Source: a bacterium (GTDB lineage: Bacteria; Desulfobacterota; Desulfobulbia; Desulfobulbales; Desulfobulbaceae). From it: DNA of 64,000 bases. The notes under the pieces are model-generated. The model did not search any database, was not told where the DNA came from, and was given only the letters and a program-made list of their open reading frames with translations. This document shows, piece after piece, positions 1-64,000 of the stretch; the stretch's first letter is position 1, and every line of letters begins with the position of its first letter. The stretch is from positions 1 to 64,000 of the forward strand of contig JAUNUN010000010.1 in the NCBI GenBank assembly GCA_030538155.1, written 5' to 3'. The position numbers and the translations under genes are program-made.

Positions 1-30
1 CACAGGCAGCGCTTTGATATGCAGCTAAAA

Positions 31-630
31 TTAAAAGGTATAGCCGACCATCAGCTTGATTGAGTTCAGGGGCACGTTCGGGTCTTCCGTGCCGGCGTTT
101 GAGATGTGGTGATAGCGCACTTCAAAGATGAGGGCATGCATAGGGTCGTCGAGGACACGGCGCAGACCACCTGCAAACTGGTAGTTGCCATTCCAGTGAG
201 CACCCATGCCGGGGATATCGGCAAAACTGTAGAGGATGCCGCCGCCGCCAAAGACATAGGGCTGCCAGACAGGATGGGCGGTGAAGGTGTAGGCGGCAAG
301 CAGGTTCAGCCCGGCCATGGCCGAGGTATCCGGCCCGGTCACGAAATGCAGGGGCAACTCGACAAAGGTGTCATGCCGGCCTGCAAACCAGCCGGAGCCG
401 CTATCATCAATGGTGAGGTGACTGTAGCGCGGCACCAGATCAAAGCTATGCACCCGCTCCTCGGTCAGCCCCCAGCCCGGAAAACTCTGACCATAACCCG
501 CCAGCAAGGCCCAGTAATCTTCCGACGTATCCAATATGCCTGCCCAGGCTGCAGGCGCGCTCAGCCAGACGGCACATGTAAGGACGATTGCGAAGGCTTG
601 GCTTGTTACTTTGCTCACTGTCACGCACAT
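31..630 (-). CDS. pagL: Lipid A 3-O-deacylase (PagL-like outer-membrane beta-barrel)
   Basis: Predicted outer-membrane enzyme that removes the 3-O-linked acyl chain from lipid A. The 199-residue product opens with a signal peptide (hydrophobic stretch ending in an Ala-rich APAAWAG site). Near the C terminus it has E-x-RYHHISNAG followed by N-x-P-x-NSI, which matches the His-Ser and Glu active-site region of PagL. It ends in GYTF, a terminal Phe typical of barrels. A GTG lies 9 bases further upstream, but the ATG at 630 has AAGGTGG about 6 bases ahead and is preferred. No operon partner is visible. Confidence 0.82.
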   Translation of the reverse strand: MCVTVSKVTSQAFAIVLTCAVWLSAPAAWAGILDTSEDYWALLAGYGQSFPGWGLTEERVHSFDLVPRYSHLTIDDSGSGWFAGRHDTFVELPLHFVTGPDTSAMAGLNLLAAYTFTAHPVWQPYVFGGGGILYSFADIPGMGAHWNGNYQFAGGLRRVLDDPMHALIFEVRYHHISNAGTEDPNVPLNSIKLMVGYTF

Positions 631-786
631 ATCATCCACCTTGTTTGGTTTCCTGCCGGAGCACCAGCTCAGAATACGTCTGCGAATGCAGAACCCCTCG
701 CCATCTTATTTGCCATCCATCTTCTGCATGGATGAAGGCATTGCCTTTGCCATGTTTTTAGCACAGGGAAGCGTCGCCAAATTCCC

Positions 787-2175
787 TCAAGGACTAAGCG
801 CAAACATATCGCGAAAGGCAAGATATATAAATAATATCCCCATCATAAAGACCAGAATACTCGCAACAGCAATTAGAACTGCATACACGAAACCAGGCAG
901 CCAGGGAAGGAACTGCTGCAGTGCAAGTAAGAGGGCGAGAGCGCTGCTCACGGCAGATGCGCTTATGGTCAGAGCAATCAGCATGGGCCGCCAGTTCTTG
1001 ATACAGCCGAACACAGCCATTTGAAAGCCGTGTAAAGCCCGGAGGCGGGCAAATAGGATCAGAGGAATGGCAAAAAGATAACCCACCAGCATCAGTAGAA
1101 GGAACAGAAAGAGGGCTGCAGCGGCCGCCATGGCCTGCATCTGTGCAGGGTTTGGTATCTGCAGCCCCGGCCAGGTAAAGAGGCCGGCCTGTAAAAGGCC
1201 GAAGTCGGCAGCAAAGAAGAAGACCGCACCTAAAAAAAGCAAAAAGAGCAGGGAAAGAAAGCCCAACAGCAAGAGTCCCTGCCCGCGTTGCAGGGTGGCG
1301 GCCAGGGGTTGTAACGAGCCGAGCGGTTCTTCCAGGTGCCGGCGATGGGCAATTAGCATCATGGCCCCCAAGAGCACCGGCAGCGCCATCACCATCAGAA
1401 AAATATGCACCGCCGGAATCCAGAAGAGCAGGCCCAGCATCGCACAGCACAGAAAAAAACAGAGCAGCCACAGGCCAAGCTCTTCGCTAAACTGCATCCA
1501 GGCCTGGTAGAGCCATTCCCAGCCCTGGCGCGCAGGCAGCAGTCGGGGGGTGCTCAACCACTCTTCCGAGCGCCGGGATTTGGGACCATGGGGCAGGGCT
1601 ATCGCCACCCCCCTGTTGTCGCGGCGCAGGGAAAAGGAGGGAAGCCCAGCACTGAAAGCTCTGAGCGATGCCCGTACCTCGTGCAAGAGCCCTGCACGGC
1701 TCTTTACCGGGGAGACCATGGGCATAAGCATGGGCGTTAGCGGCACGGCTTGCTGCGGCTGATATCCGGGCCCAAGCCGTGGCGGAGCTGTGAGTGTGTG
1801 GCCCGCCTGGATTGTTTGACCTGTCTCGTTTATCTGGTTACGTGCGGCTGTTGTCTTGCCAGGACTCTTTGGGTTCGATCGCTCTACCCCGCGACCCTGC
1901 AGCGTCTGCGCCGCAGGGAAAAAGGGCCGGCCTGCTGGTGTCTCTTCTGCCGGACGAAGCAGCACATCCACCCCGATTGCGCGTAAGACCCTGAAATACT
2001 GCAGGCCGGTGGTGGCCTCCACCCCTTTCTTAATACGGATCAATCGCCCGGAGCTGAGCATCAGCATGGCGGTACGCTGGTCGATCCCGGCCAGTCTGGC
2101 CAGGTCGGCCGCGCTGCCATGCACGTCCATCCCCTGCACAACCTGTCCGGTCAAGAGTACATCAACGGTCTTCAT
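787..2175 (-). CDS. BPSS1780-like polytopic membrane protein with N-terminal soluble domain
   Basis: Function unknown. The 462-residue product has a soluble domain over about residues 1-80 starting MKTVDVLLTGQVVQG, then a Pro/Arg-rich linker. From about residue 230 there are five or six strongly hydrophobic segments resembling BPSS1780-family membrane proteins. The N-terminal domain and overall design recur in the gene at 8355-9611, so the two are paralogues. The reading frame runs 20 codons upstream of the chosen ATG, but homology to the paralogue begins exactly at MKTVDV, and a GGGG tract sits just ahead of it. It is divergent from the rhomboid gene. Confidence 0.7.
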   Translation of the reverse strand: MKTVDVLLTGQVVQGMDVHGSAADLARLAGIDQRTAMLMLSSGRLIRIKKGVEATTGLQYFRVLRAIGVDVLLRPAEETPAGRPFFPAAQTLQGRGVERSNPKSPGKTTAARNQINETGQTIQAGHTLTAPPRLGPGYQPQQAVPLTPMLMPMVSPVKSRAGLLHEVRASLRAFSAGLPSFSLRRDNRGVAIALPHGPKSRRSEEWLSTPRLLPARQGWEWLYQAWMQFSEELGLWLLCFFLCCAMLGLLFWIPAVHIFLMVMALPVLLGAMMLIAHRRHLEEPLGSLQPLAATLQRGQGLLLLGFLSLLFLLFLGAVFFFAADFGLLQAGLFTWPGLQIPNPAQMQAMAAAAALFLFLLLMLVGYLFAIPLILFARLRALHGFQMAVFGCIKNWRPMLIALTISASAVSSALALLLALQQFLPWLPGFVYAVLIAVASILVFMMGILFIYLAFRDMFALSP

Positions 2176-2360
2176 TCCCCTATCACTACATAAAAAGAGC
2201 GATCCAGCCTTGTCAGCGCTGCGGCAAGGTACCACAGTAGCTCTGGGCAGTCCAACCGGTATCGCACCCGATCTTTAAGAATGGTATTCTTTTCAGGCTG
2301 ATTCAATTTTTCCCTACCGGCTGCCGCAAGCCCAGCACCCGAATTTGATGACAGGATTAC

Positions 2361-3284
2361 ATGCGTTTGCCACCTTTTCCCCAGCATATGCGCAGCCAGG
2401 GCATGGCCCAGCCGCTGCCTGAAGGCACCCTGGTGAAGATTGCCCGCGGCAGCCGGGAAGAGTTGGAAAACCTGTCGCTCCTCTTTGCCTCTCTGGCCAT
2501 CAGCCATGCCATGGATCGCAGCTCGGGCTCGCTTCTGGTTGCCGCTGAAAACCTGGAGCGGGCCCTATACCAGTGGCGTCTCTATGCCGAAGAAAACGCC
2601 AACTGGCCCGTGCCGGATCCCGAACCATTACCCAGCCATGCCACCACCCCGCCGACCCTGCTTCTGATGGCCTTTTTGGCCCTCTTCTATGCCCACACCG
2701 GGCCCTGGCAGGCAACGAGCCCCTGGTTCAAGTTCGGCGCGGTGAACAGTCAGGCCATGGTTGCACAGCACGAATGGTGGCGACTTATCACCGCCCTTAC
2801 CCTGCATGCCGATTTCGGCCACCTCATCGGCAATATCCTGGTGGGCGGCATCGTTATCCACCTGCTCTGCAAACTGACCGGCTATGGCGTGGGCTGGTTC
2901 CTGCTCCTTGGATCGGCCGCGCTGGGCAACTGGTGCAACGTTATTTTACGCGTAAGCCAGCATCAGTCCGTTGGTTTTTCCACCGCTGTCTTTGCCGCCA
3001 TCGGTCTTTTGAGCGGCCTGCAGGAGCAACGCAGCCGCTGGGCCCTGTTCAAGCTGCTGGTGCCCATCGGCGCGGGTATCGGCCTTTTGGCCATGCTGGG
3101 CACAGGCGGCGAGCGCACCGATCTGGGCGCGCATCTCTTCGGCTTTGTCTGCGGGCTTGTAATCGGCCTCTTGTACCGCTTCAGCAGGTTGGCAAGGCTC
3201 CTCCATGCCCCCTCTTTGCAGCATCTGGCCTTTCTTTTGGCGAGCATGGTTGTTGTCGGCGCGTGGTTTCTAGCCTGGCAATAG
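2361..3284 (+). CDS. Rhomboid-family intramembrane serine protease
   Basis: Predicted inner-membrane protease that cleaves substrates within transmembrane segments. The 307-residue protein has a soluble N-terminal part of about 95 residues. A membrane core follows, with LHADFGHLIGN at about 148-158 (the rhomboid HxxxN region), nucleophile S207 in GFST, and H258 in GAHLFG as the second catalytic residue. Both catalytic residues are present, so it should be active. The N-terminal extension is of a type seen in many bacterial rhomboids. AGGA sits 5 bases before the ATG. Substrates cannot be inferred. Confidence 0.88.
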   Translation: MRLPPFPQHMRSQGMAQPLPEGTLVKIARGSREELENLSLLFASLAISHAMDRSSGSLLVAAENLERALYQWRLYAEENANWPVPDPEPLPSHATTPPTLLLMAFLALFYAHTGPWQATSPWFKFGAVNSQAMVAQHEWWRLITALTLHADFGHLIGNILVGGIVIHLLCKLTGYGVGWFLLLGSAALGNWCNVILRVSQHQSVGFSTAVFAAIGLLSGLQEQRSRWALFKLLVPIGAGIGLLAMLGTGGERTDLGAHLFGFVCGLVIGLLYRFSRLARLLHAPSLQHLAFLLASMVVVGAWFLAWQ

Positions 3285-3490
3285 TGCTACAGCCCGCACC
3301 TGAATACAAGTGATTGCGGCCGATTACCATTGACGGCATCCGCCCGGGTGCGTACACTTACTTTCTTTAAGATTCTATTCCCCTGGCCGGTCATCCAGTG
3401 GTGCCTGCCGGTTTTCCGGTCGCCTCGTACTGCACCACCAAGAGCGCATTACCTATCTGACTCTGCCTGAAGCCATTTACGGAGCCATTT

Positions 3491-4666
3491 ATGCCCATGA
3501 ACGAACAGCCTCCCTGGGGCAAGAAGAAAAAGCCGAATCCCACGGAGGATTTTCTTGCTCAAGTCATCCAGAAAATCCGGGATTTTTTTGAAAACCAGCA
3601 TACCGGGCAGCGCGGGGCCGAGCCTCCGGGCGAAGGCCCCCCGGGCCAGCCTGGGCCGCAGAAACCGTCGCAATCACCGCTCAAGGGCGGCGGCATGTTT
3701 TTTTCCCTTATTGCCGCAGCCTTTGCCATTCAGATTGCCCTGTCTGCCTTTTTCACCATTGCGCCGGGCGAAGTCGGTGTCATCCTGCGCTTTGGCCAGT
3801 ACCACCGCACCACCAACCCGGGCCTGCATTTCAAGCTGCCCTATATTGAGCAGTTGGCCAAGGTCAACGTAGAGGTGGTGCGCAAGGAAGAGTTCGGCTT
3901 TCGCTCGCGCGGGCCGGGCGCAACCAGCAATATCGACCGCAAGGGCTATGACGTGGAATCGCTCATGCTCACCGGCGACAAGAACGTGATCGAAATGGCG
4001 TGGATCGTGCAGTACAAGGTGAGCGATCCTGTCCATTTCCTCTTCAAGGTGCGGGATGTGCCCCAGGCAGTGCGCGACGCCTCGGAAATGGTTGTCCGCC
4101 GCCTGGTCGGCAACATGGATTTTGACTACGTGCTCGGCAACCGCGACCTCCTGGCCGCAGAAGCGCGCAAGGAACTACAGGACGAGCTGAACAACCTGGA
4201 GGCGGGCATCAACATCTTCACCATCCAGCTTCAGGATATCAACCCGCCCGAACCGGTACGACCCGCCTTCAACGAGGTCAACGAAGCCGATCAGGACATG
4301 ATGCGCCTGGTCAACGAGGCGGAGAAGGTCTACAACGAGGTTATCCCCAAAGCCCGCGGCAGCGCCAAACAGATTGTTGAGGAAGCCCACGGTTATGCCG
4401 TGGAGCGGGTCAACAGAGCCCAGGGCGAGGTTACCCGTTTCCAGGCCATTTTGAAGGAATACCGGGGTTCGGAACAGGTCACCCGGCAGCGTCTCTTTTT
4501 GGAGACCATGGAGGAAATCCTGCCCAAGGTGGAGCATCTCTACATCATGGAGGGCTCGCAGCATCCGGCCCTGCCCCTGATCAACCTGTCGCAGCGCGGC
4601 GGCCAGGCCAATAAGCCCGCCCCTGCAGTGCAGCCGCCGGCAAGCCCTGCCGAGCCGCAGCAGTAA
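3491..4666 (+). CDS. hflK: HflK, SPFH/Band 7 membrane protein, FtsH modulator
   Basis: Forms with HflC a large periplasm-facing complex that regulates the FtsH protease. The 391-residue product has a Pro/Gly-rich cytoplasmic N terminus, one transmembrane helix at about 70-90, then the Band 7 domain beginning APGEVGVILRFGQY. A long charged helical region follows at about 265-355, and the tail is Pro/Ala-rich. It is followed 21 bases later by hflC, the usual order. GGAG lies about 8 bases upstream of the start. Length and layout are normal for HflK. Confidence 0.95.
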   Translation: MPMNEQPPWGKKKKPNPTEDFLAQVIQKIRDFFENQHTGQRGAEPPGEGPPGQPGPQKPSQSPLKGGGMFFSLIAAAFAIQIALSAFFTIAPGEVGVILRFGQYHRTTNPGLHFKLPYIEQLAKVNVEVVRKEEFGFRSRGPGATSNIDRKGYDVESLMLTGDKNVIEMAWIVQYKVSDPVHFLFKVRDVPQAVRDASEMVVRRLVGNMDFDYVLGNRDLLAAEARKELQDELNNLEAGINIFTIQLQDINPPEPVRPAFNEVNEADQDMMRLVNEAEKVYNEVIPKARGSAKQIVEEAHGYAVERVNRAQGEVTRFQAILKEYRGSEQVTRQRLFLETMEEILPKVEHLYIMEGSQHPALPLINLSQRGGQANKPAPAVQPPASPAEPQQ

Positions 4667-4687
4667 TCAAACCGAGCAGGTACACGC

Positions 4688-5629
4688 ATGAATAAAAATA
4701 TACGCTTCGTTCTCCTTGCCCTAGTGGCTGCAGTCGGCTTTCTGCTGTGGAATTCGTTTTTTATCCTCAACGAAGGTCAGCAGGCGGTAATCACCCAGTT
4801 CGGCAAGCCGGTGGGCCGGCCGCACACCAGCGCTGGTCTGAAATTCAAACTGCCGTTTATCCAGTATGTGCATTTCTTCGAAAAGAAAATTCTCATCTGG
4901 AACGGTGATTCCAACCAGATCCCCACCAATGACAAGACCTATATCTACATGGAAAACACCGCCCGCTGGCGCATCAGCGATGCCCTGCGTTTCATGCAGG
5001 CAGTGGGCACCGAGGCCAGGGCAAGAACCCTTTTGGATGACATTTTAGATGGCACGGTGCGCGATCTGGTCAACAAAAACGACCTGATCGAAATTATCCG
5101 CAGCTCCGACTGGTCGCCGGATTATGTGGATTCCACCCTGCAAACGCCGGAAGATATGCAAAGGCCCAAGCACGGCCGCGATCAGATCAGCCAGATGGTA
5201 CTGGAGGCGGCCGCAAAGATCACGCCACAGTACGGCATCGAACTGATTGATGTCATGTTCAAGCGGGTAAACTACATCGACACGGTGCGGCTCAGAGTTT
5301 ATGACCGCATGATTTCGGAGCGCAAGCGAATTGCTGCGGAAAAGCGCGCCACCGGTGAAGGCCAAAAAGCGGAAATTCTTGGTCGGGTGGATCGTGAATT
5401 CAAAAGCATCACCTCTGCCGCCCAAAAACAGTCTCTGGAGATTCGCGGTGCGGCAGATGCCGAGGCCACTCGCATCTATGCCGAGGCCTACAATCTGGAT
5501 CCCGAATTCTACGCCTTCCAGAAAAGCCTGGAAAGCTACCGCAGCATTTTAGGTAAGCAGAGCACCCTGATGCTCGATCCGGCATCCGATCTGCTGCGCT
5601 ATATGGAAACGCCGACGCAAAAACGCTGA
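4688..5629 (+). CDS. hflC: HflC, SPFH/Band 7 membrane protein, FtsH modulator
   Basis: Partner of HflK in the membrane complex that modulates FtsH. The 313-residue protein has an N-terminal membrane anchor at about 6-24, then a Band 7 domain starting LNEGQQAVITQFGKP. A charged helical segment has E-R-x-R-IAAEKRATGEGQ, and the C terminus has the family-typical AEAYNLDPEFYAFQKSLES. It lies directly behind hflK. A dispersed repeat element begins on the base after its stop codon. Confidence 0.95.
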   Translation: MNKNIRFVLLALVAAVGFLLWNSFFILNEGQQAVITQFGKPVGRPHTSAGLKFKLPFIQYVHFFEKKILIWNGDSNQIPTNDKTYIYMENTARWRISDALRFMQAVGTEARARTLLDDILDGTVRDLVNKNDLIEIIRSSDWSPDYVDSTLQTPEDMQRPKHGRDQISQMVLEAAAKITPQYGIELIDVMFKRVNYIDTVRLRVYDRMISERKRIAAEKRATGEGQKAEILGRVDREFKSITSAAQKQSLEIRGAADAEATRIYAEAYNLDPEFYAFQKSLESYRSILGKQSTLMLDPASDLLRYMETPTQKR

Positions 5630-5762
5630 TTCCACTTGCAGATTAAAGCCCTGCTGCCTGTGCCGGCTCCAGCACATGCTCGCAGGGCTTATCTCTATGT
5701 ACGCCTGCGTCGCCCTTTTGCGCTTGCCTGCTTGATACATTCCCGTTGATCTGGAAACGGGA
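5630..5762. repeat. Dispersed terminal-inverted-repeat element, copy 1 (diverged)
   Basis: This is the most diverged of three related elements. It starts TTCCACTTGCAGATTAAAG on the base after the hflC stop and shares the core TGTACGCCTGCGTCGC and a following CTTGATA-CAT with the copies at 6496 and 35788. Its right end forms a short hairpin (CCCGTT then AACGGG) that could act as a transcription stop between convergent hflC and the next gene. Boundaries are approximate. Confidence 0.6.
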
Positions 5763-5789
5763 TTATAAGCGAAAAACCGCGCGGCTCAG

Positions 5790-6461
5790 TCAGTCAAACT
5801 CCTCTTCAAAACCTTCCTGCAGATACGCGGGCCGCTGCTCCGGCGAATAGGGGATACGGCCCCGCTCTTCCAGAATCACCTCAAACTGCAGTAACTGCGC
5901 CTCGGTGTCGATGCTGTCGACGCCGAGTTGATCATGGCGGCAACTGCAGTACACCAGTTGCCCGCCGCACCAGGGGCACAACTCAACCACACAGCCCAGT
6001 TCATGATATTCGCCGCTGGCAGCACGGCAGACCGGGCAGATTTCCGCATCCAGTTGCAGGGGTTCATAGCCGGGAGCATCTACGGCCTGGGTTTGCCGGA
6101 CAAAATCTTCCATATTCTCAAAGCCGAAGAAATCCAGCAGTTCACTGTCGGCAAAGCCCTGGGCCGCTTCACCGTGAAACTCGATGCCCTCTTCTGAAAC
6201 CAGATAGAGATAACGCCGGGCCGAGGTGACCAGGGCCAGGAGGAAAATGCCCTGTTTGCGCTTGATGAGCAGGATATCGCGCACCCAGTCTTCCTCAGCA
6301 TCCGGCAGAAAGCTGTAGAACTCGCGCAGCAGCAGGAGAGCAACCCGGTCTTCCCGATAGATATCGAGCAGTTCCTCGGCTTCAGGTCGCTTATCCTCGA
6401 GCACGGCATAATCCATGGCCGCGCGTATAGTATCGATCAGTTCGTTCAAATCGGTGTACAT
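5790..6461 (-). CDS. Uncharacterised protein with C-terminal zinc-ribbon-like cysteines
   Basis: I do not recognise this 223-residue protein. The first 140 residues are acidic and predicted mixed alpha/beta, with no signal peptide or membrane segment. From about residue 141 there is a Cys cluster, CPVC, a single Cys, CPWCGG and CSC, that would suit one or two zinc sites. The C terminus is acidic and ends EEEFD. It is convergent with hflC and flanked on both sides by copies of the dispersed repeat. Cytoplasmic location is inferred only from the absence of export signals. Confidence 0.6.
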   Translation of the reverse strand: MYTDLNELIDTIRAAMDYAVLEDKRPEAEELLDIYREDRVALLLLREFYSFLPDAEEDWVRDILLIKRKQGIFLLALVTSARRYLYLVSEEGIEFHGEAAQGFADSELLDFFGFENMEDFVRQTQAVDAPGYEPLQLDAEICPVCRAASGEYHELGCVVELCPWCGGQLVYCSCRHDQLGVDSIDTEAQLLQFEVILEERGRIPYSPEQRPAYLQEGFEEEFD

Positions 6462-6896
6462 GGGTACTCCTGGCTGGGGCTGAAAATCCGGCTCATTTCA
6501 GTTCTTGTATCAAAAGCGCTCTTCGTGTCGGCTTCAGTACGTAGCCGCAGGACGTACCACAATGTACGCCTGAGCCGCTTTGCGTTTGCCATCTTGATAG
6601 CATCTTTGACCTGAAACTGAAAGACCGCGTTCCGGATGACAACCGCCGCTTTCGCTGGGTAGGCATCAATGTCTGCGGGTCCGACACAGTACCACCACCC
6701 GGAAAAATGACAAGCAGCGCACCGGCTGCGGCAGCGCTTTCTCCGCAATTCCTGGGAAAATTCTTTCCGGGCGGCCAAAGGCGGGCTATATTGCTTTTTT
6801 TACAAAATCTTCTTGCATCTGGTCGGCCTGCCCGGACCTGTTTTTCGAGCAGCGCGGCTCCGGCCAATCTTCTTCATTGTTCCCAAGGATCTTCTT
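6462..6896. other. 435-base intergenic region between divergent genes
   Basis: This region separates the zinc-ribbon gene from citrate synthase. It contains repeat copy 2 (6496-6622). The remaining bases should hold the citrate synthase promoter, but I see no convincing -35/-10 pair. Open frames crossing it have no coding look. Confidence 0.5.
6496..6622. repeat. Dispersed terminal-inverted-repeat element, copy 2
   Basis: The ends are inverted relative to each other: TTTCAGTTCTTGTATCAAAAG on the left and CTTTGACCTGAAACTGAAA on the right. Internal blocks shared with the 35788 copy include GTCGGCTTC, TGTACGCCTG and CTTGATAGCATCTTTGA. All three copies lie in the same orientation in this window. 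It encodes no plausible protein. Confidence 0.65.
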
Positions 6897-8198
6897 ATGC
6901 ACACTTCAAAAGACAACGGCACCGCACAACTCATCCTGGACGGCAAGACCTACGAATTACCCGTTCTTACCGGATCGGAAGGCGAGCGCACCATCGATAT
7001 CCGCAATCTGCTCAACACCACCGGCTACACCGTGCTGGACAACGGTTTCAAAAACTCGGCCTCCTGCACCAGCAGCATCACCTATCTCGATGGTGATAAA
7101 GGCATTTTGCGCTACCGCGGCTATGCCATTGAAGACCTGGCCGCAAACTGCACCTTTGTTGAGGTGGCCTACCTGCTTTTGCACAACGAGCTGCCCACAG
7201 CCCAAGAACTACTCGACTTCCGCAAACTGCTCGCTGAATTTGCACTCTTGCACGAGGATATGATCCACTTTTTCGATCCCTTCCCGGCAGCGGCCTCGCC
7301 CATGTCGATCCTGTCGGTAATGGTCAATTCGCTGGTGAACTTTTATCCGGAAATGAGCGACAACCCGCGCGAAAACCTGGACACCACCGCCTGCCGCCTC
7401 ATCTCAAAAATTCGTACTATTGCCGCCTTTTCCTACAAGATGTCGCGGGGCGAACCTACCGTGTATCCGCGCCACGACCTTGCCTACTGCGGCAACTTTC
7501 TCAACATGATGTTCGATTTGCCGGTGCGGCCATACACGTTGCTGCCCGAGGTGGAACAGGTCCTCAACAAATTGCTCATCCTCCATGCCGATCACGAGCA
7601 GAACTGCTCCACCTCGGCGGTGCGGCTGGTGGGCAGTTCCGGAGGCAGCCTCTATGCCTCCATCTCGGCCGGCATCAATGCCCTGGCAGGCCCCCTGCAC
7701 GGCGGCGCGAACGAGGCAGTCATCCATATGCTGGAAGACATCCACGCCGACAACAACGACTACATGAAGTACATTAATAAAGCCAAAGACAAACACGACC
7801 CCTTCCGGCTCTCCGGCTTCGGCCACCGCGTTTACCGCACCTATGACCCACGCGGCACCATTATCCGCGACGCTTGCGATGAAATGCTCAACACCTTGGA
7901 GATTCAGGATCCGCTCCTGGATATTGCCAAGAATCTTGAAGAAATCGTGCTCAACGACAGCCACTTTGTCAAACGCAACCTCTACCCCAATGTGGATTTC
8001 TATTCCGGCATCATCTACCGGGCCTTGGGCATTCCCACCAATATGTTCACCGTGATGTTCGCCCTGGGCAGACTGCCCGGTTGGATAGCCCAGTGGAAGG
8101 AGATGCACGAAGACAGAAATACCAAGATCTACCGGCCGCGACAGTTGTACACCGGCTCCACCCATCGGCCCTTTGTGCCCATGGAAGAGCGAGGCTGA
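6897..8198 (+). CDS. gltA: Citrate synthase
   Basis: Condenses oxaloacetate and acetyl-CoA to citrate. The 433-residue protein carries the family signatures: HADHEQNCSTSAVR (first catalytic His), PLHGGANEAV, FGHRVYRTYDPRG (second catalytic His) and a late DFYSGI (catalytic Asp), so it appears active. The length fits the larger bacterial hexameric type. The open frame extends 28 codons upstream, but the ATG at 6897 has AAGGA about 9 bases ahead and starts the recognisable protein. It seems monocistronic. Confidence 0.93.
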   Translation: MHTSKDNGTAQLILDGKTYELPVLTGSEGERTIDIRNLLNTTGYTVLDNGFKNSASCTSSITYLDGDKGILRYRGYAIEDLAANCTFVEVAYLLLHNELPTAQELLDFRKLLAEFALLHEDMIHFFDPFPAAASPMSILSVMVNSLVNFYPEMSDNPRENLDTTACRLISKIRTIAAFSYKMSRGEPTVYPRHDLAYCGNFLNMMFDLPVRPYTLLPEVEQVLNKLLILHADHEQNCSTSAVRLVGSSGGSLYASISAGINALAGPLHGGANEAVIHMLEDIHADNNDYMKYINKAKDKHDPFRLSGFGHRVYRTYDPRGTIIRDACDEMLNTLEIQDPLLDIAKNLEEIVLNDSHFVKRNLYPNVDFYSGIIYRALGIPTNMFTVMFALGRLPGWIAQWKEMHEDRNTKIYRPRQLYTGSTHRPFVPMEERG

Positions 8199-8354
8199 TT
8201 GCAAAACCCAATTAAGGCTACAAAAAAGCCTGCAGCTTGAAAAACTTAATGATTGTATAAAAATACCGGGCTGAGCTTGCATTGCCCCTGCTGTTTCCAT
8301 ACCATAAAAAAGGCGCGTTTTTGAAAGAGCATCTTTTTAATCGGGAGTATACCC

Positions 8355-9611
8355 ATGGAAACTGTGGACGTGCTGCTCAGCGGCAACATCCTGCCGGGCG
8401 CGGATCTTGCTGACGCAGCGGCACAACTCTCCGGCCTGACCGGCCTTAACCAGGAACAGGCGCGGGCACTTATTTCATCCGGCAAGGAAAGGGTCGTCAA
8501 ACGCGGCATCAGCGCCGCCCTCGGCCAAAAATATCAAGACAAACTGACCGCCATCGGCGTAGAGACCAGGCTACGGTCTGCAGCAGGAGCAGAAGCAACA
8601 AAAGCGGCGGCCCCTACGCTTGCGGCAAGCGCACCGCAACCTGGGCAGCAGGTTGCAGAGCAGATTGCACCCCCTTCTCCACCCGCAAACTCAGACAAGC
8701 GTGCCGTACAGGCTGCGCCTGCTGCTGCGATCGACCCAGGTGCTATCAACCCCTACAGCGCGCCCAAGGCAGCAATGGACGAGCGCCGCAGTGGGAGCGG
8801 CCTTGAAAACGAATGGCGCGACGCTGCCGCTAAAGTACCGGCCTCTCACGGCTACCACTGGTTCAAAGATGCCTGGAGCCTCTTCAGCGGCCAAAAAGGG
8901 ACCTGGATCGGCGTCACGCTGCTTGTATTCGGCATATCCATAGCGGCTTCAGCTCTCCTGCCGCCAATCATAGCCAATATTATCTCCACTTTTATCTGGC
9001 CCTTATTTGGTGGCGGCATAGCCTTCATGGCGCATAAACAAAGCGAAGGAGAATCCATAGCTTTTTTCGATATTTTTGCGGGGATAAAACAAAACCCTGT
9101 CCAACTGTTGCTTATTGGCTTGCTTATTTTCGTGTATGTGGCTGTTGTCTTTGCTTTAGGATTTTTCATTGTTGGTCAGAGCACCTTCATGGCCTTGGCC
9201 GGTGGTGTGCAAGGCCCTGAATTTGCTCAACAGACCGGCAAAATTGTCCTCGTTTTTCTCGTTGTCATGCTCCTACTGCTTCCCGTGATGCTGGGGGCTG
9301 TTTTTGCCCCAACCTTGGTGACGCTCGGAGGCAGAAGCGCCTTTACCGGACTCTACAAGGGCTCTTTTGCCGGGTTAAAAAATTGGTCGGCCGTCTTAGT
9401 CAACGGCCTAGTGCTCTTCCTGGTATCGGGTGGCGTGGGCATGGTCGCCGGTCTGTTTTTTGGGCTGGCCGGCGGCCTCCTCGGCGGTTCTTCGCTGATG
9501 ACCATACTGGTGATTGGGCTCGCGGCTGTGGTTCTCTTCCTGCCGCTTTTTGCCGCTCTCTCGATCATGCCCTACACCGCCAGCCGCGACATCTTTTATG
9601 GCGAGGCCTGA
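8355..9611 (+). CDS. BPSS1780-like polytopic membrane protein with N-terminal soluble domain (paralogue)
   Basis: Function unknown. The 418-residue protein has an N-terminal domain of about 80 residues starting METVDVLLSGNILPG, clearly related to the domain opening the gene at 787-2175. An Ala/Pro-rich linker follows to about residue 165. The C-terminal half has several hydrophobic segments beginning WIGVTLLVFGIS, resembling BPSS1780 proteins. GGGAG precedes the ATG by about 7 bases. It overlaps the next gene by 14 bases and appears to lead the MoxR/DUF58 operon. Confidence 0.75.
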   Translation: METVDVLLSGNILPGADLADAAAQLSGLTGLNQEQARALISSGKERVVKRGISAALGQKYQDKLTAIGVETRLRSAAGAEATKAAAPTLAASAPQPGQQVAEQIAPPSPPANSDKRAVQAAPAAAIDPGAINPYSAPKAAMDERRSGSGLENEWRDAAAKVPASHGYHWFKDAWSLFSGQKGTWIGVTLLVFGISIAASALLPPIIANIISTFIWPLFGGGIAFMAHKQSEGESIAFFDIFAGIKQNPVQLLLIGLLIFVYVAVVFALGFFIVGQSTFMALAGGVQGPEFAQQTGKIVLVFLVVMLLLLPVMLGAVFAPTLVTLGGRSAFTGLYKGSFAGLKNWSAVLVNGLVLFLVSGGVGMVAGLFFGLAGGLLGGSSLMTILVIGLAAVVLFLPLFAALSIMPYTASRDIFYGEA

Positions 9612-10329
9612 TACGGTAAAGGCGGCTTTGCCTCCTCTGGACAACATCTTTTCCTATGAAACGCCGGAGGGGGTGGAACTGCGCCTCGAACCGGCCGGGC
9701 CCATGGTGCGGGGCCTAGCCTGGCTGACTGATCTTTCCATCCGCTCCCTGGCCTACCTGTTTTTGGCTGTAACCCTTCTGTGGTGGGGCGGTGTGGGCAA
9801 GGGCCTTTTTCTTCTCGCCCTATTCTGCATAGAATGGCTGTACCCGGTCTTCTTCGAGGCTTTGACCGGGGCAACGCCGGGCAAGCGCTTCCTTGGCCTT
9901 GAGGTGGTGCGGGAAAACGGCGCTCCCCTAGACTGGACAGGGGCCTTCTTGCGCAACCTCTTGCGGGCCGCAGACTTTCTGCCCCTTTTCAATGCCCTTG
10001 GCCTGCTGACCATGCTGGTACACCCCAAATTGCAGCGTTTGGGCGACATTGCCGCCGGTACCCTGGTGGTGTACCGCCAGGAGGGCCTTGCGCAGGAGCG
10101 TATTCCTGAACATCCTCCCGCGCCCAGCCCGCGGCCGCTTGCGCCGGCGGAACAGCGCCTCATCCTTGACTACTGCGCCCGTAGCGCCCAACTGCCGCCC
10201 CAGCGCGCCGCCGAACTGGCCGCCCTAGTGCCCGCGCTGACCAGGAGCAAACGCCCGGAACAGACGCTTTGGGCCCTGGGAAACCAGCTCTTGCGTGGAG
10301 GGAAGCCCGGTGCATCAATCCCGCTTTGA
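9598..10329 (+). CDS. RDD-family membrane protein
   Basis: The 243-residue protein has an RDD domain in its first 155 residues. It begins at GPMVRGLAWLTDLSIRSL (the Arg-Asp-type motif), followed by two hydrophobic segments and FFEALTGATPGKRFLGLEVV, which is typical of the family. The C-terminal 80 residues are soluble and Pro/Ala-rich. The family is proposed to act in small-molecule or ion transport, though the biochemistry is mostly unsettled. The frame opens upstream, but the ATG at 9598, overlapping the previous stop, fits operon coupling. The next gene begins before its stop. Confidence 0.85.
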   Translation: MARPDTVKAALPPLDNIFSYETPEGVELRLEPAGPMVRGLAWLTDLSIRSLAYLFLAVTLLWWGGVGKGLFLLALFCIEWLYPVFFEALTGATPGKRFLGLEVVRENGAPLDWTGAFLRNLLRAADFLPLFNALGLLTMLVHPKLQRLGDIAAGTLVVYRQEGLAQERIPEHPPAPSPRPLAPAEQRLILDYCARSAQLPPQRAAELAALVPALTRSKRPEQTLWALGNQLLRGGKPGASIPL

Positions 10330-11293
10330 AGAGGCGCACCGGGCGGATTGGCAAGAGCTGGACCGGCTCTTGAACGAACTGGAGCAACGCTCCCACTCTA
10401 CGGCGCGGAAGGGCTCATTGGAACGCATTCCGCTTCTGTACCGCCGGGTTTGCGGCCACTATAGCTTGGCCTTGCGCCGCTACTACACCTCGGGTCTGGT
10501 GGACCGCTTGCATGCCCTCATCCTGCGGGGCCACCGCCACATCTACAAACAGCGCGGTCAGACCCTGCAGGAACTCGCCGCCTTCTGCCACAGCACCTTT
10601 CCGCTCAGGGTGCGTAAGGCATGGCGCTATGTGGTCTTCAGCCTGCTCATGTTCTATCTGCCCGCCCTTATCCTGGGCTGGTGCAGCTACCGGGACGCCA
10701 CCTTCATCTACAGCCTGATGCCGCCTGAGCGGGTGGCGCAAATGGAGCGCATGTACGATACCACCGACCTGGCAGCGGGCGAGACCATTGTGCGCGACAA
10801 GGAAACCGACTTCGCCATGTTCGGTCACTATATATCGCACAACATCTCCATTGGTTTTCGCACCTTTGCAGGCGGCATGCTGTTCGGCATCGGGGCGCTT
10901 TTCGCGCTGCTCTACAACGGCGCAATCATCGGCTCGGTGGCCGGTCATCTCTCGCATGCGCCCTATGCCGCTGCATTCTGGCCCTTTGTGGCCGGGCACA
11001 GCGCCTGGGAGCTGACCGCCATTGCGCTGTGCGGTGCAGCCGGGCTGATGCTGGGGGCAAAATTGCTGCAACCCGGCCCTTATCGCCGCCTAGATGCCCT
11101 GCGCCACAGCGCGCTCGAGGCCCTGCAACTGGTTTTGGGGGCTGCGCTTATGCTGGTTTTTGCGGCGGTGATCGAGGCTTTCTGGTCGGCCCAACCCCTG
11201 CCGCTTCCGGTCAAGTACGGTTTTTCTTTGGCCAACTGGGTGCTGGTTCTGCTCTACCTCTGCACCAGCGGCAAAAACAGCCATGCAGCTTGA
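10310..11293 (+). CDS. SpoIIM-like (stage II sporulation protein M family) membrane protein
   Basis: The 327-residue integral membrane protein belongs to the SpoIIM/DUF95 type. A basic soluble N-terminal third is followed by hydrophobic segments, with IGFRTFAGGMLFGIGALFAL and AAFWPFVAGHSAWELTAIAL in the positions expected for the family. No sporulation role is implied, because relatives are common in non-sporulating bacteria beside MoxR/DUF58 genes, as here. The GTG at 10310 is chosen because GGAGGGA lies 6 bases ahead; an alternative GTG lies at 10295. It overlaps both neighbours. Confidence 0.82.
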   Translation: MHQSRFEEAHRADWQELDRLLNELEQRSHSTARKGSLERIPLLYRRVCGHYSLALRRYYTSGLVDRLHALILRGHRHIYKQRGQTLQELAAFCHSTFPLRVRKAWRYVVFSLLMFYLPALILGWCSYRDATFIYSLMPPERVAQMERMYDTTDLAAGETIVRDKETDFAMFGHYISHNISIGFRTFAGGMLFGIGALFALLYNGAIIGSVAGHLSHAPYAAAFWPFVAGHSAWELTAIALCGAAGLMLGAKLLQPGPYRRLDALRHSALEALQLVLGAALMLVFAAVIEAFWSAQPLPLPVKYGFSLANWVLVLLYLCTSGKNSHAA

Positions 11294-12035
11294 CTCTGCT
11301 ATTGTCCAGCTCAGAAAAAGGACAGCTTGGCAGGCCCTGGATACCGGCGTGCTGCTGGCGCGCCGCTGGTATGCCCGGCTTCTTGCCCTGTGGCTGGTTG
11401 TGGGCAGTGTGTTGCTGCCTTTAATTGTGGCGACCGCTTGGCTGTTACCGGGCGAACCCCTGCGCTGGGCGCTCTTTCTCTTCTGGCTTCTCCATCCCAT
11501 GATGGAAAGTGCGCTTATCTTCTGGGCGGGCCGGGCCATGTTCGCCACTGAGCTGGGTATCGGTGCAAGCTTGCGGCTCATGCGCGGGGTTTTTTCCTTC
11601 AGTTTTCTGGCTGGTTTGATCCGCTATCGGCTGCATCCGCTGCGGCCCTTTGCCTATGCCGTACTGACCCTGGAAGAGCCGGAAGCGGGTATGATCGCGC
11701 CGCGCATTGCCCTTTTGGGCCGTCGTCAGGACAACACCATTTTTTTTCTTTTGGCGAGTCTAGCCATCACCCTGCTTCTTTCCTTCAGCGCCTTGGTGGC
11801 ACTGCTCACCCTTATGCCGGAAGAGCTGTACCGGCCTTCTCTGGCTGATCTTCTCTCGCCGGTCGGCCGCTGGCTGCTCTTTGCCCTCTACGTGAGCACC
11901 TGTGCGCTCATGGCACCCTTCACCGTCAGTTGCGGCTTCATGCTCTACATTTCCCGGCGGGTGGAGCTGGAGGCCTGGGATATCGAACTGGGCTTCCGCA
12001 ACCTCAATGCCCGGCTCATGGCGGACAAACGATGA
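11283..12035 (+). CDS. Integral membrane protein of the MoxR/DUF58 operon, unknown function
   Basis: This 250-residue protein has about five hydrophobic stretches, including LWLVVGSVLLPLIVATAWLL near residue 38 and a long one near 155-180. The loops are Arg-rich. I recognise no named family with certainty. It sits where MoxR operons commonly carry an accessory membrane protein, between the SpoIIM-like and DUF4129 genes. It starts 11 bases inside the previous gene and overlaps the next by ATGA, so translation is probably coupled. A structural role in a shared inner-membrane complex is inference. Confidence 0.65.
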   Translation: MQLDSAIVQLRKRTAWQALDTGVLLARRWYARLLALWLVVGSVLLPLIVATAWLLPGEPLRWALFLFWLLHPMMESALIFWAGRAMFATELGIGASLRLMRGVFSFSFLAGLIRYRLHPLRPFAYAVLTLEEPEAGMIAPRIALLGRRQDNTIFFLLASLAITLLLSFSALVALLTLMPEELYRPSLADLLSPVGRWLLFALYVSTCALMAPFTVSCGFMLYISRRVELEAWDIELGFRNLNARLMADKR

Positions 12036-12817
12036 AGAGCCGGTTCTGCACTGGTATCCGCACCGGTATTCGTCTTGCCGTCTGCATCGTCATCTGCATG
12101 CTGCATGCGACTGAGGCGCGGATGGAAGCGCGAGCGGAAAGTCGGGTGCAAACACAAACTCCGGCAGAGGCGCGTGCCCTGATCCGCTCGGTGGTTTTGC
12201 AGCAATCAAGACCGCAGAGCAAGATTGAATACCAGTGGGTGCGGCGCAATGAGAAACCTGCACCGCAGGAGGAAGCACCCGGCTGGCTGGAAAACTTCTT
12301 CAAACAGTTGGGCAAGGCGCTTGGCTCTCTGGATGGGCTGCGGCAACTAGCTGCCGATATAGGCAGATCCGGTATATTACTGGCCCTGGCAGGCGGGCTC
12401 ATCCTCTACCTTATTTACAGCAAACGACACTGGCTGCCCGCATTCAGGCCGGGAAGGTCGCCTGCTTCCCTGAAGCCGGACATCCTCTTCGGCCTGGATC
12501 TGCGGCCGGAAAGCCTACCGGATTTGCCGGATCAGGCCAGCCTTGCCCTCTTTGCCGCAGGCAAACCACGGGAGGCGCTGGCCCTTTTGTACCGAGCGAC
12601 CCTATCACGCTTCATCCATCTGCATCAGGTGCAGTTACATCCATCCTTAACCGAACTTGAATGCCAGGAGCGCATTGACAGGCAGGGGCGGACAGCCGAA
12701 AGCGCCTATTTTAAACGGCTGACCCTGTGCTGGCTGCGCGTTGCCTATGGCCACGAGTTGCTCGATGAGGTCCTGCACCTTGAACTGGTGCAGGGCTGGA
12801 AGGAGTGCTTTGGATGA
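12032..12817 (+). CDS. DUF4129-domain membrane protein
   Basis: The 261-residue protein has an N-terminal signal or anchor (about 8-25) and a second hydrophobic segment at about 110-130 (SGILLALAGGLILYLIYS). A DUF4129-like C-terminal domain follows: LALLYRATLSRFIHLHQV, then TELECQERI and YFKRLTLCWLRVAYG. The domain is characteristic of operons with MoxR and DUF58 proteins. The start is the ATG in the ATGA overlap with the previous stop, 34 codons inside a longer open frame. Its role is unknown. Confidence 0.75.
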   Translation: MKSRFCTGIRTGIRLAVCIVICMLHATEARMEARAESRVQTQTPAEARALIRSVVLQQSRPQSKIEYQWVRRNEKPAPQEEAPGWLENFFKQLGKALGSLDGLRQLAADIGRSGILLALAGGLILYLIYSKRHWLPAFRPGRSPASLKPDILFGLDLRPESLPDLPDQASLALFAAGKPREALALLYRATLSRFIHLHQVQLHPSLTELECQERIDRQGRTAESAYFKRLTLCWLRVAYGHELLDEVLHLELVQGWKECFG

Positions 12818-14118
12818 GGCCGAAGCAAGCCAAGTTATCGCCGCTACTCCGCAGTGCCCTGATGCTTGCTCTGGCGGCCCTGCTGTTGACAGCCTGTGTG
12901 CTTTGGTTCCGGGCCAATTACGAGAAAAAAGCGGTTTCCGTGCCGGTGGTTGATTTCAGCAGAAAAGCGCCGCATGCCTTTGCCTTTACAGCCGCGTATT
13001 TGCAACATGCCGGGCACCGGGTGCAGGTGCGAGAAGGCATGCGCTTTTTCAGCGACCTGCCCGCTCCGGGCAGTATCCTCATCCTGCGCAACCTGCCCAA
13101 TGATGCACGGGGCGAGCTGTGGCAGCGTGTCTACAACTGGGTGAAGGATGGCGGTCATCTCGTCCTGGCTCCAAGTGCGACAGTGGGCAAAAGCGAAGCT
13201 GCCTTTTTCGCCCGGATTGGGGCGGAAGTGTTGGTGGATGAATCTCTCGCCTGCACCCAAAATTCCTGTCCTACCCAGAGCAAACAGCAGAATGCCCGAC
13301 AGGAGCAGGGCGGGCCCTTCCTGCTGCATGCCACGGTCGAGGCGCATCCTCTGCGGCTCTCACTTGACGCGCCTCCCCGCCTGTTCCTGCGCGCGCCGCA
13401 TCAAGCCACGTGGCGGGTGCAAGGCATGCTGCAATATCCTGGCATCGCAGCCTTAGCGGGAGAGCCGGCGCCCAGCCGTTTTTCGGCCCCGCAAGCAGAC
13501 TTGCTCCAGCAGCACAGCAGAGGAAGGGGCAGCATCACCCTGCTCAGCAGCATGCAGCCCTTCATGGGCGCGGCCCTTGAACGGGAAGACAACGCCTTTT
13601 TTCTGAGCGCCATCATCCGCAATATTGGTGGCCTCGGGGCAGCGCAGCACCTGTGGTTCTGGCTGCCGGGCCAAAGTGATTCCCTCGTAAAACGCCTATT
13701 GGCGCAATATCCGCTATTTCTGACCAGCCTCGCCCTGATGCTGATTGTACTGCTCTTAAGCCTGCAGGCCAGATTGGGCCCGCCGCTTGCGCTCAAAAAA
13801 TCCGCACGCCGGGATGTACTCGCCTATTTTGACGGGGCCGGTCGCTTTGCTTGGCGCGTCAACCGGGCGGCCGGGCTCATCAAGGCCAATCGGGCCGAGC
13901 TGAGCCATGCTCTGCAGCGCCGCCGCTCAACACAGATCGGTCAAGAAGCCGGGGGGCAACAAAGCAATCAGGCGGCCGCAGCAGACAAAGAAGAACAGGT
14001 GGCCCTGCACAGCGGGGTGCAGAGTAGTCAGGATCTGCTGCGGGTGAGCAAGGCCATGCAACAGGTACGCCTGCGCCAATTTCTGCGCAGCAGCAAGAAG
14101 CGCGGGCGAACTAATTGA
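12814..14118 (+). CDS. DUF4350-type membrane protein of the MoxR/DUF58 operon
   Basis: The 434-residue protein has an N-terminal membrane segment (about 11-28). An extracytoplasmic alpha/beta region follows with FSDLPAPGSILILRN and WVKDGGHLVLAP, as in DUF4350 and GATase1-like domains. A second membrane helix lies at about 295-315, then a basic cytoplasmic tail. The ATG overlaps the preceding stop (ATGA), and GGAG sits 8 bases ahead. Its position between DUF4129 and MoxR matches this operon type. Molecular function is unknown. Confidence 0.72.
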   Translation: MRPKQAKLSPLLRSALMLALAALLLTACVLWFRANYEKKAVSVPVVDFSRKAPHAFAFTAAYLQHAGHRVQVREGMRFFSDLPAPGSILILRNLPNDARGELWQRVYNWVKDGGHLVLAPSATVGKSEAAFFARIGAEVLVDESLACTQNSCPTQSKQQNARQEQGGPFLLHATVEAHPLRLSLDAPPRLFLRAPHQATWRVQGMLQYPGIAALAGEPAPSRFSAPQADLLQQHSRGRGSITLLSSMQPFMGAALEREDNAFFLSAIIRNIGGLGAAQHLWFWLPGQSDSLVKRLLAQYPLFLTSLALMLIVLLLSLQARLGPPLALKKSARRDVLAYFDGAGRFAWRVNRAAGLIKANRAELSHALQRRRSTQIGQEAGGQQSNQAAAADKEEQVALHSGVQSSQDLLRVSKAMQQVRLRQFLRSSKKRGRTN

Positions 14119-14153
14119 AACAATTGAATCAATCCGAATACAAAAGGAACAGG

Positions 14154-15143
14154 ATGGAAGAGAAGGACGCAGAGCAGAAACAAGACCGTCTCCGCTGGGC
14201 GCAGACACTGATTGCCCAACTGCGCAGCGCAATCGGCAAGACCGTAGTGGTGCCGGAGGAGACCCTTGTAGGCGCAATCGCAGCACTTATCGGCGGCGGC
14301 CACTTGCTGATCGAGGGGGTGCCAGGGCTGGGCAAAACACTTCTGGCCAGAACCCTTGCCGCAGTGAGCGGCGGCGAGTGCAACCGGGTGCAGTTCACGC
14401 CCGATCTGCTGCCCAGCGACATCACCGGGCACGTGCTCTACGACATGAAAAGCGGCGAGTTCCGCCTGCGACGCGGGCCGGTTTTCTGCCATGTGCTCCT
14501 GGCCGATGAGATCAACCGCGCACCCGCAAAAACCCAGGCCGCCCTGCTGGAGGCCATGCAGGAAAAACAGGTCACCCTGGAGGGCCGTTCCCTGCCGCTG
14601 GAAGAACCCTTTCTCGTCATTGCCACGCAAAACCCGTTGGAACAGGAAGGCACCTATCCCTTGCCCCAGTCACAACTGGACCGTTTCATGCTCAAGCTCC
14701 ATGTGGAATACCCCGACGAGGCGGCGGAGATGCGTATTGTGCAGGCCAACTGCAGCCGCAGCAACAGCAACAGTTTGCACACCGCAGCCATTGTCCCGGT
14801 GGCGCGACCGGAAGACATTCGCCTGCTCCAAGGCATTATCAGCGCCATGACCGTTGATGCGCAAATCCTCGCCTATGTGGTGCGCCTGGTTCGGGCCACT
14901 AGGGAATGGGCCGGCTTTGACCACGGCGCAGGCCCGCGCGGCGGCATTGCGCTTTTGCGGACCGCCCAGGCCGCAGCCCTGATCAATGGCCGCAGTTTTG
15001 TCCTGCCGGACGACATCAAGCGGATGACCCTGCCCGTGCTGCGTCACCGGGTGAAGCTGAGCGCCGATATGGAACTGGAAGGCTACAGCCCGGATGACCT
15101 GCTCCACGACCTGATTGCCGCTACTCCGGCACCGCGCGCTTAA
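14154..15143 (+). CDS. MoxR-family AAA+ ATPase
   Basis: A chaperone-like ATPase of the MoxR group that usually acts with VWA- or DUF58-domain partners on protein complex maturation. The 329-residue product shows Walker A GVPGLGKT at 55-62, Walker B VLLADEINRAP with D118/E119, sensor-like IATQNPLEQEGTYPLPQSQLDRF, and a C-terminal lid. The ATG at 14154 is preferred, with AAGGA about 6 bases upstream; a weak TTG 39 bases earlier is in frame. The DUF58 gene follows at once, supporting a functional pair. Confidence 0.92.
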   Translation: MEEKDAEQKQDRLRWAQTLIAQLRSAIGKTVVVPEETLVGAIAALIGGGHLLIEGVPGLGKTLLARTLAAVSGGECNRVQFTPDLLPSDITGHVLYDMKSGEFRLRRGPVFCHVLLADEINRAPAKTQAALLEAMQEKQVTLEGRSLPLEEPFLVIATQNPLEQEGTYPLPQSQLDRFMLKLHVEYPDEAAEMRIVQANCSRSNSNSLHTAAIVPVARPEDIRLLQGIISAMTVDAQILAYVVRLVRATREWAGFDHGAGPRGGIALLRTAQAAALINGRSFVLPDDIKRMTLPVLRHRVKLSADMELEGYSPDDLLHDLIAATPAPRA

Positions 15144-15159
15144 GGCGTTTAGTATCTGC

Positions 15160-16470
15160 ATGCGCTTCACTCCTACCCCCAAGATGCTCTTGCTGCTCGG
15201 CCCGCTTGCCTGCTTAGCCCTGCCGGCAGATCTGCGTGTTCTCGGGCAGGAAAGTCTGGTGCTGGTTCTGGCTGCTGTTGCCACCCTGGCGCTCATTGAT
15301 CTGCTGCGCCTCGGTCGGCCGCTTACGCTTAAAGTGGAGCGCCGGGTACGCCGCAGTCTGCCGCTCAATGTCTGGTCGCCGCTGGGGCTTACCATCACCA
15401 ATACCGCTAGGCAGGCCTTTTCGGCCCGCTGTGCCGACCGGTGGCCACAAGAGGTAAGGCTTGAACCGGCGAATTTTTTTCTCAGATTGGGGCCTGGAGA
15501 AACGGCGGAGATCAGCTGCCGCATCTGCCCCGGCGAACGGGGCAAATACGATCTGCCCGGTCTGGATATTTTGGCGCAATCGCCCTGGGGTTTGTGGCGG
15601 CAAAGCAAGCTTGCCTTCTGCCCGGATCAGGTACGCATTCTGCCCAATTTCCGGGAACTGCACCGTTTCACCCTTTTGGCCGCAGGGGCACAGCTTGGCC
15701 GGATGGGTATCAAACAGATGGCAAAACAGGGAGACGGTCAGGAATTTCAGGAACTGCGGCAATACTATCCCGGCGACAGCCTGCGCCAGATCGACTGGAA
15801 GGCCACGGCCCGCAAACAGCAGTTGATTGCGCGGGAATACCAGGATGAGCGCGATCAGCATATTGTGCTGGTGCTCGACTGCAGCCGCCGCATGCGGCAT
15901 GTGGAAGCGGGCGGCAGCCAGTTCGATCAGGCCCTGAACAGCGCCCTCTTGCTGGCCCATGTGGCGGCGCGCCAAGGCGACAGTGTGGGCCTTTTGGCCT
16001 GCGCCGAACAATACACCTGGTATCCGCCGGCCAAAAAGGCAAACGCGGCCCGCAGCCTGCTTTTGGCCAGCACCCAACTCTTTGCCCAGACCGTGGCCAT
16101 AGACTATCACCAGCTTGCCGGGGAGCTGGCCACCCGCCTGAAACGCCGTTCACTAGTGGTTCTGCTCACCAATACCCGGGCCGAAGAACACGATACGCTG
16201 GCCGTGCTGGTGCGCCAGTTGCGCAGCCGCCATGTGCTGGTGATTGCCGATCTTGTGGAAGACGAAATACATGCCGCCCTTGAGCGCCCCATCCACAGCC
16301 CGCAGGATGCCTGGCGCTACCAGGCCCTGCTCGCCCACATGGCCGAGCGCCGCAGATTCGCCCTGAAGCTGACGCGGCTGGGCTGCCATGCCCTCAACCT
16401 CAGAGCCAAAGAACTCCCGGCTCAACTGGTCAACACCTATCTGGACATCAAACATAGAAAAAAACTCTAA
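15160..16470 (+). CDS. DUF58-domain protein (VWA-like), MoxR partner
   Basis: The 436-residue protein has two short hydrophobic segments at the N terminus, a beta-rich middle, and the DUF58 signature at about 191-230: GDGQEFQELRQYYPGDSLRQ, then IDWKATARK. A VWA-like fold follows with LVLDCSRRM; D240 is kept, but the second Ser of the metal-binding DxSxS motif is Arg. The family typically partners MoxR ATPases, which agrees with the gene order. It ends the operon; no clear terminator is seen after it. The upstream gene stops 16 bases before this start. Confidence 0.88.
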   Translation: MRFTPTPKMLLLLGPLACLALPADLRVLGQESLVLVLAAVATLALIDLLRLGRPLTLKVERRVRRSLPLNVWSPLGLTITNTARQAFSARCADRWPQEVRLEPANFFLRLGPGETAEISCRICPGERGKYDLPGLDILAQSPWGLWRQSKLAFCPDQVRILPNFRELHRFTLLAAGAQLGRMGIKQMAKQGDGQEFQELRQYYPGDSLRQIDWKATARKQQLIAREYQDERDQHIVLVLDCSRRMRHVEAGGSQFDQALNSALLLAHVAARQGDSVGLLACAEQYTWYPPAKKANAARSLLLASTQLFAQTVAIDYHQLAGELATRLKRRSLVVLLTNTRAEEHDTLAVLVRQLRSRHVLVIADLVEDEIHAALERPIHSPQDAWRYQALLAHMAERRRFALKLTRLGCHALNLRAKELPAQLVNTYLDIKHRKKL

Positions 16471-16866
16471 CGTGCGCTTAGGGGCATGGGTATAGGCGGC
16501 TGTCCAGCCCTGCGGTTTGGACCGCAAATCGTTAAAAACCGTTCGGGCGGGACCTCAATAGGCTTGGAGATTGGGAGGGAGATGTTGGAGCAGCGTCCAG
16601 AGAGTCGTGCCGAACAATTCCATTCTCTCAGACTTTGGAGCCTCCCAAAACTCGGGGCGGTTCAGTATACGTTATCCTCTTTTAGCTTTTACGGGCTTGA
16701 ATGCGCACCATGACTTTTTCCTCAGTTTCGAGGTTTTTTTGTTCCAATTTTGCTCCTTTTAAAAATCAAAACACATAAAAAAAAGCAAAAAAAGCAAACA
16801 CCATTGGAGCAAAAGCAACAAAAAAGGGTTAACCAGTTGAAGACACTGGCTAACCCCTTGATGTAC
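16471..16866. other. 396-base intergenic region between convergent units
   Basis: This region lies between the DUF58 gene and tRNA-Arg. No believable gene is present. The right half is A/T-rich, with short inverted words TTTTGCTCC (16748-16756) and GGAGCAAAA (16806-16814). It ends in the tRNA terminator described separately. Confidence 0.5.
16819..16857 (-). terminator. Rho-independent terminator behind tRNA-Arg
   Basis: On the minus strand GGGGTTAGCCAGT pairs with ACTGGTTAACCC across a small loop and runs into TTTTTTGTTG. It lies directly downstream of tRNA-Arg, and probably also ends read-through from secB. Confidence 0.85.
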
Positions 16867-16943
16867 TGGCGCGCCTGGAGAGATTCGAACTCCCGACCTA
16901 CGGATTCGTAGTCCGGCGCTCTATCCAGCTGAGCTACAGGCGC
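16867..16943 (-). tRNA. tRNA-Arg (anticodon ACG)
   Basis: It folds as a canonical cloverleaf. The acceptor is GCGCCTG/CAGGCGC, the D arm GCTC-GAGC, and the anticodon loop CTACGAA with anticodon ACG. The T loop is TTCGAAT, and a 3' CCA is encoded. The outermost anticodon-stem pair looks mismatched (C-U), but the other four pair well. Anticodon ACG, with A34 presumably converted to inosine, reads CGU/CGC/CGA. It lies downstream of secB on the same strand. Confidence 0.95.
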
Positions 16944-17063
16944 AAACTGTATCGTATTAAGCTAACACACCTTGTCTAGCAATTCAAAGCATTTCTGCAG
17001 GCAAGGTAAAATCAACAGCCAGATCAGGGAAACCACACTCGCCTGCCCCTTCCCGCTACCGCA

Positions 17064-17531
17064 TCAGGCATCCTGTTTCTGCTTCTGCAGGTTGTCGTAG
17101 AGGGCAACAAAGTTGATCGGCTCCATCAAAAACGGCATGAAGCCGCCGTCTAGAGACAACTGACTGACAATCTGGCGAGTAAAGGGGAAGAGCATGAGCG
17201 GGCAGTCAACGGCAAGCACGCGACTCATGTGCTCCTCCGGGATGTTGCGCAACAGGAAGACAGCGGCATGCTCAATCTCCACGATAAACATGACCGCATC
17301 CTCATTGGCCTTGTCCAGCACCTTGGCGGTAATGTTCAGAGAGACCTCGTAGTGGCCTTCGGTAATCAGCTCGTTTTTCAGTTTCAGATCAAAATCAACC
17401 TTGGGATCCTGATTCTGGGCGAGAAAAACCTTGGGCGCATGCGGCGACTCAAAGGACAAATCCTTGATGTACATCTTCTGCATGCGGAAGACCGGTTGCT
17501 GTTCAGCCTGGTTTTCGGTTTGGTCAGACAT
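17064..17531 (-). CDS. secB: SecB protein-export chaperone
   Basis: A cytoplasmic chaperone that keeps precursor proteins unfolded and delivers them to SecA. The 155-residue protein matches SecB length and shows the family run QKMYIKDLSFESPHAPKVF near residue 18. ALLR-type residues FLLRNIPEE, DCPLMLFPFTRQIVSQLS and GGFMPFLMEPINFVALY follow. A longer open frame exists upstream, but the ATG at 17531 has AAGGAG ahead of it. It lies 106 bases behind uvrA on the same strand. Confidence 0.93.
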   Translation of the reverse strand: MSDQTENQAEQQPVFRMQKMYIKDLSFESPHAPKVFLAQNQDPKVDFDLKLKNELITEGHYEVSLNITAKVLDKANEDAVMFIVEIEHAAVFLLRNIPEEHMSRVLAVDCPLMLFPFTRQIVSQLSLDGGFMPFLMEPINFVALYDNLQKQKQDA

Positions 17532-17637
17532 TCTTGCTCCTTGGGTGAAATATGATGCAGCGTTTGCTGCCTCTGCGGCAAATGCGCATGGTAGCAGGGA
17601 AGCGCTGCGGTGAAAACGAAAATCCGATTTAATCGCC

Positions 17638-20466
17638 CTATAAAAGCTGCTGTAAAAACTTGCCGGTGTAGGATTGCGGGCAGGCCGCAATCTCTTCGGG
17701 CGTACCCGTGGCAATGATTTCGCCGCCTGCCTCGCCGCCTTCAGGCCCAATATCTATAAGATAGTCTGCGGTTTTAATGACATCAAGATTGTGCTCGATC
17801 ACCACCACGGTGTTGCCCGCATCAACCAGCCGCCCCAGTACCCGCAGGAGGTGCTGGATATCGGCCGGATGCAGGCCGGTGGTGGGCTCATCTAGAATAT
17901 ACAGGGTTTTACCGGTGGAACGGCGGCTCAGTTCCTTGGCCAACTTCACTCGCTGCGCCTCACCACCGGACAGGGTCACTGAAGACTGGCCCAGGCTCAA
18001 ATAGCCCAACCCCACGTCCACAATGGTTTGCAGCCGGTTTTGGATGGCGGGCACGTTCTGGAAGAAATCCAGGGCCTCTTCAATAGTCATACCGAGAATT
18101 TCGGAAATATTCTTGCCCTTATAGCGGATATCCAGGGTTTCCTCGTTGTAGCGCCTGCCCCGGCAGCGTTCGCAGGCAACGTAGACATCCGGCAGAAAGT
18201 GCATGGCAATACGCAGCACGCCATCACCCTCGCAGGTCTCGCAGCGACCGCCCTTGATATTGAAGCTGAAACGCCCCGGTTTATAACCACGGGCACGGGC
18301 CTCGGGCAGTCGGGCCATCAGTTCGCGCACCGGCGTCATCACCCCGGTATAGGTAGCCGGGTTGGAACGCGGTGTTCTGCCGATAGGACTTTGATCGATA
18401 TCTATAACCTTGTCGAGCTGATCCAGGCCAAAGAGCTGCGGCTGCCCCTTGAGATAGCCCTCTTTGTCGCTGAAAAAACGCTGCGCCTCCTTGAGCAGGG
18501 TTTCCATAACGAGAGAACTCTTACCCGAGCCGGACACGCCGGTAACACAGGTCATTACACCCAGGGGAAAACGGACGGTAAGGTTTTTCAGATTGTTGAT
18601 GGCTGCGCCCCGCACCTCCAGCCACCTGCTCTTAGCAGCGGCAATGGTGCGACGCTGGGGGGGCAGTTCAATCTTGAGCCTGCCGGAGAGATAGCCGCCG
18701 GTCAGCGAGTTTTCGCAATCAAGCAAGCCGGGTACCGGGCCATTGTAGAGCACCTCGCCGCCATGCACGCCGGCACCGGGACCAATATCCAGCACATGGT
18801 CGGCTGTGGCGATGGTGTCGGCATCATGCTCCACCACAATCACAGTATTGCCTAAGTCGCGCAGACTGACCAAGGTTTTGATCAGTTTGTTGTTGTCGCG
18901 CTGGTGCAGGCCGATGCTGGGTTCATCCAGAATATAGAGCACCCCGGCAAGGCCGGAGCCGATCTGCGAGGCCAGACGGATGCGCTGGGCCTCGCCGCCC
19001 GAAAGGGTGCCCGAGTTGCGCTCCAGGGTCAGATAGCCCAGGCCCACTCCCTGGAGGAAACGGAGCCGCTCCTTGATTTCCTTGAGGATCGGTTCGGCTA
19101 TAGTCATATTGCGCACACCCAGCGGCAACTGATCCAGTTCCACCATGGAGCGCTCAATCGGCATCCTGGTAATGTCAAAGATCGACCAGGGGCCCACGCG
19201 CACAGCCAGGGCCTCGGGTTTCAGGCGCGCGCCCGCACAGGCCGGGCAGCCCTGTTCAGACATAAAATCATCCACCAGCTCCCGCATACGCAGGGAGCTG
19301 GTTTCCTTAGCAAGGCGATTCAAACGCGGGATAAGGCCCTCAAAAGCCTGCTGCGATACCCTGAGCGTACGGCCTCGGCCCAGGCTGAGTTCTATCTTTT
19401 CTTTACCGCTCCCGTGCAGGAGCACCTTGCGGATGGCTGGGTCAATCTTGCCTAGCGGCGCATGCACATCAAAACCGTAGTGGCGCACCAGGGCATCCAT
19501 CCAGGGCACGGCCCAGGGCGCGAGCTTACGCATATACCAGGGTTTGATCGCGCCCTCGGCAATACTCAAGCTGTCATCCGGAACGATGAGCTGTTCATCG
19601 ATGAACTGGTTCACGCCCAGGCCGTCGCATTGCGGGCAGGCACCCTGGGGGTTATTGAAGGAGAAGAGCTGGGGCGAGAGTTCCGGCACGGAAATACCGC
19701 AACTATGACAGGCGGCCGATTCGCTGTAGAGACGTTCTTCGCCGCTGTCCGGAAAAAGCACTACCATGACCCCGCCGCTTAGATTAACGGCAGTGCTGAC
19801 TGACTCATCCAGGCGGCGGCGCAGGCCCGGCTTGATGACGAGCCGGTCGATTACCGCCTCGATGGTGTGGAACTTGTTTTTCTCAAGCTTGATCTCCTCG
19901 CTCAACTGGCGGACCTCGCCATCCACCCGCACCCGTACAAAACCTTCGCGTCGCAGGCGCTGCAAGACCTGTTCGTGCTCACCCTTCTTGCGCTGTACCA
20001 AAGGGGCAAGCAAAATACACTTATTCCCCTCGGGCTCGGCCAGGAGCAGATCAATCATATCGCTGACGGATTGCGAGCGGATGGCTTCACCGCATTTGGG
20101 GCAATGCGGCTGCCCGGCCCGGGCAAAGAGCAGGCGTAGGTAATCGTAAATTTCCGTCACCGTGCCCACAGTTGAACGCGGGTTCTTGCTGGTGGTTTTC
20201 TGCTCGATGGCCACTGCCGGCGAGAGCCCGTCGAGCTGATCCACATCGGGCTTGTCCATCTGGCCCAAAAACTGACGGGCATAGGTGGAGAGCGATTCCA
20301 CATAGCGTCGCTGGCCTTCCGCATACAGGGTGTCGAAGGCCAGGGTGGACTTGCCCGAACCGGAGAGACCGGTAAACACGATCAGCCGGTTGCGGGGCAG
20401 ATCAACGGAGATATTCTTCAGGTTGTGCATCCGCGCACCGCGAATGCGAATCTGTTGCGGTTCCAT
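17638..20466 (-). CDS. uvrA: UvrA, excinuclease ABC subunit A
   Basis: The ATP-dependent DNA damage sensor of nucleotide excision repair. The 942-residue protein has normal length. It shows two ABC modules with Walker A GLSGSGKS (33-40) and GVSGSGKSS, and two LSGGEAQR signatures. There are Cys pairs for zinc (CPKC, CHSC with CPQC, and CETC with CERC) and the closing [14 protein letters not shown]. The start has no obvious Shine-Dalgarno but begins exactly at the conserved N terminus. secB follows downstream. Confidence 0.97.
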
Positions 20467-20634
20467 ATCAATTGTTCACATGAAAAACAGCAGTGATACC
20501 AACAGGTGCAGGTAGGCAATACCCGTATAGAAACAGTGCGGCGACAATTTCATTTACCCTCTACAGCCCGTATGGTAGAGTGCCGCTCTAACAGTAGGCA
20601 TAAATCGACAACAATCAACTCTTTCTATAGATAC

Positions 20635-21519
20635 ATGTATTTTCAGGATATAATCGCTTCACTCAACAGCTACTGGGCCTCTGCCGGCTGCCTGGTCATG
20701 CAGCCTTACGACATGGAGGTCGGCGCCGGTACCTTCCACCCGGCCACGCTTCTGCGCGCCCTGGGGCCGGAACCGTGGAAGGCGGCCTATGTGCAGCCCT
20801 CGCGCCGGCCTACCGACGGCCGCTATGGCGAAAACCCCAACCGTCTGCAGCACTACTACCAATACCAGGTGGTGATCAAACCCTCGCCGACCGATGTGCA
20901 GGCCATGTATCTGGCCAGCCTGGAAGGCTTTGGCCTGAACCTCTTAGAGCACGATATCCGCTTTGTCGAGGATGACTGGGAATCCCCCACCCTGGGGGCC
21001 TGGGGCCTGGGCTGGGAGGTGTGGCTCGACGGCATGGAAATCACCCAGTTCACCTATTTTCAACAGGCAGGCTCCATTGACCTCAAACCGGTGACCGTTG
21101 AAATCACCTATGGCCTTGAGCGTATCGCTATGTACCTGCAAAAGGTGGACTCTGTCTACAACATTGCCTGGAATACAGAGGTGAGCTACGGTGAAATCTT
21201 TCACCAGGCAGAGCGCGAGTTTTCGGCCTTCAACTTTGAGCATGCCAATGTGCCGGAGCTGAGCCGCACTTTCAGCACCTATGAGGCCGAGGCCTTGAAA
21301 TTGGTGGAAAGCGGTCTTATTCTACCGGCGTACGACTACTGCCTCAAGTGCTCGCACACCTTTAACCTGCTCGATGCCCGCAAGGCCATCAGCGTGGCGG
21401 AGCGCACCCGCTACATCGGCAGGATCCGGCACATAGCCCGGCAGGTGGCGCAACACTATGTTGAACAACGGGCTGAAATGGGGCACCCCCTCTTGCACGG
21501 CGCAACAGCTCCTTACTAG
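20635..21519 (+). CDS. glyQ: Glycyl-tRNA synthetase alpha subunit
   Basis: Catalytic subunit of the two-subunit bacterial GlyRS. The 294-residue protein starts [19 protein letters not shown], and continues with [41 protein letters not shown] and [19 protein letters not shown], all typical of GlyQ. The frame is open 43 codons upstream without homology, so the ATG at 20635 is used. The beta-subunit gene glyS, usually next to it, is absent from this window; an unrelated lipoprotein gene follows. Confidence 0.95.
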
Positions 21520-21643
21520 AAGAACAAACACAATTGAGCGCATAGAGACGCAACAGAGCAAACTGCAGGCGGTACAGTACCGGCCTTTGCAGGATGTAAA
21601 CAAGGTGGCACGTACACCAAGACCAATGAACGGAGGAAACACC

Positions 21644-22243
21644 ATGGTATTGACAAAGAAATTCATTATGACTGGTATTATGCTGCTGGCAGCCACCGCT
21701 TTCGTGGCCGGTTGCTCCAACAACGAGGAGAAGAAGGCGCAGACCGCCACCCAGCAGGAAGCCGGCAAGCCCATGGAAGATGCCAAGCAGTCCATGAAGG
21801 ATGCGGGCGAATCCATGAAGCAGGCAGGTGAGAATTTGAAGGATGCTGCCGCATCTACCGGCGAGGCTGCCAAGCAGGCTGGTGCCCAGGCGATTGAGGC
21901 AACAAAGGATGCGGGTGCTATGGCTGTTGGCGCTGCCGTTGTTGCCGGAGAAAAGATTCAGGAAGCCGGCGAAAAGGTTGCCCAGGAAAGCAAGGAAGCT
22001 GCTGCTGCCGCCAAGGCTGCTGGACAGGAATTTGCTCAGGAAACCAAGGAAGCTGCTGCCGAGGTAAAGCAGGAGACTGCTCAAGCCGCTGCTGAAGCCA
22101 AGCAGGATGTAAAGGAAGCTGCCGCTGCAACCGAGGCTGCCGGCAAGGAAGCTGCTGCCGAAGTGAAGAAAGAAGCACAGGAAGCGACCCAGGAAGTCAA
22201 GAAAGAAGCCCGCAAGGCGCGCGTTAAGCTCGAAGGGTGTTAA
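21644..22243 (+). CDS. Ala/Lys/Glu-rich repetitive lipoprotein
   Basis: The 199-residue protein has a lipoprotein signal with lipobox FVAGC (C24) and a tail that is almost entirely Ala, Lys, Glu and Gln. Short degenerate repeats recur (KEAAAA-type, e.g. AAGQEFAQETKEAAAEVKQE), predicting one long amphipathic helix or coiled coil, as in LEA-like and some envelope-spacer proteins. GGAGG lies 7 bases before the ATG; a longer frame exists upstream. A perfect hairpin follows it. Function is unknown; an envelope or stress role is inference. Confidence 0.75.
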   Translation: MVLTKKFIMTGIMLLAATAFVAGCSNNEEKKAQTATQQEAGKPMEDAKQSMKDAGESMKQAGENLKDAAASTGEAAKQAGAQAIEATKDAGAMAVGAAVVAGEKIQEAGEKVAQESKEAAAAAKAAGQEFAQETKEAAAEVKQETAQAAAEAKQDVKEAAAATEAAGKEAAAEVKKEAQEATQEVKKEARKARVKLEGC

Positions 22244-22302
22244 TGAGCTGTATCGCCATGTAAAACAGGTAGTTTTCTGAACCTATTTTACATACGTATA
22301 AT

Positions 22303-22332
22303 CCCCCTCTTTTCTCGTATGAAAAGAGGGGG
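22303..22332. terminator. Bidirectional terminator between lipoprotein gene and selC
   Basis: A perfect 12-bp stem, CCCCCTCTTTTC with GAAAAGAGGGGG, has a 6-base loop. The plus strand continues ATTTGTATTT and the minus strand ATTATACG. It sits between two genes that face it from opposite sides. Confidence 0.8.
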
Positions 22333-22343
22333 ATTTGTATTTC

Positions 22344-22441
22344 TGGCGGAAGTGCATGGGAATCGAACCCACCTGCCGAGTTTTTCACCCGGCACACCGG
22401 ATTTGAAGTCCGGGAGAGCCACCAGCGCCCTTTCCACTTCC
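22344..22441 (-). tRNA. selC: Selenocysteine tRNA (anticodon TCA)
   Basis: A 98-base tRNA including CCA has the long extra arm and long acceptor/T domain of tRNA-Sec. The 5' end is GGAAGTG, pairing with CACTTCC. The anticodon loop lies in CCGGACTTCAAATCCGG with anticodon TCA. The variable arm TGCCGGGTGAAAAACTCGGCA forms a stem, and the T loop region is GGGTTCGATTCCC. It reads UGA as selenocysteine when SelB and a SECIS element are present. No selenoprotein was identified in this window. Confidence 0.95.
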
Positions 22442-22496
22442 ATGATCTACGCACCGCACAGGATGAGGCCTAGTTGAAATTGATTTGTAATAGGTG

Positions 22497-22526
22497 TTGA
22501 CCGGAAAAACAACTTATTATTATAGT
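22497..22526 (+). promoter_or_regulatory. Candidate sigma-70 promoter for the acidic CPVC protein
   Basis: TTGACC and TATAGT are separated by 18 bases, each one mismatch from consensus. It lies 70 bases upstream of the start of the plus-strand gene at 22597. Confidence 0.5.
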
Positions 22527-22596
22527 GCTGCGCGGTTTCCGCATAGGTGTCTCAACTTGACTGATATTCCACTGTTTTTTGTATATACCGCTACTT

Positions 22597-22911
22597 ATGG
22601 AATGCCAACAACTCATCCGCCTGATTAAAGAATGGTACCTGCAGGTGAAGCAGGAGACAATGGCTCCGGCCCGCATGATGCGTTTTGTAGACCAGCATGT
22701 AAAAAGTTGCCCTGTCTGCGCCAAGGATCTCATTCTGCCCGATGAGGTAGAAAAAATTCGCGAGTTCATCTTCCCGGAATCCAAGATTATCACCCCAATA
22801 CAGGTTGATAACGCGGACTCAGAAGACGCTGAGGAGCAGCAGGAGGATGAGTTCGTCAGCGACAACGAGGATGAACTTGAAGAAGGTGACGAGGAAGAGG
22901 ATGAAATCTGA
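22597..22911 (+). CDS. Small protein with CPVC motif and highly acidic tail, unknown function
   Basis: I do not recognise this 104-residue protein. The first 65 residues are helical and mixed-charge, with one Cys pair, SCPVCAKDL, near residue 43 and another Cys at position 3. The last 30 residues are almost all Glu and Asp. The reading frame starts with a TTG 18 bases earlier, but the ATG at 22597 is chosen. It is preceded by a good candidate promoter and appears monocistronic. The acidic tail could mimic nucleic acid or bind a basic partner; that is only inference. Confidence 0.55.
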   Translation: MECQQLIRLIKEWYLQVKQETMAPARMMRFVDQHVKSCPVCAKDLILPDEVEKIREFIFPESKIITPIQVDNADSEDAEEQQEDEFVSDNEDELEEGDEEEDEI

Positions 22912-23165
22912 TTGCCGCATCTGCGTCCCTGCGACTGTACCCTGTAAGCCGGGCCTTGTCGCTCAGTCATGCCGTTTCCTGAGCAACGGCGATGTAGCAG
23001 GGATGCAAGAGAAATGCCACGCGGGGTGTTACAACAGTTGCTTCCTGCTCGCGTTTGCCACGCCGATCCTAGTGTAGATACGGTTTTGAGGCGGAATTGG
23101 AATGAGGCACATACCGCATAGCGTAGCTATGCTTTCTGCCGCTGCCCAGGCAGCGTACCTCTTGC

Positions 23166-24014
23166 ATGCGCAAACCTGATACCGCACTGCGTCCGTCGCT
23201 GGCCGCCTGCCTACCGGACATTCCTCGCCACCTGCTCCCCGGCGGCTTTGACACCATCGGCGACATAGCACTCTTCTCCCTGCCCCAGATCATCCACGCT
23301 GCGGCCAGCCGTATCGGCGAATCCATCCTCGGTCTGCACAAACATATCCGGGTGGCGGCTCTGCGTCACGGCAACTGCAGCGGCGCGCAGCGGCTGGTCC
23401 GTATTGATGTGGTGGCCGGTGAGCAGCGGCTCACCACCCGGCACAGGGAAAACGGCATTGCCCTCTTTCTGGATCTGGCTACTGTATACTTTTCAACGCG
23501 CATGGCCGGAGAGCGGCTCCGCCTGGCGCAGCAAGCACAGGCCGGGGAAAGGATCTGCGTACTCTGTTCCGGCGCAGGCCCCTACCCCCTCACCTTTGCT
23601 CGTCACAGTCAGGCAGAAGAGATCCATGGGATTGAGTTGAATCAGCGAGCGCATAGCTGCGCCCTTGAGAATATGCGACTCAACAGATGTGAAGGCAGGG
23701 TGCATCTCCATCTAGGCGAAGCGGCAAACACGCTTGGCATCATAGCGCAGCAGTTTGATCGGATGGTCATCGCCCTGCCCTGGAACGCCGCCGGCCTTGC
23801 TCCGGCAAGCCTTGCCCGCCTGCGCCCTGAAGGCATCCTCCACTGCTATGCCATGGAGCGGAGCGGGCAAGGTAGCGGCAGGGGCAGCCTGATCCATGCT
23901 TTGTACAGCCGCTGCACGGAAATGAAGCGGCGACCGGAAGTTCTCCGCTCTGTGCGCTGCGGCCACTGCGGCCCAGACCTGTACCGAATCTGCCACGATG
24001 TCATCATCCACTGA
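23166..24014 (+). CDS. Trm5/Met-10-like class I methyltransferase
   Basis: Resembles the archaeal and eukaryotic Trm5/Tyw2 (Met_10) family, which methylates G37 of tRNA or modifies wyosine precursors. In the 282-residue protein FDTIGDIALFSLP (28-40), IGESILGLHKHI, HRENGIALFLDLATVYFSTRM and the SAM-binding CSGAGPYPLTFARHS with HGIELN line up in family order. ALPWNAAG occupies the place of the catalytic NLP/NPP loop. No signal or membrane segment is present. Whether it methylates tRNA at G37 in a bacterium expected to have TrmD is unknown. Confidence 0.72.
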   Translation: MRKPDTALRPSLAACLPDIPRHLLPGGFDTIGDIALFSLPQIIHAAASRIGESILGLHKHIRVAALRHGNCSGAQRLVRIDVVAGEQRLTTRHRENGIALFLDLATVYFSTRMAGERLRLAQQAQAGERICVLCSGAGPYPLTFARHSQAEEIHGIELNQRAHSCALENMRLNRCEGRVHLHLGEAANTLGIIAQQFDRMVIALPWNAAGLAPASLARLRPEGILHCYAMERSGQGSGRGSLIHALYSRCTEMKRRPEVLRSVRCGHCGPDLYRICHDVIIH

Positions 24015-24133
24015 TACCCGGCAACCCCTCACGGCGCAGGCAAACTGAAGCGCCCGAAGCTGCGGCAGAATTTGCGCAACAAGCAGCAGGGCTGTGAATA
24101 CCCTCCCCTATCAATATGCAACAGGACTATTTT

Positions 24134-24724
24134 ATGAAGAGCACGACCGGCTCGATTTCCAGACAGACTTTGTACCTAGCGATTCTCTCCGCCCTTATTG
24201 TCGGTTTTGTTGGCGGGGTCGGCTACAGCGCCTTCCGCTCCGCCTCACTCTCGACGCAGCAGCAGGCTGGAGGGCACACCCACAGCAATGAAGCTCCCGC
24301 AGCTGAGGCCATAGCGGCCCTGGAAAAAAAGGCCCAGGAAGACCCGGACAACGCCGAGGTTTGGGCGGAGTTGGGCCATGCCTTTTTTGACAGCGGCCAG
24401 GCAGACAACGCCATTGCCGCCTACACCCGGGCCCTGGCGATTGCGCCAGACAACGCCAATGTCCGTACTGATTTAGGGGTGATGTATTTTCAGAGCAAGA
24501 AACACCGCGAGGCCATCAGCGAGTTCGACAGGGTGCTGGGAGCTGATCCTCAGCACCCGCAGGCGCGCTTTAACAAGGGAGTTGTGCTCTACAGCGGCTT
24601 GGGAGATAAAACCGGCGCGCTGGCGGAGTGGAAGGCCCTCTTGCAGACCCATCCAGACGCCATTACCCCGACTGGCATGGCGCTGAAGGATTTGATCGGG
24701 CAGGTGGAGGAAGAAAAAGAGTAA
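24134..24724 (+). CDS. Membrane-anchored TPR protein
   Basis: The 196-residue protein has one N-terminal membrane helix (about 14-35). It is followed by three tetratricopeptide-like repeats: AEVWAELGHAFFDSGQADNAI, then ANVRTDLGVMYFQSKKHREAI and a third beginning PQARFNKG. This layout resembles CcmI/NrfG-type or general TPR scaffolds facing the periplasm. The ATG at 24134 has AGGA 7 bases ahead; an in-frame ATG lies 18 bases earlier. No cytochrome-maturation genes are adjacent, so a specific role cannot be assigned. Confidence 0.75.
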   Translation: MKSTTGSISRQTLYLAILSALIVGFVGGVGYSAFRSASLSTQQQAGGHTHSNEAPAAEAIAALEKKAQEDPDNAEVWAELGHAFFDSGQADNAIAAYTRALAIAPDNANVRTDLGVMYFQSKKHREAISEFDRVLGADPQHPQARFNKGVVLYSGLGDKTGALAEWKALLQTHPDAITPTGMALKDLIGQVEEEKE

Positions 24725-24814
24725 AGCGTCCTGCGGTTCCTAGGCTTGGAACCGGCAAGCATAGCCCCTTGTCCGCTCCTTTCTTCAGGGCGGGCAAGGT
24801 TCGCATTGCAGAAA

Positions 24815-26380
24815 TCAGGCAGAGAGCAGGTTTTCCCCATCCATTTCCTGCGGCTTGGCAAGCCCCATCAGGTGCAGGATGGTGGGTGCGATGTCCCGCA
24901 GGGCCCCACCTTCTTTCAAGATTTTCCCTTGCAGTTGATCGGCCACCACGATGAAGGGTACCGGGTTGGTGGTATGGGCGGTATGGGGCCCGCGGCTTTG
25001 CGGGTCGATCATCAGTTCGCAGTTGCCGTGATCAGCCGTGATCAGCATGATCCAGCCCCGCTGGCGGCAGTACTCGCTGATGCGGCCCAGGCACTGATCC
25101 ACCGTGGCGCAGGCCTTGACTGCCGCCTCCAGAACGCCGGTATGCCCAACCATGTCGCCATTGGCAAAGTTGAGCACCACCAGGTCATACGGTTCGCCCG
25201 CCTCTTCCACCTGCTGCAAGGTGCTGAGCAGGGTGTCGGTGATCCCGACCGCGCTCATCTCGGGCTTGAGGTCATAAGTGGGCACGTCTCTGGGGGAATT
25301 GATCAAGAGCCGCTCCTCCAGTGAAAACGGCTCCTCCCGGCCACCGTTAAAAAAATAGGTGACATGGGCGTATTTCTCGGTTTCCGCGATGCGCAACTGG
25401 CGCAGCCCATGGTCATTAACCACTTCGCCCAGAAGCTGCTGCATGCTCTGAGGCGGGAAGACCACGGGAAAGGGGAAATCCGCCTCATATTCGGTCATGG
25501 TGACCAGTTGGCGCAAGCGAGGTCGAGGCTTGATATCAAAGGCGGAAAAATCCGTATCAATCAGGGCGTGGCAGAACTGGCGCACCCGGTCTGCCCGGAA
25601 GTTGAAGAACAGCAGGCTGTCGCCGTCATCGATGGTCGCTACCGGTTGCCCGTTTGCTGCGCGCATCACCACCGGCTCAATAAACTCATCGCTTTCGCCC
25701 CGCCTGTAGGCCTCTTCCACCGCCTGGGCCGGTTGCTCCGCAGCCAGGCCTTCGCCCTGCATCATGGCCTTCCAGGCCTTTTCCACCCTGTCCCAGCGTT
25801 TGTCCCGGTCCATCACCCAGTAACGGCCGATAATGGTTGCCACCCGGCCGCAGCCGATTTCACGCAAAATCTCTTCCAGTTGCAGCATATAGATACGGCC
25901 GCTGTCGGGCGGCGTATCCCGACCATCCATGAAACAGTGGATGAAAACATGTTGCAGGTGTTTTTGCGCACCCAGTTGCAACAGCGCCCTGAGATGATTG
26001 ATGTGGGAATGCACCCCGCCGTCCGAGAGCAGGCCGCAGAGGTGCAGCCGCCCACCCTGCTGGGCCACATCATCAAAAAGGTTGTTCAGCACGATGCCGG
26101 TAGCAAAGGAGCCGTCTTCAATGGCCTTGTTGATCCTGGTAAAATCCTGGTACACCACCCGGCCCGCACCTATATTGAGATGCCCGACCTCGGAGTTACC
26201 CATCTGTCCGGCAGGCAGACCAACCGGCCCGTTGTGGGCGGTGATGCGGGTATGGGGATATTCCGCAAAAAAACGATCCATATTGGGGGTGTCGGCAACA
26301 AAAGGCGCATTGCCCGGCCCTGGCGAGGCAAGGCCCCAGCCATCGAGGATGGTCAACAGCACTGGTGTCCGGCTTTGCAT
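24815..26380 (-). CDS. gpmI: 2,3-bisphosphoglycerate-independent phosphoglycerate mutase
   Basis: Interconverts 3- and 2-phosphoglycerate in glycolysis and gluconeogenesis using two Mn ions. The 521-residue protein has D13 in LDGWG, the catalytic Ser in GNSEVGHLNIGAGRVVYQD (S63), GRYWVMDRDKRWDRVEKAW, and the C-terminal metal site LITADHGNCE with HTTNPVPFIVV. Length is normal. It starts 11 bases after rsfS, so the two are co-transcribed. Confidence 0.96.
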   Translation of the reverse strand: MQSRTPVLLTILDGWGLASPGPGNAPFVADTPNMDRFFAEYPHTRITAHNGPVGLPAGQMGNSEVGHLNIGAGRVVYQDFTRINKAIEDGSFATGIVLNNLFDDVAQQGGRLHLCGLLSDGGVHSHINHLRALLQLGAQKHLQHVFIHCFMDGRDTPPDSGRIYMLQLEEILREIGCGRVATIIGRYWVMDRDKRWDRVEKAWKAMMQGEGLAAEQPAQAVEEAYRRGESDEFIEPVVMRAANGQPVATIDDGDSLLFFNFRADRVRQFCHALIDTDFSAFDIKPRPRLRQLVTMTEYEADFPFPVVFPPQSMQQLLGEVVNDHGLRQLRIAETEKYAHVTYFFNGGREEPFSLEERLLINSPRDVPTYDLKPEMSAVGITDTLLSTLQQVEEAGEPYDLVVLNFANGDMVGHTGVLEAAVKACATVDQCLGRISEYCRQRGWIMLITADHGNCELMIDPQSRGPHTAHTTNPVPFIVVADQLQGKILKEGGALRDIAPTILHLMGLAKPQEMDGENLLSA

Positions 26381-26391
26381 GGCGGGCCTCT

Positions 26392-26796
26392 TTATGGTTC
26401 CGAAAGATTGAGCCGGCGCAGCAGCTCATCCACATTCAGGCGGGGAGCATCGTGCCAGAGCCCTTCCAGGTCGTAAAAGGTGCGCTGTTCGTGGTAAAAG
26501 ATATGCACCACCACATCGCCCAGATCGAGCAGCACCCAAAGCCCATCGCGCAGGCCCTCGCTGTGCTGAGTGCTGGCGCGTTTGGCGCGCAGTTCTACTT
26601 CGATGGCCTCGGCCAGACCCTGCACATGCCGGGTAGACTGACCGCTCATGATAATGAAGTAGTCGGTAAACGAGGCAATGCCGCGCACATCCAGCACAAT
26701 CAGGTCCAGGGCCTTCACGTCCAGGGCAATACGCACGCAGGCGGCGGCCAGATCGCGGCCATCTATATCCTTATACTGCTTTTTAAAATGTCGCAT
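26392..26796 (-). CDS. rsfS: Ribosomal silencing factor RsfS
   Basis: Binds uL14 of the large ribosomal subunit and blocks subunit joining when nutrients are scarce. The 134-residue protein has the core KALDLIVLDVRGIASFTDYF, then IMSGQSTRHVQGLAEAIE and GLRDGLWVLLDLGDVVVHIF, all diagnostic of the family. It lies directly upstream of gpmI and 68 bases after topB on the same strand. No clear Shine-Dalgarno is visible. Confidence 0.95.
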   Translation of the reverse strand: MRHFKKQYKDIDGRDLAAACVRIALDVKALDLIVLDVRGIASFTDYFIIMSGQSTRHVQGLAEAIEVELRAKRASTQHSEGLRDGLWVLLDLGDVVVHIFYHEQRTFYDLEGLWHDAPRLNVDELLRRLNLSEP

Positions 26797-26864
26797 ACAG
26801 GTAGCGTAAATGGGAGATTTCTTTTTTACCGAGCTTATCCGTCAAAAGCCGCAGGATAGATTTT

Positions 26865-29345
26865 TCAATTATCAGTGACTTTGCTTGTTTTTGCAGTGCT
26901 TTTTTTGCGCTCCCGGGGCGGAAATTCAAAACTGATCTTGCCCTTTTTGTCCAGGAGCAGATAGGCGTCAAAGGGCTTTTTCCGCTTGGAGATAAAACCG
27001 GTGATAAGCGGCGAACGGCCCTCGCTCAACAGGGGGGCGATATGTTCCGGATCGAGCCTGCGGCCCAGGATGACCTTCGATATCCTCAGTCCCTTTTTGT
27101 CGTCTCCCTCTAAGGCCGATTCCGACATATAGGCCCCCTGGGCCTCAAAAACCGGAGTGCCGTCAACCGGAGAAAGGCCCAAGGGCGTTTGCGCGCGAAT
27201 GGCGGCCAGGTCTTCCTCGGCTACGGAATCGGCAAAGAGAAACTCGATCTTACCGCCTTGCAGGCGCAGCGAGGCGGCGAAAGGCTTGCCCTTCTTGGAG
27301 CGAAAATCGTCAAAGGGGCCAAGGGTTTCACCTTGAATCAGGGCCGCGATTTCCTCCTCCCGCATGACCCGGCCGCCCAGCACCTTGCGGATGAGCACGG
27401 ATTTATCCTCTGCCTCATAGGCATTGGCGCGCTCGAAAAAACGCAGCCCGTTCAGCGGCGAAAAGGATGCCTCCGGCACCTCGTCCCTGGGCCCGGCCTT
27501 GACCCGGTCCACGATGGCACTAGTCATCTGCCGGATCTCCTGCATAAACTGCGGCCTGGTCATCTCGCCCTTTAAGATCTGGTTGAGCTTATACTCCCAT
27601 TCGCCGGTCAGCTCAGGAGAGGCCAGGACATCAATCTCGCGGGCCTCAAGAAGGCTCAAGAGTTCAAAGGCCTTGCCGGTGGGGGCCAGATCCCGCTGTT
27701 CCCGCACCACATACTTTTCGTTGAGCAACTTTTCAATGATGGCGGCACGGGTGGCGGGCGTACCCAAGCCGCGTTCCTTCATGGCTTCGGCCAGTTCCTC
27801 GTCATCAATCAGCTTGCCGGAATGCTCCATGGCCGAAAGCAGGGTGGCCTCGGTAAAGCGGGGCGGCGGTCTGGTTTCCTGCTCTTCACTGTCGATAGCG
27901 GTACACTCTGTCGCCTCATTCTTGGGCAGGGCCTGCAGATCCTGCTCAGCCTCCTCATCACCGGCCGCGGCCGCGCCATACACGGCCCGCCAACCGGCCT
28001 CCACCAAAATCTTGCCTTCGGTGAGGAAGGTTTCCTCTTCCACCAGAGAAAGGCGGGTGGTGTTGAGATAGACCGCAGGCGGGAAAAACACGGCCAGAAA
28101 GCGCTGCACGATCATCTGGTAGACCTTCAGCTCAGGCTCGCTCAGGTTGGTGGGCACACCAGTGGTGGGGATGATGGCAAAGTGATCGCTCACCTTCTTG
28201 TCGTTAAAAAGGCGCTTGTCCTTCTTGATGTAGTTTTTATCGAGCGCCTCACGGGCAAATTCACCAAAACGCCAGCCGCACTGGCTCTGCACGGCTTTCT
28301 TGACCGTGGGCAGATAGTCTTCCGGCAGAAAACGGCTGTCCGTACGGGGATAGGTGATCAGCTTGTGCTGCTCGTACAGGCTCTGGGCCAGGCCCAGGGT
28401 ATTTTTGGCGGAAAAACCGAAACGGTTGTTGGCCTCGCGCTGCAACAAGGTCAGATCGTAGAGCGGTGGCGCGCCCTTGCTGCTTTTCTTACTGCTCTCC
28501 TCCACCTGCGCGGGTTTGCCGGCGCATTTGGCCACAACGGCCTCGGCCCTGTCCTTGTGCCAGATACGGCTGCGGCGGCCATGGGGGTTGGCCTCATCCT
28601 TGGTAAAGGCCGGGTCGATCCACATGCCTTCATAGTTCACCTCACCACAGGTGAAATGGCCGCGCAGTTCCCAAAAGGTGGTGGGTACAAAGGCGCGGCG
28701 TTCTCGTTCGCGTTTGACCAAGAGGGAAAGGGTCGGAGTCTGTACCCGGCCGCAGGGGGTTTTGCGGAAACCGCCAAAACGGGAATTGTAACAGGTAAGT
28801 GCGCGAGTGGCATTGATGCCGATCAGCCAATCCGCTTCGGAACGGCACAGGGCCGTATCCTCCAGGGGCAACATTTCGCTGTTGTCGCGCAGGTTGGCAA
28901 GTCCTGTCCGAATGGCGTCCTGGGTCATGGACTGCAGCCAGAGCCGCTGGATTTTCTTGTTCCCAGCCTTGGCCTGCAGCGCCTGCTTCAGGATGTATTT
29001 GAAGATGAGTTCGCCTTCCCGGCCGGCATCGCAGGCATTGACAATCACATCCACATCCCGGCGGCGGATGAGTTTGCTCAGTGCATTGAACTGGCTCTTG
29101 GTGCCCGGCAAGATGCTGAGCGGAAATTCCTCAGGCAGAATGGGCAGGTTGTCAAAGCTCCATTTCTGAAAAGCCGGGTCAATTTCTTCGGGATAGGCAA
29201 TGGAAACCAGATGCCCCACGGCAAAGGAGACTATATGCTCATCGCCTTCGTAATGGGTTTTGGAGTGGGTGAATTTTCCCGGCAGGATACGGACGATGTC
29301 CGCAGCCACGCTGGGCTTTTCCGCTATGATAAGAGTTTTTCCCAT
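26865..29345 (-). CDS. topB: DNA topoisomerase III (type IA) with duplicated C-terminal module
   Basis: A type IA enzyme that relaxes and decatenates single-stranded regions. In the 826-residue protein the Toprim domain shows AEKPS (E9) and DAGREGE (106-112), and the active-site Tyr is Y332 in ITYPRTDSRFL. The C terminus carries two copies of a roughly 55-residue module: LIRKVLGGRVMREEEI ending KGKPFAASL, and RISKVILGRRLDPEHI ending KKPFDAYLL. These resemble Toprim C-terminal repeats. The ATG at 29345 is used because MGKTLIIAEKPS is the conserved start. It lies 35 bases behind the hydrolase. Confidence 0.92.
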   Translation of the reverse strand: MGKTLIIAEKPSVAADIVRILPGKFTHSKTHYEGDEHIVSFAVGHLVSIAYPEEIDPAFQKWSFDNLPILPEEFPLSILPGTKSQFNALSKLIRRRDVDVIVNACDAGREGELIFKYILKQALQAKAGNKKIQRLWLQSMTQDAIRTGLANLRDNSEMLPLEDTALCRSEADWLIGINATRALTCYNSRFGGFRKTPCGRVQTPTLSLLVKRERERRAFVPTTFWELRGHFTCGEVNYEGMWIDPAFTKDEANPHGRRSRIWHKDRAEAVVAKCAGKPAQVEESSKKSSKGAPPLYDLTLLQREANNRFGFSAKNTLGLAQSLYEQHKLITYPRTDSRFLPEDYLPTVKKAVQSQCGWRFGEFAREALDKNYIKKDKRLFNDKKVSDHFAIIPTTGVPTNLSEPELKVYQMIVQRFLAVFFPPAVYLNTTRLSLVEEETFLTEGKILVEAGWRAVYGAAAAGDEEAEQDLQALPKNEATECTAIDSEEQETRPPPRFTEATLLSAMEHSGKLIDDEELAEAMKERGLGTPATRAAIIEKLLNEKYVVREQRDLAPTGKAFELLSLLEAREIDVLASPELTGEWEYKLNQILKGEMTRPQFMQEIRQMTSAIVDRVKAGPRDEVPEASFSPLNGLRFFERANAYEAEDKSVLIRKVLGGRVMREEEIAALIQGETLGPFDDFRSKKGKPFAASLRLQGGKIEFLFADSVAEEDLAAIRAQTPLGLSPVDGTPVFEAQGAYMSESALEGDDKKGLRISKVILGRRLDPEHIAPLLSEGRSPLITGFISKRKKPFDAYLLLDKKGKISFEFPPRERKKSTAKTSKVTDN

Positions 29346-29380
29346 GCTGCTGGTACTGTTCGCCGGCACTGCTCGAGCAC

Positions 29381-29980
29381 TCAACCGATATGGCCCGGCA
29401 GGAATTCCTGCAGGTGGCCATGCCAGCGCTCCGGCTGCTCCAGATAGCAGGGATGCGGGGCCTTCGGATAGATTTCCACCCGAATATCAGCCAGTTTTTC
29501 GGCCAAGACCTTGCTCAACTGCGGCGGCGACACCTGATCGTCCTCGCCCCAGACGGCCAGGGTGGGCGCGCCGATTCGGCCAAGCTCGTTCTTGTTCTCT
29601 TCTACCCCCACCGGCCCGGCCAGAACCAAGGCTGTCACCAGCTCAGGATGTTTGACGGCAAACTCCATGGCAATGCGGCCACCCATGGAGGGGCCGATCA
29701 GGGCGGCTTTCTTCAGGTTTTGGCTGCTGAAAAACGCGGCAAGCACCGCATCCGGCGCACTGTCGCAGGCAGGGCTTGCGCCAAAACCGGGCATATCCAC
29801 GGCCAAGACGTGCAGGCCTATCTCTGCCAACACCTGCAGGGTGCCCAGCTCGCGCCAAGTATCTGCCTTAAATTTCATGCCATGCAAGAGTACCACCGCT
29901 CCAGCACCGGCAGTACCGGCCTCAAGCACGTGCACCGTGCAGGGGCCGGCGTTCACCATTTTCGATTGAATATCAGACAT
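29381..29980 (-). CDS. Alpha/beta hydrolase
   Basis: The 199-residue alpha/beta-hydrolase has an oxyanion region LLHGMKFKADTW, a nucleophile elbow GPSMGG with S98, an acidic residue in WGEDDQV, and a His in APHPCYLEQPERW. The catalytic triad therefore appears complete. GGAGGG lies about 6 bases before the ATG at 29980. No signal peptide is seen, so it is probably cytoplasmic. The substrate is unknown. topB follows on the same strand, but functional linkage is not evident. Confidence 0.85.
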   Translation of the reverse strand: MSDIQSKMVNAGPCTVHVLEAGTAGAGAVVLLHGMKFKADTWRELGTLQVLAEIGLHVLAVDMPGFGASPACDSAPDAVLAAFFSSQNLKKAALIGPSMGGRIAMEFAVKHPELVTALVLAGPVGVEENKNELGRIGAPTLAVWGEDDQVSPPQLSKVLAEKLADIRVEIYPKAPHPCYLEQPERWHGHLQEFLPGHIG

Positions 29981-30079
29981 CTTGTCCCTCCGGGCTAAAA
30001 TCATTGATTACGGCAAAAGACATAAACGTGCGGCCAGGCTTTGTCAACCGGCAGTACCCCTCTGCGCGTACGTCGCTAC

Positions 30080-31747
30080 TCACGGCACAGGCGCGCCTGC
30101 CGCGCCGGAGCCGACATTGAGCAGGGAGGGATCAATTGCGCGCAGGGCCTGCTCAACACTCGCCAAATTGCGCTCCACCTTGCTGTCCAGCCCGGCCTGC
30201 GGGTATTTCACCGGAATGTCGCGCAGCAGTTGGCGCGAGGTCAGAAGCAGCTTTTTACGGCTTTCCAGATCCGGGGTCTGGGTGGCGCGCACAAACAGCT
30301 CCGCTGCCTTTTGCCGGTTGTTTTCACCTGCCAGGGTGGCGGTATCAGTGATGCGCCGGCGGGCCTGATCATCGAAACTGCCTCCCAAAAGGGAGGAAAA
30401 GGTCTGCATGGCCTGGTCATATTCCTTGGCCGCCATCTGGGCGACACCCCTATCATACTGTTCCTGCAAGGCCTGATCACGGGCAGCGACCTGCTCCGGG
30501 CTCAGGGGAGCCGCCCCTGCCTCTGCGCCCACAGTTGCTGCAGGCGGCGTAGCCGGAACGGCGGCCGCATCACTATCCGGCTGAGGCGGAGCCGCAGTTC
30601 CAACACCTACTTGCTGCTCGACTCGCTGCAGGCCGCGATTCAGCCAAGCCTCGGCCTGGTCGCGCGTGTTCTTGTGGATGGCGTTGACATTGGCCACCAG
30701 CCGGGAGGCCGGATAACTGCTCAAGAACTGCTCGGCCTGCTCGGCCACGGCATAGCCGTCGCGGCTGGGGCTGTAGGCGAGGTAGTTGCGCACCAGGGTG
30801 GCATAGGCGGAAAGTTCATCGGCAGAGGCGCTTTGCTGCTGCAATACGGCAAGCTGGCGCTGCGACCAGGAATCACCCTGGTTGCCCGGCAGACGCACCA
30901 GCCGGTTGTAGCGTTCCTGCGCGGCCTGGTAATTGCCCCCGCTAAAGGAGATATCGCCCAGGGTGCGCAAGACGTCGGCTGCAAGCGTATCGCCCTGCCC
31001 GCCCAGTCGCTGGTCAAGCGAGGCAAGCTCCCGCTCTGCCTCTTCAAGCTGATAATTTTTCAACAGGGCCTGGCTGTACTGCCAAGTGGTGGTTGGGGCC
31101 GGCTGGCGGCCGGGGCCGCTCCACTGCTGGTTGTACAAGGTGATGACGCGGGTGTAGTCGCCTGCGCTAAAGGCCTCCTGAATCTGCGCATCGGGCGCGG
31201 CATAGGCCGGAGGCGGCATTGACGGCGGCTGGGAAGCTACCGGCGGCGGAGCGGCAGAGCTCCGTCCGCTTTTGAAATCCGCCAGCAGGCGGCCACAGCC
31301 CCCTTCCAGAAACTGCATGTCCTGCTGGTTCACCTGCAGAAGAGTATCGCCGGCCAGTTGCTGGGCAGTCTCCAGGTCGGTTTCCTGCAAGAGTTTTTTC
31401 TGCAGGGCGTCATAGTTGGTGAGGATATCCAGCAGTTCAGATTTGCAGGCGCTCAAACGCCCCATCTGCTCATGGGGAATCATTATGGAAGAGGGACTGT
31501 TCTCAATATTTTTGATCTCGTTCAGCCTCTCCTCATAGGAACGGATACGGGAACTGATGGTGTTCAGGGCGGGCTGAATCAGGGCAGGTCTGGTAATTTC
31601 AGGACGCGGAACATTCGCGCCCGGATCTGCCGGGGCCTTCTGCACCACGCGGCTGTCGGATGGGGCCGCGCAACCGGAAACAATGAGCGCGCCCAGTGCT
31701 GCGGCGCAGAACAACCTGAAACCTTTATTTTTTTCTTCTCTTTCCAT
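30080..31747 (-). CDS. Large periplasmic lipoprotein with TPR-like repeats
   Basis: The 555-residue protein has a lipoprotein signal ending IVSGC (C26). A helical region is rich in Gln and Leu (about 60-170), then a Pro-rich linker. TPR-like helical pairs follow (QIQEAFSAGDYTRVITLYNQ and ISFSGGNYQAAQERYNRLV), and a late RGVAQMAAKEYDQAMQTFSSLL repeat. It is probably anchored in the outer membrane facing the periplasm. The ATG at 31747 is chosen because the signal begins there. No known family name is assigned. Confidence 0.72.
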   Translation of the reverse strand: MEREEKNKGFRLFCAAALGALIVSGCAAPSDSRVVQKAPADPGANVPRPEITRPALIQPALNTISSRIRSYEERLNEIKNIENSPSSIMIPHEQMGRLSACKSELLDILTNYDALQKKLLQETDLETAQQLAGDTLLQVNQQDMQFLEGGCGRLLADFKSGRSSAAPPPVASQPPSMPPPAYAAPDAQIQEAFSAGDYTRVITLYNQQWSGPGRQPAPTTTWQYSQALLKNYQLEEAERELASLDQRLGGQGDTLAADVLRTLGDISFSGGNYQAAQERYNRLVRLPGNQGDSWSQRQLAVLQQQSASADELSAYATLVRNYLAYSPSRDGYAVAEQAEQFLSSYPASRLVANVNAIHKNTRDQAEAWLNRGLQRVEQQVGVGTAAPPQPDSDAAAVPATPPAATVGAEAGAAPLSPEQVAARDQALQEQYDRGVAQMAAKEYDQAMQTFSSLLGGSFDDQARRRITDTATLAGENNRQKAAELFVRATQTPDLESRKKLLLTSRQLLRDIPVKYPQAGLDSKVERNLASVEQALRAIDPSLLNVGSGAAGAPVP

Positions 31748-32079
31748 GCCACAACCTTTTTTGTGGATTTTGATGCGGATATGTTTCCAATGCCGGATCA
31801 AAGACGGCATCAAAGGGCACGGGCGCACATAAGACTACGCCCAGCGAGCATATGCCAAAGCCCGCACCGAAAACGCTTTGATTCGTCAATTGGAATGGGC
31901 AGTTCAGCAATGCGGCACTCCCATATAGACCATACAGCAATGACCCTGGCCGCATACAGCGCCGTACCTTATTCGTCTCTTGGCCAAAGAACAAGCACTA
32001 AGCCGGAAATGGCTGCAGGCGCGGAGCTGCACAGTGCGCCTGCAGAGCGGCCTAATTACCTTGTATTGTTGTTAGCCCA
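31748..32079. other. 332-base intergenic region, no gene seen
   Basis: This region lies between two minus-strand genes and presumably contains the promoter of the lipoprotein gene and the end of the msrAB transcript. I see no convincing coding frame, RNA gene or strong hairpin. Confidence 0.4.
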
Positions 32080-33147
32080 TTATTTTTGAAAAAGATGCAG
32101 ATACTCGCCCAGCCCCTCTTCCTCAAGCTGCTCCTTGGGTACGAAGCGAAGGGCTGCTGAATTGATGCAGTAGCGCTGACCGGCAGGCGCGGGGCCGTCG
32201 TTAAAGACATGGCCCAGGTGGGAGTCGCCCTTAATGCTGCGCACCTCGGTGCGAATCATGCCATGGCTGCTGTCTTTTTTCTCGCTTATGGTCTGCTTGT
32301 CCAGGGGCTGTGTGAAACTGGGCCAGCCGCTGCCGGAATCAAACTTGTGAGTGGAGCTGAAAAGCGGTTCGCCGCTCACCACATCCACATAAATGCCTTC
32401 GCTCTTGTTATCCCAATAGGTATTGTTGAAGGGCGGCTCCGTGCCGTTTTTCTGGGTAACCTGATACTGCAGCGGGGTCAGCCGGGCCTTCAGATCATCC
32501 GTTGTGGATGATGCCGCTGCGCTCGTCTTGTCAGCGCCTTTCTGCCACTCTTCCCAGGTTTGCCTGAGAAAGGTCTCGCGGCCGGAACCCTGACGGTAGC
32601 GCTGATAGTGGCCGGGGTTTTTCTTGTAAAAACCCTGGTGATAGTCCTCGGCCGGGTAAAAGGGTGCGGCAGGCAAAATGGCGGTGACCACGGGGCGTGA
32701 AAAAACGCCGCTTTCGTCCAACTCTTTTTTGGACTGCTCCGCCTGCCTGCGTTCATCCTCGTTCGCGTAAAAGATGGCGCTGATATAGCCGCGGCCACGA
32801 TCGGCAAACTGGCCGCCTGCATCGGTGGGGTCAATCTGCCGCCAGTAGGTTTGCAGAAGCTGGTCGTAGCTGATCAACTGCGGCTTGTAGACAACCTGCA
32901 CCACCTCGATGTGGCCGCCCCGGCTGTAGTTTTCGTAACTGGGATTTTTAGTGCTGCCGCCCGCATAACCGGGGGTAACCGACACGACTCCATCCAGCTT
33001 GTCAAAGGGCGATTCCATGCACCAGAAACAGCCGCCCGCAAACATGGCCCTGGCCTCGCCGGCCGCTCCCGCACCATGGGGCGCCAGTGTGAAAGCACCG
33101 GCAGACAAAAACAAAAAAATTCTATACATACGCTGAAATACAAACAT
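32080..33147 (-). CDS. msrAB: Secreted bifunctional methionine sulfoxide reductase MsrA-MsrB
   Basis: Repairs both stereoisomers of oxidised methionine. The 355-residue protein has a signal peptide (about 1-28). The MsrA domain has GGCFWCME (C40, C43), and the MsrB domain starts [18 protein letters not shown] with SGSGWPSF and catalytic RYCINSAAL (C327). The MsrB part lacks the paired CxxC zinc sites. Cys, not selenocysteine, is used at the active sites although selC is nearby. AAGGAGGAG lies ahead of the ATG. It is expected in the periplasm. Confidence 0.93.
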
Positions 33148-33251
33148 AGTCTCCTCCTTGCTGCATGTACGAACACGATTTTTTGCAGGTCATAATGGAG
33201 AGAAGGTAGATCGTCTTGCCGCACTTGTCAGCCCTCCGGCCGGACAATACC

Positions 33252-33527
33252 CTACTCACTCCTTCTGTGGCAGAAGAGACAACGGTGCGGCGGCGGATGA
33301 TCCTCGGGCAAGGGATTGCTCATGCCCGGCCCATGGCAGGCGGCGCACTCCTTTTCCGCCTCCTTGCGCGGCATATCAAAAAAGCGGGCATGCTCGCCGT
33401 CTTTGGGAAGAGGAGGCGTGGCCACCGGCGGGGCCTGCCATAAAAAAAGAAAAATACCGGCGCAGACCAAGATAAAAATCAGGTTAAAGAGCCAAATCTT
33501 TTTCTTCTTGCGTACCTGTGCAGTCAT
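33252..33527 (-). CDS. Small membrane-anchored dihaem cytochrome c
   Basis: The 91-residue protein has one N-terminal membrane helix (about 12-30) and two CxxCH haem-attachment motifs, CAACH (61-65) and CLFCH (83-87), separated by a Pro-rich loop with several His (DHPPPH). Predicted as a periplasm-facing electron-transfer protein anchored in the inner membrane. It lies between the GGR-like flavoprotein (46 bases upstream) and msrAB (104 bases downstream) on the same strand. The electron partner is unknown. I do not recognise a named family. Confidence 0.75.
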   Translation of the reverse strand: MTAQVRKKKKIWLFNLIFILVCAGIFLFLWQAPPVATPPLPKDGEHARFFDMPRKEAEKECAACHGPGMSNPLPEDHPPPHRCLFCHRRSE

Positions 33528-33572
33528 ATATCCCCAGATATCTCTATCTTCAGTTGGAAATAGAAAGAAGCA

Positions 33573-34706
33573 TCAACCATCCTGCGCCACTGCCATTTCC
33601 AGACGACGGAAATCGACCGCGTGCAGACGCAGGAGGAGCAAAAACAACTCGGCCAGCACCAGGGGCAGGATGCGACCCCGACCGGCCAGGGCTGCCAGCC
33701 TTCGGTGCTGAGCGTGCCTCTTGATGAGCGCACTCAGTTCATTCGGGTCGGGCCTTTCATTTTCACTATACGATGCGAGGATCATCGCAGCCACGGCCTC
33801 ACCGCTGCACACGGCCGGATAAATACCCTCTCCGGTCAGGGCCGAACTGAGCCCGGCCGCATCGCCCACCAGCCATGTCCTGCCAAAATGCAGGCCTTGA
33901 AAATCGTAATTGACCCAACCCGCCTGCATAGGGGTCGTCTTCAGATCGATACCCTGCCTGGCCGCCCAGAATTGCAGATTGTGCTGCAGGGTCTTGGCCG
34001 ACATCAGGCGGCTGTCACTGAAAGCGCCTACCGAGCAGAGGCCCGCATGGGGGAAGATCCAGCCATAGCCTGAGGCAAAGAGTCGGGGATCGAGGTGCCA
34101 TTCCATCTCCGGCCGCTGAAGCCTTTCAATGGGCAGCATGGCGTTCAAGCCGATGGACAGGCAGGATGAAAGTCCCAAAGCGCGCCGCACCAGTGACCGT
34201 GCCCCATCTGCGCCCACCAGATGTTCACAGGAGCATTCCCGCACCCGGCCGGCAGCATCGCGCAGCAGGACTCCCCTGTCTGTAAGGTTCAGGGCATGCA
34301 CACCGCAGCAGAGAAGAGCACCGGCCTCCCGGGCCTGCTGTGCCATCCACCCGCCCAGCCGCTCCCGATTGACCGTGGCAACAATGGGCTGCTGCTCTTC
34401 AACCCTGATGCGCTGCCGGGGACTGCACAGGTGCTGGACGGGAAAGGCCCGTTCAATCAAGCCTTGCGGCAGATTGCCGAGCATGCCGCTTGCCGTGATG
34501 CCGCCCGCGCAGACCTTGCGGCCAAAGGAGGCTTTGCGCTCCACAAGCAGCACCCGTGCGCCGCCTCGTGCCAATGCTTTAGCGCAGGCCAGGCCGCCGG
34601 GGCCGCCGCCGATGATGACTACATCTGCCTGCTCGGGCAGGGCTGCAGCCGTATCCCTAGCTTCCACATATGCGCAGGAATCGCTCACGCCGAAAAACTC
34701 CGCCAC
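33573..34706 (-). CDS. Geranylgeranyl reductase-family FAD-dependent oxidoreductase
   Basis: A flavoprotein of the group that saturates isoprenoid chains or oxidises related lipids. The 377-residue protein has the FAD-binding GGGPGGLACAKALARGGARV near residue 34, KVCAGGIT (a family signature), GADGARSLVRRALG, and the C-terminal WLVGDAAGLSSALTGEGIY. The start at 34706 is GTG with AAGGA too close. Another GTG at 34688, with GGAG 9 bases ahead, may be the true start. A quinone or membrane lipid side chain is a likely substrate by family only. Confidence 0.8.
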   Translation of the reverse strand: MAEFFGVSDSCAYVEARDTAAALPEQADVVIIGGGPGGLACAKALARGGARVLLVERKASFGRKVCAGGITASGMLGNLPQGLIERAFPVQHLCSPRQRIRVEEQQPIVATVNRERLGGWMAQQAREAGALLCCGVHALNLTDRGVLLRDAAGRVRECSCEHLVGADGARSLVRRALGLSSCLSIGLNAMLPIERLQRPEMEWHLDPRLFASGYGWIFPHAGLCSVGAFSDSRLMSAKTLQHNLQFWAARQGIDLKTTPMQAGWVNYDFQGLHFGRTWLVGDAAGLSSALTGEGIYPAVCSGEAVAAMILASYSENERPDPNELSALIKRHAQHRRLAALAGRGRILPLVLAELFLLLLRLHAVDFRRLEMAVAQDG

Positions 34707-34878
34707 TTCCTTGTCTTGCTTGCTTTCATGCGCTGATTACGCTAGCCTCCGGCGCAGATTTTACCCATAGGTCCGCTGCCTGCACCCGCCATGGCGAAGG
34801 GCCTCCTGCCCTGTCGGCAACAGCCTGACCGGTCATCTTTCCACAAACTTTTTCTTCTCACCTGGGAGCTTTCCTGCA

Positions 34879-35787
34879 ATGGCACAAGGAGCCGATTCAG
34901 TAAAAACCATATTGTACGCCCTGGCCGCAAATTCCGCCATTTTTTTAGCAAAACTGGCCGCCGCCCTGTACACCGGCTCGGGCGCGATGATGGCAGAGGC
35001 TGTGCACTCGCTTGCCGATGCGGGTAACCAAGGGCTTTTGCTCTTTGGCCACAAGGCAGCCAAGAGTCCGCCTTCGCCGGATTATCCATTGGGCCGGGGC
35101 AAGGAGATTTACTTCTGGAGCTTTATCGTCGCGCTCATCCTCTTCAGCATGGGCGGGCTCTTTTCCCTGTACGAGGGCTGGCACAAACTGCATGCGGCCG
35201 AGCCCCTCACCCGTCCCTCTATTGCCCTGACTGTGCTCATCTTTGCCATTGCGGCTGAATCGCTCTCCTTATGGGGCTGTATCAGGGAGGTGAACAAGGA
35301 ACGCCGGGGCCGCAGCTACCTACGCTGGTTCCGCGAAACCCGCAACTCATCTCTTTTAGTGGTGTTCGGCGAGGATATTGCCGCCCTGCTCGGCCTTATT
35401 TTCGCGGCTCTTGCCATCAGCGCCACCATGATCACCGGCAACCCGCTCTTTGATGCCCTGGGCACCATGGCCATTGGCGTCCTTCTGATACTGGTCGCCT
35501 TTTTTATCGGCCTTGAGGTCAAATCACTCTTGGTGGGCCAGGGTGTGGATCCGTCCACCAAGGAAGAGATGCTGGCCCTTTTGCAGAACCGGCCGGAGAT
35601 CCATACCATTTACAACATGCTTACCCTGCAGATGGGGGATGATGTGGTGCTGGCGGTGAAGGCCAAGATGCACGCTGCGGGCAGCGAAGAGCAGATGGTG
35701 AAAAACATCAATGCCTGTGAAGCAGCCCTGCGCGCCGCCTTTCCTCAGGTGTTGTGGCTCTTCTTTGAGCCGGATATCAAGGAGTAG
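34879..35787 (+). CDS. Cation diffusion facilitator (CDF) family transporter
   Basis: A divalent metal/proton antiporter of the inner membrane. The 302-residue protein shows the family metal site EAVHSLADAGNQ (H43, D47) in the second helix. Several hydrophobic helices follow, then a soluble C-terminal domain of about 90 residues (MLTLQMGDDVVLAVKAKM). Zn, Fe or Mn specificity cannot be set from this. GGGAG lies about 9 bases ahead of the ATG. A repeat element begins immediately after the stop codon. Confidence 0.88.
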   Translation: MAQGADSVKTILYALAANSAIFLAKLAAALYTGSGAMMAEAVHSLADAGNQGLLLFGHKAAKSPPSPDYPLGRGKEIYFWSFIVALILFSMGGLFSLYEGWHKLHAAEPLTRPSIALTVLIFAIAAESLSLWGCIREVNKERRGRSYLRWFRETRNSSLLVVFGEDIAALLGLIFAALAISATMITGNPLFDALGTMAIGVLLILVAFFIGLEVKSLLVGQGVDPSTKEEMLALLQNRPEIHTIYNMLTLQMGDDVVLAVKAKMHAAGSEEQMVKNINACEAALRAAFPQVLWLFFEPDIKE

Positions 35788-35910
35788 TTCCAGTTCCCTA
35801 TCAAAGCCCTATCTGCGTCGGCTTCGGTAAATGCTCCTCGGAGTACCAGATGTACGCCTGCGTCGCATTTCCCTCGCCTCCTTGATAGCATCTTTGATAT
35901 GAAACTGGAA
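35788..35910. repeat. Dispersed terminal-inverted-repeat element, copy 3 (best ends)
   Basis: A 123-base element with ends TTCCAGTTCCCTATCAAAG and CTTTGATATGAAACTGGAA, which are inverted repeats with 16 of 19 bases matching. The internal blocks GTCGGCTTC, TGTACGCCTGCGTCGC and CTTGATAGCATC are shared with the copies near 5.6 and 6.5 kb. It begins on the base after the CDF stop codon. No credible gene is inside. Confidence 0.75.
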
Positions 35911-36127
35911 TAATACCGCTTTATAATCAAAGCTCTTCCCGCCGGTTTGGAGCATGCTCGTGACGAAACGTGCTCACGCGCTCCAAACCGGCCCTGCCTT
36001 CCTCCTGTTCTTTGAGATCACTTCTATTTGATCACTTTTCCTTCAGGTTGGAACAGGCGGATGAGCATGCCGTTTTTCTCTTTTTCATCACTTTCCACCA
36101 CCTTCCATTACCTTTCATCAATTAGAC
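35911..36127. other. Intergenic region before pepN with long hairpin
   Basis: This follows the repeat element and precedes pepN. It contains the 13-bp stem GCCGGTTTGGAGC (35941-35953) with GCTCCAAACCGGC (35980-35992), a 26-base loop and no U-tract. Beyond it are two short GATCACTT words. It presumably holds the pepN promoter, not identifiable by eye. Confidence 0.45.
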
Positions 36128-38674
36128 ATGAGCAAAAAAACCACCTATCTTAAAGACTATAGCCCGCCTGCCTACCTGATATCCAAAACCGAACTGCGGC
36201 TGCAGCTTGACCCTGCAGCCGCCCGGGTTGAGGCCCGGCTGCACTGCCGGCGCAACCCTGCCTGTTCCGGCGCGCAGCAGCCGCTTATCTTGCATGGAGA
36301 ACAACTGGAACTCGAAGCCATACGCCTGAATGGCGCGCCCCTTGCGCCCGAAGCCTACAGCCTTGAACGCAATCTTCTGAGCATTACTTCCCCGCCCGAT
36401 TCTCCTTTTACTTTGGAAACGGTGGTGCGCATCAACCCAAGCGCCAATACCGAACTGGACGGTCTCTATCTTTCCGCAGGCAACTACTGCACCCAGTGCG
36501 AGGCCGAGGGTTTCCGCAAGATCACCTTTTATCCGGACCGACCCGATGTGATGAGCATCTTCACCACCACGGTGATCGGCGAGCGCGCAACCTGCCCGGT
36601 CTTGCTCTCAAACGGCAACCTAGTGGAACAGGGCGAGCTCGAGCTTGAAAATGGGCTCCACTTTGCCACCTGGCACGATCCTTTTCCCAAACCCAGCTAC
36701 CTCTTTGCCGTGGTGGCAGGCGATCTGGTGCGCATCAGCGACAGCTTCACCACCCAAAGCGGCCGCGATATTGGCCTGCATATCTATGTGGAGGAGCGCA
36801 ACCGGGATAAATGCGGCCATGCCATGCAGGCTCTGAAAAACTCTATGCGCTGGGACGAAGAACGTTTCGGCCGCGAATACGACCTGGACAGCTACATGAT
36901 CCTGGCCGTGGACGACTTCAACATGGGGGCCATGGAGAACAAGGGGCTGAACGTGTTCAACTCCAAATACGTGCTCGCCCTGCCGGAAACCGCCACCGAC
37001 ACCGACTATGAAGGCATTGAGGCGGTCATTGCCCACGAGTATTTCCACAACTGGACCGGCAACCGCATCACCTGCCGCGACTGGTTTCAACTGAGCCTCA
37101 AGGAAGGCCTGACCGTGTTCCGCGATCAGGAATTCACTGCGGATATGGGCTCACGGCCGGTTAAGCGCATCCACGACGTCAACATCATCCGCTCGCTGCA
37201 GTTCCGTGAGGATGCCGGGCCCATGGCGCATCCGGTGCGGCCCGCCTCCTATATGGAGATCAACAATTTCTACACCCTCACCGTGTACAACAAGGGCGCG
37301 GAAGTGATCCGCATGCTCCACACCCTTTTGGGCGAGGCGAATTTTCGCCGGGGCATGGATATCTATTTTGAACGCCATGACGGCCAGGCCGTTACCTGCG
37401 ACGATTTCATCGCTGCCATGGAAAGCGCCTCCGGGCTTGATCTCACCCGGTTCAAACGCTGGTACAGCCAGGCAGGCACGCCCGAACTTACGGTTGAGAG
37501 CCGCTACGACAGCGCCCAAAAATGCCTGCACCTGCGGCTGCGGCAAAGCTGCCCGGCCACACCGGATATGGTCGAGAAAGAGCCTTTCACCATGCCGCTT
37601 GCGCTCGGTCTTTTGGGCGCGGATGGCCGAGATTTGGAGTTTACCTGCAAGGATAGTCAGGGTGGCGATACGAACAGGATTCTGGTCTTGAGCGAGGCGG
37701 AACAGGATTTTATGCTGGAAGGTGTGAGCGAGCAGCCGGTGCTTTCCATCTTGCGTAACTTTTCCGCGCCGGTGAAGCTCAACCTGGCGCAGAGTGAACA
37801 GGAACTTACCCTGCGCATGGCCCATGACAGCGACCCCTTCAACCGCTGGGATGCCGGCCAGCAACTGGCCATGCAGGCCATTCTTGAACAGATCGCGCGC
37901 TATCAGCGCGGGAAAAGCATCATCCTGCCCGAGTCGCTGCTGCACGGCATGCAGGCACTTCTGGCAGATGAAGAGGCCGAGCACGCCTTCCTTGCCGTGG
38001 CCCTGACCCTGCCCACGGAAAACTGGATTGGCCAGCAGATCAACCCGCTCGATCCGGAGGCGGTTTTTGCCGTGCGCCGGCAGTTCCGCGCCCTTTTGGG
38101 GAACAAGCTGCGCCGGCCTTTGCTCAAGCGCTATCAGGCCCTGGCCGCAGACGGCCCTTATCGCTACACCCCTGCCGAGGCCGGGCGACGCGCCCTGCGC
38201 AACACCTGTCTGGCCTATTTGCTCAGCCCCGAGCTGAACTGCCCGCTGACTGCCGATCTCCTGCAACTTGGCGAGGCCCAGTACCGCCAGGCCAACAACA
38301 TGACCGACGCCATGGCCGCCTTAAGCGCCGTGGCCCATGCAGATCGCAGAGCAGGCGATGCCCTACTCGATAACTTCCTCGGCAAATGGCGGCATGATCC
38401 GCTGGTCATGGACAAATGGCTGACCATCCAGGCGTCCTGCCCCTTGCCCGGAACCCTGGCCCGGGTACGCGACCTCTTGGATCACCCGGTCTTTGCCATC
38501 ACCAATCCCAACAAGGTGCGGGCGCTCATCGCCGGCTTCTGCGCCCTTAATCAGCACCAGTTCCACAGTGCCGACGGTGCGGGCTACGCCTGTTTGGGTG
38601 AGCAGGCTCAACAGCATCAATCCGCAAATTGCCGCCCGCATGGCCGCACCCTTCAGTCAGTGGCGGCGCTATGA
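36128..38674 (+). CDS. pepN: Aminopeptidase N (M1 family), frameshifted near the 3' end
   Basis: A zinc aminopeptidase that trims N-terminal residues from peptides in the cytoplasm. The 848 residues in frame contain GAMENKGLNVF (about 267) and the zinc motif HEYFHNW beginning at H303, with the downstream KEGLTVF Glu. The C-terminal helical domain continues to FHSADGAGYACLGEQ. After that the frame is nonsense, while the expected ending (LNSINPQIAARM to KSLQER) is found in another frame up to 38783. Catalytic parts are intact, so activity may remain. No Shine-Dalgarno is evident. Confidence 0.9.
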   Translation: MSKKTTYLKDYSPPAYLISKTELRLQLDPAAARVEARLHCRRNPACSGAQQPLILHGEQLELEAIRLNGAPLAPEAYSLERNLLSITSPPDSPFTLETVVRINPSANTELDGLYLSAGNYCTQCEAEGFRKITFYPDRPDVMSIFTTTVIGERATCPVLLSNGNLVEQGELELENGLHFATWHDPFPKPSYLFAVVAGDLVRISDSFTTQSGRDIGLHIYVEERNRDKCGHAMQALKNSMRWDEERFGREYDLDSYMILAVDDFNMGAMENKGLNVFNSKYVLALPETATDTDYEGIEAVIAHEYFHNWTGNRITCRDWFQLSLKEGLTVFRDQEFTADMGSRPVKRIHDVNIIRSLQFREDAGPMAHPVRPASYMEINNFYTLTVYNKGAEVIRMLHTLLGEANFRRGMDIYFERHDGQAVTCDDFIAAMESASGLDLTRFKRWYSQAGTPELTVESRYDSAQKCLHLRLRQSCPATPDMVEKEPFTMPLALGLLGADGRDLEFTCKDSQGGDTNRILVLSEAEQDFMLEGVSEQPVLSILRNFSAPVKLNLAQSEQELTLRMAHDSDPFNRWDAGQQLAMQAILEQIARYQRGKSIILPESLLHGMQALLADEEAEHAFLAVALTLPTENWIGQQINPLDPEAVFAVRRQFRALLGNKLRRPLLKRYQALAADGPYRYTPAEAGRRALRNTCLAYLLSPELNCPLTADLLQLGEAQYRQANNMTDAMAALSAVAHADRRAGDALLDNFLGKWRHDPLVMDKWLTIQASCPLPGTLARVRDLLDHPVFAITNPNKVRALIAGFCALNQHQFHSADGAGYACLGEQAQQHQSANCRPHGRTLQSVAAL

Positions 38675-38783
38675 CGAAAAACGTCAAAAACTGATGCAAG
38701 AGCAGCTCAACACCCTGTTACAGCAGCCGGCGCTTTCAGATGACCTCAAGGAACTTGTGGAAAAATCCCTGCAGGAGCGGTAA
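38606..38783 (+). pseudogene. Out-of-frame C-terminal end of PepN
   Basis: The frame shifted by one reads RLNSINPQIAARMAAPFSQ, then WRRYDEKRQKLMQEQL, and ends KSLQER. This matches the expected final helices of aminopeptidase N. From the recalled E. coli protein about nine residues should separate the Gly-Tyr from Leu-Asn, but only 19 bases do. That suggests an 8-base loss rather than a homopolymer slip. Approximate boundaries. Confidence 0.75.
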
Positions 38784-38854
38784 GCTTCATAATATCTATA
38801 TATATTAAGCATAAGTAAAATTTATATTCGAACCAGAAACAATACAGGTATCCT

Positions 38855-40030
38855 ATGAATTGTATTTTCCTTTCACCTCATTTTCCGCCCCAATACCATC
38901 GCTTTTGCCAGCAGCTCAGGGTTGCCGGCGCCAATGCGCTGGGTATTGGCGATGCCCCCTACGGCGAACTGAACCCGACGGTGCGCGCCTCGCTGACCGA
39001 GTACTACCGAGTAGACCGCATGGCCGATTACGACGAACTGGTGCGGGCCTGCGGCTACTTTACGCACAAGTACGGCAAAATAGACCGCATCGACAGCTTA
39101 AACGAATTTTGGCTCTCCACCGAGGCCCGGCTACGCGATGACTTCAACATCTACGGCCTGCGTCAGAAGAACATAGCCGCAGTGCGCCACAAGTCGGAGA
39201 TGAAAAAAAAATTCGAGGAGGCAGGTGTGCCCGTGGCCACCGGCCGGGTGGTGGAATCGCTGACTGATGCACGCAGGCTGATCAAGCAGATCGGCTACCC
39301 GGTGGTGGCCAAGCCCGATGCGGGCGTGGGCGCGCTCCACACCTACCGTCTCGATAGCGATGACGATCTGCAGCGTTTTTTTGAACGCAAACCGGAAGTG
39401 GACTACATCATCGAGGGCTTTGTCAACGGAACCATTTATTCCTTCGACGGCCTTACCGACCGTAACGGCAAGCCCATCTTCCTCACCTCCCATGTCTTCA
39501 GCCAGGGCATCATGGAGACCGTGAACGATGGCCGCCATCTCTCCTACTACTCCCTGCGCCGCATCCCCATGGGCCTGCAAAAAGCGGGCAACCGCTGCCT
39601 GGAGGTGTTCGACATCCGCGAGCGCTTCTTCCACATCGAGTTCTTCCACACCGGCAAAAACGAATTCACGGCCCTGGAGGTAAACATGCGGCCGCCCGGC
39701 GGCTTTACCACCGACATGTTCAACTACGCCTGCGATATCGACATCTACCAGATCTGGGCGGAGCTCTTGGCCAAGGGCGAAAACAAGGTCAACTTTGAAC
39801 GCAAGTACCTGTGCTGTTATGCCAGCCGCAAGGAAAATATTCCGTACCTGCACAGTCACGAGGAAATTATTGAACAGTACGGTGCAGATATCTGCCAGGT
39901 TGATCAGGTGCCGGGCGTCTTTGCCAGCGCCCTGGGCGAGTTGGGCTATATCTTCCGCACGGAAAAAATGGACCGTTTGCAGGAAATCGTCCGCTTTATC
40001 CACCAAGTAGACAAGGACAAGGAGCTATGA
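38855..40030 (+). CDS. ATP-grasp ligase of unknown substrate
   Basis: The 391-residue protein has an ATP-grasp fold: a preATP domain (1-100), GYPVVAKPDAGVGALHTYRL (ATP-binding Lys) near 155, DYIIEGFVNGTIYSFDGL, and FTALEVNMRPPGGFTTDMFN, with the metal-binding E-x-N near 275. Such enzymes join a carboxylate to an amine or thiol by an acyl-phosphate. The stop overlaps the next start (ATGA), so it is translationally coupled to an esterase-like gene. The product is unknown; a peptide-like small molecule or a modified metabolite is possible. Confidence 0.8.
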   Translation: MNCIFLSPHFPPQYHRFCQQLRVAGANALGIGDAPYGELNPTVRASLTEYYRVDRMADYDELVRACGYFTHKYGKIDRIDSLNEFWLSTEARLRDDFNIYGLRQKNIAAVRHKSEMKKKFEEAGVPVATGRVVESLTDARRLIKQIGYPVVAKPDAGVGALHTYRLDSDDDLQRFFERKPEVDYIIEGFVNGTIYSFDGLTDRNGKPIFLTSHVFSQGIMETVNDGRHLSYYSLRRIPMGLQKAGNRCLEVFDIRERFFHIEFFHTGKNEFTALEVNMRPPGGFTTDMFNYACDIDIYQIWAELLAKGENKVNFERKYLCCYASRKENIPYLHSHEEIIEQYGADICQVDQVPGVFASALGELGYIFRTEKMDRLQEIVRFIHQVDKDKEL

Positions 40031-40785
40031 TGCAGGTCGAAGATCATCTCTGGTACAGCCCCAGCCTCTCCCAGAACATGCCCCTCAGGGTGTATGGTCA
40101 CTGGGGTGAGCCTATCCTGGTATTTCCCTGTTCCCTGGGACGCTACTTCGATTACGAAGGCATGGGCATGATCGAAGCCATCAGCCCCTATATCGAGGCA
40201 GGCATAGTCAAGTTGTACTGTGTGGAAAGCGTGGATGCCGAAACCTGGTACAACTTTAACGCGCTACCGGCCGAGCGCGACCGCCGCTACCAGGAGTATG
40301 ACAGCTATATCGTCAACGAGGTGGTACCCTTTATCCGCAACCACTGCCGGCAGCCGGAAGTACGCATCATGACCAATGGCTGCAGTATGGGCGCGTACCA
40401 TGCGGTCAACATGTTTTTGAAACATCCGGACTGCTTTGCCGGCTGCATTGCCCTAAGCGGGCTCTACCGGCTTGATCGCAGGGAATTCGGCCTGCAGGCG
40501 GATAATGCCTCCCAAGTGTATTTCAACTCGCCGGTGCACTACCTGGCCGGCATGGACAACCCCTGGTTTCTGGACTGGTACCGCAAGGGCCGCATCGTCA
40601 TCTGTGTGGGCCAGGGTGCCTGGGAAGAAGAAACGCAGGAAGATACCCGCAGCCTGGAGCATATCTTCCGGGACAAGCATATCCCCGCTTGGATTGATTT
40701 CTGGGGCCATGATGTGGACCATGACTGGCCCTGGTGGTACCAGCAGATGCGGTATTTTCTGGCCAACCTGTATCGGGAACCCTGA
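40027..40785 (+). CDS. Esterase-like alpha/beta hydrolase coupled to the ATP-grasp ligase
   Basis: The 252-residue protein resembles the COG4947-type esterases. A nucleophile elbow NGCSMGAYHAVN has S120, an oxyanion region lies near ILVFPCSLGRYFD, and a likely catalytic His lies in FWGHDVDHDWPWW near residue 230. No signal peptide is seen. It starts inside the stop of the ATP-grasp gene. Pairing of a bond-forming ligase with a hydrolase suggests shared metabolism of one compound; what that is cannot be read from the sequence. Confidence 0.75.
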   Translation: MMQVEDHLWYSPSLSQNMPLRVYGHWGEPILVFPCSLGRYFDYEGMGMIEAISPYIEAGIVKLYCVESVDAETWYNFNALPAERDRRYQEYDSYIVNEVVPFIRNHCRQPEVRIMTNGCSMGAYHAVNMFLKHPDCFAGCIALSGLYRLDRREFGLQADNASQVYFNSPVHYLAGMDNPWFLDWYRKGRIVICVGQGAWEEETQEDTRSLEHIFRDKHIPAWIDFWGHDVDHDWPWWYQQMRYFLANLYREP

Positions 40786-40855
40786 TTCCGCTTCGCCCTG
40801 CTGCGCCATGCAGCAAGGTTGCAGGGCCGCAGGACAAAACAAAACCGTACGAAAC

Positions 40856-42052
40856 CTACCGGTCTGCTCGGTCAACGACAGCAGTCGCTTGGCCCATCAC
40901 CTCAGCCAGTACCTTGACTGTCAACTCCATATTGTTTTGACCGAGACCTGGGTGAAGCAGGAACATGAGACTTGTTTCACCCAATTCCTTGGCGATTGGC
41001 AGCCTTGCCCGAGGACGCCAGCCGGTGTGCTCAAAGGCCTTTTCCAGATACACTTCTGAACAGGAACCCGTATAACAGGGAACTCCCCGCCGGTTGATTT
41101 CCTCCACAATGCGGTCACGGTTCCAGCCCGGCAGAAGCAGCTCCGGCTCGATAAAGACATAGCCCTTGTAGGCCGCGTGCTCGCAGCCTTCCGGAATAAG
41201 CGGCACGCGCAGGCCAGGAAGCTGTCTCGCAGCCTGCCACAGTACATTCAAATTGTGCAGGCGTTCAGCATGCCAGGATTCCATCCGGCGGAGTTGAATG
41301 CGCCCTATGGCGGCCTGGATCTCGGTCATGCGCCAATTGGTGCCGAAGCTCTCGTGCAGCCAGCGAAAACCGGGGGCATGTTCGCGCTCGTACACCGCCT
41401 CCCAGCTTTTGCCGTGATCCTTATAGGCCCACATCCGCGCCCACAGGCTGCGGTCGTTCGTCGTCACCATGCCGCCCTCGCCGCCAGTGGTCATAATTTT
41501 ATCCTGACAAAAAGACCAGGCTCCGACGTGGCCGATGGCGCCAACCGGCCTCCCTTTGTACATTGCGCCATGGGCCTGGGCACAATCTTCTATGACGAAA
41601 AGGCCATGTGCATCGGCAAGGGCCATGATAGCATCCATATCACAGGGCCAGCCGGCAAGATGGACGCACACAATAGCCCTGGTACGCGAGCTGAGCACCC
41701 GGCTAATGGTTTCGGCGGTAATATTTTGGGAGTCCCGATCCACATCGGCAAAGACCGGTACTGCACCGCAGTTGACAATACTGGAGGCCGAGGCGAGAAA
41801 GGTTCTGGGCGTGACCACCACCTCATGACCAGGGCCAATACCTAGGCTATGCAAAGCCAGATCCAGGGCAACCGTGCCGTTGGTCAGAGCCACTGCGTAG
41901 CTGGTCTTTGCCCAAGCGGCAAACTCCTCTTCAAAGACGCGGCATTCTTGGCCCGTCCAATAGTTGACCCTGTTGGAAAGCAGCACTCTGCTGACCGCAT
42001 CTGCTTCTTCTTGGGTGTAATTGGGCCAGGGAGCAAAAGGTGTATTCAGCAT
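40856..42052 (-). CDS. DegT/DnrJ/EryC1/StrS-family sugar aminotransferase
   Basis: A PLP enzyme that installs an amino group on a keto-nucleotide sugar. The 398-residue protein has TNGTVALDLALHSLGI, EDCAQAHGAMYKG, the PLP lysine in FCQDKIMTTGGEGG (K185) and NWRMTEIQAAIG. It resembles PglE-like or WbpE-like enzymes. With the PglF-type dehydratase at 51835 and the PglD-like acetyltransferase at 42794 it could complete a UDP-diacetylbacillosamine route. The exact sugar is inference. It is the last gene of the polysaccharide cluster. Confidence 0.88.
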   Translation of the reverse strand: MLNTPFAPWPNYTQEEADAVSRVLLSNRVNYWTGQECRVFEEEFAAWAKTSYAVALTNGTVALDLALHSLGIGPGHEVVVTPRTFLASASSIVNCGAVPVFADVDRDSQNITAETISRVLSSRTRAIVCVHLAGWPCDMDAIMALADAHGLFVIEDCAQAHGAMYKGRPVGAIGHVGAWSFCQDKIMTTGGEGGMVTTNDRSLWARMWAYKDHGKSWEAVYEREHAPGFRWLHESFGTNWRMTEIQAAIGRIQLRRMESWHAERLHNLNVLWQAARQLPGLRVPLIPEGCEHAAYKGYVFIEPELLLPGWNRDRIVEEINRRGVPCYTGSCSEVYLEKAFEHTGWRPRARLPIAKELGETSLMFLLHPGLGQNNMELTVKVLAEVMGQATAVVDRADR

Positions 42053-42070
42053 GGTTCACCACAGCATGGA

Positions 42071-42748
42071 TTAAACATCAAAAAGCAAGGCCTGGCGCAG
42101 TCTGTGCAGATATTTATTGGGCGGTGCGTTTTTTGCCGGAACATCACCCCGAATGGAATAGGCCACCCACTCACCCAGGCTGCCCCATAACTCCACCATC
42201 TCATTGTACACAATTTTGGCATCACGTTTTGAACGCGGCGGGAAAACAGAATCCTTCGCTTTGCTGGACCGTACCGGATATCTGTAGACGGTTACATCCT
42301 GCCCAAACAGCAGGGCCTTCATTAAAAAATACGAGCGCGGCATGTGGTAGTCGGACGTGACTAAAATCAGGGAACGGATACCGTGGGAACGCAACAGCCG
42401 GCTGGTAAAAAGGGCATTTTCAAAAGTTGTGCGGGCCTGATCCTCTCTTATCACTGCTTGTACCACTGCTGGGGGCTGAGATCGCAGAGAATGCCGCGGC
42501 GTGGGGCTCAAAATTAAACGGGAAGCATAGCCTGTGTTCAAGAGATCAATGCCCGCTTCGACTCGGTGAGCATCGCCGAGAAAGACCACGATTGCTCCGG
42601 ATCTTTCCGGCACGGGCTCCACACGCAAGAGAATGAAGCTGAAAAATACCGCCTCAGCTATCACCAGGCCGGTACACAGCAACACGAGGGCTAGGATTAT
42701 ACGGCGGATGACAATCAGAAGAGGCCTCAAAACTTGGCTGTGGGTCAA
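42071..42748 (-). CDS. YdcF/ElyC-like DUF218 membrane protein
   Basis: The 225-residue protein has one N-terminal membrane segment (about 10-36), then a DUF218 domain: GAIVVFLGDAHRVEAGIDLL, RLILSP, and the middle ENALFTSRLLRSHGIRSLILVTSDYHMPRSYFLM. Related ElyC and SanA proteins act in envelope integrity. It faces the periplasm after the anchor. It sits 18 bases upstream of the aminotransferase gene. Its role in the polysaccharide pathway is unknown. Confidence 0.85.
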   Translation of the reverse strand: MTHSQVLRPLLIVIRRIILALVLLCTGLVIAEAVFFSFILLRVEPVPERSGAIVVFLGDAHRVEAGIDLLNTGYASRLILSPTPRHSLRSQPPAVVQAVIREDQARTTFENALFTSRLLRSHGIRSLILVTSDYHMPRSYFLMKALLFGQDVTVYRYPVRSSKAKDSVFPPRSKRDAKIVYNEMVELWGSLGEWVAYSIRGDVPAKNAPPNKYLHRLRQALLFDV

Positions 42749-42793
42749 TGAACCCGGAATTCGATGCGTGAAACAAGTAGCTCAGCTTTTTTG

Positions 42794-43456
42794 TTAACCT
42801 TTCTGCAGAAGCCGGGCCGGATTGCCGATAACCGTTGTTCCCGCGGGAACATCTTTGGTAACCACGGCTCCCATGCCCACCACGGCATGATGGCCGATAA
42901 CAAGCGGCCTGCCGGGGTTGCCCTGCTTGATGATTGCCCCTGTGCCGATATAGGCATGGTCTTCAATCACGATGTTGCCGTTGCAGTGCACACCAGGCGC
43001 AAAGGTAACATAGTCGCCGATGATGCAGTCGTGTTCCACATAACTGTACAAATTGGCATGAAAATAGCGACCAATTTGAATGTTGGATGTCAAAGTAACA
43101 AAAGGGCAGAGCAGCGCCCCTTGGCCAATTTGTACTTCATCCATAACAACCACATTGGCGGCCTGTACCGTCCACGGCAGGATGCCGTCTTGGCTGCATT
43201 GCTGCGCCAGTTTTTCGCGGACCGCACTGTTGGCAATGGCCAGGGCAACGTGGCGTTCTGTGGCTGGGCAGGCCAAAATTTCTGCATAGCGCACAATGCG
43301 CTGACCATTAACCTGTCCTGCTTGCGGCTGATCATCGATAAAAACAAGCAGCTCGCTGGATATGCCCAAGCATTGCAACTGCTCTCTGGCAAGCGGCATG
43401 ATGCCGCGGCCACAACCGCCGGCACCATAAATTCCGTATATTGCCTTCTCAACCAT
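42794..43456 (-). CDS. PglD/NeuD-like sugar N-acetyltransferase
   Basis: A left-handed beta-helix acyltransferase. The 220-residue protein has the N-terminal Rossmann-like GIYGAGGCGRGIMPLA typical of the PglD/NeuD group. Hexapeptide repeats follow (QIGQGALLCPFVTLTSNIQI, YVEHDCIIGDYVTFAPG), then IGHHAVVGMGAVVTKDVP and GNPARLL. The likely reaction is acetyl-CoA-dependent acetylation of an amino sugar nucleotide. It overlaps the sugar transferase gene by 8 bases, a strong hint of a common pathway. Confidence 0.9.
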   Translation of the reverse strand: MVEKAIYGIYGAGGCGRGIMPLAREQLQCLGISSELLVFIDDQPQAGQVNGQRIVRYAEILACPATERHVALAIANSAVREKLAQQCSQDGILPWTVQAANVVVMDEVQIGQGALLCPFVTLTSNIQIGRYFHANLYSYVEHDCIIGDYVTFAPGVHCNGNIVIEDHAYIGTGAIIKQGNPGRPLVIGHHAVVGMGAVVTKDVPAGTTVIGNPARLLQKG

Positions 43457-44063
43457 TGTCTACTCGCGAGCCGGTAAAGCGGGGCATGGTTGCCTCTCCT
43501 TGAGCGCTGATGCCTTCACGCAGCAGCACTTTTTTTATGGTGAGTCCAATTATCTTTACATCCAGCCACAATGACCGGTGTTCTACATACCACAGATCCA
43601 GCTCAAATTTCTCTTCCCAACTGAGCGCATTGCGCCCGTTTATCTGGGCCCAGCCTGTTATACCGGGTTTGACTTCATGCCGGCGTGCCTGTTCCGTAGA
43701 ATACAAGGGTAAATATTCCATCAACAAAGGTCGCGGGCCAACCAGGCTCATCTCGCCCTTAAGTACATTCCACAACTCCGGCAGTTCATCAAGGCTGGTA
43801 GAGCGCAGCCAGCGGCCAAAGCTGGTCAGGCGTTCCGCATCGGGCAGGGGTTTGCCCTGGGCATCAAAGGCATCACGCATGGTGCGAAATTTTATTAACT
43901 GAAACGGACGCCCATGCAAACCAGGGCGGGTTTGGCGGAAGAAAATAGGTGAGCCGAATTGGTGACGGATCATACAAATGACTGCAATACAAACCGGCGT
44001 AAGCAGCAAGAGCCCTGCACAGGCAAAGGCAATGTCCACAATGCGCTTTCCCATCAAATCCAC
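43449..44063 (-). CDS. PglC-like phosphoglycosyl transferase
   Basis: Starts glycan assembly by moving a sugar phosphate from a UDP-sugar to undecaprenyl phosphate. The 204-residue protein is a monotopic phosphoglycosyl transferase: a re-entrant hydrophobic N terminus (8-31), PIFFRQTRPGLHGRPFQLIK, TSLDELPELWNVLKGEMSLV, GPRPLL and KPGITGWAQINGRN. Size fits PglC and small WbaP-type catalytic domains. It overlaps pglD-like and the following glycosyltransferase. The donor is probably UDP-diNAcBac by context. Confidence 0.92.
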   Translation of the reverse strand: MDLMGKRIVDIAFACAGLLLLTPVCIAVICMIRHQFGSPIFFRQTRPGLHGRPFQLIKFRTMRDAFDAQGKPLPDAERLTSFGRWLRSTSLDELPELWNVLKGEMSLVGPRPLLMEYLPLYSTEQARRHEVKPGITGWAQINGRNALSWEEKFELDLWYVEHRSLWLDVKIIGLTIKKVLLREGISAQGEATMPRFTGSRVDNG

Positions 44064-45166
44064 ATCTCTCGCAACATTATCGCGTTCACCTTATGCACAT
44101 CGTATTTTTCTTCAGCCATAACACGGGAGTGCATTCCCATTCCCTCGACAAGGGTCGGGTCGTCTATAAAGCGCTGCATAGCCGCTTCAAGGGCGTCAAC
44201 AGATCGCACCGGCACTAAAAAACCATTTTTACCATCTATAACCGTTTCGCGACAACCAGGTGCATCGGTTGTGATGATAGCCCTACCCATAGCCATGGCT
44301 TCAAGCACCGTTCGCGGGGTACCTTCCCGGTAACTAGGCAATACATAGACAGAGCAGGGAGCTAATACCGGTCGCACATCGGTCAGACGACCATGAAATA
44401 TAATGGTGCCGGCCTTTACCCACTCATCCAACTCATGTCGCTGTATTGCGTCCGGATTTTCATCCAGCCATCCGACAAGATGAAACTCAACCTCAGAATG
44501 ACGGAGACGGATTCGTCGGGCCGCCTCGGCATACTCACGAATCCCCTTGTCGCCGAGCAAACGCGCAATAAGAAGAAATTGTTCCCCTGCCGGCAAAGGG
44601 ACGACCGTATAAAAAGTGAGATCGATACCTGAGCCATTGACGACGCGGGAAAAGACCTCGTCAGGAATAAGCCCTAACTTCCGAAACAAAGCTTCATCAT
44701 CAGGATTCTGGAAAAAAACTTTGTGAGCGCATCTCAATGCCAGCGAGTACAGGCACTGAACCAAAGCCTGAAAAAACCTGCGCGTCTTTTCTCCCTGAAA
44801 GGCATAGCCAAGGCCTGTAATCAGGGCAAATCTTCCAGGTACGCAGGCAAAACGGGCGGCAAGCATACCGTATACAACAGGTTTGATGGTATAGGCCAGC
44901 ACCCGTTGCGGACGTATCCGGCGCATGAGCCGAATAAGATGGAGAAAAAAACGCAGATCGGCAATTGGGTTCATGCCGGTCCGTTGCAGAGGCACTTCGT
45001 GTACCTGCACTCCCTTTGCTTCAAGCTTACTACGAATAGGACTAGAAGAAGGGAGTGCAGGAGCGGCAACATGAACTCTTTGGCCAGCCGCGATCAATGC
45101 CTCGATCAAATGGCCTCGAAAATGAAGGAGCGAATCCGGAAAACTAGCGATCAGAAGGAATCGCAC
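44054..45166 (-). CDS. Glycosyltransferase family 4
   Basis: The 370-residue protein has a GT-B fold: an N-terminal Rossmann half, then PAGEQFLLIARLLGDKGIREY, and IIFHGRLTDVRPVLAPCSVYVLPSYREGTPRTVLEAMAMGRAIITT with the E-x7-E-like motif. This is a PglA/WcaL-type retaining glycosyltransferase acting at the cytoplasmic membrane. It overlaps the phosphoglycosyl transferase by 10 bases. It likely adds the second sugar to the lipid-linked glycan. Confidence 0.88.
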   Translation of the reverse strand: MRFLLIASFPDSLLHFRGHLIEALIAAGQRVHVAAPALPSSSPIRSKLEAKGVQVHEVPLQRTGMNPIADLRFFLHLIRLMRRIRPQRVLAYTIKPVVYGMLAARFACVPGRFALITGLGYAFQGEKTRRFFQALVQCLYSLALRCAHKVFFQNPDDEALFRKLGLIPDEVFSRVVNGSGIDLTFYTVVPLPAGEQFLLIARLLGDKGIREYAEAARRIRLRHSEVEFHLVGWLDENPDAIQRHELDEWVKAGTIIFHGRLTDVRPVLAPCSVYVLPSYREGTPRTVLEAMAMGRAIITTDAPGCRETVIDGKNGFLVPVRSVDALEAAMQRFIDDPTLVEGMGMHSRVMAEEKYDVHKVNAIMLREMWI

Positions 45167-45175
45167 ACTACTGCC

Positions 45176-46240
45176 TCAAATAGCATTTCTCAGTATCTGG
45201 GCCAATCTCGGTCCCACCACCTGAAGGCAATAGGTACTCTCGACCATTCTCCGCCCGTGTCTGCCCATCCGCTGCCGCAAGTCGGCATCATTTAGTAATT
45301 GCATCAAAGCTTCGCCCCATTCGCAAGCTGTCTCAGGTAAAAATCCATTCTTTCCAACTTTCACAATTTTACGATTGACACCCACCGGCGAAGCAACCAC
45401 TGGTAAACAACAGGCCATGTACTGTATGAGCTTATAGCCGCACTTCCCACGTGCCCAAGGTGAATCATCTAATGGCATAATACCGATATCAAACAGTTTA
45501 ATAGAACTCACCTCAGTGTCTTCTGTCCATGGCCATGATTCAAAAGGCAAGTCACCTAAACTTTCCCTACCGGCTCCCACAGCTACAAAACGAACTGCGA
45601 GCTGAGATTGTAGTGATGCAAAAACACTTTCTAACGTGTGCAGGTAGCGGCTGGTCTTGGGAGTGCCTATCCAACCAACGACAAGAGGGCTCTTTGAAGC
45701 TTCATTTCGTGATTCTGAGACCGGGTATCGGTTCAGATCGATGACCGTTGGTATGATCTCAATTCTCGAGGCCCCAGCATTGCGAGCCCAATCGGCCAAA
45801 TATTCGTTGCCGGCAGTAACCACGGAAGCATAACGCATCACGATGTCAATTTTGCGCCCTAGAACCGCCCGAACTGGCCACAAACGGTGCAAACCATACC
45901 TATGGAATAGCGCGTCGTCATAATCCACCACATAGGGAATTCGTAGGGTTTTAAGCAATCGCTCGGCCACAGGCGGAAAGAAAGGCACTGCCTCTTTTTC
46001 AATCCATACCAATTCGTATTTACCGACATCAATAAGGGCCTTAAAGCGTTGCACATAAGCTAACAGCACATGTGTCCAAGTTGATCGCCCCTTATACAAA
46101 TCTTGCAAATAAACCTGAGAAAAGAAAGGTATAGCATCAATCTCCCAGCCGAAGGATTGAAGATATGGCAGATATTGCAAGGAACGCAGCCTAGTGGAAG
46201 CTCCCATGCGATCGTACCTGGTTAACAAAAGAATTTTCAC
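45176..46240 (-). CDS. Glycosyltransferase (GT-B type)
   Basis: The 354-residue protein starts VKILLLTRYDRMGASTRLRS. It contains PYVVDYDDALFHRYGLH, VVGWIGTPKTSRYLHTLESV, and FDIGIMPLDDSPWARGKCGYKLIQYMACCLPVVASPVG, a glycosyltransferase-1-like donor site. The GTG at 46240, overlapping the upstream TAG by one base, is chosen; the open frame extends 55 codons further without homology. Sugar specificity is unknown. It sits among three other glycosyltransferases. Confidence 0.82.
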   Translation of the reverse strand: MKILLLTRYDRMGASTRLRSLQYLPYLQSFGWEIDAIPFFSQVYLQDLYKGRSTWTHVLLAYVQRFKALIDVGKYELVWIEKEAVPFFPPVAERLLKTLRIPYVVDYDDALFHRYGLHRLWPVRAVLGRKIDIVMRYASVVTAGNEYLADWARNAGASRIEIIPTVIDLNRYPVSESRNEASKSPLVVGWIGTPKTSRYLHTLESVFASLQSQLAVRFVAVGAGRESLGDLPFESWPWTEDTEVSSIKLFDIGIMPLDDSPWARGKCGYKLIQYMACCLPVVASPVGVNRKIVKVGKNGFLPETACEWGEALMQLLNDADLRQRMGRHGRRMVESTYCLQVVGPRLAQILRNAI

Positions 46241-47229
46241 TACCCGCACCTTGGCTTGAAGCCGAATAGAACTTGAGGCAAATTGCGCCATAACATTCGA
46301 TAACCCTGTATCGTGTGCTTGATGCCATCCCAATCTCTTCGTATCACGCAATACAAGAGACGGCTGCACGGTTCCAGCACCATCGTTACTCCTGTAAGCA
46401 GCCAAGCCTGCCAGATAGGAAAATGTTTGAAACCATACAGGAGTCGACTACGCAAAGAATAAAATAAACGAATATCTTTGACTTGGCTGGAGGTGCCTCC
46501 ACCGGCATGGAAGGCCTGCGCCTCAGTGAGGTACATGCTTATATAACCCTGATTATAGGCGCGATAAGACAAATCAATATCCTCCAGGTAAACAAAAAAC
46601 TGCTCGTCAAAACCGCCCAAAGTTTCGAACAAAGGCCGCCTGATTAAAAAAAAAGCACCAATTACATGATCCACCCTAGCACTGCGCTTGTGGTCCCATT
46701 CAGTTATATGCACGCCTGTATGTCGGAACCCAGAAATTTTGTTTACGCCTAGCGCCTGCAAAACAAGCCGAGTTAAAGTTGGAAAACGCGCACACGTTCG
46801 GCTGACCTGGCCTTGCTCATCCACGAGTTGAATGCCGCAGATACCGACGCGATCGTTACCGACTTGCTCCATAAAAGTATGCGGCACTAAGAAAGAGTTT
46901 GCCCCCACCCGAGTGTCCGGATTCAAAAACAAAATATAGGGTGCACTCCCCTTGCTAGCTCCAAGATTACATGCCGCTGCGAAGCCAAGATTTTTTCCGG
47001 CGCGGATAACATCCACCTTGGGCAATTTTTCAATGACGTCTGCCGAGCCATCGATCGATGCGTTATCGATTACAATAATTTGCTCGATGCAACCGGGATC
47101 GTTTTCAAGAACAGATTCCACGCATTCACGAATTTGCACCCCGGCGTTCCAGTTGACAATAATCAAATCGATCGCGGTTCTTTCAACAGATAGGCGTTGA
47201 GGACTCCCACGGGAAGGAATAGCACCCAT
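46240..47229 (-). CDS. Glycosyltransferase family 2 (rhamnosyltransferase-like)
   Basis: The 329-residue GT-A protein has IDLIIVNWNAGVQIRECVES, IDNASIDGSADVIEK, FAAACNLGASKGSAPYILFLNPDTR (D-x-D-like metal site), and GGFDEQFFVYLEDIDLSYRA. It resembles WbbL/rhamnosyltransferases. The ATG at 47229 overlaps the polymerase gene by 67 bases. No other credible in-frame start precedes the conserved IVNWN, so this or an ATT start must be used. Confidence 0.87.
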   Translation of the reverse strand: MGAIPSRGSPQRLSVERTAIDLIIVNWNAGVQIRECVESVLENDPGCIEQIIVIDNASIDGSADVIEKLPKVDVIRAGKNLGFAAACNLGASKGSAPYILFLNPDTRVGANSFLVPHTFMEQVGNDRVGICGIQLVDEQGQVSRTCARFPTLTRLVLQALGVNKISGFRHTGVHITEWDHKRSARVDHVIGAFFLIRRPLFETLGGFDEQFFVYLEDIDLSYRAYNQGYISMYLTEAQAFHAGGGTSSQVKDIRLFYSLRSRLLYGFKHFPIWQAWLLTGVTMVLEPCSRLLYCVIRRDWDGIKHTIQGYRMLWRNLPQVLFGFKPRCG

Positions 47230-48473
47230 AAATAATCAAATTTTCCGAGATAAGGGTTTGTTGCATTGGCGATGAGAAAACAGCTTAAGCCAGTAAGTAC
47301 CGGAAAAAGGAGAGTTACGGATACGGGATTAGTACGCATCACTTTAATGCTTTTACAAAAAACCCAAGTAACAGCCGAAGAATAAACAAACACGCCTATC
47401 AACCCTGTATGGAATAAAAGTGCCATATAACTCAGTTCGTATGCCCACGGTTGATCAACACTTCGGAGACTACCACTGGCTGCGGCTCCAAGACCATTGC
47501 CAATTAGAGGAGACGCAAACCAACCTTCCAACAAAGCAAAAAATTGTTCGCGACGCAGATAGGAGGATAAATTCGACATGTCTGTAATGTCGAACGCACG
47601 TAAAAAATCTTTCCAGACCATCTGCAAGTCGACTCCGAAAAACGGCGACACCACGACCAAAAAAAAACATAAAAAGATTAGAGAGACAATTCGATTCAGT
47701 CTGAGCGTTTTCATTCTCACCCCAACCATAAGTGCCCAAATGATAACTGGTGAGAGTCCGGCTATAAGCCAGAAGGCACGGCGACCGGATACGAGAAGAG
47801 AGACTACGGCAAGGCAAAGACCAAGTAAAGCTGCTAGTCTCCACTTCCCTTTAAAAGGGCTTCGATCCCGTGGAAGCAACACTGTTGCCAGCAGAAATGG
47901 TAATCCATAAATAACTGTGGTCATGTTATACAAACGATATGCAACAACCCCCTCAAACGAACCGAAACTCGCGCCTTGTTCCTCAAAAATAGATGTAATA
48001 AATAGATTGATGCCGAATAGTTTTTCAGCGACCACCATTATTCCCATCATGGATGCAACGATTACAGCAATGAGGATAACTCGATAGAATGGGAAAAACT
48101 TATTCGGGGTGTGAAGAATGCCGATGAAAAAAACATACAAAATCGGCCACGCAACGAACACTGAACTAACGCGGATTGCTCCAGGGGCATCATTGAGTAA
48201 ACCGAGAAAAATGAATAAAATCGATGTTGTGATGGTAGCAAAGGCCCAATTCCGAATATGGGATGCTAATCTCCAACTGCGAAGCAATACAAACACGAAA
48301 CAATTGAATAAAAGAACAACAAGTAAAATTCCTCGTTCAATCTGGTAAGTAGTTGGAACGATGAGCATTAGAAAAAAAAATATATAACCAACCCAAGAAA
48401 ATAAGCGAGGTTTGGGAATAGATATACTGCCTCTTTCCTTAACGATTATAGCCTCAAATCTTCCTGACGGCAT
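47163..48473 (-). CDS. O-antigen polymerase/ligase-like (Wzy) membrane protein
   Basis: The 436-residue protein has about ten to twelve hydrophobic segments and a large loop containing the YLRREQFFALLEGWFASPLIGNGLGAA region, typical of Wzy/WaaL-type proteins. It is probably the polymerase that joins repeat units in the periplasm. Base composition is AT-rich compared with the cluster's flanks, suggesting transfer. It overlaps both neighbours by short stretches. Whether it is a polymerase or a ligase cannot be decided from sequence. Confidence 0.75.
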   Translation of the reverse strand: MPSGRFEAIIVKERGSISIPKPRLFSWVGYIFFFLMLIVPTTYQIERGILLVVLLFNCFVFVLLRSWRLASHIRNWAFATITTSILFIFLGLLNDAPGAIRVSSVFVAWPILYVFFIGILHTPNKFFPFYRVILIAVIVASMMGIMVVAEKLFGINLFITSIFEEQGASFGSFEGVVAYRLYNMTTVIYGLPFLLATVLLPRDRSPFKGKWRLAALLGLCLAVVSLLVSGRRAFWLIAGLSPVIIWALMVGVRMKTLRLNRIVSLIFLCFFLVVVSPFFGVDLQMVWKDFLRAFDITDMSNLSSYLRREQFFALLEGWFASPLIGNGLGAAASGSLRSVDQPWAYELSYMALLFHTGLIGVFVYSSAVTWVFCKSIKVMRTNPVSVTLLFPVLTGLSCFLIANATNPYLGKFDYLWVLFLPVGVLNAYLLKEPRSI

Positions 48474-49704
48474 TAAGCATCACCTGTGCGAGATATTTCT
48501 CTGAATATTCTTCCGGAGCAATTCCAACAAAATCTTTGGATATGATTGCTTGGTAAAATCTTTCAAAATCCTCTCGATTGTTATTTGAAATAATGTCAAA
48601 CAAAAATGCTTGGGGCAATTTTTTGCACATATTCCAAGTAGCACTATCTCGTTCTGTAACCACAAAAATTGGCTTTTTAAATAACGTGTATTCAAAAATC
48701 TTACCTGGTATAGATGCGTTTGATACACAAAGCAATAAAAATCCAGAAGTAGAAGAAGAAGAAAAAATTTTAAATAATAAATCCCTAGAGATTGATTTTT
48801 TAACTATAAAATTCCAACCTAAATTTTTAATTTTAAAAGTAAACGGTTCAATTAATGAATAATCTTCAGATGATAAGTCACCTATAAATTCAATCTCCCC
48901 TCTTGATTCAACTATCTCAATAAATTCCAATAATTTTTTTAGCAAAAATTCAGGGTTTTGTGAGTCTCTTGACCCAAGGAAGCGGCCTGCATGAATTATT
49001 TTTATATTATTTGCAGATTTTTCTATTTGGGAGTTTGTCGGCACCTTTAATAATGGATAACCATTTGTTAATACTATTATCTTTTCACGAATATTTTGAA
49101 ATCGCTTACAAAGCAGTTCTTGCCACTTTTCTGATGTCACATAAACATATGCGGCATCTTCAATAATCCTCCGTTCCAAGCGCCCTTCTTGCCAGCGCCT
49201 AAACGTTGAGCTACGCAATAACGGTTTGAGAGGTTCATCAATCCAACCATCCCGCATATCGACAATATGCGGGACATCAAATGTCCGAGAAAGTTTCCAA
49301 GCAGTTAAGTGTGCTGATTCTGGAGGGTTTGAAGACAATATAAAATTAGCATCATCTAGCGCCTCAGCCACCTTACGACTACGAGATACTCGCCATCCCC
49401 AAACAATCTCTGGATCGGGACAAAACAACCTATATGCCAGTTTCCGACGTAATTTATTAGGCTTCCGTGCAAATGATGTTGCAGTCTCACTTGGCTCCCT
49501 GTCCCGGTACAAACCAAGTGGGTCTCGTATCGTTATCACCTGTCCAAAAACTGTATCTTTTTGTCCATCAACTGACCCAGCACGAACAATGCAGACATAG
49601 TAACCATCCTCTACTAACCAGCGCACAAAACGGTCCACACGAAGATTGCCTATGTGCTTTTCATGACCCCAGAAGGAGGCAACAATTAACGCTTTTTTCA
49701 TCAT
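48454..49704 (-). CDS. Glycosyltransferase-like protein, AT-rich
   Basis: The 416-residue protein begins MMKKALIVASFWGHEKH. It includes VPHIVDMRDGWIDEPLKPLL, a GT-B donor-site region IIHAGRFLGSRDSQNPEFLL, and FKIFSSSSTSGFLLLCVSNASIPGKIFEYTLFKKPIFVV. It is therefore probably a group 1 glycosyltransferase. The coding sequence is the most AT-rich in the window, with many Lys/Asn/Ile codons. Two adjacent ATGs at 49704 and 49701 compete as starts; the longer frame to 49761 lacks homology. Confidence 0.72.
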   Translation of the reverse strand: MMKKALIVASFWGHEKHIGNLRVDRFVRWLVEDGYYVCIVRAGSVDGQKDTVFGQVITIRDPLGLYRDREPSETATSFARKPNKLRRKLAYRLFCPDPEIVWGWRVSRSRKVAEALDDANFILSSNPPESAHLTAWKLSRTFDVPHIVDMRDGWIDEPLKPLLRSSTFRRWQEGRLERRIIEDAAYVYVTSEKWQELLCKRFQNIREKIIVLTNGYPLLKVPTNSQIEKSANNIKIIHAGRFLGSRDSQNPEFLLKKLLEFIEIVESRGEIEFIGDLSSEDYSLIEPFTFKIKNLGWNFIVKKSISRDLLFKIFSSSSTSGFLLLCVSNASIPGKIFEYTLFKKPIFVVTERDSATWNMCKKLPQAFLFDIISNNNREDFERFYQAIISKDFVGIAPEEYSEKYLAQVMLNAVRKI

Positions 49705-49717
49705 TAAATTTGTTGTG

Positions 49718-50344
49718 TCAGCAGCGTTTAAACACAAAAAAACGGTGGTAGGGATTCTCAAAAACCAGGTAAGTCTTAATCAATAAACACAATCTACTGA
49801 GGTCACGAATTACACGGTTAAGATCATACCCCTTTTTGTTGAGTTCCCAGTAATGTTCACCGTCGAACACATGCTCAGTCTGTTTCAAGGTGGGTCGCGG
49901 GAAAAGCAAGGAACGGGTACCTAATTTTGGCACATGAAAACTGTATTGCCACGTCGCCCGCGCATCGGGGAGGCTGATGACCACATGCCGTCGACTGACT
50001 CGGACCATCTCTTCGAAGGCCAGCAGTGCAGACTCATAAGGCAGGTGCTCCAACATCTGAAAGGCACAGACAACATCATAGTGAGAATCTTCAAAGGGCA
50101 ATGCGGTGGCAGAACCAACAAAGTCGGGTTTGAGTTTCGGGTCGAGATCAAGAGTTTCTACAGTGAGTCCGGTTAAGGAAGCCACATGTTTGAAAACCCC
50201 AATTCCGGGACCGATTTCTAACACGTTAGACGGGTTAAGCCGAATAACCTCGTCTAATTGATGCCATACACTAGCCCAACGTCTCTTGGTCATATACCGA
50301 CCAAAATCGTAATGCATTTTATCAACTTGTTTAATCTCATTCAT
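49718..50344 (-). CDS. Class I SAM-dependent methyltransferase
   Basis: The 208-residue protein has motif I VLEIGPGIGVFKHVA near residue 41, ETLDLDPKLKPDFVG, and PFEDSHYDVVCAFQMLEHLPY, all typical of Methyltransf_11-like enzymes. It ends with an unusual basic FENPYHRFFVFKRC. Its place between the flippase and a glycosyltransferase suggests methylation of a glycan or terminal sugar, perhaps to control chain length; this is inference. It sits 13-15 bases from its neighbours. Confidence 0.85.
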   Translation of the reverse strand: MNEIKQVDKMHYDFGRYMTKRRWASVWHQLDEVIRLNPSNVLEIGPGIGVFKHVASLTGLTVETLDLDPKLKPDFVGSATALPFEDSHYDVVCAFQMLEHLPYESALLAFEEMVRVSRRHVVISLPDARATWQYSFHVPKLGTRSLLFPRPTLKQTEHVFDGEHYWELNKKGYDLNRVIRDLSRLCLLIKTYLVFENPYHRFFVFKRC

Positions 50345-50359
50345 GATTTACCAGCAAGT

Positions 50360-51655
50360 TTACTCAACGATTAATCTGCCGCTACGGTATATTATCCAGA
50401 GAATCAGCCACATATAAGCGACAATGCCGAACAAGGAAAACAAGGCGATCGAAACTACTGCATCCTCATACACCGCAAAGCCTAGCCACAGTGCAAAGAC
50501 TTTCGACCCTGTGCTAAAAAACTCATAAATCAGCAAGCCACCCTGCAGCTGTAAGGCCGGAACGGCGGACACGGCTGGTTTGTTGACATATTGCAGAAAA
50601 AGCCACACTGAAAGCCACTGCGCATACACTCCGGCAGTTTGCCATTCTTGGCCAAAAGCGAATGCGAACAGGAACGGTCCGGCAAAAACTATCAGCAAAT
50701 AAGGCACTGCCCCAGTTGCAGCCATACCTAGCGTTGCTCGAATGATCAGGGACCGAGCATTTTCACCTTTGTGAATAGCCTCCGTGATGCGCGGGTAAAA
50801 CACAGCCATGACCGAACTACCGATTAAGTTAGCAGGCAAAGCCAGCACTGCAAGGGCAATGGTGTACTGACCGGACGCGCTGGCCCCAAAATACGAGGCC
50901 AGCAGCATGACCGGCAGTGTTTGGGAAAAGACATTAATCAGGTTTTGCGGCGTCCTCAGTAAAGGAAAATCCCTGTGTTGGATGGCAAGTTCACGGATCG
51001 TTACAGAAGGGACCATCACGATCTGCGCCTCACCAATTTTTTTGGGCATGCGCTTCCACCCGAAAAAGGTCGCCGCCGTACCGATCAAAGTGCCAACAAC
51101 ATTGGTAACAATCAGTACCAACGCGGAAGGAGCTAAAACTCCCATGCCGGTTTTGGCTGCATTCAGCAACAGAGCAGTAAACACCGCAAACCTGGCTGTG
51201 AGTTGGTATGCTTTTTTGCGGATGAGCCATTGCGCGAGAACACTACTGAAGACGACAACCAACATGGCAATAGGTATTAGGAACAGAAAAGGTGCAATCG
51301 CCTCGGCATTGAGTAGTCGAAGCAGGTCGTTCCCAAAAAACATTAAAACAACCATGGTCAAAATGGCCATGGCAACACCAATAGCAATCGAGAGTTTTGC
51401 CAGCCCCACGGCATCGACATCACTCTTGGGCAGAACAATCGCGGTCGGGTAACCCAAGGCCGCAATTATGGAGAGTAGAGTGACCACGGACACAAACAGC
51501 CCTTGCAGGCCGAATGCTTCTGGCCCATACAGACGAGTGATAAACGGCGCAAAGAGCATATTCACCACCTGTGCTGCAGCGGTTCCTGTAGCTACGGTAA
51601 AAACGTTGCGGACAAAAGGACGTCCGGCGAGGCGTTGCAGTCGTATTATCTTCAA
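50360..51655 (-). CDS. Oligosaccharide flippase (Wzx-like)
   Basis: The 431-residue protein has 12 predicted membrane segments and the MATE/Wzx-type N terminus FVRNVFTVATGTAAAQVVNML, then ITRLYGPEAFGLQGLFVS. The central loop DFPLLRTPQNLINVFSQTLPVML is typical. Moves the lipid-linked repeat unit from cytoplasm to periplasm, then hands it to the Wzy-like protein. It is preceded upstream by the PglF/CapD-like gene after a 179-base gap. Confidence 0.87.
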   Translation of the reverse strand: MKIIRLQRLAGRPFVRNVFTVATGTAAAQVVNMLFAPFITRLYGPEAFGLQGLFVSVVTLLSIIAALGYPTAIVLPKSDVDAVGLAKLSIAIGVAMAILTMVVLMFFGNDLLRLLNAEAIAPFLFLIPIAMLVVVFSSVLAQWLIRKKAYQLTARFAVFTALLLNAAKTGMGVLAPSALVLIVTNVVGTLIGTAATFFGWKRMPKKIGEAQIVMVPSVTIRELAIQHRDFPLLRTPQNLINVFSQTLPVMLLASYFGASASGQYTIALAVLALPANLIGSSVMAVFYPRITEAIHKGENARSLIIRATLGMAATGAVPYLLIVFAGPFLFAFAFGQEWQTAGVYAQWLSVWLFLQYVNKPAVSAVPALQLQGGLLIYEFFSTGSKVFALWLGFAVYEDAVVSIALFSLFGIVAYMWLILWIIYRSGRLIVE

Positions 51656-51834
51656 GAGAGGTTCTTAGGCAGGACCAATACCGCTCAGAGGTTTCAGGTT
51701 CTTATTCATGACCGTAGGTCGCTTAGCTGCAGTGCAGACTACTAGATATTTGAATGAATTTCCCTGTAAACCCACTAATTTCGGCAGGTTACATGTTTTT
51801 GACTCTGCCGCCTTTCACGCAGTTCAACACTACT

Positions 51835-53805
51835 TCAGCAGATGGAATAATCAGCTTTATATTCAGGCACCATCTCATGCAGCACACTTTTTACGCCACG
51901 GCTGTCATGGTGAGCTGCCAGGTGAGCCAATCTTTCTAACTGGTTATCTAGAAGCGGTCCAGGTAGGCGAGTATCACTTTTAAGAACCATGATTTTATCG
52001 TGGCCGGTATCAACAATCCCCTCGCCCTCGGTGATCAACTCTTCATACAGTTTTTCACCCTCTCGCAAGCCAATATAGGAAATGGCAATTTCCGAATCCG
52101 GATCCTTACCGCACAGCAAGATGAGTTCCCTGGCCATTTCCGCGATTTTGATGGGTTGCCCCATTTTGAGGATGAAAATCTCGCCGCCTTCCCCCATGGA
52201 GCCTGCCTGCAGTATCAGTTGCGCGGCTTCGTCTACCGACATGAAATAGCGGGTTACCTCAGGGTGGGTAACAGTAACCGGCCCACCTCGCTCAATCTGG
52301 CGTTTAAATAGAGGAATCACAGAACCGGAAGAACCCAGCACATTGCCGAAGCGCACCCCCATGAAGCGGGTATTATGCGAATTCGGTGCTTGGATTTGTA
52401 TGTTCCAACCCTTGGTCAGGGTGCCGTCCCAGTTCGCACTACAGTAGGCCTGCATGAGCAGTTCCGTGACCCGCTTGGATGCACCCATCACATTGGCCGG
52501 CCGCACCGCCTTGTCGGTTGACACGAGAACAAACCGTTCCACCCCGTATAAAATAGCAGCCTCCATCACGAGTTGGCTGCCAAAGATGTTGTTATAGACT
52601 GCCTGCCACGGATTACGTTCCACCAGCGGCACATGCTTATAGGCAGCGGCATGAAAAACCACCTGGGGTTGGTATGAGGCAAAAACATATTCCAGCAAGC
52701 GGCGATCCTGTACCTTGCCAAGCACTGCTTCCGCATGAATGCCTTCGTGTTCATGGCGCAACTCCATTTGCGCCTTGTACAGATTCTCTTCTCCTGCATC
52801 CAGTAGGACAAGTTTACCGGGCGCATACCGTACAATCTGTCGGCACAATTCTGAGCCTATGGAGCCGCCTGCTCCGGTCACTAGGATGCATTTTCCTGTC
52901 AGATACGCGCCTATCTGAGCATGCTCCAGTTGAACCACGTCCCTGCCCAAGAGATCTTTATAATCGACATCCCGAATGTTCCGTACCGACAGTCTGCCAT
53001 GAACAAGCTCGCCGAAACCCGGCAGAATTTTATAAGGCAGGCCGCTCGCCTGGCAGAGCTTGACAACCCTGCGGATTTGCTGCGTGTCTTTCCCTGCGGT
53101 AGTAATCAGGATCTCCTGGGCATGGATACGCCGGGCATGAACTGCGACATCACGAACCAAACCAACAACCGACTTGCCGTGCAGCTTGTAGCCCACTAAG
53201 GCAGGGTCATCATCAAGCAGGCCGACCACCTTATAGGGTAAACTCTGATTGGCTTCGGTTTCGCGAATTATTTTTTCCGCTTCGTCGCCTGCACCAACAA
53301 GAATGATCCTCTTCTTTTCCTTTTTGAAATCCTGAGAAATGGCATGTTCACCATGAACAAAGCCGAATTTTTGATATGCCAGCCGAATCCCTGCTCGAAA
53401 AGACGATATAAAAAGGAACGTTAATATAAAATCGAGAAGAAAGACGGATCGGGGCAATCCTTCAAAGCGGCTATAAAAAAATATAACGGCAACAATAAGC
53501 GCTGTTGATACAATTGAAGCGTATAAAATATGAACAACGTCATCAAAGCTCGTATACCGCCACATACCGCGATACAGATCTGCCAAATAAAAAACCGGGA
53601 TTTTAAGGGCTAAAACTAAAGGAACGAAAGGGCAGAACGTGTGTGCGTAATGTGTGGGACTCTGAAAATCAAAGCGGATGACATATGCAAAATAATGGGC
53701 ACAGAAAAGAAGAAAAATATCAACAACAAGAATAATCCAAAAATTTGGCCTCCTGATTGTAAGAGCGAAAATAATTTTTTGATTTTGTAGACCTGTTGCC
53801 AACAT
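51835..53805 (-). CDS. PglF/CapD-type membrane nucleotide-sugar 4,6-dehydratase
   Basis: Converts UDP-GlcNAc to a 4-keto-6-deoxy sugar, the first step of bacillosamine-type sugars. The 656-residue protein has four N-terminal membrane helices, a CoA-binding-like middle domain (RIILVGAGDEAEKIIRE), then an extended SDR with LVTGAGGSIGSELCRQI. Downstream are FHAAAYKHVPLVERN and VSTDKAVRPANVMGASKR. The ATG at 53805 lies 26 codons inside the longest frame, which overlaps the upstream gene; the longer form is possible. Confidence 0.88.
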   Translation of the reverse strand: MLATGLQNQKIIFALTIRRPNFWIILVVDIFLLFCAHYFAYVIRFDFQSPTHYAHTFCPFVPLVLALKIPVFYLADLYRGMWRYTSFDDVVHILYASIVSTALIVAVIFFYSRFEGLPRSVFLLDFILTFLFISSFRAGIRLAYQKFGFVHGEHAISQDFKKEKKRIILVGAGDEAEKIIRETEANQSLPYKVVGLLDDDPALVGYKLHGKSVVGLVRDVAVHARRIHAQEILITTAGKDTQQIRRVVKLCQASGLPYKILPGFGELVHGRLSVRNIRDVDYKDLLGRDVVQLEHAQIGAYLTGKCILVTGAGGSIGSELCRQIVRYAPGKLVLLDAGEENLYKAQMELRHEHEGIHAEAVLGKVQDRRLLEYVFASYQPQVVFHAAAYKHVPLVERNPWQAVYNNIFGSQLVMEAAILYGVERFVLVSTDKAVRPANVMGASKRVTELLMQAYCSANWDGTLTKGWNIQIQAPNSHNTRFMGVRFGNVLGSSGSVIPLFKRQIERGGPVTVTHPEVTRYFMSVDEAAQLILQAGSMGEGGEIFILKMGQPIKIAEMARELILLCGKDPDSEIAISYIGLREGEKLYEELITEGEGIVDTGHDKIMVLKSDTRLPGPLLDNQLERLAHLAAHHDSRGVKSVLHEMVPEYKADYSIC

Positions 53806-53818
53806 TCCATGCACCCAT

Positions 53819-55522
53819 TTAAAGGCTTTGGTCACTGGTAAAAAATGAATACTCCAGATTTTTGACCAATAAAGACGTGTCAACTGAGACGACGTGTATA
53901 CCCATCAAACCATTGCCTGTTAATTTCCGTCCATCTGGATAAGAGCGATGTAAGGTAAAGGTCCCGCTCACATACGCACCTGCAGATTGTATTTCTACAC
54001 GAGAGATTTTGTAGTCAAGCATGAGAGTTTCAGATTCATTAAACAGCTGAACATATGAAGGCCATCGTTCAACTACAAGCTTACCATTTTCTCTTGCATC
54101 ACTCGCAAAAAAATACTTGAATGCACTCAAGCTGCGGCTATTATAGCCCAACACATACCTATCAACAAATGATCGCACTGCCTGTTCATCTACAAAACTC
54201 TCTTTTTTATAAGAATCCTGGTTAGCACCAGTGGCTGATTGCAATGCGGTATTTTTTTCAATATCCCCTTCTATTGTAGCAGCGGAACCTTCATTTCGGG
54301 CAGGAGCATCGTGATTTTTTGGGGTAGCGCCATTTTGCGATACTTCACCTACTGACCTGCTTTCCTTGATAGCAATATAATTCGTCGGCTTGATTTGAGT
54401 GATCTGTTGAGCATCACTTTTCAGCTCATCCGCTTGATTATGCACACCTTCGCTAAAATCAGAAATTGATGCAACAGGGCTCTTGTCAGAAACCTTAACG
54501 TGAACGGAAGGGGCGATTCCTTTACGTAAATCGTCAATTTCTTCCTGATTTGACACTGTCAGAATACTATCATGACCTGATATTTTTGTTGTCACCTCAG
54601 CCTGTTGTACTTTCTCCTTACAAGTAGCTTCGTTCTGGTCGACCGACTGCTGCATGTTTACTATTGCGACTTCATCAGTCTCCTTTGCAGAAGGTTGATT
54701 GGCAACAGGTATATCTGTATCTTGATCTGATGGCTTGAGTGGCAGAGTAGTACTTTCCACAAGATCTAATTTTTTAGTTGTACTCTTATTTTCTGATAGC
54801 GTTGATGCTGGAGAATGTTCAGGGGGTTGATCAGTATTTTTCTTCTGAACGACTGTATGCGCAGGGGTCAGTTGCCGCATCATAACGGCATTCTGGTAAG
54901 CTTTATCGCTCACTACAGCCAGTACAAACAAGAATACACAAGCTGTCAGGTACCAGATCATATTTTTTCGCCGTACCCTCTGCACCGCAGGATTCTTAAC
55001 CGGATTTTCCGGCCCTGTACTTACAGTTTCGTGCGGGTAAATTGGTGGTATGATTATAAAGTCATTCTCTTTTCTCTCCAAAAGATTGTGGTAAGCCTGG
55101 CTCAGTTCTACAAATTGCTCTGTTTTCCCGCCTCCTTCTCCTGCACTCGTATCCGGATGATACTGGTGTGCAAGTTTTCTGTACTGACGCTTTATTTCAT
55201 CCTTGCTCGCCCATGGCGAGAGTTGCAGAACCTGGTACTGCTTTCTGATCTGTGCGGGTATGCTTGTGTAATTGGTTAGAAGCTGGTTAATTTTCTCAAC
55301 AAATTCAACTTCATCTACTCTTTTGACCAGGCAGGACTGTTTCAGCCATTTAAGGGTGGCAAGGTCCTGAATCTTTATTGCATGGACTACTTTCCCGACA
55401 ACCTTCAAATCCGGATCAGCCTCTAAAACATAGGAAAAAAATTCCTGGAATGGCTTGCCCGAAGAACGGAAAGCAATCAGTTTGAGGAGAAGGGCACGGT
55501 CTAGTTCACTGAGCATGGACAA
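53819..55522 (-). CDS. J-domain membrane protein with C-terminal NTF2-like domain
   Basis: An unusual 567-residue protein. Residues 1-90 are helical. A J domain follows with YQVLQLSPWASKDEIKRQYRKLA and HPD at 122-124, so it should stimulate a DnaK-type chaperone. One membrane helix lies at about 187-204. A long low-complexity Ser/Thr/Asn/Gln region runs to about 438. A C-terminal domain has FVDRYVLGYNSRSLSAFKYFF and VERWPSYVQLFNE, resembling SnoaL/NTF2-like domains. The J domain would be cytoplasmic and the C-terminal part periplasmic. Role in glycan export is inference. Confidence 0.7.
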   Translation of the reverse strand: MSMLSELDRALLLKLIAFRSSGKPFQEFFSYVLEADPDLKVVGKVVHAIKIQDLATLKWLKQSCLVKRVDEVEFVEKINQLLTNYTSIPAQIRKQYQVLQLSPWASKDEIKRQYRKLAHQYHPDTSAGEGGGKTEQFVELSQAYHNLLERKENDFIIIPPIYPHETVSTGPENPVKNPAVQRVRRKNMIWYLTACVFLFVLAVVSDKAYQNAVMMRQLTPAHTVVQKKNTDQPPEHSPASTLSENKSTTKKLDLVESTTLPLKPSDQDTDIPVANQPSAKETDEVAIVNMQQSVDQNEATCKEKVQQAEVTTKISGHDSILTVSNQEEIDDLRKGIAPSVHVKVSDKSPVASISDFSEGVHNQADELKSDAQQITQIKPTNYIAIKESRSVGEVSQNGATPKNHDAPARNEGSAATIEGDIEKNTALQSATGANQDSYKKESFVDEQAVRSFVDRYVLGYNSRSLSAFKYFFASDARENGKLVVERWPSYVQLFNESETLMLDYKISRVEIQSAGAYVSGTFTLHRSYPDGRKLTGNGLMGIHVVSVDTSLLVKNLEYSFFTSDQSL

Positions 55523-55530
55523 GGTCCCGG

Positions 55531-56781
55531 TTACATGTCTCGCTGAGATAGTGTGACCCCGGTAATCCAGAAGTCACCGCTCAAACGACTATCAATCTGC
55601 AGGCTCTGTTGACGCCTTAAGCGAAACAGTACGGCCTGACATTCTACCGGTGCCTGTATTTCCAATTGCACCTCCTGCCAGCCTCCGGTATCCGCATCAA
55701 TGATTGCGCTTTTACTACCGCTACCAGCACAGCCATAGGGTATCAACTCCACATACGGTCGTTGGTCGGTAGTGAGTTTCTCCCCTTTCCAGTAGCCGGA
55801 CAAATGATAGTTTTTGCCTCCCTCGACCGGGATGATCTGCGACACATGATGATATTGCACATTCTCCTGACCTGTGAAGCGCACATGCAAGGCATTGCCC
55901 GATTGTCTCGTATCCGGCTGGGCCTCAATGTTCCAAGAACACCCCTTGACGTCACTTATGCGCCAGCCAAAGGCACCCTGCAAGGGGGCGGCTGAAAAAC
56001 CGCCGTCATGGATCATCCCGCTGTCGGAGCCTGTAATTTCCGTCCAAGCCTGTTTAGCGATTTCCCATTCCTTTTGTGCGATAAGCTGGGAGATGAAACG
56101 AACCAACTCCTGCCTGGGAATATCGTCAAGTTGAGAAGAAATTTCCGGCCACAGCATAATGGCCTGCTGATTGCGGCCGGTCCTGACTGCATAGCTGAAA
56201 AGGGCAGGGATTTGCTTGTCCACATTTAACCGCAACTCCGGCATGGTAGGCCAGATTGTAAATGCCATGCGCATAGCATCGTTTTTGAGCTTACCGGCCA
56301 CATTGTCGATCAAATAAGGCAACTCCTGCGCAAGGATATCATTTCGACCAAGGCGATAGGCCAAAAGGGTCTTGTTCCAGGACCAGCGTTGTATTTCTTT
56401 TGTTTGCAGGGCAATGAAATCCAACACCCGGTTCGCGTCCTCCCTGTTCCCCCTATCGTCTTCCAAGCCGGCAATGCCGAGCCAGGCAGGTGGATAAAGA
56501 GGATTCAAGCTCAGCGCCTGCTGATAGGCATGCCTAGCCCTAGTCAAATTACCGCCGGCGCTGAGTTGTCCTGCATGCCAGGTGAGTAAAAGCGGGCTAT
56601 ACTGATATGCCTGCTCGGGTTTTTGGGTTGGCCGGTTGCTGTACTCGTACTGCAGATGCCAGGCAAGCCAAAACACGAAAAGTGCTGAGCCGCACAAAAG
56701 GCTGCACAGGAATGTACGGATCCACACAAACCGTTTTAGCGCAATCGCATGTTTACGCCTTGCCGGCCTTTCCGTAATCAT
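55531..56781 (-). CDS. Membrane-anchored TPR protein with C-terminal carbohydrate-binding-like domain
   Basis: The 416-residue protein has an N-terminal membrane anchor (about 23-45). TPR-like repeats follow (ARHAYQQALSLNPLYPPAWLGIAGLEDDRGNREDANRVLD). From about residue 255 a beta-rich region has FGWRISDVKGCSWNIEAQPD, NYHLSGYWKGEKLTT and VELIPYGC, resembling CBM-like jelly rolls seen in similar exopolysaccharide TPR proteins. It overlaps wzc by 29 bases. It could contact the glycan in the periplasm, but no activity is shown. Confidence 0.7.
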   Translation of the reverse strand: MITERPARRKHAIALKRFVWIRTFLCSLLCGSALFVFWLAWHLQYEYSNRPTQKPEQAYQYSPLLLTWHAGQLSAGGNLTRARHAYQQALSLNPLYPPAWLGIAGLEDDRGNREDANRVLDFIALQTKEIQRWSWNKTLLAYRLGRNDILAQELPYLIDNVAGKLKNDAMRMAFTIWPTMPELRLNVDKQIPALFSYAVRTGRNQQAIMLWPEISSQLDDIPRQELVRFISQLIAQKEWEIAKQAWTEITGSDSGMIHDGGFSAAPLQGAFGWRISDVKGCSWNIEAQPDTRQSGNALHVRFTGQENVQYHHVSQIIPVEGGKNYHLSGYWKGEKLTTDQRPYVELIPYGCAGSGSKSAIIDADTGGWQEVQLEIQAPVECQAVLFRLRRQQSLQIDSRLSGDFWITGVTLSQRDM

Positions 56782-59044
56782 AGTTGTAACTGTAGTATTT
56801 ATACCCCCCGTATCCCTTTAAGCCGCTGTTTTTACCGCTCTTATTGATAATCGTGCCGAGCAGGCGTCCATTGACGTGGGCAATGGAGTTCTTGAAATGT
56901 TTAACCCCTTCGCGTGGAGTACTGCCTTCAACGCTAATGAGAATGACGCCATCCACGATATGGGCCAAGTTGAGAATTTCGGCGAAACCCTGATATGGCG
57001 GGCCATCCAGGATGATCCGATCATACCGCTGCGAGACAAAATCAAGCAAGGTACGCATCCGTTTTGAGGCCAGCAACTCTGCAGGGTTGGGCGGCAATGG
57101 CCCGCTGGTGATAAAGTCCAGGCCATGGTACTGCTCATGATGAACAATAACTTCATTCAACTTGTTTAAGCCGGTAAGCACATTAGTCAAACCTTTGCTC
57201 TGCTGCGGCAAGTCAAAGGTTCGATGCAGGCTTGGCTTACGCAAATCCACATCAATCAGCAGACAACGCTCTCCTTCGCCAAGGAAAGATAGAGCCATGT
57301 TGACGGAGAGCGACGATTTACCGGCACCTGGTAATATACTTGTTATCAGCAAAGTTTTAGGTTGCGCATCAGCTGCCGACAGGCGAACCGAGGTCATAGT
57401 CGTGCGCATTGCTTCCGCTACGGGCGAACGAGGATCCTGATAGTATTTAAAAGCAATCGCCTGCCGGCCATCGTCCCCCTCTTTGGCAAATGGAATCAGA
57501 CCAAGAACGGAGATTTTGTATCTGCTGATAAATTCATCCGGCCCCTTGATGGTATTGTCGAAAAATTCAGTGAGAAAAGCGAGCCCAACTCCGCCCATGA
57601 GCCCTAAAGCTGCGCCAAGCAACAGATTCATTGCAACCTTTGGTTTAAATGGATACAGAGGGGGCCGGGCTGCATCGATAATTTGAATATTGGTCAATGC
57701 AGCGCCCACTGTTGCCTCAATTTCCTTGGATCGTTGCAGCAGGCTCTGGTAGATGGATTTGTTGGTTTCAACTTCCCGCTCGTAAATCTTGTACTGGATC
57801 GCCACTTTTTCAAGATCAAGCGCCCGGTCTTTCTGTACATTTGCCTGTTTTTCGAGTTCCTGCTCCACTCGCAGAGCCGTGTCATATTCATTTTTGATGG
57901 AGCTGAATATAGCCTGCCTTTCCACCATGATACGGCTGTTGAGATCATCCATTCTGGCCTTGAGCTGCCTCATTTTCGGATAGTCGGCCTTGAAGGTAAC
58001 GGCCAGGTTCTCGTATTCAGCCCTTAAGGTTGCGTGCTGATTTTTCAGATTTTGGATCAATTCATTTTCCATTATCTGGGTTAGCTCACCCGAAGCAGCA
58101 TTCCTGTTCTGCAAATAGCGCCCCTCTTTGGCTATGCGGTCTGCCCGGGCCTTGGCCAAAGACTCATTCAGCTCTTCCATTTGCTTGAAGGTCATATTCG
58201 TTTTCGGGTCTAACGAAACAACCCCGATTTTACGGGCGAATTCCTGCAGATCCTGCTCGGATTTTTCCAGCTTTATTTGCGCAGACTGGATCTGTTTATC
58301 CAGGTATCTGGCCGCATCCTGAGACGCCTTGATATTGCCGTCCATATGCATGTCAATAAATGCATCCATGCCGGCATTGACAATATCTGCTGAAAGCTTC
58401 GGATCAGGGCTAAAAAAACTGATGCGGACGAGTTCACTGTTTTTGACCGGTGACACTCCAAAGCGACCGTTGAATATTTTCAGAATACTATTTTGCGTTA
58501 TGCGTTCCTGCTCCTCCTCCGGCAGTATCGCGCGCGCATGGGCACCTGGATTTTCACTTCGAATGAGACCGCGCAGATGAGAAAACATTCCTGTGGATTC
58601 TTCGGCATTGTCTTTCACCTCGTTATTGAAAAGAGGTTGCTGAGACAGGGAAAGGCTTGCGATGACGCGATTGGCCAATTGCTCGCTTTTCAACATTTCA
58701 ACCTGGGTCTGCTGAAATTCCATGGTTTTGAGTGCAGTGGATTCCAGGTTATCAAACTTGGTGACCGTGTTTACCTGTTGTGCAATTTTAATCGAGCCAA
58801 TCGCATTAAATTGTGGCGTCCGGGTAAACGTGTACAGAGCGGCAACAAAAAAACAGAGAAACAAAACAGAGAGGATAAGCCATTTTCGGCGGATCAAGAC
58901 ATCCAGCAGTTCCCGCAGATCAATCTCATCATCTAGCTCAGCACCAAGAGTATCCAGAACCTCTTCGCTGGGCAGACGATTGGTGTAGCGCTGGGGCAAG
59001 TACTTGCTTTCGTTGGCAGGGGGGGGTTGCTCAATTTGCTGCAT
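56753..59044 (-). CDS. wzc: Polysaccharide co-polymerase and tyrosine autokinase (Wzc-like)
   Basis: Controls chain length and export through cycles of autophosphorylation. The 763-residue protein has an N-terminal Wzz domain with a membrane helix (about 55-75), long coiled-coil helices at about 240-430, a second helix near 478-500, then a BY-kinase domain with Walker A ILPGAGKSS (about 567) and LLIDVDLRKPSLH. It closes with a tyrosine-rich tail YGGYKYYSYNYDYGKA. A PHP phosphatase lies directly upstream. The fused form is typical of proteobacterial Wzc. Confidence 0.92.
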   Translation of the reverse strand: MQQIEQPPPANESKYLPQRYTNRLPSEEVLDTLGAELDDEIDLRELLDVLIRRKWLILSVLFLCFFVAALYTFTRTPQFNAIGSIKIAQQVNTVTKFDNLESTALKTMEFQQTQVEMLKSEQLANRVIASLSLSQQPLFNNEVKDNAEESTGMFSHLRGLIRSENPGAHARAILPEEEQERITQNSILKIFNGRFGVSPVKNSELVRISFFSPDPKLSADIVNAGMDAFIDMHMDGNIKASQDAARYLDKQIQSAQIKLEKSEQDLQEFARKIGVVSLDPKTNMTFKQMEELNESLAKARADRIAKEGRYLQNRNAASGELTQIMENELIQNLKNQHATLRAEYENLAVTFKADYPKMRQLKARMDDLNSRIMVERQAIFSSIKNEYDTALRVEQELEKQANVQKDRALDLEKVAIQYKIYEREVETNKSIYQSLLQRSKEIEATVGAALTNIQIIDAARPPLYPFKPKVAMNLLLGAALGLMGGVGLAFLTEFFDNTIKGPDEFISRYKISVLGLIPFAKEGDDGRQAIAFKYYQDPRSPVAEAMRTTMTSVRLSAADAQPKTLLITSILPGAGKSSLSVNMALSFLGEGERCLLIDVDLRKPSLHRTFDLPQQSKGLTNVLTGLNKLNEVIVHHEQYHGLDFITSGPLPPNPAELLASKRMRTLLDFVSQRYDRIILDGPPYQGFAEILNLAHIVDGVILISVEGSTPREGVKHFKNSIAHVNGRLLGTIINKSGKNSGLKGYGGYKYYSYNYDYGKAGKA

Positions 59045-59063
59045 AGTGACACGGCTTCCTGTT

Positions 59064-59789
59064 TCAAGACATTAAAAGAGCAAGAGGATTATCCACACAA
59101 AGATGTTGAACATTCTTTTTACCGATCAACTCCTCAAGTCGGCCCCATGCTGTCGCGTCGGGTGGTTTTCTGCCGGTTGAAGAATGGGCATCCGAGGCCA
59201 GAAAGTGCGCCTGTTGCGTTTGCACCAGGTGCAAGGCAAGTCGATGCCGTTTGGATTGAGGAGGGGCCAAAAGACTGTCCATTGTAAGTTGTATGCGGAC
59301 ACCCTGGTTGATCAGAGCCAGCAAGTCTACGGGATTGCTCTGAAAATAACTAATCCGCTCAGGGTGGGCTATAATTGGAACCAGTTCATTTCGCAGCATA
59401 AACTGGACTGACGCAACCAACTCTTCCTGGGTTCCGTGGAAGGATGGTTCCAGCAGAAATATATTTCCTTTGCCGCCAAGCGGTAAGAGTATTCCTTGTG
59501 CAAAAAGATCCGGCATGCGGAATGAGCAAGCAATCTCCATACCTGGATGAACAATGAGATTTATTCGGTTTTTATTTAAAGTCGCCTGCAATTTTTGCAC
59601 AGATTGCACTACCATCTCGGCAGAATTCGCCCAAGCAGTTCCATTGATAAAGTGTGGTGTAGCGATGACGTGATGTACACCTTGAGAGGCATACATTTGT
59701 GCCATTTTTATACTTTCATCAACAGTCGATGGCCCATCGTCCAATCCCGGCAAAATATGGCAGTGTATATCAACAAGATCTTGTAACAT
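59064..59789 (-). CDS. PHP-family tyrosine phosphatase (CpsB/Wzb-like)
   Basis: Removes phosphate from tyrosine kinases such as Wzc. The 241-residue protein has metal ligands in the N-terminal IHCHILPGLDDGP (H9, H11), GVHHVIATPHFING, the HPGMEIAC motif, VPIIAHPERISYFQ, and FLASDAHSSTGRKPP at the end. This matches the CpsB/YwqE PHP group rather than low-molecular-weight Wzb. It is 19 bases upstream of the kinase gene, as expected of an opposing pair. Confidence 0.92.
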   Translation of the reverse strand: MLQDLVDIHCHILPGLDDGPSTVDESIKMAQMYASQGVHHVIATPHFINGTAWANSAEMVVQSVQKLQATLNKNRINLIVHPGMEIACSFRMPDLFAQGILLPLGGKGNIFLLEPSFHGTQEELVASVQFMLRNELVPIIAHPERISYFQSNPVDLLALINQGVRIQLTMDSLLAPPQSKRHRLALHLVQTQQAHFLASDAHSSTGRKPPDATAWGRLEELIGKKNVQHLCVDNPLALLMS

Positions 59790-59857
59790 TTAGCATACTA
59801 TTTAAAAAATTGAGTGGATCCTTTTATATCGATAAAAATTTATCTTCCTAATTTTAT

Positions 59858-61306
59858 CTACGCTGACTGCGTAAAATCCGTTTTATAATTTGACATACAA
59901 TACCTATGCATGATCGATATCTGGGCCAACAAAACAGCAACATAATATAGATTTACAGGCAGACGCCAACCGAAGTCTACTGTTCCGTGCAACAAAAATC
60001 CTATCAGCGAACACCAGGCCGCACACCCTATAACGATTCTTGACTGATACTGAGAGGGATTATTTCGAATTTTTATAATATAAGAACAACTACGCTTCAG
60101 ATATAAGGCGATTAAAAGAATAAAGATACAGCCTAAGGGGATTCCTAATTCTATGAAAATTTCCAGAAATTCGTTATGGGCATGATCAAAATGAATCGTC
60201 CCAGGAAAATTTTTTAAATACAATGGCGACAGCACCGTATACGCACCCAATCCAATCCCTGTAGACCAGTGGTCCCACAGCAGAGGCATGCTCGCCGCAT
60301 ACAGTTGCAGTCGTGTTAAGCCGGATTCTTCAATGGTGCTGAAACGTTCCCAGATGACTGAAAAATCGAGAAAGAGACTCAGAAGAAGAAACATGCCTAA
60401 AAAGACGCCAAAAAACGCCTTCCGGTTCCCACGCGGCACAGGTAAAACTACCAGTAAGGCTGCCCCAATACCGATAAGCGAGAGAATTGCACCTCTGGAG
60501 AGGGAAAAAACCACTGCCGCCATCATAAGCACCGCAGCAAAGAGTAAGGCATATGTTTCCCAGGGCATGGCAAATGCGCGGAGGAGTTCTCTACCAAATG
60601 ATTTGCTTGTTTGGGGGATGTTGACCGCTTTATGCTTCGCCCGAACCAGGAAATACAGGGCCAGTCCCCAAGCCTGGGGCCAGCACAGGTTGAGCAGGGC
60701 CCCATAATGATTTGTATAAATGATGGTGCCATGCGCAGCCCTGGAAGAGATGGGCAACCATAAGACACCCAGCTTTGGGTTTATGAACTGAAAAACACCG
60801 TACATGGCTTCCAGAGCACCGACACTGATGAGCACCACGCATGCGATCCGGTGACGTGAACGCCCTTCCTTGCCTGTAAAAGCCTTTTCGGCAAGCATAA
60901 AGAGTGGAATTGCAGAGACATACAGAGCCAGATGGAATAATGACACTGTGCCCAAATAACTCGTAGCTGCAAATCGTATTTCCGTATGCGCCAAAGAATT
61001 GACCGCCTCCAGCCAATAAAAACGCATAGGCGCAAGGTACTGCAGCCAGGAAAGGGGCAGAGGAAGAGATTGGAGCAGCACAAAAAAAAAGAGCAAAAAC
61101 CACAAACTGGTTGTTATATGCCCCCCTGTCTCTTGGGGCGGATCAAGCCAGACAGCAACCGCTGCGTACAACAGCAACAGACCGACGACTACTCCCTGAA
61201 CAAGCGGGTGAATGCTGCCAAAAAAAATGGGAATAAAGGCTAGAAGAATAAGCAGGTAATAAAAAGAAACCCGCTGGAACAATCCTCGTTCCCGCTTGAA
61301 GGACAT
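59858..61306 (-). CDS. O-antigen ligase (WaaL)-family membrane protein
   Basis: The 482-residue protein has about twelve hydrophobic segments and the large-loop motif DHWSTGIGLGAYTVLSPLYL, with HFDHAHNEFLEIFIELGIPLG typical of WaaL/RfaL-like proteins. This is the second polymerase/ligase-type protein in the cluster besides that at 47163-48473. It could be the polymerase while the other is a ligase, or the reverse. It begins 6 bases after wza ends. Confidence 0.83.
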   Translation of the reverse strand: MSFKRERGLFQRVSFYYLLILLAFIPIFFGSIHPLVQGVVVGLLLLYAAVAVWLDPPQETGGHITTSLWFLLFFFVLLQSLPLPLSWLQYLAPMRFYWLEAVNSLAHTEIRFAATSYLGTVSLFHLALYVSAIPLFMLAEKAFTGKEGRSRHRIACVVLISVGALEAMYGVFQFINPKLGVLWLPISSRAAHGTIIYTNHYGALLNLCWPQAWGLALYFLVRAKHKAVNIPQTSKSFGRELLRAFAMPWETYALLFAAVLMMAAVVFSLSRGAILSLIGIGAALLVVLPVPRGNRKAFFGVFLGMFLLLSLFLDFSVIWERFSTIEESGLTRLQLYAASMPLLWDHWSTGIGLGAYTVLSPLYLKNFPGTIHFDHAHNEFLEIFIELGIPLGCIFILLIALYLKRSCSYIIKIRNNPSQYQSRIVIGCAAWCSLIGFLLHGTVDFGWRLPVNLYYVAVLLAQISIMHRYCMSNYKTDFTQSA

Positions 61307-61312
61307 GACGGA

Positions 61313-62341
61313 TCAATTGGAGCGCGGATTCTTAAAATTGACCCCAGTTCCCAACAACCCCAAGGAAAAGCCCGATCCTGAAATCAGGGTGCCCATCGCA
61401 CTGGACTCGGCAAAAATGATGTCCTGATCCTCCAGAAGAAGGCTGTCTCCCAGCCCGCCCTGGAGATCACTGTAGCTGATGCTGATAATTGCGCGCTCCT
61501 TGCCGTCTCCCATGTAGCGAATCAGTTTTATGCTCTCGTCGTTTGCATAAGACGCCAAGCCGCCCGCCAGAGCTATTCCCTCAGTGACGGTCATTTTACT
61601 ATGACTAATCGCATACGTTCCGGGCTTACGCACAGCTCCATCCACAAACACCTGGCCAGCCTCGGGGATAAAAATAACATCTCCGCCCTGGATGACCATA
61701 TTCTGCGCCATATTGCCTTGCTTTATCAACTCATTGAGGTCGACAAGGTAATTGATGTATTTACCAGCCGCCTCATCCTGTCTGTTCACATAGGCCATTG
61801 CGCCGGCCTTGTCTGTCAGGCCATTGCCGATAGCAATAACATCAAGTAAGCGGCGCTTGGCAACATAGTCATATGTCCCTGGTTTCTGGAGAGCCCCCAC
61901 CAAGGTGATTTGTTTGCTCATATGCTCCTTGATGTACACGGTCACATGCGGATCGTGTAAATAGGATCGCTGATACAGCTCTTCAATTTTCTGCTCCGCC
62001 TCGGCGGCGGTCAGATTAGCAACCTGCACATTGTTAATCAGCGGCAGGCTCACAAATCCACGGGAAGAAACGCGCGCCTCGCTGTTAAGATCCGGTGTCT
62101 CAAATACAGTGACTACTATGAGATCCCCGGCACCCAACAGGTAATCGCCCGGATCATCTGACACTGCGACCGGAGCCGGAACCGAAGTAGCTGCTTCCCT
62201 GGTCTTTTTCTCCTGCTGCTGTTGAGCGTGTATTTCCTGAAATCGCCCTACATCGGTCGTTGCTTTGAACTGCTCTCCGCCACAACCGACAAAGAAAAAG
62301 ACCAGGCCCACGCAAAGCAAAAAAATCAGTTTTTTGACCAT
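61313..62341 (-). CDS. wza: Polysaccharide export lipoprotein (Wza-like)
   Basis: Forms the outer-membrane export channel. The 342-residue protein has a lipobox FFVGC (C20), then the export-protein domain GDYLLGAGDLIVVTVFETPD, SEARVSSRGFVSLPLINNVQVAN, and SLBB-like repeats QITLVGALQKPGTYDYVAKR and GQVFVDGAVRKPGTYAISHS. The ATG at 62341 starts the lipoprotein signal; the frame extends 13 codons upstream. It pairs with the Wzc kinase for export. Confidence 0.92.
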   Translation of the reverse strand: MVKKLIFLLCVGLVFFFVGCGGEQFKATTDVGRFQEIHAQQQQEKKTREAATSVPAPVAVSDDPGDYLLGAGDLIVVTVFETPDLNSEARVSSRGFVSLPLINNVQVANLTAAEAEQKIEELYQRSYLHDPHVTVYIKEHMSKQITLVGALQKPGTYDYVAKRRLLDVIAIGNGLTDKAGAMAYVNRQDEAAGKYINYLVDLNELIKQGNMAQNMVIQGGDVIFIPEAGQVFVDGAVRKPGTYAISHSKMTVTEGIALAGGLASYANDESIKLIRYMGDGKERAIISISYSDLQGGLGDSLLLEDQDIIFAESSAMGTLISGSGFSLGLLGTGVNFKNPRSN

Positions 62342-62445
62342 GAGTATCACCAGGATCAGCCAAAAAAAACGTAAGGCCACTTTTAAGTGCAGGTGACCTT
62401 ACGCGATCCGAAAGATTCGAAATTCGTTACAAACAGGTTACTTAG

Positions 62446-63267
62446 TTACTTAGACGGACTTGCAGCAGGTGCAGGCTTGGGACGAGACTTGCTAGGCGTA
62501 GTACCACTGACCGGACTTGCCGGCGGCTGTGCCGGCGACGACGGAGTGCCTGTCACATTGCTAGCCTTGGACCCGTCATTATCATCAGCAATCAGGGCCG
62601 CCACCAGCCCAGCGGTAACGAGCCCGCCAAATACTGCTGGACCTACCCAAGGAGGGGTTCCGCTCCCAACTGCTGCGCCTCCTCTGCTCGAACCTGCGGC
62701 TACCGCAGCAGCGCCCGCATTGTAATTATCAGCACTAGGCATTTCACTAACAGCCAGTTGGATTTTATGGTTGGCGTCAACGATCTGCTCACCATTAGCC
62801 GTGGTGAAGACCATCTGACCCTCGGTCACACCGATTTCAGTCGCTCCATCCGGCCCAACCTGAGCCCAGCCGCGCACAGCAGACTCTGCCGAGGCGGAAA
62901 AGACGACCCCTGCAGTAGTGTACGTGCCCTGCGGAGTGTGGAAGGTAATGGTGCGTGCAGCGCTTGTAATTGTAAAGTCGACCCGACCCTCGGACAAAAA
63001 GAGATCGAAGTTGCGCTCGTCATCGCGAACCGCAAGCTTGGTTTGATCATTTGCCAGAAAACGGATACCTGAAGATTGAACTGTGCATTGCCCGTTACAG
63101 ACCAGCATGCTGTCTTCGCTAACCTGACTCTCACCCGTCAACCGCTCGACCACCTTGCCGTCTTTATACACCCCAATATTTCCGCTCCCGGTAATACCAG
63201 CTGCGAAAAGCGCATTGGCAGGTATAAAAGTCGCAATTAATGCCCATGCTACTAATGTTTTCTTCAT
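62446..63267 (-). CDS. Secreted FecR-domain protein opening the polysaccharide cluster
   Basis: The 273-residue protein has a signal peptide (1-22). A FecR-like domain follows with KDGKVVERLTGESQVSEDSML, DDERNFDLFLSEGRVDFTI, FHTPQGTYTTAGVVFSA and EGQMVFTT. A Gly/Ala-rich hydrophobic stretch (about 195-225) and a Pro/Ser tail end it. GGAGG lies ahead of the ATG. Such proteins occur beside polysaccharide export genes; here it is the first gene of the cluster. Its role, perhaps envelope sensing or wall attachment, is unproven. Confidence 0.8.
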   Translation of the reverse strand: MKKTLVAWALIATFIPANALFAAGITGSGNIGVYKDGKVVERLTGESQVSEDSMLVCNGQCTVQSSGIRFLANDQTKLAVRDDERNFDLFLSEGRVDFTITSAARTITFHTPQGTYTTAGVVFSASAESAVRGWAQVGPDGATEIGVTEGQMVFTTANGEQIVDANHKIQLAVSEMPSADNYNAGAAAVAAGSSRGGAAVGSGTPPWVGPAVFGGLVTAGLVAALIADDNDGSKASNVTGTPSSPAQPPASPVSGTTPSKSRPKPAPAASPSK

Positions 63268-63634
63268 ACAATCGCCTCCATGTTTTTAATAGTTAAGCGG
63301 ATATAAATCCCGTTACCAGAAAAAATACATAAAACATTTTATTAAAAGCAAGATTAAAAAACAAGGTTTTTTAATCTTGCTTTGGTGCAACATAAGATAG
63401 GCATTCAAACTATTTACGATAACCGTTCAGAAAGATTATGAGTAATAGGAAGCTCCGCCAAAGAAGTACAACTACTTTACTCAGCGGTGTCCCGAAATAT
63501 TCCTTCGCATTACCCGCCTATCCCCCCTTGGCAAACCGATTGACAAGACCCATTGTTTGAAGTAACTAAAAAATTCGTTATCACCTAACTCAAGCTCTTC
63601 GGATCGAAGCATGGATAACATGGAAGGGTATACA
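63268..63634. other. 367-base divergent intergenic region with long hairpin
   Basis: This region separates the polysaccharide cluster from feoA and should hold promoters for both. It contains the 18-bp hairpin listed separately. A plus-strand TTGACA at 63540-63545 is followed 17 bases later by the weak -10 TAACTA, a poor feoA promoter candidate. No gene is seen. Confidence 0.5.
63345..63383. terminator. Perfect 18-bp hairpin upstream of the FecR-domain gene
   Basis: AAAGCAAGATTAAAAAAC and its exact complement GTTTTTTAATCTTGCTTT flank a 3-base loop. It may be an attenuator or terminator in the leader of the polysaccharide operon, or a protein-binding site; position alone does not decide. The stem is AT-rich, unlike most terminators. 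Confidence 0.45.
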
Positions 63635-63952
63635 ATGAAACGCAACAGATGGGATAAAGCTTGTCATCAACTCGCGGCCTGGGGCAGGCGCTGCCGGCAG
63701 GAGCGCTGCTGCAGCACGCCTGAGCATCCCAAGAAGCTTTCGCACAGTTGCTGCGGCGGCAGTCTGCGCATCTGCGGTGTGAACGGCGACCGTCGTACCT
63801 GTGCCCGCATGGCCAGCTTGGGCTTTCTGCCTGGCCGTGAGGTTGAACTGATCTGCAAGGCCGGCACGGATCAATGTGTGGTGAAAATAAACGGCAGCAC
63901 CATCAGCCTGGATGCCGATACCGCCGCCGCCATCCTGGTTGCGCCCGCCTAG
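63635..63952 (+). CDS. feoA: FeoA-domain protein with Cys-rich N-terminal extension
   Basis: A small SH3-like FeoA domain associated with the ferrous iron transporter FeoB. The 105-residue protein has the domain in its last 62 residues: RICGVNGDRRTCARMASLGF, LPGREVELI, then CVVKINGSTISLDADTA. The first 43 residues are basic and hold seven Cys, not usual in FeoA. GGAAGGG lies 6 bases before the ATG at 63635, and an upstream in-frame ATG is less likely. A downstream ATG with Shine-Dalgarno at the window edge suggests further feo genes. Confidence 0.85.
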   Translation: MKRNRWDKACHQLAAWGRRCRQERCCSTPEHPKKLSHSCCGGSLRICGVNGDRRTCARMASLGFLPGREVELICKAGTDQCVVKINGSTISLDADTAAAILVAPA

Positions 63953-63993
63953 CGTGGGATTGACCTGGCGCCGGCCTTTTCATGAGGTTTACC

Positions 63994-64000
63994 ATGCAGG
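63994..64000 (+). CDS. Possible start of a further feo gene, cut by window edge
   Basis: An ATG at 63994 has GAGG about 6 bases ahead and lies 41 bases behind the feoA stop. In most genomes another feoA or feoB would follow; only two codons and one further base are visible, so identity is pure inference. Confidence 0.3.

Follow-up and report, generated by a model that had tools for sequence, protein, structure and literature searches.

MITEs described in bacteria are short, non-coding sequences with terminal inverted repeats (TIRs) and a target-site duplication (TSD), which form hairpins, lie mostly between genes and are moved in trans (PMC10969869; MITEAba12, PMC6382973), and many accepted MITEs have no known partner (PMC2229807). 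ERIC, also called IRU or RU-1, is a 127-bp element of Enterobacteria and Vibrio whose long hairpin is transcribed together with the upstream gene, and an orientation-dependent influence on the mRNA of that gene is reported (PMC2229807, PMC10969869). The Chunjie MITE of Geobacter uraniireducens (Chen et al. 2008) is described in a review as 178–235 bp long and located inside an operon, and its title, as cited there, speaks of an operon structure left undisturbed (PMC10969869). Multicopy palindromic sequences, high in copy number and intergenic, are catalogued for the genomes of G. metallireducens, G. bemidjiensis and P. carbinolicus, where they are regarded as putative regulatory sites or as being of unknown role (PMC2700814, PMC2996986, PMC3543383). 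Among insertion sequences (IS), IS1237 of the IS5 family generates a 3-bp TTA/TAA duplication and has ends of the form GAGGTGGTTTC... (PMC2516522).

The window analysed here, a stretch of 64,000 nucleotides from a Desulfobulbaceae genome (GCA_030538155.1, contig JAUNUN010000010.1), carries an element that is a non-autonomous DNA transposon of the MITE type. It shares the properties listed above for bacterial MITEs, and differs from them in that no partner IS was found for it in the sequence examined and in that its TSD is a 3-bp TNA. Its most unusual feature, absent from the original prediction made on this window, is insertion exactly at the stop codons of genes.

Element anatomy and copy number

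The original prediction had recognised three copies, at 5630-5762, 6496-6622 and 35788-35910, all in one orientation. These copies are present as placed and align over their full length (HMM E ≤ 1.2e-21); the count itself was too low, as two degenerate copies on the minus strand also lie in the window. The profile HMM was trained on 44 copies from the genome that contains the window (G000; 2.88 Mb in 100 contigs) and run over 779 kb of the same genome. The copies and their neighbouring genes are as follows.

4688..5629 (+): SPFH/Band-7 (HflC-type) gene with an insertion at its own stop codon (Pfam PF01145, E 7.5e-27)
5627..5629 (+): left target-site copy of the 5630 element, identical with the TGA stop codon of the SPFH/Band-7 gene
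5630..5762 (+): second copy, 133 bp, with a small internal insertion (HMM 81.7 bits, E 1.4e-23; stop offset 0)
6497..6622 (+): third copy, intergenic between divergent neighbours, duplications eroded (HMM 75.5 bits, E 1.2e-21)
22970..23102 (-): very degenerate copy (HMM E 1.4e-7)
31785..31894 (-): degenerate copy (HMM E 2.1e-10)
34912..35787 (+): cation efflux (CDF) gene with an insertion at its own stop codon (Pfam PF01545, E 4e-40)
35785..35787 (+): left target-site copy of the 35788 element, identical with the TAG stop codon of the cation-efflux gene
35788..35910 (+): best copy in the window, 123 bp (profile HMM 122.2 bits, E 4.5e-36; TIR match), with TIRs TTCCAGTTCCCTATCAAAG / CTTTGATATGAAACTGGAA
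35911..35913 (+): right target-site copy of the 35788 element, TAA, giving the pair TAG/TAA
36128..38674 (+): aminopeptidase N (M1) gene, downstream of the 35788 element on the same strand (Pfam PF01433, 5.7e-56; PF17432, 8e-87)

The cation-efflux reading frame starts at 34879 or 34912 and ends at 35787, and the TAG at its end is presumably derived from TAA. A GC-rich, perfect 13-bp inverted repeat (GCCGGTTTGGAGC...GCTCCAAACCGGC) lies at 35942-35992, in the gap that separates the element from the aminopeptidase gene; it is single-copy in 1.15 Mb of sampled genome sequence and has no T-run. The closest named relatives of the aminopeptidase point to a Desulfobulbus-like host within the Desulfobulbaceae. 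A selenocysteine tRNA gene (22344-22441, minus strand) lies near the degenerate copy at 22970-23102. At the gathering threshold, Rfam returned two tRNAs in the window and no RNA family matching the element.

Many further copies are present across G000. Whole-genome BLAST gave at least 40 (the best 40 of 120 candidates), and the terminal pattern CTTTGATMTGGAAMYGGAATNA matched 205 times at ≤ 3 mismatches, compared with 0 matches for the same pattern reversed as a control; 205 TIR ends correspond to about 100 copies. The unit measures 123–127 bp (~124 bp) and aligns as TTCCANTTCCATATCAAAG...conserved core...CTTTGATCTGGAAMYGGAA, with imperfect TIRs of ~19–22 bp. It encodes no protein, as had been predicted, since no consistent open frame runs through it.

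Copies begin and end at their inverted repeats, and TNA stands directly outside both ends. Of 28 copies with TNA on both flanks, 23 have the same triplet on either side (TAA 13, TTA 8, TGA 2), which identifies the triplets as a 3-bp TSD, mostly TAA/TTA, framing the element. Identical TNA pairs flank 21 of 40 copies in other genomes, the remainder being mostly cases of one-base decay or unclear ends. A search for an extended target motif beyond TNA gave no strong column and a mild apparent purine/A enrichment before the stop, uncorrected for background.

In the genus set, no pair of full copies is more than 92% identical and the median is 80%; the bulk of the copies are thus old. Internal-deletion derivatives of about 44–77 bp, which consist of the ends only and lack the core, still have their duplications.

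Placement and orientation at stop codons

Pooled over all sets, 59 of 128 copies (46%) are placed precisely at the stop codon of a gene, against ~8% expected. They comprise 37/75 copies in the genus set of three species, 18/40 in nine other Desulfobacterota genomes and only 4 of 13 copies, counted at confident gene stops, in the complete genome G333; genes were called de novo with a custom codon-usage caller. In the 779 kb of G000, 15 of 32 near-full copies lie exactly at a stop (p = 7.7e-9), where the expectation of 8.2% is taken over all TNA sites that are non-coding or at a stop. Among sites 0–60 nt past a stop, 13 copies occupy offset 0 and 3 occupy the 60 nt that follow (p = 2e-5). By sequence reading, the four stop-sited genes of G333 resemble those for a TolC-type protein, a uroporphyrinogen decarboxylase, a PfkB-type kinase and a membrane protein, and the copy on the plasmid of Trichlorobacter lovleyi SZ directly follows the TAA stop of an annotated DUF2149 gene. 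Because the duplicated triplet is the stop codon, the host gene is left intact and ends normally. The other half or so of the copies are found away from stops, some of them in divergent promoter regions.

Elements without the core are found at stops as well. The 44–77-bp derivatives occur there, among them a derivative of ~60 bp at the recG stop in G333 (locus L280, single-ended). The congener G010 lacks the core family and has elements of 170–450 bp with unrelated, GAGATTTCTC-rich interiors, which end in the same motif TTCCATTTC, are flanked by TNA and are in some cases nested (loci L184, L189, L193, L201, L205 and L351-L361). Of these elements with unrelated interiors, 5 of ~20 sit at stops, in both directions. 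Together with the core-less derivatives, they indicate that position is set by the ends or the transposition machinery rather than by the core, and the element ends, or the transposition step, probably determine where copies come to lie. The sharing of one end motif among the G010 families also suggests that one transposase serves several MITE families.

Stop-sited copies strongly favour one orientation (53:6 in the pooled sets). Among the 75 copies of the genus set, the stop lies on the left in 34 and on the right in 3 (p = 1e-7), and the 40 copies of the nine other Desulfobacterota genomes give 16 and 2. At the stops of long ORFs in G333 the figures are 3 and 1, with no clear orientation bias. 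Away from stops, TAA and TTA duplications are about equally frequent; the element by itself thus shows no evident preference for either orientation, and the bias arises only beside genes. The strong bias of the core family suggests later selection on the transcribed hairpin, which has probably shaped the orientation of the copies.

Mobility, distribution and the hairpin

Comparison of orthologous sites shows that the element transposes or has transposed, duplicating a 3-bp TNA target. At locus L198, a TAA stop carries a short element in G022 and is bare in G000, and the sites in G000 orthologous to the G013 copies L042 and L049 are empty; one insertion is common to G022 (L035) and G000 (C76:71396). 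The G022 orthologue of the cation-efflux gene upstream of the 35788 copy has the same C-terminal residues, FEPDIKE, and the same last codon (TAA), followed by a bare 43-bp spacer and then the aminopeptidase gene; the site is empty. In G013, too, the cation-efflux gene stops at this codon. A recent burst is indicated by 13 copies in the complete genome G333 (L262-L274), which are 97–100% identical and have mostly intact duplications. The TIRs, the 3-bp TSD, the empty orthologous sites, the internal-deletion derivatives and this near-identical amplification in one relative bear out the original suggestion of a MITE-like mobile sequence.

The search for a related transposase, which the original prediction had also pointed to, found none in the sampled G000 or the complete G333 sequence. 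TIR pairs 0.2–2.6 kb apart in sampled G000 are neighbouring elements only and enclose no gene. All ends in G333 pair as 123-bp or short forms and no IS has the same ends; no autonomous element with these ends was found in the examined sequence of G000, G333 and G010. The 3-bp TWA/TNA duplication agrees with IS5/PIF-Harbinger-like mobilisation, for which IS1237 is a precedent. The related IS5-type DDE family PF01609 (DDE_Tnp_1) has 0 matches in complete G333 and one weak match in G000, and as G333 is the genome of the most recent burst, the transposase class is a guess. The autonomous partner may have been lost or may reside elsewhere. The near-identical copies on G333 C1 offer a good place to seek the mobilising enzyme.

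With a covariance model, the element was found in 27 of 395 Desulfobacterota genomes, representing 18 genera. Carrier genomes often have at least 8 copies each, almost always of the same length and with a conserved core. Of 42 other genomes scanned with a second covariance model, 2 carry it, Geobacter sp. H7geo and a LacPavin MAG, both Deltaproteobacteria in the old sense; the ~29 gamma- and alphaproteobacterial genomes searched gave 0 matches. Among the plasmids searched, T. lovleyi pGLOV01 alone carries the element, and phage records gave no match.

Compensatory base changes have preserved the hairpin over its whole length, with 74 such cells in the genus set versus 28±4 in shuffles and support at 21 of 27 pairs across genera. 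Folding both RNA strands of the 35788..35910 copy gave a more stable structure on the minus strand (−56.5 kcal/mol, z −8.6) than on the plus strand (−40.6 kcal/mol, z −4.7). The minus-strand RNA is likewise more stable across the phylum, in 59/61 and 36/37 copies, by about 10 kcal/mol, the predicted hairpin stabilities being approximately −38 (plus) and −47 kcal/mol (minus). A-C mismatches on the plus strand appear as G-U pairs on the minus strand (alignments A2, A3). Given the orientation bias, the mRNA at stops usually carries the less stable strand. Its siting directly behind stops, as a 3'-UTR hairpin of one orientation, makes an effect of the element at the RNA level plausible, and a functional minus-strand RNA or ssDNA is conceivable.

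Competing explanations and relation to known elements

We consider it likely that the copies form a MITE family of ~124 bp that is mobilised in trans via its ends, targets TNA, is sited at stop codons and owes its retained orientation to selection. A DDE-type transposase would act in trans, recognising the ends only and striking TWA/TNA sites, and would directly or indirectly favour the ones at gene ends. Harmful insertions would then be purged, and plus-orientation copies behind stops would be retained because the mRNA receives the less stable hairpin. By analogy with ERIC, the resulting 3'-UTR stem may be tolerated, or may help slightly in stabilising or processing the mRNA 3' end. A stricter version, in which target choice itself is tied to stop codons because the transposase reads the gene-end TNA or is coupled to transcription or translation termination, is put forward tentatively and is on balance doubtful.

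Selection alone could account for the pattern. If the transposase hit any TNA and only harmless sites survived, the enrichment at stops would say nothing about targeting; insertions in coding sequence are indeed essentially absent, a stop rebuilt by the TSD is among the safest places and is kept whichever way the element points, the equal use of TAA and TTA away from stops speaks against an intrinsic orientation preference, and the bias beside genes implies some selection. Yet sites 1–60 nt past the stop are numerous and should be about as harmless, and still 13 copies lie at offset 0 versus 3 beyond it; the short core-less derivatives and the recent copies at stops are a further difficulty. 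Selection as the whole explanation is therefore a serious contender that we nevertheless hold to be somewhat improbable. We are more sceptical of a core that acts as structured RNA or protein-binding DNA (REP-, ERIC- or IHF-like) and has been domesticated at gene 3' ends, with mobility incidental and siting at stops selected for function. The conserved core and length across the phylum, the compensatory changes and the sense orientation bias would all follow, and the strand asymmetry of stability is consistent with it; however, copies at orthologous sites are usually unshared between sister species, core-less derivatives and the unrelated G010 interiors occupy stops too, and half of the copies lie elsewhere, divergent promoter regions among them.

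A hairpin directly after a gene also recalls an intrinsic terminator, and a dispersed repeat could be spurious and derive from assembly; both have a negligible chance of being correct. The element has no U-tract, received no terminator call and has a right end of GGAATNA, and its occurrence in complete single-contig genomes (G333, G150) and on a finished plasmid contradicts an artefact. Hardly more credible is a short coding element of the RPE/NEMIS kind that extends proteins in frame: a minus-strand frame often begins FQFQIKDDIKAAR, but stops and indels break it in most genomes, entropy hardly differs between the codon phases and the ORFs that run into copies look spurious. Coding on the minus strand and in-frame extension are accordingly rejected.

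Chance and selection are what keep most bacterial mobile elements from doing harm. In this family the 3-bp duplication can be the stop codon, and throughout the phylum about half of the surviving insertions leave the gene intact and add a hairpin 3' UTR. If targeting is real, it would be a new "safe-harbour" strategy, with one rebuildable stop per gene, usable as a tool for tagging gene ends. If selection is responsible, hundreds of orientation-biased 3'-UTR hairpins would form a natural experiment on the effects of post-stop hairpins on mRNA.

Among described elements, a REP-type identity, the alternative in the original prediction, does not fit the anatomy: REP and REPIN-RAYT sequences are palindromes of 20–40 bp with a GTAG/CGTC tag and no TSD, whereas the present element, at 124 bp and with a 3-bp TSD, is too long. 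IS1237 resembles it in its TTA/TAA duplication; the search for a related transposase carrying the ends described here was negative in the sequence examined. The Chunjie MITE, as described in review, belongs to the same phylum and is longer. Individual members of the present element may be among the multicopy palindromes catalogued in the same phylum for Geobacter- and Pelobacter-type genomes, for which we found no statement on stop codons in the open-access texts cited (PMC2700814, PMC2996986, PMC3543383). A coincidence of MITEs with stop codons is likewise not described in the open-access texts cited on MITEs (PMC10969869, PMC6382973).

ERIC, nearly identical in size, is the best-supported functional analogue; it has another sequence and another host phylum. 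The present core differs from the ERIC consensus. ERIC targets TA, and the present element duplicates a 3-bp TNA instead; the open-access texts cited on ERIC report no coincidence with stop codons. What sets the present element apart is thus an unusual relation to stop codons, apparently unreported in open-access texts, in a phylum-wide MITE family that is real and of a known kind.
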